Source: a virus
Strand: one strand, 5' to 3'
IMG/VR virus record: IMGVR_UViG_3300020034_000062
Location: 1 to 26,080 of that record
Length of the DNA: 26,080 nt
A program made the translations under genes and the position numbers. The notes under the pieces are model-generated. The model did not search any database. It worked only from the letters and a program-made list of their open reading frames with translations, and was not told the DNA's origin. Of this stretch, positions 1 through 26,080 are shown one piece after another. Numbering within the stretch: the stretch's first letter is position 1; each line of letters opens with the position of its first letter.

Positions 1-436
1 GGTACAGATCGACTGTGCCAGTTGCGACTGCGACGCCCACGTTGACGAACAGCGTTTGAGCCGTCTGTGCGGCTGCCACGGCGGTCGCCGCCCGGACGTA
101 GACAAAGGCATTGGTGGTCTGGCCGGTGAGCGCTGCGACCGTCAGAACTGCAGTGCCGCCCGCTGCGGCCGCGGTGTAGAGCCCCACGGTTGCGGTGGCC
201 ATGGTCACGTTGGCATTTGCCGTGATCACCACAGTCGGCACCCACGTGAGTGAGTTGATGATCTGCATCTGGATCGGATCGCCGACCGTCGCAACCGACA
301 GTCCCTTGACCACGCCGAGCAGGCGCAATGCCTGTGCCCCGACCGGAACGGGCAGATTGCTTGTGCTGACGGGCGTCAGCGTCGATAGGGTGTTGCCGGT
401 CTGCGTGACCGACGGCCCTGGATTTACTGAAGGCAT
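1..436 (-). CDS. partial structural-operon protein, function unknown
   Basis: An open minus-strand frame starts at ATG 436 and runs off the left edge with no stop, so at least 144 residues are coded and the C-terminus is missing. A good ribosome site, AAGGAGCAACAAC, stands directly before the ATG. The visible product is rich in Ala, Val, Thr and Gly, with no charged clusters, no signal peptide and no long membrane segment, which suggests beta-rich structure. It lies 11 bases downstream of the coat gene in the same direction, so a virion role (head decoration or completion) is likely by position. I do not recognise the family. Confidence 0.75.
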   Translation of the reverse strand, partial: MPSVNPGPSVTQTGNTLSTLTPVSTSNLPVPVGAQALRLLGVVKGLSVATVGDPIQMQIINSLTWVPTVVITANANVTMATATVGLYTAAAAGGTAVLTVAALTGQTTNAFVYVRAATAVAAAQTAQTLFVNVGVAVATGTVDLY

Positions 437-447
437 GTTGTTGCTCC

Positions 448-1803
448 TTAGCCTTGGACTCGTACGCCGAGCTGGTTGTAAACACGGTCGAATCCATAGA
501 GGACATCGCACCGCGTCGGCTCGGCATCGTTGTTGATGGTGTATTGGCGCACGAGCCGAATGCTCAGCCCGGTGTCCTTGTCGCTTGCACGCGCAGCCAT
601 CTCGACGCCACCTGGCAGCGGCAAGTCTGCGACCGCCAGCGCAATGCACGACTTGTGCAGGATGAGACCTTGCGGAGAGACCTTGGATGCGTTGCCAGTG
701 CCGCCGTTGACAGTGAGTGCAGCCGTGGCAGTGAACGCAGCGGTCGTGACAGCGTTTTGGAACTGGCCGCCGGTGATCACTGCCTCAGCGATGCGAATCG
801 ACAGTGCGCCAGCACCGCCGCCTGAGGTGTAGATACCGGTGGAGGCGTCGAAAGTGCCGCTGGTCAGCGTGGCAGCAGCGAAGCGCAAACCCGGCGTTGC
901 AGGCCCGTTTGGCTGGTTCTCGTAGCCAGCCGGCGGGATCACGACGAACTGTTTCTGCGCCGTGCCGTACTGCGTGCGGCTCTGTGGGTTGGCGGGGAAC
1001 ACGCCAGCGAGCTGGATGATATCGCCGACCTTGACCACGCCGGTACTGGCCGTCCAGCCGTTCGTTTGGATGAATCCATCCTGGACCCAGCCGGTCGTGA
1101 GAAAAGCACCACCGGTATTCGCCGTCAGCAGTGGGGTGCCACCCTGTGCGCCGGTGGTGAAACTGACGATGTTCTGGTCCCTCCACCATTCCAGCCCCGC
1201 CGTCTTCGTGGCCACGAAGCCGCGACGAAAGTTCTCGCTGATGTTGGCCTGCGGGTTGTAGAGGCCCTTGATGCCGTCTGCGGCGAATGCCGAAGTCAAA
1301 GGATCCAGCACGCAGTTGCGCGGCCCGCCGGGACACGCCTCAGCGTCCAGGATGGCATTGCCAATGGCGTAAGTTAGGAACGATGCCGCGGGCACACCCG
1401 GCGTTCCAACAGCGTTGGGAATGTTTTGATAGGCGAAGTTGGCGCCATCCGAATCGATGCGGTTGGCCACAGCCTCGACTGCCGGCGTGATGAATCGCTC
1501 GCGAAAGTTGTCGATGCTGAGCAGCATGTCCTGCGTCGTGAACTGCATGTCCACGTGAAACTGATTGCGCAGGGTGACGGGAATGAACGTCTCGTTGCTG
1601 TCCTCGACGTTGAGCGCCGGGCCGAACGTACCGCGGTAGCGAGGAGGCCGGCGGACGTTGACGGTTGCACCGATTTTGGCGCCTGAGACTGCAAAGCGAT
1701 CGTCGTATTCTCGGGTGAAACACCCGGACATGACGCACATGTTGTCCAGCACATCCAACGAATCGTTGGTGATGTAGCTGATAGTCAGGAGATTGTTCGG
1801 CAA
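448..1803 (-). CDS. major capsid protein, P22 coat-protein family
   Basis: A 451-residue protein that would form the icosahedral shell. The start region (PNNLLTISYI, then a stretch ending in VNVRRPPRYRG near residues 48-57) is typical of P22 gp5-type coat proteins, and the length fits the 430-residue family norm. The start is a TTG at 1803, supported by GGAG eight bases upstream; no nearby in-frame ATG precedes the conserved start. It follows portal and scaffold genes in the order seen in P22-like phages. The family assignment rests on N-terminal pattern, length and gene order. The central part (about residues 230-380) is Gly/Thr/Ala-rich, as expected for the inserted domain of this fold, but I cannot align it confidently. 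Confidence 0.88.
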   Translation of the reverse strand: MPNNLLTISYITNDSLDVLDNMCVMSGCFTREYDDRFAVSGAKIGATVNVRRPPRYRGTFGPALNVEDSNETFIPVTLRNQFHVDMQFTTQDMLLSIDNFRERFITPAVEAVANRIDSDGANFAYQNIPNAVGTPGVPAASFLTYAIGNAILDAEACPGGPRNCVLDPLTSAFAADGIKGLYNPQANISENFRRGFVATKTAGLEWWRDQNIVSFTTGAQGGTPLLTANTGGAFLTTGWVQDGFIQTNGWTASTGVVKVGDIIQLAGVFPANPQSRTQYGTAQKQFVVIPPAGYENQPNGPATPGLRFAAATLTSGTFDASTGIYTSGGGAGALSIRIAEAVITGGQFQNAVTTAAFTATAALTVNGGTGNASKVSPQGLILHKSCIALAVADLPLPGGVEMAARASDKDTGLSIRLVRQYTINNDAEPTRCDVLYGFDRVYNQLGVRVQG

Positions 1804-1839
1804 GGTGATGGCTCCAGTAAATGGCCACCACCTCTCGAC

Positions 1840-2838
1840 TCACCTCGCGCGCGATTTCCTTTCGGACCGCTTCATCGCGAGATACTCCTGAGTGGTCATC
1901 TCACCGGGATCCTTGCGGACCACTTCGGCCGAGCCCACAGAGGTGTCGATTGGCGCTGGCGCCTGTGACACTTTCTTCACTGGAGCGGCAGCCTGTGGTT
2001 TTGGTGCGGGATCTTTGGATGCCTGCGCGCCAGCCTCAAGCTTCGCTTCCAGTCGCCCGAGAAAGCCAATGGCCTTCGCTGCGGGCAGCGAGCGAAATGT
2101 CGCGTATTCATCGGCGTGATTGGCCAGGTGATAGAGCAGCTGCGGACCTACTTCGGACTCTTCGATGTAGTCGATGACGGTCTTTGCGATCTTGCCATCG
2201 GCGCCGTTGAAGGCTGTGGTGACGACAGATTCAAAGTCCGGGTTCGACTCCATCACTGCAGCGAGGCGTGTTTGCCATGTTTCAGACGCTTTGGTCTGGC
2301 GCGTGGCTTCTTCACTCTCAGCTTGCTTGTGAGCCCGTTGCTGGTCGCGCTGCTCCAACTTCCAATCAGTCAAAGCGTCGGTGTACTCGGCAACATTCGC
2401 GAAGTCTTCTGGCTTTGGCTTGTCGGCCGGCGCCCGGTTGGGTTCTTCGGTCTTGGCCGGCGTCGCTTTTGCAAGCTGCGCCTCCAATTCCTGAACCCTT
2501 TTTTCTGCGGTGAGCCGTCCGAGTCGTTGGAACTCGGCGAACTCAGTCGCCTCTTTCATTTCCCGGTGCTTTTTGCCAATCACCTTGCGGGCATGCTCGG
2601 GGAGATCCTCCTCGGACAATTCCTTAGGTGCTGGCCTCGCGGTAGGAGCCGCGCCATTTGCTTGTACCCCATCCTTGGGCGGATCGTCAACTTTTACTGA
2701 AGGATCGAGTGGTGGTGTGCCCGCCCTTTTGAGGGCAATCACCTCCCGGCGCATGGGCGGCAGGGCCTCGGTGGGCTCGGCTTTGCCGGTCTGGGCGAGC
2801 TGCTGCAGGCCATGAGAGGTGACTACTACTGCTGCCAT
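1840..2838 (-). CDS. scaffolding protein
   Basis: A 332-residue, highly charged, Ala/Glu/Lys/Pro-rich protein expected to guide procapsid assembly and then leave the head. It has a disordered Pro-rich N-terminal third, a helical and probably coiled-coil section (HREMKEATEFAEFQRLGRLT and following, about residues 90-125), a second long helical stretch after KPKPEDF, and a basic tail ending MKRSERKSRAR, which resembles the coat-binding helix of P22 scaffold. ATG 2838 overlaps the portal stop by one base (TGATG) and has AGGGG upstream; a GTG one codon earlier is possible. Its place between portal and coat supports the role. Sequence identity to known scaffolds cannot be judged by eye. Confidence 0.82.
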   Translation of the reverse strand: MAAVVVTSHGLQQLAQTGKAEPTEALPPMRREVIALKRAGTPPLDPSVKVDDPPKDGVQANGAAPTARPAPKELSEEDLPEHARKVIGKKHREMKEATEFAEFQRLGRLTAEKRVQELEAQLAKATPAKTEEPNRAPADKPKPEDFANVAEYTDALTDWKLEQRDQQRAHKQAESEEATRQTKASETWQTRLAAVMESNPDFESVVTTAFNGADGKIAKTVIDYIEESEVGPQLLYHLANHADEYATFRSLPAAKAIGFLGRLEAKLEAGAQASKDPAPKPQAAAPVKKVSQAPAPIDTSVGSAEVVRKDPGEMTTQEYLAMKRSERKSRAR

Positions 2839-4937
2839 CACTCGACCCCTTTCTTGATCAGCTTGTCGGCCATTTTCTCTTCGCTCGCCGACTCCAGTTG
2901 CGAGTTCAGCAGCTGCGCAGCAGCGCCAATCTCGGCGACGTCGCGTGCCGTCTCGGACTTGGTAGCGATGTCGATGCGCTTGGTCTTGTCCTCGCGCACT
3001 GACTTCTCATGCGCGCTCTCGATCTGCGCGGCAGCAATGGTGCCCTTGTATTTGATCTCCAGCGCCTGCTGCTGCGTGACCTGCGTGAGCTGCTGCACCT
3101 GCTGTTGGAGCGCCATCACGAGCGAGCGGGCCTGTGGTGGCATGCCATCCATGACTTTCTTCATGCCCTCCGGCGTGTCGGGCAGCATGCGGTCCGCAAG
3201 CTCCTGGCTGCCTGCGAATGGCATGTTGCGGATCACGAGATCCGCGCCGCGCTCGGCAATCTTGGGGGCGAGCGGCGTGTCCAGCAGGCCCAACATGCCC
3301 TCGGCGCCCTCCTCCTGAGCTGTGCGGTAGTCTGGGCCGGCATCCATCACGATATCGTAGGTGCCGTCTTTCAGATTCTTGGCAATCTGATAGATCCCGC
3401 CCTGCTCGGCAGCCTCATCCTGGCCCGAGCCATTGATGCGCACCATGCTCGCGGTCCCATCCTCGCCCACGATGCGCTGCATGCGGTCGGTGTCGTAGTA
3501 GGAAGGGATGAGATCCAGCAGGATGATGCCGGTCCAGATCACGGCCATCGCCTGGTTGTCGCTGTACTGAAAGTGCATCAGGTCCCGCTCACGCTGGCGA
3601 CGCTGCAGGTATTTGTTGCCACTCACCACGCGGCCTTGCTCGATGGGGTTTTCCATCGGCATGCCGGCCATGGCAACGAGATTCATCAACGCCATCTGCG
3701 CGGCGTTGCGCTGGCCCTCAGGCACTGGTGTTGGCGGCTGGCGCATCGGTGGCGGAGCAGGCACGCCATCGACCACGACGGGCGTATAGACGAGTTTGCT
3801 GTAGGCCCTGCGGTTGGCATCATCCCACTCGGGATGATTGTCCGTCTGCCCCTCGGCGACCACCCACGGAGCTTTGGGCGCGAGTGCAACCAGCTCGGCA
3901 GCGGCGCTCTCCCAGTAATTAAACATGCGCGCCGGGTCCATCATGTTTTTGACCATGCCCCAGCGCAGGATGCGGCCCTGAATGTTCACCTGGTTGCCCA
4001 GGCAACGCACCACGGGGATGTATTTGCCCGGCAGGTCGCGCTTTTCGAGCACCTGGGTGCCGCCGAGCTTGTATACCTGCACCTGAGCGCGCGTGGTCGG
4101 CCGCGTTTTCTGGTTGCCGCGGGCATCGACGAATGGCACCCAGCCAGTTGCCGCTTGCACTTCATCGCTCGGCAGTTCGGACTTCAGTGCCGTGCGCCCG
4201 TCGACCATCATCACGAGCGTGTCGGCGACTTCGTGGATGCGAAAATACCGGCAGATGCGCACTTGATCGCGCGTCTCCCACTCGTAATTCTCATCACCGA
4301 TCGCTGCACGATTCCAGGCCGCATTCGGCGCCTTGGGATGCTCGCGCTGATACTGCGCGCGCGACATCTTGCCCGTGATCAGAAACCACTGCCGCGCCTC
4401 ACCACACGGCGTGCACGCGCTCGGGTCGTCGTAGCACGTGAAGGAGTTGTCGATCATCTTGATCCACAGATCCTGATCGAAGCTCTTCGGGTCGCAGTAC
4501 TTTCCAACGATCTCCCAGTATCCCCAGCCGATGTCTTGGGCGCTGCGTACGCCCTCGTCATAGGCTGCCTCGGCGTTGCTGAGATTCTGGATGTGCCGCA
4601 TCAGGGACTGGATCACGCCAGCCTTTTCGACGCTCGCAGCGCCTCCCATGGGCTGCACCTTGATGCGCGGGCGCTGCTGCTTGAGCTGGTTTTGCACCCG
4701 CAGGCAATTGGCGTCCGTGTGATTGATGGTCAGGCAGGGCCTCGCCTCCACCATGCGCTGCTTGCGAACGCCACTGTCCCACTGGTCCTCGTACCGGAAT
4801 CGCAGCGCATCCAGGCCCGATTGCCGGTTGCTGCTCTCGTACTCCTCAGCGATCGCGAATCGTTCCTTGGCCTCGAGGAAAATTTCATCCAGCGTGATGG
4901 CTGGCTTGGCCTCGCGGTTGGGGTAGCCGCTGGCCAC
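2838..4937 (-). CDS. portal protein, P22-like
   Basis: A 699-residue protein, close to the 725 residues of P22 gp1. It should form the dodecameric ring at the packaging vertex, bind the terminase and let DNA in and out. Features include an N-terminal helix, the LRFRYEDQWDSGVR and RPCLTINHTD motifs (about residues 45-73) typical of this portal family, a Gln-rich helical barrel-like segment (QQQVQQLTQVTQQQ) near residue 610, and a charged C-terminus. Translation starts at GTG 4937, immediately after the upstream stop (TAAGTG), with GGAG ten bases before. It lies between terminase and scaffold genes, the standard order. Confidence 0.92.
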   Translation of the reverse strand: MASGYPNREAKPAITLDEIFLEAKERFAIAEEYESSNRQSGLDALRFRYEDQWDSGVRKQRMVEARPCLTINHTDANCLRVQNQLKQQRPRIKVQPMGGAASVEKAGVIQSLMRHIQNLSNAEAAYDEGVRSAQDIGWGYWEIVGKYCDPKSFDQDLWIKMIDNSFTCYDDPSACTPCGEARQWFLITGKMSRAQYQREHPKAPNAAWNRAAIGDENYEWETRDQVRICRYFRIHEVADTLVMMVDGRTALKSELPSDEVQAATGWVPFVDARGNQKTRPTTRAQVQVYKLGGTQVLEKRDLPGKYIPVVRCLGNQVNIQGRILRWGMVKNMMDPARMFNYWESAAAELVALAPKAPWVVAEGQTDNHPEWDDANRRAYSKLVYTPVVVDGVPAPPPMRQPPTPVPEGQRNAAQMALMNLVAMAGMPMENPIEQGRVVSGNKYLQRRQRERDLMHFQYSDNQAMAVIWTGIILLDLIPSYYDTDRMQRIVGEDGTASMVRINGSGQDEAAEQGGIYQIAKNLKDGTYDIVMDAGPDYRTAQEEGAEGMLGLLDTPLAPKIAERGADLVIRNMPFAGSQELADRMLPDTPEGMKKVMDGMPPQARSLVMALQQQVQQLTQVTQQQALEIKYKGTIAAAQIESAHEKSVREDKTKRIDIATKSETARDVAEIGAAAQLLNSQLESASEEKMADKLIKKGVE

Positions 4938-5294
4938 TTACAGCATGCTCCGCAGCCGCGTATACGCCTCGCCGGCCAATGCGCTCTGCTGTTTGGTCAG
5001 GTCCGCTACACGACTCTCGCTGTCCATCTGGCCGATGCGGATGGTGGATGCCTGCAGCAGCAGTGCACAGCAGTCCTGGACGATGGCGCGCAGGGCCTGT
5101 AGCTCGGCCTTGAGCGTGGCGAGTTGGTCGATTTCAGGAGGCTTGGGCGGCTTTGGCTTGTTCTTGCTGCCAGCCTTGCGGCCACGGTGCTTGCCCTTGC
5201 GGTATGCGGGCGGCATCTGACCAATCACCATCCGCCCAACGTTTCCTTTAGGAATTCCGTCGGGGTTGAAAGGCTGGCCGTCTTTTTCATCCAT
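4938..5294 (-). CDS. small basic protein between terminase and portal
   Basis: A 118-residue protein of unknown function. The N-terminal half is very basic and carries GRKAGSKNKPKPPKPP (about residues 38-53), an AT-hook-like motif resembling the GRPKGSRNK signature of small terminase/DUF5681 proteins. The C-terminal half (EIDQLATLKAELQALRAIVQ) is a likely coiled coil. A DNA-binding packaging accessory is plausible by position and composition only. Its stop abuts the portal GTG. No clear ribosome site precedes the ATG, and a promoter-like sequence with its -10 box seven bases upstream could make a leaderless message. Confidence 0.7.
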   Translation of the reverse strand: MDEKDGQPFNPDGIPKGNVGRMVIGQMPPAYRKGKHRGRKAGSKNKPKPPKPPEIDQLATLKAELQALRAIVQDCCALLLQASTIRIGQMDSESRVADLTKQQSALAGEAYTRLRSML

Positions 5295-5300
5295 CCATGG

Positions 5301-5329
5301 ATTAGATCACTTTTTCTAAACGTTTACAA
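5301..5329 (-). promoter_or_regulatory. candidate promoter ahead of portal operon
   Basis: On the minus strand, TTGTAA (5324-5329) and TCTAAT (5301-5306) are separated by exactly 17 bases, in an AT-rich pocket inside a GC-rich genome. This is the only gap between terminase and portal genes. Expected initiation would fall at or next to ATG 5294. A sigma-70 promoter is inferred from sequence only; chance similarity is possible. Confidence 0.4.
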
Positions 5330-5340
5330 AATCTAAATGG

Positions 5341-6780
5341 TCATCCCATCCACCCCTGCCCGCCGTGGGCGTTAACTGATCGATTTTGGCGCACTACCTT
5401 GCTCATCGTGCGTGCGTGCCGTCGCATCATCATCGCGTAGCGTGCGGCGCTCATGATGTCGTCGCCCTTTTTCACGATCAGCCCGTCCTTGCGATAGTAG
5501 AGGTTGTGCTCCTCGAAGTACTGCGAAAGGTGGGCAAATACCTTCCAGCGGCCTGTCTGCATGCGATCCAGCATCTCGGCAACGCCGGCCTCTACGCCAT
5601 GAGTGCCGTCCTCGAATGTAGCGCGCGTGCCGAGCATATCCAGCCCCTGCGCCTTGTACTGCTTGGCTAGCTGCTCACCCGATCCCTTATCGTGCTGCAG
5701 GCCGTCGTGTGGCCATGCCCAGGGCAGCGGTCCCCAGGGCTTGACGCTGGCCGCGAACATCGCGGGCGTCTGCTCGCGCTGCTTGTGCGCGCTGATGACA
5801 TAGATCACGTCGGCATCGCGGTCCCATGCCAGTTGCACAGCCGCACTTGGATGATCCCAGCCGAAGTCGAGGCCACCAATTCGCACCCAGTGCTTGGGGA
5901 TCTCAAACGCGCTGCAGGTGATCTCATCTTGGTCGATCGGAAACACTCGGCCGCTCCCCATGATCGGAATGCCGCGGGCTCGCGCATCGCGCTCGTGCGG
6001 CGCATACCCTGCAATGATCTCAGTACGCTGCTCAGCGGTGTAGTGCAGTGCGTCTTCAATCGTCATCATGGTCAAATGGCAGCCTGGTGGCTTATCGAGC
6101 ATGAATCGATTCACCACGCTGGTGCGGCCCTTGAGCGGCGTGAACGTAGTCACCACCAGGCCCATGTGCACGTTGGTGCGCGTCCAGCCCTCGTTATACA
6201 CATCCTCGTCGTGCTCCTCGTCCATCCAGACACCGTGGAGCGTCGGGCCCTGCCACTTTTCGCGGCCCTGATCGTTGGATTTGTAGTTGAGCTGGGAGAC
6301 CCCGGTCTGCACATCGCCGCCGCCGCCCCATCGAATCAACTGCGTGTCCAGCGCATCAGGAAGCCCGCGGCGAGGCGATGAGTCCTCGATGCTGTCCTTG
6401 GGCAGCATGCCGGTGCCCGGGGCTCCCAGCGGGCCGTACAGGATGCGCTGAGGGTTATCGCGCGTGCTCTCGCCGGTGACGCCACTCGCCCAAAAGTGCA
6501 CCGGAGTTTCGAACACTCGACCAGTCCACCACGCTGGGTAACGCCCGGTAAGGTGGATGGCCCACTCGGCGCCAGCCGCAATTGTTTTGCCGAGCTGGTT
6601 GCCCGCCATCAGCATGCGCTCACGATTGATCCGCCCGGCAGCGTGGAACTCCAGCTGCTTTGGGTAGGCGTGGTAATCAGTGAGCTTTCGATGGCTCTTT
6701 CGCAGCGCCTGCTCCGACAGCAACACCTTCAGCAGGGATTGCGGATCGCAGGAGAGCGATTGCAGCAACGATGTCGGCAT
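5341..6780 (-). CDS. terL: terminase large subunit
   Basis: A 479-residue packaging motor. The ATPase has Walker A GNQLGKT at residues 60-66, Walker B VWMDEE at 184-189 and the coupling motif TFTPLKG at 212-218. The C-terminal RNase H-like nuclease shows GGLDFGWDH (Asp 305) and a late acidic pair at 440-441 before IMSAARYAM. It cuts concatemers and drives DNA into the head through the portal. ATG 6780 has GGAAGAG at good spacing but overlaps the small-terminase gene by 104 bases, which is long; a GTG at 6726 would shorten the overlap without touching known motifs. It lies directly upstream of the portal operon. Confidence 0.95.
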   Translation of the reverse strand: MPTSLLQSLSCDPQSLLKVLLSEQALRKSHRKLTDYHAYPKQLEFHAAGRINRERMLMAGNQLGKTIAAGAEWAIHLTGRYPAWWTGRVFETPVHFWASGVTGESTRDNPQRILYGPLGAPGTGMLPKDSIEDSSPRRGLPDALDTQLIRWGGGGDVQTGVSQLNYKSNDQGREKWQGPTLHGVWMDEEHDEDVYNEGWTRTNVHMGLVVTTFTPLKGRTSVVNRFMLDKPPGCHLTMMTIEDALHYTAEQRTEIIAGYAPHERDARARGIPIMGSGRVFPIDQDEITCSAFEIPKHWVRIGGLDFGWDHPSAAVQLAWDRDADVIYVISAHKQREQTPAMFAASVKPWGPLPWAWPHDGLQHDKGSGEQLAKQYKAQGLDMLGTRATFEDGTHGVEAGVAEMLDRMQTGRWKVFAHLSQYFEEHNLYYRKDGLIVKKGDDIMSAARYAMMMRRHARTMSKVVRQNRSVNAHGGQGWMG

Positions 6781-7039
6781 CGGGTATCTCTTCCAGAGGG
6801 CGCTTTATTTCAAGCTCCTTGGGCATCAGGGCGATAATGGCGCGCACGTAGGCCACCGGATCTTCGGTCCGGCACGCAACGATTGCGCTCTTGCCGCTGG
6901 CCTCGTAATCGTCGGCGAGGTCGTTCAGGAACTTGGCCTGCAGCCTGTTTCGAGCACCGGCTGGCTTGCCGCCGGGGTTGCCTGACTCACCGGGTTTGAA
7001 CGGTTTCAGGTTTTGCGGATTACCGCCTTTATTAGACAT
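6677..7039 (-). CDS. probable terminase small subunit, DUF5681-like
   Basis: A 120-residue protein starting MSNKGGNPQNLKPFKPGESG. The basic GNPGGKPAGARNRLQAKFL motif (about residues 20-38) is the DUF5681 signature, often found just before large terminases. It is followed by helical segments (DDYEASGKSAIVACR, DPVAYVRAIIALMPKEL) and an Ala-rich tail. By position it would recognise packaging DNA and load it on TerL. ATG 7039 is chosen because the family signature follows it closely; it overlaps the upstream co-chaperonin stop by eight bases. An ATG at 7069 would add ten unlikely residues. No strong ribosome site is visible, so coupling to the upstream gene is likely. Confidence 0.75.
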   Translation of the reverse strand: MSNKGGNPQNLKPFKPGESGNPGGKPAGARNRLQAKFLNDLADDYEASGKSAIVACRTEDPVAYVRAIIALMPKELEIKRPLEEIPDADIVAAIALLRSAIPAEGVAVGAGAAKEPSKAH

Positions 7040-7385
7040 CTGCTGAATCTGAGTGAACGAAGCACACATCGCGCTCGCTGCAGATCACGTGCTCGACTCC
7101 CTCGATGATCTCTGTTGGAAACTTGTAGCCATCGATCTCAAGTCCACCAATCTCGACAACATCACCGGGTCTCACCTCGGTCGGTATCACTTGGCCTGAC
7201 TCGCCCATCATCACACGCTCGCCTCTGCCGTTCTTCCAATACTGTAGCACGCGCCTGCCTGGGCCGATGGCGACAACCTCGCCACGCAGGGTACGACGCT
7301 GATTGCCGGCGACCTCGATGATGGCACTCGGTCGCCACGGGAGCGGCTTCAAGATGATTTGGTCTCGCAGTGGTCGTAGTTTCAT
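7032..7385 (-). CDS. phage GroES-like co-chaperonin (Cpn10)
   Basis: A 117-residue protein matching the Cpn10 fold along its length. MKLRPLRDQIILKPL (1-15) corresponds to the GroES opening MNIRPLHDRVIVK, RGEVVAIGPGR (34-44) to RGEVLAVGNGR, VRPGDVVEIGG (71-81) to VKVGDIVIF, and HVICSERDVCFV (99-110) to VLIMSESDILAIV. The mobile-loop region (about 16-32) contains the hydrophobic stretch AIIEV, where GroES has the GroEL-binding IVL. An extra loop of roughly a dozen residues lies at 48-70. It probably pairs with host GroEL to fold a phage protein; P22-type coat is a known GroEL/ES client. The start is ATG 7385, right after the upstream TGA (TGACCATG). Confidence 0.85.
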   Translation of the reverse strand: MKLRPLRDQIILKPLPWRPSAIIEVAGNQRRTLRGEVVAIGPGRRVLQYWKNGRGERVMMGESGQVIPTEVRPGDVVEIGGLEIDGYKFPTEIIEGVEHVICSERDVCFVHSDSADV

Positions 7386-7387
7386 GG

Positions 7388-7753
7388 TCAGCCGCACTGT
7401 ATGTAGACGATGCCGTCGTACCCGCCGATGATCTGGCAGCACCCGGATTGGCCGTGACTGTTGGCGCAGCCGTCGACGATTGGTCCAACGGCTGCGATCT
7501 TGCCATCACTGAGCCGTCGCATGATGCGCTGTGCTTTGCCGGTCTGCGCTGCGCGAGAGGCAGCAACAACCTCCGCGATGTCGATCGCTTCGGGATCGTA
7601 ATCGCCAGCGCCGTGCGCTACCGGCACGCACACCGGCGGGTCGTAGCCATCGCGGTAGCATTTGTAGATTGTTTCGGTCGCCGCTGGCGGAGCAGCGAAT
7701 GCAGCGATCGAGATCAGGGCGAGACAGGTTGCGAGCAGATAGTTGCGTTTCAT
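7388..7753 (-). CDS. small Cys-rich exported protein, function unknown
   Basis: A 121-residue protein with a clear Sec signal peptide: MKRN, then the hydrophobic core YLLATCLALISIAAFA, with probable cleavage near residue 20 (AFA-AP). The mature part carries about six Cys (YKCYRDGYDPPVCVP, DGCANSHGQSGCCQ, IQCG end), which suggests disulfides in the periplasm. ATG 7753 has a strong ribosome site (TAGGAGAGATTCA) and overlaps the upstream stop by four bases. It is not a recognisable lysis protein: no endolysin, holin or spanin features. A cell-surface or exclusion role is possible by analogy with phage morons but unproven. Confidence 0.8.
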   Translation of the reverse strand: MKRNYLLATCLALISIAAFAAPPAATETIYKCYRDGYDPPVCVPVAHGAGDYDPEAIDIAEVVAASRAAQTGKAQRIMRRLSDGKIAAVGPIVDGCANSHGQSGCCQIIGGYDGIVYIQCG

Positions 7754-8040
7754 TGAATCTCTCCTAGGGCTTTCAAGGCTTCTTCGGGTGTCGTGACGTA
7801 CGGCGTGTTGGTGCGAGCACAGAACTCCGCCTGAGCGACCTGACGCGGGTCCAGGCGAGGCGCGCCGTTGCTCTTGCTCATCGGGTTCTTTGACTCGATC
7901 AGTTTCCACGTCCCGTTTTTGAAACAGAACAGGTCGCACGGAGGATCGCGGAACACTTCCCATCCCGCTTTCTGCGCCGCCTCGATGATGGCCGCCTGGC
8001 TCTTGTCGACCCTGTGGCGGGAGTATTGGGGGCGTCTCAC
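7750..8040 (-). CDS. VRR-NUC / PD-(D/E)XK nuclease-like protein
   Basis: A 96-residue protein. It opens RRPQYSRHRVDKSQAAIIEA, typical of small phage VRR-NUC-like proteins. The core shows Asp 36 in PPCDLFCFK followed by ESK (Glu 49, Lys 51), matching the D...ExK active site of the PD-(D/E)XK fold, then a helix PRQVAQAEFCART and the closing strand/helix TPYVTTPEEALKAL. It may act as a structure-specific nuclease in recombination or replication. The start is GTG 8040, which overlaps the upstream stop as GTGA. Upstream in-frame codons lie inside another gene and were not used. Confidence 0.72.
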   Translation of the reverse strand: MRRPQYSRHRVDKSQAAIIEAAQKAGWEVFRDPPCDLFCFKNGTWKLIESKNPMSKSNGAPRLDPRQVAQAEFCARTNTPYVTTPEEALKALGEIQ

Positions 8041-8282
8041 AGCACCACCGCCTGCCCCTCGATGTGGTCCACACAGGCCGCCATAGCCATCGGCAGGCTG
8101 CTGTAGACGCCCAGCGGGACAGGCACGCCATCGTCCGGGGTGTACAGGGCCTGCGTTTGCAGGCCGTCCAGGGAACCGACGCGGCGGCACTCGTACTGGC
8201 CGCAGAATCGGCGCCACCAGAGAACTTCATCGCTGGCGTGGTTCTTCACTTCGCGCCAGTTCGCCGGCAGCTTCGCGCTCAT
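8037..8282 (-). CDS. hypothetical protein, 81 residues
   Basis: I do not recognise this protein. It begins MSAKLPANWREVKNHASDEV and has a Trp/Arg/Cys patch (WWRRFCGQYECRRVG), then a Pro/Gly-rich centre and an Ala/Met-rich end. ATG 8282 overlaps the stop of the upstream gene (ATGA), and GGAAG lies eight bases before it. It sits in a run of small coupled genes between the replication gene and the packaging genes, the place of the lambda nin region. Confidence 0.7.
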   Translation of the reverse strand: MSAKLPANWREVKNHASDEVLWWRRFCGQYECRRVGSLDGLQTQALYTPDDGVPVPLGVYSSLPMAMAACVDHIEGQAVVL

Positions 8283-8434
8283 CGCTGCCACTTCCGCTTG
8301 GCGTACTTGCGTGCCGGCTTCTGCGGCTTGGTCCGATCGACCACCGGTCCCAGCTTGCCGGCGGCGTAGTCGGCGGCCATGCGGGCGAGGCCGGTGAGGG
8401 CTGGCGGCTTTGCCTTCTCTTCGATTGCGGTCAT
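8279..8434 (-). CDS. small basic protein, 51 residues
   Basis: An ATG at 8434 with GAGG eight bases upstream opens a 51-codon frame. The product begins MTAIEEKAKPPALTGLARMA and ends in a very basic tail (PQKPARKYAKRKWQR), which could bind nucleic acid. The start overlaps the upstream gene's stop (ATGA) and its own stop overlaps the next start (ATGA). The family is unknown; support is coupling, ribosome site and reading-frame fit. Confidence 0.65.
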   Translation of the reverse strand: MTAIEEKAKPPALTGLARMAADYAAGKLGPVVDRTKPQKPARKYAKRKWQR

Positions 8435-8598
8435 GGTCGCTGCCTCGATCGTTCCAGCTTGCGAGCAATTCGATCTTGTCGAACGTGCTCCATCCATTCT
8501 TCGTGGTAGAGGTCTGCCATGTCATCCTCCAGTGCATGCATCGAATCGAAGCCGTGCTTGCGCGCGATCCATTCATCCATCTCGATGACGTTGCTCAT
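8431..8598 (-). CDS. small acidic protein, 55 residues
   Basis: ATG 8598 follows an excellent ribosome site (GGAGAAAGAGC) and opens a 55-codon frame ending as TGA over the next ATG. The product starts MSNVIEMDEWIARKHGFDSM, continues with an acidic patch (ALEDDMADLYHEEW) and ends with a basic helix. It is the first gene after the noncoding stretch 8599-8770. I do not recognise the family. It is short, but coupling and ribosome site make it convincing. Confidence 0.7.
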   Translation of the reverse strand: MSNVIEMDEWIARKHGFDSMHALEDDMADLYHEEWMEHVRQDRIARKLERSRQRP

Positions 8599-8654
8599 GC
8601 TCTTTCTCCGTTTGCTCTCGCTTCCCTTGCTTTGCTCTTGCTTGGCTCCCTAGC

Positions 8655-8700
8655 TGCTCGCACTCCCCATGGCCTACGGCCATATGGGAGAGTGCGAGCA
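8655..8700. repeat. long inverted repeat (hairpin)
   Basis: The left arm 8655-8674 and right arm 8678-8700 pair almost fully around a three-base loop (TAC), with outer halves TGCTCGCACT / AGTGCGAGCA perfect and small bulges nearer the loop. No T-run follows on either strand, so it is not a standard intrinsic terminator. It lies between the primase-helicase gene and the small-gene run and may be part of an origin or a transcript-processing site. Confidence 0.8.
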
Positions 8701-8705
8701 AGGAA

Positions 8706-8755
8706 GTTTGTGCAGTTTGTGCAGTTTTCGGGGTAACCAGAGCAGGTTATCCACA
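8706..8755 (+). other. candidate replication origin: iterons plus DnaA box
   Basis: Two tandem copies of GTTTGTGCA (8706-8714, 8715-8723) are followed by a perfect consensus DnaA box TTATCCACA at 8747-8755. Together with the hairpin at 8655-8700 they fill the only gene-free stretch (8599-8770) of this region, next to the 3' end of the primase-helicase gene. The remaining part (8599-8650) is a purine/pyrimidine-biased tract. Origin function is inferred, since a single DnaA box can occur by chance. Confidence 0.45.
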
Positions 8756-8770
8756 GGAAGCGCGAGCACT

Positions 8771-10465
8771 TCATAGGCCCACCAAACCGCGTTTCACGGT
8801 CCTGTTTTCATACTTTCCGATGACGCCCTCACCCACATTGCCGGCCATTCGGAGGCGCATCAGCGCATCGGCCAACTCTTTCTTCGAGTAGTCCGAGGCG
8901 AGCTTCGCTTCCATCATCTTCTTCGGCAGGTAGTCCGGTGAGGTGCGGCCATCCGTGGTGCGCATGCCCGTCTCTTTGAAGCGCTCAAGGGCGAACAGAA
9001 TGCAGCGGTCTGCGTCCTCGCTGCGGTTCGCCGATCCATAACGATCCTTGAAGTGACCGTCGTGCTCCTGGACTGGCCCGAACACCCCGTCCTTGTACTG
9101 CAACTTGCACCAGTCCTTGACTGTGTAGTTGGTCTTGCGCTTGCACAGGTAACGAACGTTAGGGTCTTCTGGCTCGTCGGTTTCTTCCTGCTCGGGCAAT
9201 GTCGCTCCCATCAACCAGCGCATGCGTACAGCGTTCTCCCACGCCGTGGAGCCCGAGAATTCGCTGTCGCTAGCCTTCGCTGGGTGTCCCATCATCACGA
9301 TGCTGGTGGAGCCATCGCCGATGCCTGATAGGCCGTTGCAGAACGTTGTGACGTGATGCCGGTCGTTCTCCTTGCCACCGAAGGTCTGCCCGATGTTGTC
9401 CAGGAACAGTACGCCGGCCTTGTAGTCGCTCAGCTGAGCGCGCAGCTCATCGCGCAGAGGTGTCCATGCCGGGGCGCCGTAGCTAGTCGAAAACAGCGTG
9501 TTATCCAGGCCAATGCGCGGCTCAATGATGAGCTTGCCGGCAAGGTCGGACATCTCGACCTCGAAGTACTTGTTGATGGCCACCTGCCGGCGCCACAACT
9601 CGTCGTGATCATCCTCGCAAGCCCAGAACAGCACCGTCTCGGGCGCGTGAACGTCATCCAGGAAGCGCTTGCCGAGCGCCAGCGCAGTAGCGATGGTCTG
9701 AGCGATAAGGGTCTTGCCGATGCCGCCGCGGCCGGCCAGCAGGGTCGGACCGCTGGTCAGCCAGTGACTTATGCGCCAGGGGCGCACCGGTGGGATTCGC
9801 GTCGCCAGAGACGTCCAGTCCATGGGCGTGCGCACTGGCTTCGGCGGTTCCGGGGCGGCGGCTGGCTCAACCAGCCAGGTCGAAACATCGCGTCCCTCTT
9901 TGATGGCATCGGCCATGTCCCAGCCATCGGGCAGGGTCGGCTCTTTCGTGTGGGGGTCGAAAATTCGCACCGAACTGCGCCGGCTTGGAAACTCCTTGCC
10001 GATCCAGTCCAGGCGCGTGCGAATCCATTCCATCGCCTTGCGGCCCGGCATGTCGCAATCCGGAATGAGGATGATTGAGCGGCCGGCAATTGGCTTCCAA
10101 TCTGCGCTGCCAGTGCTCGATGCGCCACCAGGCCAAGTCGTAGCGATGTGGCCGGGGAACAGCTTCTGGGCTGCCACTGCGGCCTTCTCGCCCTCCACGA
10201 CAATGACCGGCATCTCGGGGTGCGCGGTGATCATGTCGAGCTGATACAACGGCCGCGGGTCTGGGTGATGCCTCCAGGCCCAACCACCGGGCACGCGAAT
10301 GACCGGGCGAATGTCTTTCTTCCCGCCCGGCTGCTCCCACCGGCACACGCGCATTACGACCATGCCGGCAGCATCTCGATAATCCCAGTGGCTGGAGCAC
10401 GGGCCAAGCTCGAAATGCTCGGTCGGTATTTGCTCGGCCAGCGGTGTATTCATTCGTGCGCTCAT
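8771..10465 (-). CDS. primase-helicase: TOPRIM plus RecA-fold ATPase
   Basis: A 564-residue replication protein. The N-terminal half has a TOPRIM-type region: VVEGEKAA (Glu 91) and IPDCDMPGRKAM (Asp 136, Asp 138). The C-terminal half is a RepA/DnaB-like RecA-fold ATPase with Walker A GRGGIGKT at 245-252, Walker B VLFLD at 352-356 and the MMGHPAK motif. It should synthesise primers and/or unwind phage DNA; the zinc-binding primase region seen in some relatives is not obvious. ATG 10465 overlaps the upstream stop (ATGA); a second ATG lies four codons later. It occupies the position of lambda O/P in the cro-driven operon. Confidence 0.88.
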   Translation of the reverse strand: MSARMNTPLAEQIPTEHFELGPCSSHWDYRDAAGMVVMRVCRWEQPGGKKDIRPVIRVPGGWAWRHHPDPRPLYQLDMITAHPEMPVIVVEGEKAAVAAQKLFPGHIATTWPGGASSTGSADWKPIAGRSIILIPDCDMPGRKAMEWIRTRLDWIGKEFPSRRSSVRIFDPHTKEPTLPDGWDMADAIKEGRDVSTWLVEPAAAPEPPKPVRTPMDWTSLATRIPPVRPWRISHWLTSGPTLLAGRGGIGKTLIAQTIATALALGKRFLDDVHAPETVLFWACEDDHDELWRRQVAINKYFEVEMSDLAGKLIIEPRIGLDNTLFSTSYGAPAWTPLRDELRAQLSDYKAGVLFLDNIGQTFGGKENDRHHVTTFCNGLSGIGDGSTSIVMMGHPAKASDSEFSGSTAWENAVRMRWLMGATLPEQEETDEPEDPNVRYLCKRKTNYTVKDWCKLQYKDGVFGPVQEHDGHFKDRYGSANRSEDADRCILFALERFKETGMRTTDGRTSPDYLPKKMMEAKLASDYSKKELADALMRLRMAGNVGEGVIGKYENRTVKRGLVGL

Positions 10466-10629
10466 TGCCCGGCCGGTTCGCGCAGCGAATCCAGGAAAAG
10501 AGCCATGCTGTCTTGAGCGGCGAGGAACTCGGCGGACTCGAAGCAAAGACACTCGAGGATCGCCATGCAATGGCTATCGATGTGTTTGCCAGCGGCCGGG
10601 CATAGGTGGTGAAAGGCTGCCACGCTCAT
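10462..10629 (-). CDS. small Cys/His-containing protein, 55 residues
   Basis: ATG 10629 stands directly behind GGGGGAGGA and opens a 55-codon frame whose stop overlaps the primase-helicase start (ATGA), while its start overlaps the upstream stop the same way. The product has HHLCPAAGKHIDSHC followed by ECLCFESAEFLAAQD, enough Cys and His for a small zinc site, though no known pattern fits. It may be a replication accessory by position; the family is unknown. Confidence 0.68.
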   Translation of the reverse strand: MSVAAFHHLCPAAGKHIDSHCMAILECLCFESAEFLAAQDSMALFLDSLREPAGQ

Positions 10630-10862
10630 TCCTCCCCCAACACCCGCACATGATCCAAGCTATCCGCCATCCGCAAGCCCCGATGCTCCTCCAGTCGTCT
10701 CACCTGCTCCGGCGTCCGCATCCCATGCAGCACCTGCACCCGCATGAATATCAGCCGCTGGGCCTCGGTATCCGTCGCCATGGACAATTGCGCACACGCA
10801 TCGGTGATGGCGTTCTCCAGCTCATCGGCATTCACCCACACCTCGCGCAGCTGAGAGCTCAT
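10626..10862 (-). CDS. hypothetical helical protein, 78 residues
   Basis: The product starts MSSQLREVWVNADELENAI and is predicted mostly helical, with Arg/Glu-rich segments (QVRRLEEHRGLRMADSLDHV). ATG 10862 overlaps the stop of the LuxR-type HTH gene (ATGA), and the gene's own stop overlaps the next start. I do not recognise it. It belongs to the tight replication cluster 8771-11059. Confidence 0.7.
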   Translation of the reverse strand: MSSQLREVWVNADELENAITDACAQLSMATDTEAQRLIFMRVQVLHGMRTPEQVRRLEEHRGLRMADSLDHVRVLGEE

Positions 10863-11059
10863 ACGAGGTTGTTCCGCACAGCCCACACCCCGAGCTGCAC
10901 CGCATTGTTGGAGCGCGTCAAAACCATCAGCTGCTTGCGGATACGCTCGACGTTGCTCTCTGTCATGTGAGCCCGAGCCGCGACGTGCTTGTTTTCAAAG
11001 CCGACGCACAGCAGCTTGAGCACATCCTCTTGGCGCTGCTTGAGGTGGACGCGGCTCAC
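10859..11059 (-). CDS. stand-alone LuxR/GerE-type HTH protein
   Basis: A 66-residue protein that is little more than a GerE-type helix-turn-helix: LKQRQEDVLKLLCVGFENKH (residues 6-25) matches the LTPREREVLxLLAxGxSNKE signature, and TESNVERIRKQLMVL supplies the recognition helix. No sensor or receiver domain is present. It may regulate late genes or assist replication initiation. GTG 11059 is preferred because GAGGTG lies eight bases before it; TTG 11074 is an alternative. It begins 17 bases after a minus-strand intrinsic terminator, so its expression may need read-through or antitermination. Confidence 0.75.
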   Translation of the reverse strand: MSRVHLKQRQEDVLKLLCVGFENKHVAARAHMTESNVERIRKQLMVLTRSNNAVQLGVWAVRNNLV

Positions 11060-12066
11060 ACCCGCACCTCGCAACGAAAAAAAGCGCGTAGCTCACAACC
11101 ACGCGCTTGAGGGTGCCGCAAATGAGGAAGCGGCGAGCACAGGGGGATGGGATCGAGAGTCGCGCGAGCAATGTCCGCGAGCCAACCGACACAGCGCCAA
11201 GGCATGCCATGTGTAACGCATGCCCCCGCCCCGCTTGGTACTCGCCCGACCCTCGAATTCGGTTGTTGGACGTTAGTAGCGATCGCCTCTCGCACGAGAG
11301 AGCAGATCCCACAGCGCGGCCTCTTCTCTTGGCTGTGGCGGACAGTTCTCGAGCGCTTGCTGCAGCCATGCCCAGGCAATGGCCTTGTCGTTGTGGCGCT
11401 TGAGTTCGGCGGCGACGATGCTTTGGGCTGATTCGCGAGCGGGGCCGAGGCCAAGAACTTGGCTGCACTGATCGACGTAGGCGCCTTCAATTCCGGGCAT
11501 GTGATTTCCTTTGTGGTTGATGAAAAATCAGCGCGTGTTTTCACCGCATGCGCGCGCCGCGGGAGGACGCAGTTACAACGATGCGAGCTGATGCACCACG
11601 GCTCGGAATAGATAGTCCTTTGCCTGCTGCTCCCGCGGCAGCTGATCGTACGGGACAAAGCAGGGGTGCTCTTTGAGGTCCGGATCCTTGACGGGGCCGT
11701 ATTTCCAACCGGCTGCTTGTTTCTCGGCGAGCCAGCTGTTGTGCGAGTGATCGGGGCCGGCGTGTGGAGTGCGCAGGTGGAAAGCGACGCCACTGATGGC
11801 GCTGCTGCGCTGCCAGTCCGGTGCATCCTCCCATGCCGGCTGACTGTCATCCCCGAGCGCCGCGCAGTAGGCGCGATTGATTTCGTGGCAGACCTTGGCG
11901 ATTTGCTCTTCTTGCATTGGGTTTCCTGTGTGGTTGATGGAACGACGAACTGTGGGGATGTGAGACGAGCACGGAACCGATTTTTGATCCGCTGTCGGCA
12001 GCAGCAGTACAGCCGAGGTCGGTTGCACACGAAGCAGTAAGGGCCAGTGCCAGGCGTAGCGCTCAT
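11056..12066 (-). CDS. doubtful Cys-rich ORF with no stop of its own
   Basis: ATG 12066 overlaps the stop of the upstream 58-residue gene (ATGA) and has AGAGG six bases before it, so translation could begin here. The first residues hold a zinc-finger-like cluster (YCFVCNRPRLYCCC, residues 10-23). The frame then runs without a stop through the RyR gene and the 75-residue gene in another frame, for 336 codons in all. Only the part before 11917 is plausible as a gene. Either the N-terminal part is a remnant that lost its stop, or the whole frame is chance in GC-rich DNA. Confidence 0.25.
   Translation of the reverse strand: MSATPGTGPYCFVCNRPRLYCCCRQRIKNRFRARLTSPQFVVPSTTQETQCKKSKSPRSATKSIAPTARRSGMTVSRHGRMHRTGSAAAPSVASLSTCALHTPAPITRTTAGSPRNKQPVGNTAPSRIRTSKSTPALSRTISCRGSSRQRTIYSEPWCISSHRCNCVLPRRAHAVKTRADFSSTTKEITCPELKAPTSISAAKFLASAPLANQPKASSPPNSSATTTRPLPGHGCSKRSRTVRHSQEKRPRCGICSLVREAIATNVQQPNSRVGRVPSGAGACVTHGMPWRCVGWLADIARATLDPIPLCSPLPHLRHPQARGCELRAFFRCEVRV
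11077..11108 (-). terminator. intrinsic terminator upstream of the replication cluster
   Basis: Read on the minus strand, the perfect 8-base stem AAGCGCGT / ACGCGCTT (11101-11108 with 11082-11089) with an 11-base loop is followed by an uninterrupted T-run (11077-11083). It lies 164 bases after the stop at 11273 and only 17 bases before the GTG of the LuxR-type gene. The gap 11109-11272 holds no gene I can support. Confidence 0.85.
11273..11500 (-). CDS. hypothetical protein, 75 residues
   Basis: The product starts MPGIEGAYVDQCSQVLGLGP and is largely helical and Ala/Glu-rich (VAAELKRHNDKAIAWAWLQQ), with a basic end. ATG 11500 has a strong ribosome site (AAAGGAAATCAC). Its leader is nearly identical over 18 bases to that of the RyR-domain gene upstream, suggesting shared translational control or descent from one module. 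The family is unknown. Confidence 0.72.
   Translation of the reverse strand: MPGIEGAYVDQCSQVLGLGPARESAQSIVAAELKRHNDKAIAWAWLQQALENCPPQPREEAALWDLLSRARGDRY
11505..11522 (-). repeat. leader repeat, copy 1
   Basis: On the minus strand CATCAACCACAAAGGAAA stands just before the ATG at 11500. It matches copy 2 (11922-11939) at 17 of 18 bases and includes the ribosome site. Confidence 0.75.
11573..11917 (-). CDS. RyR-domain protein
   Basis: A 114-residue protein consisting of one RyR (ryanodine-receptor repeat) domain. Typical motifs are present: VCHEINRAYCAALGDDSQPA (residues 8-27), WEDAPDWQRSS, then HNSWLAEKQAAGWKYGPVKD and HPCFVPYDQLPREQQAKDYL. The domain is common in phages and bacterial operons; its molecular role there is unsettled, and ligand or nucleotide-derivative binding is suggested for relatives. 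ATG 11917 has AGGAAA at good spacing. It lies in the cro-driven early operon, four genes after cro. Confidence 0.88.
   Translation of the reverse strand: MQEEQIAKVCHEINRAYCAALGDDSQPAWEDAPDWQRSSAISGVAFHLRTPHAGPDHSHNSWLAEKQAAGWKYGPVKDPDLKEHPCFVPYDQLPREQQAKDYLFRAVVHQLASL
11922..11939 (-). repeat. leader repeat, copy 2
   Basis: On the minus strand CATCAACCACACAGGAAA stands just before the ATG of the RyR-domain gene (11917). It differs at one base from copy 1 at 11505-11522. Confidence 0.75.
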
Positions 12067-12239
12067 GCCAGCCTCTGCACTTTCGCGAGCTGCGCGCGCA
12101 ACTGAGCGATGTGGTGGTCACCCTCGCTCAGCGCCTGATCGGTGCCGTCCTTCTTGAGCTGCGCTTGGCGGCGCAGTGCGGATAACAACGCACTCAAGCA
12201 CTGGATCTCGGTGGGCACGCGGGTGCGGGGCTTTCTCAT
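12063..12239 (-). CDS. small helical protein, 58 residues
   Basis: The product starts MRKPRTRVPTEIQCLSALLS and is basic at the start, with a helical remainder ending IAQLRAQLAKVQRLA, a short coiled-coil-like segment. Its ATG overlaps the stop of the preceding 95-codon frame (TATGAG) and its stop overlaps the next ATG. No strong ribosome site is visible, consistent with coupling. The family is unknown. Confidence 0.6.
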   Translation of the reverse strand: MRKPRTRVPTEIQCLSALLSALRRQAQLKKDGTDQALSEGDHHIAQLRAQLAKVQRLA

Positions 12240-12523
12240 ACCGTCAACTCACGCTGGCCAGCGCAGTGAACACGCCCGCGTTGCACAGCAGCAATCGTGC
12301 TGTCAAGCGGGCCAAAGGCCGAGGGACAGCGCGTCCCGCTTTGCATAACGTGCGCGGCGCGATGGAATCCCTTAAGCCCCGAGACATGAGTACAGCCCGC
12401 ATTGCGCCGCAGCGGTGCACGTCGGTAAAAACAGACGCGTATCGGCAGGACTACTACAGCGCAGGGGCGAAGCGCGGCGGATCGAAGGGGGGTTGGGATC
12501 ATGGGGAGGCGGCGCAGAGTCAT
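12236..12523 (-). CDS. possible early protein, 95 residues, after cro
   Basis: The frame fits exactly between cro and the next gene: ATG 12523 lies four bases after the cro stop, and its TGA overlaps the following ATG. The product is Arg/Cys/Ala-rich (GLKGFHRAAHVMQSGTRCPS, STIAAVQRGRVHCAGQRELT) with no domain I recognise. It occupies the position of lambda cII but shows no CII-like HTH. The composition is unusual and no clear ribosome site is seen, so it may be non-coding. Confidence 0.5.
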   Translation of the reverse strand: MTLRRLPMIPTPLRSAALRPCAVVVLPIRVCFYRRAPLRRNAGCTHVSGLKGFHRAAHVMQSGTRCPSAFGPLDSTIAAVQRGRVHCAGQRELTV

Positions 12524-12527
12524 AGAC

Positions 12528-12731
12528 TCAGGCGCGATGTTTGCGACGGTTACGTCGCTCGTAGATCGACGGGTCAAACTCCAGGGCGCCATTTGTGAGG
12601 TCATGGAGCCGGCGTGCGGAGAGCTCGGGAATCGAGTCTTTCCACAAGGCAACGGCAGCGGTGCTGATCCTCAATGCCCTGGCGAGTTTCGCCTGACTAC
12701 CGAAATGCGTAACTGCGGTTTCTTTCAGCAT
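12528..12731 (-). CDS. cro: Cro-like repressor
   Basis: A 67-residue DNA-binding protein of the Cro/YdaS type. FGSQAKLARALRISTAAVAL (residues 10-29) is the helix-turn-helix, followed by WKDSIPELSARRLHDLTNGA, the usual continuation in lambdoid Cro proteins. It should bind the operators next to its own start and block cI expression, favouring lytic growth. It is the first gene of the minus-strand lytic operon and diverges from cI across a 72-base operator region. No strong ribosome site precedes ATG 12731. Confidence 0.88.
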   Translation of the reverse strand: MLKETAVTHFGSQAKLARALRISTAAVALWKDSIPELSARRLHDLTNGALEFDPSIYERRNRRKHRA

Positions 12732-12740
12732 GATGCGAAG

Positions 12741-12800
12741 CTAAGCATACCTAGCTTTAAAACACAACCATGCCTAGCTGATCAGTCGCTAAGCTTGCTT
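12741..12800. promoter_or_regulatory. OR-like triple operator between cro and cI
   Basis: Three 12-base sites fit the near-palindrome CTAAGCATGCTT: CTAAGCATACCT at 12741-12752, CTAGGCATGGTT (minus strand) at 12766-12777 and CTAAGCTTGCTT at 12789-12800. Starts are 25 and 23 bases apart, about two helical turns, as in lambda OR1-3. The last site ends three bases before the cI ATG. Promoter boxes for cro and cI are weak and must overlap these sites; the best guess for cro is TATGCT at 12744-12749 as -10. Confidence 0.78.
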
Positions 12801-12803
12801 TGC

Positions 12804-13205
12804 ATGAAAAATCAGCTATGGAAAAACTGCCGCAACTTCGCTGAGCGAATTCAGTGGGCTATAGATCAGGAGGGCGTCACCCAAGCGGATCTCGCAAAGC
12901 ACCTGAAGATCAGCACGGCTGGCATGTCCGAATGGTTCACCGGCATTACCAAGAATCCGAAACTCCTAAACGCTCGCCGCGCGGCGCAGTTCTGTAAGGT
13001 AAGCAGCTGGTGGCTCGCCATCGGAGAGGGCAGCCCGTACGACGGTATCGATTCCGAGTATGACGGGATCAGTGGGCACGACCTGCTCATTGCCAAGGGC
13101 CTCAGCGAGGTGGATGACAGCGGCCTGCGTGGAACAGTTGAAGAGTTAATCGCGGCCCGAAAGGCAACCCAAGGCGAGAAGTCGCAGAAGAAGCGGAAAG
13201 CATGA
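12804..13205 (+). CDS. CI-like repressor lacking the S24 peptidase domain
   Basis: A 133-residue repressor. The N-terminal HTH is clear: RIQWAIDQEGVTQADLAKHL then KISTAGMSEWFTGITKNPK (about residues 14-53), followed by ARRAAQFCKVSSWWLAIGEG, the standard end of CI DNA-binding domains. After about residue 75 only a short acidic then Lys-rich tail follows, with no Ser-Lys autoprotease domain. It should hold lysogeny by binding both operator arrays. The ATG lies three bases after operator 3 with no ribosome site, so a leaderless message like lambda cI is likely. Its stop overlaps the next ATG. Confidence 0.85.
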   Translation: MKNQLWKNCRNFAERIQWAIDQEGVTQADLAKHLKISTAGMSEWFTGITKNPKLLNARRAAQFCKVSSWWLAIGEGSPYDGIDSEYDGISGHDLLIAKGLSEVDDSGLRGTVEELIAARKATQGEKSQKKRKA

Positions 13206-13597
13206 ATTCCATAAAAATTGGAATCAAAATTTTGTCTGAGGTGCTCAGGTGGGCCTGGGCAGTTCTATATTTTAAGTTCAGCGCAATCACCGTAATTTTT
13301 ATGTGCTGGATGCCTATCGCCATGGTGTATGCAGTCGCTACCAGAGGCTGGATAACTTTGCCGGAAGCGTACGCTTCGGCTGCTGAGCTACCCATCTTCG
13401 CTCAAGTAGCCATCGGCGTTTCGATTGTGGTGATCGGAGTACCTGCGTTAATAGTTGCTGCAGTTGCAGCCCCGACGTTCATTGAGCGTTGCGTCCTGTC
13501 AGCGGTCACTGCAATCGCAGTGCATTTTGCCCCAATTTGCAGAGACTTGGGCGCGCCATTTCGCCAAGAGACCTGGAGATTTCTGGCCGGAAAATGA
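13202..13597 (+). CDS. membrane protein in rex position
   Basis: A 131-residue integral membrane protein with about three hydrophobic helices: roughly residues 17-44 (VIFMCWMPIAMVYAV), 65-90 (VAIGVSIVVIGVPALIVAAV) and 94-112. The ATG overlaps the cI stop (ATGA), so it should be translated with the repressor in lysogens. In lambda this location carries rexA/rexB, and RexB is a membrane protein; sequence similarity is not evident. A role in superinfection exclusion or altered membrane state of the lysogen is inferred from location and topology. Confidence 0.8.
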   Translation: MNSIKIGIKILSEVLRWAWAVLYFKFSAITVIFMCWMPIAMVYAVATRGWITLPEAYASAAELPIFAQVAIGVSIVVIGVPALIVAAVAAPTFIERCVLSAVTAIAVHFAPICRDLGAPFRQETWRFLAGK

Positions 13598-13884
13598 TCG
13601 AACTCACGCACGTCGATCTGCCCGAACTCGCTGAAACCTTTGCCGATCGAATCGGTAATTCCACAGCTGACGGCCATCATGTACGAGTAGAACTTTTGGT
13701 GACTCGTCCCGATAGGCTTGAGCCGCCGCACCTGCCAACGGCCAAGACATATCGGGTGGCCCGAATGATACTGACCATGGATTGCGCGATGGCACTTCAT
13801 CGTCAGTTGGCGCTGATGTTTGATGCGCTGGCGAAGCAAGGCGCTCTGAAGTCCGTGGACCACGGACCGAATACGAAGCAGTAG
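13594..13884 (+). CDS. soluble protein in rex position, 96 residues
   Basis: The product begins MIELTHVDLPELAETFADRI, has a central beta-like segment (HHVRVELLVTRPDRLEPP) and a helical end (MDCAMALHRQLALMFDALAK). I do not recognise the family. Its ATG overlaps the stop of the membrane-protein gene (ATGA), placing it in the cI transcript. Together with its neighbours it forms a three-gene cassette between repressor and terminator. The bases at its stop (13878-13897) recur at the end of the next gene. Confidence 0.75.
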   Translation: MIELTHVDLPELAETFADRIGNSTADGHHVRVELLVTRPDRLEPPHLPTAKTYRVARMILTMDCAMALHRQLALMFDALAKQGALKSVDHGPNTKQ

Positions 13885-13897
13885 CTTTCTTGCGCAC
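13878..13897 (+). repeat. gene-end direct repeat, copy 1
   Basis: GCAGTAGCTTTCTTGCGCAC spans the stop codon of the 96-residue gene and matches 14164-14183 at 19 of 20 bases. The two copies enclose the 82-residue gene. Confidence 0.85.
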
Positions 13898-13921
13898 GGC
13901 GACCCCTACCTGAAAATTGCG

Positions 13922-14170
13922 ATGAAAATTAAAGGCCCGGACTTCAAGAAGTACGAAGCCCTTGGCGCGCAACTGATCGCTTACGAGATTGCGATGACCG
14001 CCCTTTTAGACGTCTTGGCCAAAACTCAGCCGTCCACTGCTCGAGCAGTTGGCAAAGCGATTCGAGATAGCGCTCGGCAGGTCGATCAGAAGAAGTACGG
14101 GGCCGTGGTGAAGAAAGCGCTGCTTTACGCGGACATGATCGATACGACCCTGAAGCAGAACCCGCAGTAG
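13922..14170 (+). CDS. small Lys-rich helical protein in rex position, 82 residues
   Basis: The product starts MKIKGPDFKKYEALGAQLIA and is helical and basic (DSARQVDQKKYGAVVKKALL). No known domain is visible. It lies 37 bases after the preceding stop, is not coupled and has no strong ribosome site. It is the last gene before the terminator at 14205. The 20-base repeat at both ends suggests it was inserted or duplicated as a unit into the cI operon. Confidence 0.68.
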   Translation: MKIKGPDFKKYEALGAQLIAYEIAMTALLDVLAKTQPSTARAVGKAIRDSARQVDQKKYGAVVKKALLYADMIDTTLKQNPQ

Positions 14171-14183
14171 CTTTCTTCCGCAC
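14164..14183 (+). repeat. gene-end direct repeat, copy 2
   Basis: GCAGTAGCTTTCTTCCGCAC covers the stop of the 82-residue gene and differs by one base from copy 1 at 13878-13897. Confidence 0.85.
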
Positions 14184-14204
14184 AACAGCACCTCCGATAG
14201 ACCG

Positions 14205-14230
14205 ACCCGGCCCATTGTGCCGGGTTTTTT
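14205..14230 (+). terminator. intrinsic terminator of the cI operon
   Basis: The stem ACCCGGC / GCCGGGT with a seven-base loop is followed by six T (14225-14230). It ends transcription from the repressor promoter just before the second operator region, separating lysogenic from early lytic genes. Confidence 0.92.
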
Positions 14231-14241
14231 GTGATCTCATT

Positions 14242-14300
14242 GTAGGTATGCCTAACTATTTCTACTAAGCATGCTTGACATTGATTTACTAGGCATGCTT
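14242..14300. promoter_or_regulatory. OL-like triple operator
   Basis: Three sites of the same type as at 12741-12800 occur: GTAGGTATGCCT (14242-14253), CTAAGCATGCTT (14265-14276, the full consensus) and CTAGGCATGCTT (14289-14300). Starts are 23 and 24 bases apart. The first is the weakest match to the 12-mer but is itself palindromic (TAGGTATGCCTA). The array overlaps a promoter with a consensus -35 box, so the CI-like repressor should silence the plus-strand early operon in lysogens. Confidence 0.82.
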
Positions 14301-14303
14301 AAC
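14275..14303 (+). promoter_or_regulatory. PL-like early promoter
   Basis: TTGACA (14275-14280) is a perfect -35 box overlapping the second operator. At 17 bases distance lies CTTAAC (14298-14303), a weak -10 inside and beyond the third operator. It points at the gene at 14342 and follows the terminator at 14205-14230. Assignment rests on the -35 box, operator overlap and genome position. Confidence 0.65.
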
Positions 14304-14341
14304 TCCCTCTCACCCCGCACCCCACTCCGGAGCAAAGAGAG

Positions 14342-14497
14342 ATGACCACCACCACCGGCTTGCGAAAGACCGCCACAGCCCAGCTGCAGCGCCTATTGGC
14401 AACGATCGAGTCCAGCGTGGCTAGCACTCGCTGCGCCCTCTCCGAGCAGCAGATCTCAATGTGCCGGGCGATACGGGCCGAGCTGGCCACCCGCTAA
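14342..14497 (+). CDS. small protein, 51 residues, paralogue of 14773-14982
   Basis: This is the first gene after the PL-like promoter. ATG 14342 follows GGAG at good spacing. Residues 15-51 (LQRLLATIESSVAS, ending IRAELATR) are nearly the same as the end of the gene at 14773-14982, and the 62 bases covering both gene ends and the following hairpin are also repeated. It takes the position of lambda N but does not look like an Arg-rich antiterminator. Function unknown. Confidence 0.68.
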   Translation: MTTTTGLRKTATAQLQRLLATIESSVASTRCALSEQQISMCRAIRAELATR

Positions 14498-14535
14498 CCC
14501 CAACACCCACCACGGCGGGGACTGCCCACCCGCCG
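14474..14535 (+). repeat. direct repeat copy 1: gene end plus hairpin
   Basis: It covers the last codons of the 51-residue gene, its stop and a perfect seven-base hairpin CGGCGGG / CCCGCCG (14513-14519 with 14529-14535). It matches 14959-15022 with few changes. The hairpin lies about 13 bases before the next ATG. Confidence 0.88.
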
Positions 14536-14548
14536 AAAGAGAACAACG

Positions 14549-14776
14549 ATGAGCCGCCCATACGAAACCGAATACCGGCACGAGCGCAGGTCCGCCAGGC
14601 ACCGTTGCCTGTGCTGCGCCCGGATTATCAATGCCGGCGAAAGCGTGCTGATGTGGAAAGCATCGGCGAAAGTCACGCGCGTCGTCCACTTGCACCCGTG
14701 TGCCCGAGGCATGGCCTCGCCTCCGCACACTTACCGTGATCTGGCTATCGCTCAGAGCGCAGCGGTGCGCTCATGA
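14549..14776 (+). CDS. putative zinc-binding small protein, 75 residues
   Basis: The product starts MSRPYETEYRHERRSARHRC and holds a Cys/His cluster: HRCLCCARIINAGESVLMW, then VVHLHPCARG, suggesting a treble-clef or zinc-ribbon site. The family is not identified. ATG 14549 follows the hairpin repeat and a purine-rich leader (AAAGAGAACAACG). Its stop overlaps the next ATG (ATGA). It is enclosed by the two copies of the 62-base repeat. Confidence 0.7.
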   Translation: MSRPYETEYRHERRSARHRCLCCARIINAGESVLMWKASAKVTRVVHLHPCARGMASPPHTYRDLAIAQSAAVRS

Positions 14777-14982
14777 ACGCCCGCCACTTCATGGACACCT
14801 TCAGCACGGCCCGAGCTCCGGCGCAAACATCCATGCAGAAAACCCTGGGCATGACGCCCACCGACTCGCTGCAGCGCTTGCTGGCCACGATCGAGGCATC
14901 GGTAGCCGCCAGCGGCACGCCGCTCTCTGAGGGCCAGCAGTACATGGCGGACGGCATCCGGGCCGAGCTGGCCACCCGCTAA
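14773..14982 (+). CDS. small protein, 69 residues, paralogue of 14342-14497
   Basis: The C-terminal half (LQRLLATIEASVAASGTPLS, ending GIRAELATR) repeats the 51-residue gene at 14342, with a different N-terminal part (MNARHFMDTFSTARAPAQTS). Its ATG overlaps the stop of the zinc-binding gene. The paired genes and shared downstream hairpin point to a local duplication followed by N-terminal replacement. Function unknown. Confidence 0.7.
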   Translation: MNARHFMDTFSTARAPAQTSMQKTLGMTPTDSLQRLLATIEASVAASGTPLSEGQQYMADGIRAELATR

Positions 14983-15022
14983 CCCCAACACCCACCAACG
15001 GCGGGGACTGCCCACCCGCCGA
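14959..15022 (+). repeat. direct repeat copy 2: gene end plus hairpin
   Basis: This second copy of the 14474-14535 sequence includes the gene end and the hairpin CGGCGGG / CCCGCCG (14999-15005 with 15015-15021). It again lies about 15 bases before a start codon (15037). Confidence 0.88.
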
Positions 15023-15036
15023 CGAGAGACAACAAG

Positions 15037-15249
15037 ATGAGTTCCTCACCCGACTTCGACCGCTGGCTGGCAAGCGACGGCGTAGGACCAAACCTCATCC
15101 GCGCATCTCTAATAACCTGCCCAACCGGCCAGCACGCGGTGCGTAAGGCTGAGTTCGCGCTGATCTTCGGCGCCGGCATAGACAAGGGCGCCGAGATCAT
15201 GGGTAAGCAGATTCTCCAGGGCCTCGGCTGCGAGGCGTGCGAGTCATGA
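15037..15249 (+). CDS. hypothetical protein, 70 residues
   Basis: The product begins MSSSPDFDRWLASDGVGPNL, has a central segment FALIFGAGIDKGAEIMGKQI and ends GLGCEACES. I do not recognise it. ATG 15037 follows the repeated hairpin and a purine-rich leader (GAGAGACAACAAG). Its stop overlaps the next ATG (ATGA), the first of a chain of four-base overlaps running to 16318. Confidence 0.68.
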   Translation: MSSSPDFDRWLASDGVGPNLIRASLITCPTGQHAVRKAEFALIFGAGIDKGAEIMGKQILQGLGCEACES

Positions 15250-15428
15250 AAAAGCAAAGCTACCACCCCGCCCTGATCGCCATGGCCGCCCGCGCCCAGC
15301 GCTTGCACCTGATGGCATCGAGGCCGGTGCGGTTGGTGACGCGCGGGAATAGACAGTTCGTGTGCCGCGAAGTTGCCGGCGAGTTGCTGCCGATCGTCCG
15401 CAATGCTCGCAGCTGGTGGACGCAGTGA
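15246..15428 (+). CDS. small basic protein, 60 residues
   Basis: The product starts MKKQSYHPALIAMAARAQRL and is Arg-rich throughout (RPVRLVTRGNRQFVCREVAG), ending RSWWTQ. It could bind nucleic acid; the family is unknown. The start overlaps the upstream stop (ATGA) and the stop overlaps a GTG start (GTGA). It is supported by position in the coupled chain. Confidence 0.65.
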   Translation: MKKQSYHPALIAMAARAQRLHLMASRPVRLVTRGNRQFVCREVAGELLPIVRNARSWWTQ

Positions 15429-15535
15429 ACAACATCGAACTGCGCGGCCTGGTCGACATCGCCGACCGCTGGAGCGTGAGAATCGGCGTGGCTGTTGTTG
15501 TCTTGATGTTTTGGATTTCGGGGGTGATGCGATGA
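15425..15535 (+). CDS. 36-residue single-span membrane peptide
   Basis: GTG 15425 overlaps the upstream stop (GTGA), and the TGA overlaps the next ATG (ATGA). The product is a short amphipathic N-terminus (MNNIELRGLVDIADRWSV) followed by a hydrophobic span IGVAVVVLMFWISGVM and a final Arg, so it should insert in the inner membrane. Small single-span proteins are common in phage early operons and often act on host membrane functions, but none can be named here. Confidence 0.6.
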   Translation: MNNIELRGLVDIADRWSVRIGVAVVVLMFWISGVMR

Positions 15536-15816
15536 GTGAAGTCCCGCCAACCGGCGCTTGGTTAGTGACCAATGTCCGTCGAGACATAGGGACGCCATTG
15601 CGAGTGGTGACTGAATACAGACAGTGCTCGGCCATATTAGCGAGTGATCTCTACTACAACGAGTTGAGCGTATGGAGCATAAAAGAGGACGGCACTTACT
15701 TGCGCTGTGAATTCATGGAAAGCCTGCCTACCCGGCCCAGTTCCGCGGCAATGAGGCACTGTGAGATTGTCGAGCGCTTGGTCTCTGGTCGAGAGATTGA
15801 GGAGATACAGGAATGA
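15532..15816 (+). CDS. hypothetical protein, 94 residues
   Basis: The product begins MSEVPPTGAWLVTNVRRDIG and appears to be a small mixed alpha/beta protein with a Tyr-rich centre (ASDLYYNELSVWSIKEDGTY) and an acidic helical end (RLVSGREIEEIQE). The family is unknown. Both ends overlap neighbouring genes as ATGA. Confidence 0.68.
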   Translation: MSEVPPTGAWLVTNVRRDIGTPLRVVTEYRQCSAILASDLYYNELSVWSIKEDGTYLRCEFMESLPTRPSSAAMRHCEIVERLVSGREIEEIQE

Positions 15817-16085
15817 GCCGCGACTTCTTCGACAACGTGCAAGCCGTCGATCTCGCCTTCGAGCGTATTTTTGGCAGCCCCCGCGGCACGCGTAATCCTG
15901 AGCCACTGCTCAGTAGCGTAGAGGCCAGCGCAAGCCCCTCTCGGGATATCGTGGCTCAGTCAGCCCCGCAGGCTGAGCCGGTTTGCACCGACTGCAACGA
16001 CACCGGCACTAGGCACCGCGTCGAGGACGGCGCGCCAATGCAGTGCTGGTGCGAGAATGGCGATTCGGTTGGGAGTTCTCTATGA
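15813..16085 (+). CDS. protein with C-terminal zinc-ribbon-like motif, 90 residues
   Basis: The product starts MSRDFFDNVQAVDLAFERIF and has a Ser/Ala/Pro-rich linker, then CTDCNDTGTRHRV and CWCENG, a CxxC...CxC arrangement like the zinc ribbon found in several phage proteins. The linker suggests a modular build. Both ends overlap neighbouring genes as ATGA. Function unknown. Confidence 0.68.
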   Translation: MSRDFFDNVQAVDLAFERIFGSPRGTRNPEPLLSSVEASASPSRDIVAQSAPQAEPVCTDCNDTGTRHRVEDGAPMQCWCENGDSVGSSL

Positions 16086-16318
16086 CCGCCCCAAACCTCG
16101 ACGACGCTGAGTGTCTCTCGGTGCTGCTGCAGTCCGAGGGATTTCTCTCCGCCGCCGCCCTGCTTCGACAGATACCTCAGTTCAGGGCGCAAGTCAGCGA
16201 ACAGATTGCGACCTTGCAGCAGCGAGTACTCGTGCAGTCCGAGCGCATCGAGGGGCTGGAGCGGCAAAACGCGGAGTTCCGAGATCAGCTTGAGTCTTTC
16301 CAAGAGGACGAACAGTGA
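16082..16318 (+). CDS. coiled-coil protein, 78 residues
   Basis: The product begins MTAPNLDDAECLSVLLQSEG. From about residue 35 on it is a continuous coiled coil (AQVSEQIATLQQRVLVQSER, then IEGLERQNAEFRDQLESFQE). ATG 16082 overlaps the upstream stop, and its stop overlaps a GTG start (GTGA). It is probably an oligomerising accessory protein; the family is unknown. Confidence 0.68.
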   Translation: MTAPNLDDAECLSVLLQSEGFLSAAALLRQIPQFRAQVSEQIATLQQRVLVQSERIEGLERQNAEFRDQLESFQEDEQ

Positions 16319-16821
16319 ATAACATCGACGTGGAAATCGATCCAATAATGGATGACCTGCGAAAGCGTCACGAAAGTATTTCGCGGCGTGCGGCTCGGTG
16401 GATCGAGCACAAAGACGCCATGCTGCCACTGGTGCGGGACATGATTCTTCTCGGCTGCGCTGTAGACATGGCCGATGAGGATCTAAACATCCGATTCAGC
16501 GGCGACAAGCAGAAATTTCTGTCAGTTGTACGCGCTCAGTTTCGTCACGGTCTGAGACCGGATCTCTCGTCGCTCAAGAAGGGCTCAACAGAAGGCACTT
16601 GGTTTCAGAACCGCGGCACACTGCGTATCTACACTGCATTTTCCTCAACAGTCTGCCGGCGCGTGCAGATCGGAACGCAGACTCAAGAAGTGCCGATTTA
16701 TGAAACGGTCTGCGATTCGCCCGTACCTGATAGCAGTGAGTTGCCGGACTTCGGCGTTGATAGGGCAATTGATGCGCCGTGTACTACTTTTGTCGAGACT
16801 TTTGACGATATACCATTTTGA
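16315..16821 (+). CDS. hypothetical protein, 168 residues
   Basis: GTG 16315 overlaps the previous stop. The product starts MNNIDVEIDPIMDDLRKRHE, with a helical N-terminal third, then a mixed region (DKQKFLSVVRAQFRHGLRPD, GTWFQNRGTLRIYTAFSSTV) and an acidic tail ending ETFDDIPF. The acidic, hydrophobic-tipped tail resembles the C-terminal interaction tails of ssDNA-binding proteins, but no OB fold can be claimed. The family is not recognised. Confidence 0.72.
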   Translation: MNNIDVEIDPIMDDLRKRHESISRRAARWIEHKDAMLPLVRDMILLGCAVDMADEDLNIRFSGDKQKFLSVVRAQFRHGLRPDLSSLKKGSTEGTWFQNRGTLRIYTAFSSTVCRRVQIGTQTQEVPIYETVCDSPVPDSSELPDFGVDRAIDAPCTTFVETFDDIPF

Positions 16822-16831
16822 GGCCAATGCA

Positions 16832-17047
16832 GTGATCCGCAAAAACTTCAACGTCGAATCCATCGCCGACCCAAAGGTCCGCGAATCCGTGCGCGCTCTG
16901 CTGATGCGCTCGCAGGCCAATGCCAACGAGTCGGCGCGCTTTCGACGAGAGCAGCAAGGGCAGCTCTACAAGATCGAACGCCGCCACAACGTCATCGCGC
17001 ACTCGACGCGCATGCATTGGCTGGCGGTGCGCGAGGCCATGTCGTGA
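16832..17047 (+). CDS. hypothetical helical protein, 71 residues
   Basis: The start is GTG 16832, with GAGG eight bases upstream. The product (MIRKNFNVESIADPKVRESV, then ANANESARFRREQQGQLYKI) is charged and helical and ends LAVREAMS. Its stop overlaps the next GTG (GTGA). The family is unknown. Confidence 0.68.
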   Translation: MIRKNFNVESIADPKVRESVRALLMRSQANANESARFRREQQGQLYKIERRHNVIAHSTRMHWLAVREAMS

Positions 17048-17259
17048 AACACCGAACAGTAAAGTTGCACGTGAGCGCAGACCACGCGAAGGCTCTGCGC
17101 ACCTACGTAACTCGTGCCATGCGCGCGCTGCCCAGGGACGTGGCCAACAACGACATGCATATCTGGCTTCAGCTGCTCGCCAGTGAGATCGAGCAGGCAC
17201 ACACCACGAATAACGTCGTCGCCCTGCCGGTGAGGCCTGAGTTGCCGCCGGTGGCGTGA
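17044..17259 (+). CDS. hypothetical protein, 71 residues
   Basis: GTG 17044 overlaps the preceding stop (GTGA). The product starts MKHRTVKLHVSADHAKALRT, continues with a helical stretch (NNDMHIWLQLLASEIEQAHT) and ends in a Pro-rich tail. No domain is recognised. It is the last gene before the recombination pair at 17290-18596. Confidence 0.65.
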   Translation: MKHRTVKLHVSADHAKALRTYVTRAMRALPRDVANNDMHIWLQLLASEIEQAHTTNNVVALPVRPELPPVA

Positions 17260-17289
17260 GTGAGCTTTGTTCAAATAGGTGAAACAGCA

Positions 17290-18144
17290 ATGAGCCTCGG
17301 CATTCAATCGCGAGTCCCGGCATCCGAGTACTACGGCAGCCACGGCATCAGCATCAGCATGCTGAAAGAGTTGCGCTACAGTCCTGCGCGCTACCTCTAC
17401 AGGCTTACCCACCCGAAGAACTCTGAGCCGCTGAAGCTCGGCACGGCCGCGCACACTGCTGTCCTTGAGCCCGAGCGTTTCGAGCGCGATTACATCGTCT
17501 GGGGTGAGACTACAGCGAGTGGACGGATGCGACCGCGCAGTGGCAAGGACTGGGAGTCGTTCGCCACCAGTGCCGGGAGCCGAACTATCTTGACCGCTGC
17601 AGAGTACGCAAGCGCCATGGCCATGCAGAAATCGGTCCGTGGTTCGGCGCTGGCAATGAAATACCTGGATAGCGGCGAGCCTGAAGTAACGATGCGCTGG
17701 AAAGTCGGACTCGGTGAGATGGAATTGGATTGCCGCGGGCGCGTCGACTGGCTAACAACGATAGACGGCGAGCCCTGGGTGGTTGGCCTGAAGACGGCGC
17801 GCGACGGCCGTCCATTCATCTTCGGCAGCGCCAGCGCGAAGCTGGCGTACCACTTGCAATGGAGCTGGTACCACGACGGTTTCGAGTCGATAAAGGGCGT
17901 GACTCCGAAGATGGCAGAGATCGTTGTCGAGTCCAGCGCCCCGCACGACGTCTTTGTATACCTGATCCCCGACGACATCATTGATCAGGGCCGCGATGAG
18001 TATGAGCGATTACTTGAGCGCCTGAAGCAGTGCCAGGACTCTGGCCACTGGCCCGGCCCTCAAGAGACGGAAGAAGTGTTGACATTACCGTCATGGGCCT
18101 ACGAGGCCAATGACGACCTGTCTGATCTTGGATTGGAGATGTAA
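17290..18144 (+). CDS. RecE-like exonuclease with altered catalytic motif
   Basis: A 284-residue protein of the RecE/exodeoxyribonuclease VIII-like family (DUF3799, PD-(D/E)XK fold). The typical opening (ASEYYGSHGISISMLKELRY, then SPARYLY) and LGTAAHTAVLEPERF near residue 55 are present. The active-site region reads GRVDWL (Asp 153) and VVGLKT, with Gly 166 where relatives have Asp and with Lys 168 kept; E. coli RecE has DVK at this place. The normal role is 5'-3' dsDNA resection for annealing recombination. The loss of one metal ligand suggests reduced or no activity. ATG 17290 has AGGTGA upstream; GTG 17260 is less likely. Confidence 0.85.
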   Translation: MSLGIQSRVPASEYYGSHGISISMLKELRYSPARYLYRLTHPKNSEPLKLGTAAHTAVLEPERFERDYIVWGETTASGRMRPRSGKDWESFATSAGSRTILTAAEYASAMAMQKSVRGSALAMKYLDSGEPEVTMRWKVGLGEMELDCRGRVDWLTTIDGEPWVVGLKTARDGRPFIFGSASAKLAYHLQWSWYHDGFESIKGVTPKMAEIVVESSAPHDVFVYLIPDDIIDQGRDEYERLLERLKQCQDSGHWPGPQETEEVLTLPSWAYEANDDLSDLGLEM

Positions 18145-18146
18145 CG

Positions 18147-18596
18147 ATGGAACAGCAAAAGAGAGCGTACGCGAAACCGGTAGACTTCGATCAGCTTTAT
18201 CCGGGCCGATTCATCAAGGCCGGCGAACTGCTCGGAAAGAAAGTAACTGTCACTATCAGTGATGTTGAACTGGAAGACCTGATGGGAGAGGACGGGTCGA
18301 ACAAGGTCAAGGCGATCGTATCCTTCAAGGAGAGCGAAAAGAAGCTGGTGAGCTGCAAGACGAACGGCATCTGCATCAAGGCCATGTTTGGACCAAAGAT
18401 CCCAGAATGGATCGGCAAGCGGGTTACGATATTTCCAGACACTTGGAATGGTGAGCCGTGCATCCGCATCTGGGGATCGCCGGACATCGAAAAGCAATTC
18501 GACGTGGAAATTACCCTCCCACGTCGTCGCCCCTTCAAGAAGACCATGCACAAGGTCGAGCCGAACGGCAAGCCGCAGCAGGAACAGCCGGCATGA
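18147..18596 (+). CDS. probable ssDNA-binding recombination partner, 149 residues
   Basis: It lies two bases after the exonuclease gene. The product has FDQLYPGRFIKAGELLGKKV and later IPEWIGKRVTIFPDTW, features of a small phage family found beside RecE/RecT-type genes. It consists of alternating short strands as in an OB fold and ends with a basic, Pro/Gln-rich tail (GKPQQEQPA). A role in single-strand binding or annealing is inferred from neighbourhood and fold appearance; no classic RecT or Bet motif is seen. Confidence 0.65.
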   Translation: MEQQKRAYAKPVDFDQLYPGRFIKAGELLGKKVTVTISDVELEDLMGEDGSNKVKAIVSFKESEKKLVSCKTNGICIKAMFGPKIPEWIGKRVTIFPDTWNGEPCIRIWGSPDIEKQFDVEITLPRRRPFKKTMHKVEPNGKPQQEQPA

Positions 18597-18787
18597 CCCC
18601 CTCCCAGCTCTACCCACCCGGCGACTACCGCCGCGGTGGCGCGGGCCGGCGCAATCCGAACGTGCCAGCGATGGTCGCCGATCGCGCGGCCGGGATGAAA
18701 TACGCCGACATCGGCAAGCGCTACGGCATCAGCAGGATAACAGCGATGCGGCATTGCCGGCGTGAGCTGGGATTGGAGACCGCATGA
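18593..18787 (+). CDS. small HTH protein, 64 residues
   Basis: A basic N-terminus (GDYRRGGAGRRNPN) is followed by a helix-turn-helix: MVADRAAGMKYADIGKRYGI then SRITAMRHCRREL (about residues 31-60), like resolvase- or sigma-region-4-type HTH. It is probably a DNA-binding regulator or accessory factor. ATG overlaps at both ends (ATGA) tie it to the recombination genes. Confidence 0.7.
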   Translation: MTPSQLYPPGDYRRGGAGRRNPNVPAMVADRAAGMKYADIGKRYGISRITAMRHCRRELGLETA

Positions 18788-19014
18788 CGCAACTTCAGCT
18801 AGACCAAATCCCACCCGCGCCGCCAGCGCCGCAGTTTCGGCCGAGCACCGAGCACTTGGCGGCGCTCATCGCCAATGAGTACGGCGTGAGCGTGGACACC
18901 GCGAAAGACTGGATCGTGCGGGCGTATTTCGACCTCGAGGTGCGCAATCGTCCGCCACGAGGCTCGGAGTATTGGCGCAAGGTGAACATCAAGCGAGGGC
19001 GCAGCCGTGGCTGA
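18784..19014 (+). CDS. hypothetical protein, 76 residues
   Basis: The product starts MTQLQLDQIPPAPPAPQFRP, a Pro-rich N-terminal arm, followed by a helical HTH-like region (LIANEYGVSVDTAKDWIVRA) and a basic tail (WRKVNIKRGRSRG). DNA binding is plausible but unproven. Its start overlaps the previous stop, and it overlaps the DUF5131 gene by eight bases. Confidence 0.66.
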   Translation: MTQLQLDQIPPAPPAPQFRPSTEHLAALIANEYGVSVDTAKDWIVRAYFDLEVRNRPPRGSEYWRKVNIKRGRSRG

Positions 19015-19996
19015 AACAAGCATTGAGTGGACTGCGACCACCGCCCAAGATGGAACGGTGCACGGCGGTTACAGCTTTAACGCATGGGTCGGATGCCAGA
19101 AGATCAGCGTCGGTCCGCAAGGTGCGTGCGAAAATTGCTACGCAGAGTCTTGGGCCAAGCGGACGGGTCAGGTGCATCTTTGGCAAGGCGAGCGGCGCCG
19201 CACTACTGCAGACTATTGGAAACAGCCCATAAAATGGAACGCTAAGTCAGCGAAGCTCGGTGTCCGGTTGAAGGTATTCTGCTGCTCATTGGCCGACGTG
19301 TTCGACAACGAGGTGCCACAGCATTGGCGAACCGCGCTCTTTGCGCTGATCCACGACACGCCGAATCTTGACTGGCTACTACTTACCAAGCGAATCGGCA
19401 ACGCGGCAAGGATGCTGGCAGAGGATGTGCCGGAGGGAATAGATATCTCCGGTCGAGTGTGGCTCGGCGCCACGATCGCCAACCAAGCTGAGGCCGACCG
19501 CGACATCCCGAAGCTGCTGGCGACGCCGGCTCGCCTGCGGTTTCTTTCGTGTGAGCCGCTGCTGGGGCCGATCGATTTGACGCAGCACTTCTGGGGCACC
19601 CACCAGCCTGGAGGGATTTCGTGGTTGATTGCTGGCGGCGAGAGCGGCTCGAAGGCCCGGCCCTCCCACCCTGACTGGTTCCGCTCTTTGCGCGACCAGT
19701 GCGCGGACGCCGGAGTTGCCTACCACCACAAGCAGCACGGCGAATGGATCGAGGCGCACGAACGCACCGGCGAGCTGTGCAGCGACGAGGCCGAGTACGA
19801 GCAAATGGCTGCCGAGTGCGACGGATTCATAAGCTTGGACGGCCGCTTCGTTAGATCGCTCGACGATGCTCACGAAGAGACCCGTTACCGAGGTATGAAG
19901 CGCGTCGGCAAGAAAGCCGCCGGCCGCACGCTCGACGGCAAGGTGTGGGATGAGTTTCCAACAACCGCCCGCGATGGGCTGGAGGGTGGGCGGTGA
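19007..19996 (+). CDS. phage Gp37/Gp68 family protein (DUF5131)
   Basis: A 329-residue protein. It opens TSIEWTATT and has three conserved Cys (30, 41, 44) in VGCQKISVGPQGACENCYAE, then LKVFCCSLADVFD, the LLLTKR motif, WLGATIANQ, RFLSCEPLLGPI and WLIAGGESG, all diagnostic of DUF5131. The Cys cluster and barrel-like pattern suggest a radical SAM-related or iron-sulfur protein, but no reaction is known. The start is GTG 19007 with GAGGG upstream. The C-terminal extension after about residue 235 is charged and less conserved. Confidence 0.9.
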   Translation: MAETSIEWTATTAQDGTVHGGYSFNAWVGCQKISVGPQGACENCYAESWAKRTGQVHLWQGERRRTTADYWKQPIKWNAKSAKLGVRLKVFCCSLADVFDNEVPQHWRTALFALIHDTPNLDWLLLTKRIGNAARMLAEDVPEGIDISGRVWLGATIANQAEADRDIPKLLATPARLRFLSCEPLLGPIDLTQHFWGTHQPGGISWLIAGGESGSKARPSHPDWFRSLRDQCADAGVAYHHKQHGEWIEAHERTGELCSDEAEYEQMAAECDGFISLDGRFVRSLDDAHEETRYRGMKRVGKKAAGRTLDGKVWDEFPTTARDGLEGGR

Positions 19997-21291
19997 GTGA
20001 AAAACAGATCCCAGTCACTCAAGAGCAGATCGAGGCCATCACATCAGAGTGGTCACCAGACATTCGCGTGCTAACCGACACGCCAGGAGTTGCCGGCATT
20101 GAGGATCCAGCGGTTGCTGTACATACCCTCCTGCGCGCCCTCGCCGAAAGATACGGCATGATCGAGGGACAGCGTGCTCAGCTGGAGGCGCTGCGGGCGG
20201 ATATTGCCGAGCTGCGCAAGCCAATGGTGGTGGAGCGGCCTCAGGTCTATATCACGTTCGTTCCAGATGACGGCACGCAGGGCTTCTATACAGCCGCTGA
20301 CGGCATCAGGACTCAACGCCCAAGGCCACCATGGGGGTCGGAGGTTGTATTGCTCTCCGCCTACGACACCGCCGCCCAAAACGCCGCCCAAAACGCCGCC
20401 CGAGACAACGCGCGGTGGGTGAGCGCGCGCGACACATGGGTAATAGAAACCAACCGACTGCAGGAGCGCATCAAATACCTGGAGGCTGAGGAGTTGCGGC
20501 ATATTTCGGCACGCTTTGCGGCAGCGGTGCAGATTGAGGAGAGGGATGAAAAGATCGCCGCGGCCAATGCCGAACTTTCAATTCTGGAAGGCGTACACGC
20601 AGAATCTCTTGACCTCATTGCAACGGCAGAGGAGCGCGAGCGGCAGTTGCGGGCGCTGCTGGATCGGCTTGGCAAGTACCTGGAAGACCGTCCGCAAATC
20701 CAAGGCATTCTGCGCAATATACACGATGACTACTGCGCCCTCGCCACCTCGCCCGCGCCGGTGGAGAGCAGCATTCTGAAGACGACGGCGCGCAGTCCGC
20801 GCATTGTCTCTACAGGCGAACTGCGTACGTCTGCGCCGGTGGAGAGCGAGAGGGAGCGGGAGTTGCGGAAAGCCATCCTGACCGGGACTGCATCTATGTA
20901 TGCGCAGCAGAGGGGATGGGCTGTCACCGAACAATGGATGCAGGGATTCAATGCCTGCAAAGACGCTATAGATGCCGCCCTCGCCCTGCCGCATCCAAAG
21001 CCAGTCAGCAGCGACCTGCGCGACTACGGCTACGCGCCTGGCAACTACATGGGCCACTGCATCACCTGCGATCAGACAATGGAGTGGGTGGACAAGCGCT
21101 GCCGATGTTGCGAGCCGTGCGCCATTGCGCAACGAGACAAAGCCCTCGCCCTGCCGCAGCAGAAACAACAGGAATCTGAGCCGATATCTGACTGGTGCCA
21201 AAGCTGTTCCAGTAAGCCATCCGAGTGCGACTGCCCGAGTCCGCAGCTTGTTTACATCGGCCGACGCGGCAAGGAGAACGGCAATGTCTGA
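19993..21291 (+). CDS. modular coiled-coil protein with zinc-binding end, 432 residues
   Basis: GTG 19993 overlaps the DUF5131 stop (GTGA), with GGAGGG upstream. The N-terminal part includes short coiled coils (GQRAQLEALRADIAELRKPM) and an AAQN repeat coded by tandem GCCGCCCAAAAC units (20371-20402). A long coiled coil covers about residues 150-240. Two APVES linkers follow, then a Cys-rich end (YMGHCITCDQTM, CRCCEPC, CQSCSSKPSECDC) typical of mosaic phage early proteins of the Ea22-like kind. It is probably assembled from modules by recombination. Function unknown. Confidence 0.72.
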   Translation: MSEKQIPVTQEQIEAITSEWSPDIRVLTDTPGVAGIEDPAVAVHTLLRALAERYGMIEGQRAQLEALRADIAELRKPMVVERPQVYITFVPDDGTQGFYTAADGIRTQRPRPPWGSEVVLLSAYDTAAQNAAQNAARDNARWVSARDTWVIETNRLQERIKYLEAEELRHISARFAAAVQIEERDEKIAAANAELSILEGVHAESLDLIATAEERERQLRALLDRLGKYLEDRPQIQGILRNIHDDYCALATSPAPVESSILKTTARSPRIVSTGELRTSAPVESERERELRKAILTGTASMYAQQRGWAVTEQWMQGFNACKDAIDAALALPHPKPVSSDLRDYGYAPGNYMGHCITCDQTMEWVDKRCRCCEPCAIAQRDKALALPQQKQQESEPISDWCQSCSSKPSECDCPSPQLVYIGRRGKENGNV

Positions 21292-21715
21292 AGTAACTAC
21301 TGACGATCAGGGTCGCCCCTGCTGGGAGATGTGCGAACGTGACTGCGATACGATGGAGCGCGCCGCAATTGCCGTTGAAGATCTGACAACAGGCAGTGAA
21401 CAACTCCGCGTCCGCATCGCGCATCTCGAAGCGGATTTGGGCAGAGCAAACCGAGAATCCTCGCAGCTTGAAGAATTGTGGCTTGACAGAGAGAGAAAGC
21501 TGATTCAGGACAAGTTGCGCCTCACTGCCGAGAACCAGCGGCTGCGGGCGGATGGGGAGCGGCTAAAGCAGTTTATCGAAGAGGTTTACGCCGATCCGTG
21601 GCTCACACCGAACATATGGGCCAACCTTGATGCGGCTCTCGATGGCGAATGGCTATATCAGAAGCTACCAGGATGGGACGAATCCAAGCCTGGACAGAAA
21701 CCAAAGGAGGGCTGA
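21284..21715 (+). CDS. coiled-coil protein, 143 residues
   Basis: ATG 21284 follows AAGGAGAACGGCA. The product starts MSEVTTDDQGRPCWEMCERD and has a long coiled coil (about residues 35-95, with LRVRIAHLEADLGRANRESS). It ends with a conserved-looking segment (EVYADPWLTPNIWANLDAAL, then GEWLYQKLPGW). It overlaps the upstream gene by eight bases. It may be a paralogue in architecture of the 432-residue protein. The family is not recognised. Confidence 0.7.
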   Translation: MSEVTTDDQGRPCWEMCERDCDTMERAAIAVEDLTTGSEQLRVRIAHLEADLGRANRESSQLEELWLDRERKLIQDKLRLTAENQRLRADGERLKQFIEEVYADPWLTPNIWANLDAALDGEWLYQKLPGWDESKPGQKPKEG

Positions 21716-21717
21716 GC

Positions 21718-21912
21718 GTGCAGAAGTACAAGCAGATCCAATCTCTTTGGTCATGCGCGTCTCCTGAGCAGCGTAACGACTGGGCTGAAGATGCCAAGTT
21801 AGTGCGCGGTTCCGCTTTCGGTCATCACCGGATATTCCCTCTTTGGCATGAGATGTCTGACGAGTGGAAGCAAAAGCTATCGACAGTAATTGGAAGAGGA
21901 CGACTGCGATGA
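21718..21912 (+). CDS. hypothetical protein, 64 residues
   Basis: The start is GTG 21718, preceded by a strong AAAGGAGG. The product (MQKYKQIQSLWSCASPEQRN, then GHHRIFPLWHEMSDEWKQKL) is Trp-rich and basic. Its stop overlaps the next ATG (ATGA). The family is unknown. Confidence 0.7.
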   Translation: MQKYKQIQSLWSCASPEQRNDWAEDAKLVRGSAFGHHRIFPLWHEMSDEWKQKLSTVIGRGRLR

Positions 21913-22109
21913 GTGAGCGGACGAGGTTGCAGCGCACAGCGGACGAATTGGATCTGCAGATGTACCGCCTGGCCGATAGGCTGTCTAGTTTCTCTGATGC
22001 ATCGATGCGGCCGGAGTCTGCGGCGAAGATCGCAGAATTGGCGAGGGAGATAATGGCCAATCGATACCACGTCAGATTGCTGATGCACCCAAACGACCGG
22101 GAGGGGTGA
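21909..22109 (+). CDS. hypothetical helical protein, 66 residues
   Basis: The product starts MSERTRLQRTADELDLQMYR and is helical and charged throughout (AAKIAELAREIMANRYHVRL). The start overlaps the previous stop (ATGA). It could be a small regulator or accessory protein, with no recognisable domain. Confidence 0.68.
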   Translation: MSERTRLQRTADELDLQMYRLADRLSSFSDASMRPESAAKIAELAREIMANRYHVRLLMHPNDREG

Positions 22110-22113
22110 GGGG

Positions 22114-22302
22114 ATGAGCGAGAAACTAAAGCGAGAGTTTGAGATTTACACGAATTGTGCCGAGCCAGGAATAGACGCAATCGCCATCATGGTTCAGCTG
22201 CTGAAAGAACTGAGGCCCAGCGAAGTGAGGGCGGCGCTGATGTACATCAACGATCGCTTTCGCAATGGCGCGGATACATCGAAGGAGGCGGCGGGCGGAT
22301 GA
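22114..22302 (+). CDS. hypothetical protein, 62 residues
   Basis: The product begins MSEKLKREFEIYTNCAEPGI and has a helical core (IAIMVQLLKELRPSEVRAAL). A GGGAGGGG tract precedes ATG 22114. Its stop overlaps the methyltransferase ATG (ATGA), so the two are coupled. The family is unknown. Confidence 0.66.
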   Translation: MSEKLKREFEIYTNCAEPGIDAIAIMVQLLKELRPSEVRAALMYINDRFRNGADTSKEAAGG

Positions 22303-23180
22303 GCAACGAAACAAGTCCTGATCCGAAAATAAGACGGCCCGTACTCCGCTTCCATGGGGGCAAGTACAAGCTTGCTCCGTGGCTCATCTCGATATTCCCG
22401 GCGCACCGCACCTACGTGGAATGCTTTGGCGGGGCGGCATCTGTACTGATGCGCAAGCCGCGCTCGCCGGCAGAAATTTACAACGACATGGACGCCGAGG
22501 TGGTCAACGTCTTTCGCGTGCTGCAGGATCCGCACACGGCCACGGAACTGCAGCGCTTGCTGTCACTCACCCCTTTCGCGCGGGACGAATTAGTGCGCGC
22601 CTACGAGCCGGCATCAGGACCGATTGAAGCGGCTGCCAAGATGATCATGCGTTCGTTCATGGGATTCGGCAGCGCCAGCACTACGCGGATGCATTGCACG
22701 GGATTTCGAGCTAGCAGCAAGCGCTCGGGCGATGGCAGCCCGACCCCCGCTGCTGAGTGGTGTACGTGGACCGACGCGGTGCCGGTATTCCTTGAGCGAC
22801 TTCGAGGTGTCTGCATCGAGAACCGAGACGCCATTGCCGTCATGACTCAGCACGACTCCACAACCACCCTGCACTATCTGGACCCGCCCTATGTCCAAGC
22901 CTCCAGATCATCACTCAAGCACAAGAGCATCCACCGCGGCCACTACTACAAGCACGACATGGATGATGCTGGGCATCGGCGCCTGGCTGAGTTCGCGCGC
23001 ACCGTGAATGGCATGGTAGTTCTGAGCGGCTACCGCTCGTCGCTATATGACGAACTCTATGGCGACTGGCCAAGGCTGGAACGAAATCACATGGCCGATG
23101 GTGCGCGGCCTCGAATCGAGTGCGCATGGCTCAATCCTGCGTGTGCCGCATCCCAACGACAGAGGGGATTGTTTACATGA
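22299..23180 (+). CDS. D12-class DNA adenine methyltransferase
   Basis: A 293-residue N6-adenine methyltransferase of the Dam/D12 class. FHGGK (18-22) and ECFGG (41-45) form the SAM-binding motifs, YNDMD (61-65) the acidic contact and LDPPY (194-198) the catalytic motif. Product length and ending (ECAWLNPAC near the C-terminus) look complete. It should methylate adenine in a short site, protecting phage DNA or altering regulation. No restriction endonuclease is visible next to it, so it appears to be an orphan. The start is ATG 22299, coupled to the upstream stop. Confidence 0.93.
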   Translation: MSNETSPDPKIRRPVLRFHGGKYKLAPWLISIFPAHRTYVECFGGAASVLMRKPRSPAEIYNDMDAEVVNVFRVLQDPHTATELQRLLSLTPFARDELVRAYEPASGPIEAAAKMIMRSFMGFGSASTTRMHCTGFRASSKRSGDGSPTPAAEWCTWTDAVPVFLERLRGVCIENRDAIAVMTQHDSTTTLHYLDPPYVQASRSSLKHKSIHRGHYYKHDMDDAGHRRLAEFARTVNGMVVLSGYRSSLYDELYGDWPRLERNHMADGARPRIECAWLNPACAASQRQRGLFT

Positions 23181-23215
23181 CCCCCTCTCCCGAACTCTGG
23201 CGGGCAGTGAGATGA
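23177..23215 (+). other. 12-codon coupling ORF
   Basis: ATG 23177 overlaps the methyltransferase stop (ATGA), codes MTPSPELWRAVR, and its TGA (23213-23215) overlaps the next ATG (23212-23214). It may be a translational bridge linking the two larger genes, or the shrunken remnant of a gene. Evidence is the double overlap only. Confidence 0.35.
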
Positions 23216-24102
23216 TCAACCAACTCGACATACGCGAACTCGCGACCATGCCTGAGATGGAGGCTCGCTCGCAGATAGACGCGGCGCTCAATGGGAAGCA
23301 GCAGCCAGAACAGCGGCGGATAATTCGCGGCCTGATGGAAGGTCTAAAGCAACAACTCGGCGTGGATGAGCAGTCAGCGCACCTTGCGCTCTCTGTGCTG
23401 GAGCCGTACTCCGAATGGATAAAGCAGCCGGTTGTCATGGAGAAGAACGATTGCTCTCGGCTCCATCGGCTGGTGGAAGCAGCCAACGCCGGCAAGATCC
23501 TCAACAATGAAGGAATCGCCGACCAGGTTGAGCCAGCATGGCTGCACGGCAATTTCCAAACCTTCGTCGTGCGCCACAACTGGGCGGCAGCTTTCGAATC
23601 CGCGGATGGTATAGACGACTCTTGGCGGATGCCATACGACCTCTGCGCATTTGAGTTCCGTATCAGCGGCCGCAATTGCATAGTGGCCGCCGCTCAGAAA
23701 GACGAGCACATGAAGGCCACTCTTTTCGTGGAGTTCGGCGATTACTGGATGAATCCAAACTCAGCGATCCCGCCCTATGTGGCGATGTTCGAGCACGTGC
23801 GAGCCATGTGTATTGCGCTGGATGCCGACGTGGCCACCAGCGAAGTCGTGAGAGCACCAGTCAAGCTCAACGAGAAGCGCGCGAAGGCCGGCAAGACTCC
23901 GCTGCCCGACTACCGCGTGGTCGACCTTGCTCGCCGTCATCGTGTCGCCAATCCCGCCGCCGGGTCTGGCGCCGGAACCAAGAAGCGGCTGCACTTCCGG
24001 CGCGGCCACTGGCGCCACTTCGAGGCCAGCAAGACGTGGGTCAAGTGGTGTCTAGTCGGCAATCCTGACCTCGGCTTCATCAGCAAGCACTACCGGTTAT
24101 GA
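23212..24102 (+). CDS. conserved phage protein, 296 residues
   Basis: The product starts MINQLDIRELATMPEMEARS and is helical in the first third, with a mixed middle (MPYDLCAFEFRISGRNCIVA). The basic C-terminal segment (KKRLHFRRGHWRHFEASKTW, then LGFISKHYRL) is of a type seen in hypothetical phage proteins near recombination and early genes. No enzyme motif is recognised. ATG 23212 is chosen because it overlaps the 12-codon ORF and family-like sequence starts there; upstream codons lie inside the methyltransferase gene. Confidence 0.75.
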   Translation: MINQLDIRELATMPEMEARSQIDAALNGKQQPEQRRIIRGLMEGLKQQLGVDEQSAHLALSVLEPYSEWIKQPVVMEKNDCSRLHRLVEAANAGKILNNEGIADQVEPAWLHGNFQTFVVRHNWAAAFESADGIDDSWRMPYDLCAFEFRISGRNCIVAAAQKDEHMKATLFVEFGDYWMNPNSAIPPYVAMFEHVRAMCIALDADVATSEVVRAPVKLNEKRAKAGKTPLPDYRVVDLARRHRVANPAAGSGAGTKKRLHFRRGHWRHFEASKTWVKWCLVGNPDLGFISKHYRL

Positions 24103-24124
24103 GCAGCAGCGCGCTGGCGGGAAG

Positions 24125-24328
24125 ATGAGCAAGCCACCCTACATCGCAGTACGGCTGCATCATCCTAGCGGCTGGTTCAGTATCGGGATTGCGGATGGGC
24201 CGCCGGGGCAACTCAGCCTGCGTCACGGCGCATCGTTCTGCGATTACCGGTCGATGGATCAGGCCGACATCGATCGGCTGCGCGAGTTGGTGGAGACGGC
24301 GCAGCGGATGTTGGAGGGGGCGGGGTGA
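24125..24328 (+). CDS. hypothetical protein, 67 residues
   Basis: The product starts MSKPPYIAVRLHHPSGWFSI and appears to be a small beta-rich domain with a helical end (DQADIDRLRELVETAQRMLE). ATG 24125 follows GGCGGGAAG. Its stop overlaps the excisionase GTG (GTGA), so it may be co-regulated with excision. The family is unknown. Confidence 0.7.
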   Translation: MSKPPYIAVRLHHPSGWFSIGIADGPPGQLSLRHGASFCDYRSMDQADIDRLRELVETAQRMLEGAG

Positions 24329-24516
24329 GAGCACAGCCTAAAATAAAGCTCGCCGACTGGGCCGCGCGCAACTGGAGCCCGCCGCCGTGTCGACGTACGC
24401 TGCACCGGTGGGCGCAGAATGCGCAGATCGATCCGCCGCCGCAGCTCGTCGGGCACACCTACTACGTCGAGCCGAACGCCCGCTACGTCGACCGAAACGG
24501 CAATGTCACCTCGTAG
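24325..24516 (+). CDS. xis: excisionase (Xis), winged-helix type
   Basis: A 63-residue protein. KLADWAARNWSPPPCRRTLH then RWAQNAQIDPPPQLVGHTYY matches the phage excisionase fold (Exc family), with the helix and wing that bind att DNA and bias integrase toward excision. GTG 24325 overlaps the previous stop. It overlaps the integrase start by 14 bases, the lambda xis/int arrangement. Confidence 0.88.
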   Translation: MRAQPKIKLADWAARNWSPPPCRRTLHRWAQNAQIDPPPQLVGHTYYVEPNARYVDRNGNVTS

Positions 24517-25603
24517 ACGATCTACCATTAATGCCTCGCTGCCCGATGGGCTGCGCGTGCGCAAGGGACTCTACAGCTACACCAGCCCGCTCGACGGTCG
24601 CGAGAAGGGATTGGGACGAGATCGCATTGAGGCCATCCGGTTTGCTCGAGCAGCGAACGTCGAGGTCCAGCGGATCCGTGGCGAGGTGACGGCCGCCGAG
24701 TGGGTTCGCGGCACGCCATCGAAGTCATGGGGCGCGTGGCTTACCCGCTACGAGGAGATCTGCAAGGAGCGCGAACTGGCCAAGGCCACGCGCAATGTCT
24801 ACGCCACGCACATGCGCCGATGTCGAGCCCAGTGGCCAGCGCAGACCGCAGTGAGCAGCATCGACACCGGCATGATCGCCGATGCCATCAGAGCGCTCAC
24901 GAGCGTCGGCAAGCACCGCATGGCCCAGTCCTACCGTGCCTACCTCGCCGACTGTTTCGACACCGCCATCGCCGAGGGCTGGTCCGCAATAAACCCGGTG
25001 GACGTGACCCGTGCTGTTAGGGTCAAGACGCGCCGGGCCAGGCTGACCATGGAGCATGTACGCGCCATCCAGGCGGATCCTCAGCTCAAGCCATGGATGC
25101 ACCACGCCATCGCGCTCGCGCTGGTCACCGGACAGCGCCGCGAGGATATCGCCCGAGCTCGCCGGCCTGACATCCGTGATGGCGCGTGGTGGTGCGAGCA
25201 GCACAAGACAGGCAACCGTGTCGTGATCCCGCTGGGGATCCGTCTGGACGCGCTGGGCATGTCGCTCGCCGAGGTGCTCGAGCAGTGCCGCAGCACTGGC
25301 ATCCTGTCGCCCTATCTCATCCACCAGACGTTCCGCGGCGGCGGCAGCAAGCCGGGCGCGCCCATCGCGATTCGCGCCTACACCAACCTGTTCACTGCCG
25401 CCGTGAAACGCCTTGGCATCGAGTGGGGCGACAAGTCACCGCCGACGTTCCATGAGTTGCGCTCGCTGTCGAAGCGCCTGTATGACGCCCAGGGAGGCGT
25501 GGACACCAAGCAGCTGCTCGGACATCGCAGTGCCAGCGCTGCGGCCCTGTATGGGGACGCCCGCGGGGAGTGGGTCAAGGTGAAAATCGGGAACACTGGA
25601 TAA
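24503..25603 (+). CDS. int: tyrosine integrase, lambda type
   Basis: A 366-residue site-specific recombinase, close in length and motif numbering to lambda Int. The N-terminus MSPRRRSTINASLPDGLRVR with GLGRD is the arm-site-binding domain. The catalytic residues read Arg 212 (TGQRRED), Lys 235 (EQHKTGN), His 317 and Arg 320 (HELR), His 341 (LLGHR) and the nucleophile Tyr 350 (ALYGD). It integrates and excises the phage chromosome. ATG 24503 lies inside the end of xis with no strong ribosome site, so coupled translation is likely. It is the last gene of the early operon. Confidence 0.96.
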   Translation: MSPRRRSTINASLPDGLRVRKGLYSYTSPLDGREKGLGRDRIEAIRFARAANVEVQRIRGEVTAAEWVRGTPSKSWGAWLTRYEEICKERELAKATRNVYATHMRRCRAQWPAQTAVSSIDTGMIADAIRALTSVGKHRMAQSYRAYLADCFDTAIAEGWSAINPVDVTRAVRVKTRRARLTMEHVRAIQADPQLKPWMHHAIALALVTGQRREDIARARRPDIRDGAWWCEQHKTGNRVVIPLGIRLDALGMSLAEVLEQCRSTGILSPYLIHQTFRGGGSKPGAPIAIRAYTNLFTAAVKRLGIEWGDKSPPTFHELRSLSKRLYDAQGGVDTKQLLGHRSASAAALYGDARGEWVKVKIGNTG

Positions 25604-25880
25604 AGGAAGGATTCGGGAACGAATCGGAAAACATGAGAATTTCGGCAGCAGCAGAGGTGTAGCAGTTATGCATCCCATACTTGCCTGCCAGCGGCGCAAG
25701 ACTATGAATCTAAACGACGGATATGCGTTTTCGAGGGGTTGGAAAATCGGGCATAAATTGGAATTTCTGGGACAGTTGAATCAATGCCTTGTAGCTGTAT
25801 ATCGGAGAGCGATTCAGATCCGGATACCGACGCGGCGGGCCAAGTAGCGCATGCATGTGCGCATAGATTAATATCCCTGG
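25604..25880. other. noncoding stretch after int, possible attachment site
   Basis: No supported gene lies in these 277 bases. It holds an inverted repeat GATTCG / CGAATC (25610-25615, 25620-25625), TCGGGAAC at 25613-25620 repeating int-end sequence at 25587-25594, and AAAATCGGG at 25743-25751 repeating 25583-25591. A palindrome GCGCATGCATGTGCGC lies at 25847-25862. Such short repeats could be integrase arm sites. The core cannot be located without the other att site, and no tRNA fragment was convincing. Confidence 0.4.
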
Positions 25881-26060
25881 ATGAGCAAGCAACCCCCCAA
25901 ACGCCCCCGCGGCCGCCCCAAGGGCACCGGCACCGGCCGCACTGGCCGGGCCATCAACCTGTACCTGCCACACGAGGCCATCGCCAGGCTTGAGCGGCTC
26001 GGGGACGGGAGCGCATCAGCCGGTGTCCAGCGCCTGCTGGATGCGACGCCGGGCAACTAA
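25881..26060 (+). CDS. small AT-hook protein, 59 residues
   Basis: The product starts MSKQPPKRPRGRPKGTGTGR, with a textbook AT-hook (PRGRPKG, residues 9-15). It is followed by a short strand (AINLYLP) and two helices (HEAIARLERLGD, SAGVQRLLDA), like a ribbon-helix-helix domain. It probably binds DNA as a dimer. No ribosome site stronger than CCCTGG is seen. It lies beyond the integrase and so may be a phage edge gene or the first host gene. Confidence 0.62.
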   Translation: MSKQPPKRPRGRPKGTGTGRTGRAINLYLPHEAIARLERLGDGSASAGVQRLLDATPGN

Positions 26061-26080
26061 TTTCATCTGCGCACTAAATA

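Follow-up and report, generated by a model that had tools for sequence, protein, structure and literature searches.

A lambdoid immunity region of the P22/phage 21 type with two triple operator arrays and a DicA-like short repressor

Organization of the cro-cI region

The DNA analysed here, in the following called the window, is the entire 26,080-base viral record IMGVR_UViG_3300020034_000062. It contains a cro gene and a divergently oriented cI gene, three small genes behind cI and two arrays of three related sites each, which are designated OR and OL. The features of the region are:

12528..12731, minus strand: cro, 67 aa, P22/DicC-type Cro, no Shine-Dalgarno sequence (Pfam, PDB and NCBIfam matches)
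12739..12767, minus strand: proposed PR, -35 TTGTGT (12767-12762), 17-bp spacer, -10 TTAGCT (12744-12739); weak hexamers, read from the sequence
12741..12754, no strand: OR1, CTAAGCATACCTAG; shares bases with the proposed PR -10; matrix score 19.5 bits
12764..12777, no strand: OR2, ACAACCATGCCTAG; shares bases with the proposed PR -35; lowest matrix score of all six sites (13.9 bits)
12789..12802, no strand: OR3, CTAAGCTTGCTTTG; ends 1 bp 5' of the cI start codon; matrix score 16.3 bits
12804..13205, plus strand: cI, 133-aa repressor with N-terminal HTH (Pfam HTH_3, 23.5 bits; cut-off 23)
13202..13597, plus strand: 131 aa, predicted membrane protein; start overlaps the cI stop codon in an ATGA; no family match
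13594..13884, plus strand: 96-aa protein; start overlaps the stop codon of the 131-aa gene in an ATGA; no convincing family match
13922..14170, plus strand: 82-aa protein, 37 bp downstream of the 96-aa gene; no family match
14204..14226, plus strand: intrinsic-terminator-like hairpin closing the cI operon ahead of OL (terminator scan)
14242..14255, no strand: OL3, GTAGGTATGCCTAA; matrix score 15.6 bits
14265..14278, no strand: OL2, CTAAGCATGCTTGA; right half overlaps the PL -35; matrix score 19.0 bits
14275..14304, plus strand: proposed PL, -35 TTGACA (14275-14280), 18-bp spacer, -10 TTAACT (14299-14304); read from the sequence
14289..14302, no strand: OL1, CTAGGCATGCTTAA; overlaps the PL -10; matrix score 20.5 bits

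In both arrays, the hexamers proposed for PR and PL fall within sites 2 and 1 or border on them. A promoter consensus scan of the region returned no sigma-70-type site, and the proposed PR and PL are weak matches; three of the loci described below (L029, L032 and L051) have a TTGACA that is positioned alike with respect to sites 2 and 1 of their tandem arrays. Terminator-like hairpins are present four times in the region, compared to 1.7 expected in shuffled sequences. Since the 131-aa and 96-aa genes overlap the preceding stop codons in an ATGA, both are probably co-translated with cI, and cI and the genes behind it should form the set that is expressed in the lysogen. As the three genes between cI and OL occupy the position of rexAB in lambda, they are candidates for superinfection exclusion.

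Six related operator sites

The operator unit is a 14-bp palindrome (CTARGCA followed by TGCYTAG), which is present in six imperfect copies centred at 12747, 12770 and 12795 in OR and at 14248, 14271 and 14295 in OL. A first-pass annotation of the window had proposed three related sites between cro and cI and another three ahead of the operon on the plus strand, and sites were indeed found at the starts that it gave. The spacing of 23 to 25 bases that it described agrees with centre spacings of 23/25 bp in OR and 23/24 bp in OL; its exact repeat unit, however, was wrong. The 12-mer CTAAGCATGCTT occurs exactly only once, at 14265, and the copy at 14242 differs from it at four positions. With up to three mismatches on both strands, 19 occurrences were counted in the window compared to 19.9 expected from shuffled sequences.

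This last count is what would be expected if the arrays were chance or low-complexity repeats without a regulatory role, a reading whose probability is close to nil given the results obtained with the palindrome. In the whole-window scan that the annotation had recommended, a half-site matrix derived from all six sites ranked its members 1 to 6 among 26,080 positions (13.9 to 20.5 bits); many equally good sites elsewhere, which it had named as evidence to the contrary, were not found, the best non-member position in the window scoring 9.8 bits against 13.9 bits for the weakest member. In leave-one-out matrices, no non-member outscored the omitted site. A matrix built from OL only ranked the OR sites 3, 5 and 6, and one built from OR only ranked the OL sites 3, 4 and 9. 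Forty shuffles of the window yielded 0.125 sites per shuffle at the threshold of the members and no pairs at a distance of 20 to 28 bp. A finder without a preset consensus scored the OR triple at 168 (mean 118, maximum 150 in 300 shuffles) and the OL triple at 176 (mean 112, maximum 151 in 300 shuffles). The chance reading is also contradicted by the same arrangement in independent phages and by a scan with a scrambled control, which are both described below. The six sites are real and not a product of chance.

The Cro and CI proteins

Cro passes the Pfam family P22_Cro (PF14549) with 59.9 bits at a cut-off of 30.2, matches the structure of P22 Cro (PDB 1rzs) with an E value of 4e-11 and is 47-49% identical to the Cro proteins of P22 and phage 21. 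Its matches to NCBIfam DicC (52 bits, cut-off 130) and Pfam YdaS_toxin (27.1 bits, cut-off 30) lie below the respective cut-offs. The CI protein is less easily classified: its HTH_3 match is barely above the Pfam cut-off, and its best NCBIfam matches, RstR (25.5 bits, cut-off 80) and DicA (22 bits, cut-off 101), are both far below theirs. By these cut-offs, CI and Cro are members of neither the NCBIfam DicA nor the DicC subfamily, though the layout works alike. No Pfam Peptidase_S24 match was obtained for CI in a search in which the repressors of P22 and phage 21 do match S24. Among known phages, the best matches of CI are only 24-42% identical, without a close homolog, and no close homolog was found in the viral contigs either; the DNA of the immunity region showed no similarity to known phages. 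A single-sequence AlphaFold model of CI was set aside, as its mean pLDDT of 51.9 is too low.

The two sub-threshold matches of Cro to YdaS_toxin (27.1 of 30 bits) and of CI to RstR (25.5 of 80 bits) raise the question of whether the genes might form a toxin-antitoxin or other HTH pair of the YdaS/YdaT or RstR kind, whose sites serve autoregulation and not a lysis-lysogeny switch. This is highly unlikely: Cro matches P22_Cro much more strongly (59.9 bits), the flanks carry replication and packaging genes on one side and int and xis on the other, and an autoregulated pair would not be expected to have another array 1.5 kb away at PL.

Comparison with P22, phage 21, lambda and DicA-type systems

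In lambda, three plus three operators overlap PR/PRM and PL, and cI and other genes expressed in the lysogen lie between them. The window resembles lambda in having three plus three operators over PR/PRM and PL, and differs from it in operator sequence, Cro family and the C-terminus of the repressor. In its C-terminal half, the repressor is also not lambda CI-like.

A closer correspondence exists to P22 and phage 21. When applied to these phages, the unbiased finder recovered OR1-3 with TTAAG half-sites and a spacing of 25/23 bp. It also located another array at a distance of 0.8 kb, on the side of cI. The window shares with them divergent cI and cro genes with three operators between, the 25/23-bp spacing of OR, the operator register with its TAAG core, a distance of 9 bp between the cI ATG and the OR3 centre, and a second array (14242-14302) on the far side of cI at the promoter of an oppositely directed early operon. 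Because of its P22_Cro membership, the 25/23-bp spacing of OR and the match to the TTAAG register, the locus can be assigned to the P22/21 type of immunity region with OR and OL. There are also differences: the half-site is TTAAGNN in P22/21 and CTARGCA in the window, so that outer and inner bases differ; OR1 of P22/21 lies 7 bp farther from cro, which is preceded by a Shine-Dalgarno sequence; and two OL sites were found there compared to three in the window. In addition, the repressors of P22 and phage 21 have about 216 aa with a Peptidase_S24 domain, whereas no self-cleaving S24 C-terminal domain was recognized in the 133-aa CI of the window.

Such short repressors are known from the DicA class. 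CI is of the size typical for them (around 130-140 aa), has an HTH as its only recognized domain and is divergent to a DicC/Cro gene. DicA of the Qin prophage of E. coli has 135 aa, lacks a RecA-cleavage site and acts at dicCp and dicBp, which have three operators each; the DicA/DicC switch is bistable and is opened by the antirepressor Rem (PMC10448788). Gifsy repressors of the DicA class are inactivated by LexA-controlled antirepressors (PMC3121763). The window and the DicA-DicC systems of Qin and Rac thus have in common a short repressor without a cleavable C-terminal domain and a divergent Cro of the P22_Cro/DicC family; an arrangement of two divergent promoters with three operators apiece is likewise shared with Qin (PMC10448788), and a Rac-type locus (L015) was examined here. 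In contrast to the window, the DicA-DicC half-sites read TTAGNTA/GTTAG instead of CTARGCA and dicC-type cro genes carry a Shine-Dalgarno sequence; aligned DicA-like repressors are only 18-26% identical to CI.

The recognition helices were compared as the annotation had advised, and those of the window (CI STAGMSEW, Cro STAAVALW) are both unlike those of P22/21 (C2 SNVAISQW, Cro SDAAVSQW). It is plausible that the window phage has a separate immunity specificity. The statement that the operator differs from that of lambda is correct; however, the separation was overstated, as the operators of P22 and phage 21 have the register and TAAG core in common with it, and OR/OL arrays of other phages also contain the AAGCATGCTT core.

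Recurrence of the operator core in other phages

A tandem-site scan of viral contigs returned 15 stretches, compared to zero with a composition-matched scrambled palindrome. Those located between a cI-like and a divergent gene include the OR of L029 and L036 and the group L022/L025/L027/L030/L035; L032 also belongs here, and its tandem-scan match is its second array. Five further contigs (L023, L024, L026, L033 and L034) were not counted as switches, being repeat-rich or without a recognizable cro/cI region; L026 and L034 carry many copies of AATAAGCATGCTTTTT before several small genes, an arrangement that resembles a repeated element at gene starts more than it does an OR/OL pair. The corresponding scan of genome contigs revealed prophage-type ORs in L047 and L051/L057, and many of its 21 matches are Arthrobacter loci that are not phage-like in appearance. 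In L029 and L032, the OR centres have the same distances from cro as in the window (-17, -40 and -65), and a second array of two sites lies on the CI side, 0.85-2.0 kb away, in L029, L032, L036, L047 and L097.

The phages with AAGCATGCTT operators comprise L029, L032, L036, L047 (a Microbulbifer contig), L051/L057, L097 and Pseudomonas phage MPK9. They resemble the window in their P22_Cro-like Cro, a near-identical operator core and OR arrays, and differ from it in the outer half-site bases (GTAAGCA, TTAAGCA, TTARGCA) and in their recognition helices; L051 and L097 additionally have long S24-type repressors. Since the OR/OL arrays of several relatives carry the core, it is not private to the window phage, and its recurrence with different Cro recognition helices makes these phages useful for deriving rules of protein-DNA recognition. 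A full-text literature search for TAAGCATGCTTA returned no phage paper among its matches.

According to Hall et al. 2005, as cited in PMC4488713, recognition helices of Cro proteins correlate with OR half-sites. In the well-resolved arrays of the P22_Cro family, A at operator position -4 accompanies Ala before a Val/Ile helix core, and G accompanies Ser/Thr there, in a tally that ignores kinship among helix groups and in which the SQVAVTRW group is misregistered; L138 and L020 have further Ser helices besides the tally. The Cro of the window has Ala before a Val core, and position -4 of its operators is an A/G mixture in which A predominates (7/12), which fits this correlation. The pattern is consistent with binding of Cro to the sites but no proof of it. 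A P22_Cro search over 369 genomes was set aside, as it gave mostly weak or uninformative matches.

A possible leaderless cro mRNA

The cro gene of the window lacks a Shine-Dalgarno sequence, 7 nt separate the end of the proposed -10 from its ATG and the OR1 centre lies around 16-17 bp before the ATG. The same distance between OR1 and cro and the same lack of a Shine-Dalgarno sequence are seen in L029, L032 and L051, with a similar arrangement in L036 and L102; L255 and L243 possibly belong to this subgroup as well, with poorly resolved arrays. On the other hand, a Shine-Dalgarno sequence is present in every tabulated cro of the P22/21 and DicC types, and in L047, L097 and L098, whose OR1 lies at a distance of 34-35 bp. 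It can be tentatively suggested, on balance with some doubt, that a subgroup of P22_Cro-family phages including the window produces leaderless Cro mRNA, recognizable by an OR1 centre 14-18 bp before the ATG, no Shine-Dalgarno sequence and a -10 end around 5-7 nt before the ATG. The cI transcript from PRM of lambda is near-leaderless. If the suggestion is true, both arms of the window's switch, with its near-leaderless cI, would need leaderless translation, and the lysis-lysogeny decision could be tied to the state of the ribosome or of initiation factors.

A model of the lysis-lysogeny switch

Taken together, the region is very probably the immunity region of a temperate phage of the P22/phage 21 type, in which CI and Cro would act at OR and OL. 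The operator sites, their spacing, the Cro family, the gene order, the promoter overlap and the recurrence in relatives were computed, and the lambdoid OR/OL reading of the first-pass annotation is well supported by gene order, number and spacing of the sites, Cro family and the anatomy of the relatives. Switches of this design are well known; the window contains a real lambdoid one of the P22/21 type with a DicA-like short repressor. From these features, we infer protein binding, the order of occupancy, PRM activation and the route of induction as follows.

In the lysogen, the short CI, presumably as a dimer, would bind OR and OL and shut off PR and PL; it would cover the promoters directly, since OR2/OL2 and OR1/OL1 contain or abut their -35 and -10 hexamers. 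The leftward PR operon with cro, primase/helicase and then packaging and head genes would be silent, as would the rightward PL operon with early/recombination genes, methylase, xis and int. CI at OR2 would also aid transcription from its own weak promoter, PRM, and the near-leaderless RNA made there would contain cI and the following genes up to the terminator before OL. Cro would compete for the same sites and turn off cI at OR3. As CI has no recognized S24 domain, RecA-stimulated self-cleavage is probably not the route of induction; by analogy with DicA and the Gifsy repressors, induction may proceed via an antirepressor or a spontaneous flip between CI and Cro. No LexA-box pattern was found in the window and no antirepressor was recognized among the proteins scanned, though tail genes were likewise not recognized and the record may be a fragment.

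Not all six sites need to be occupied, because DicA was found to bind just one of three OR-like sites in vivo (Oc, but not Om or Oa; PMC3441716). This result from the closest studied system, together with OR2 being the weakest site and the different recognition helices of CI and Cro, could mean that the operators are real but chiefly those of Cro, with the 133-aa protein acting on just one or two of them in an asymmetric switch. We consider this unlikely, as one palindromic consensus is common to all six sites and OL, where the modelled repression by CI matters most, is conserved at least as well as OR. The preferred model, in which CI and Cro act at both arrays, provides a complete and testable map of a lysis-lysogeny switch in a phage for which no close sequenced relative was found in the searches made, and links it to the class of DicA-type short repressors.

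The window contains some further features. Downstream of PL, a module is duplicated (14343-14536 and 14773-15022): its two short genes, of 51 and 69 aa, resemble each other, and behind both stands the same GC-rich, hairpin-like element of 25 nt, ACGGCGGGGACTGCCCACCCGCCGA. The leftward operon encodes a 114-aa protein with a RyR domain (11576-11917; 43 bits), which belongs to phage family phrog_5154 with no assigned function, and a 329-aa protein (19007-19996) strongly matches phrog_2045, which likewise has no assigned function. At around 19457-19566, a stretch of 110 bp shows 81% identity to Xanthomonas citri phage CP2, a hint at a Xanthomonadales-type host.
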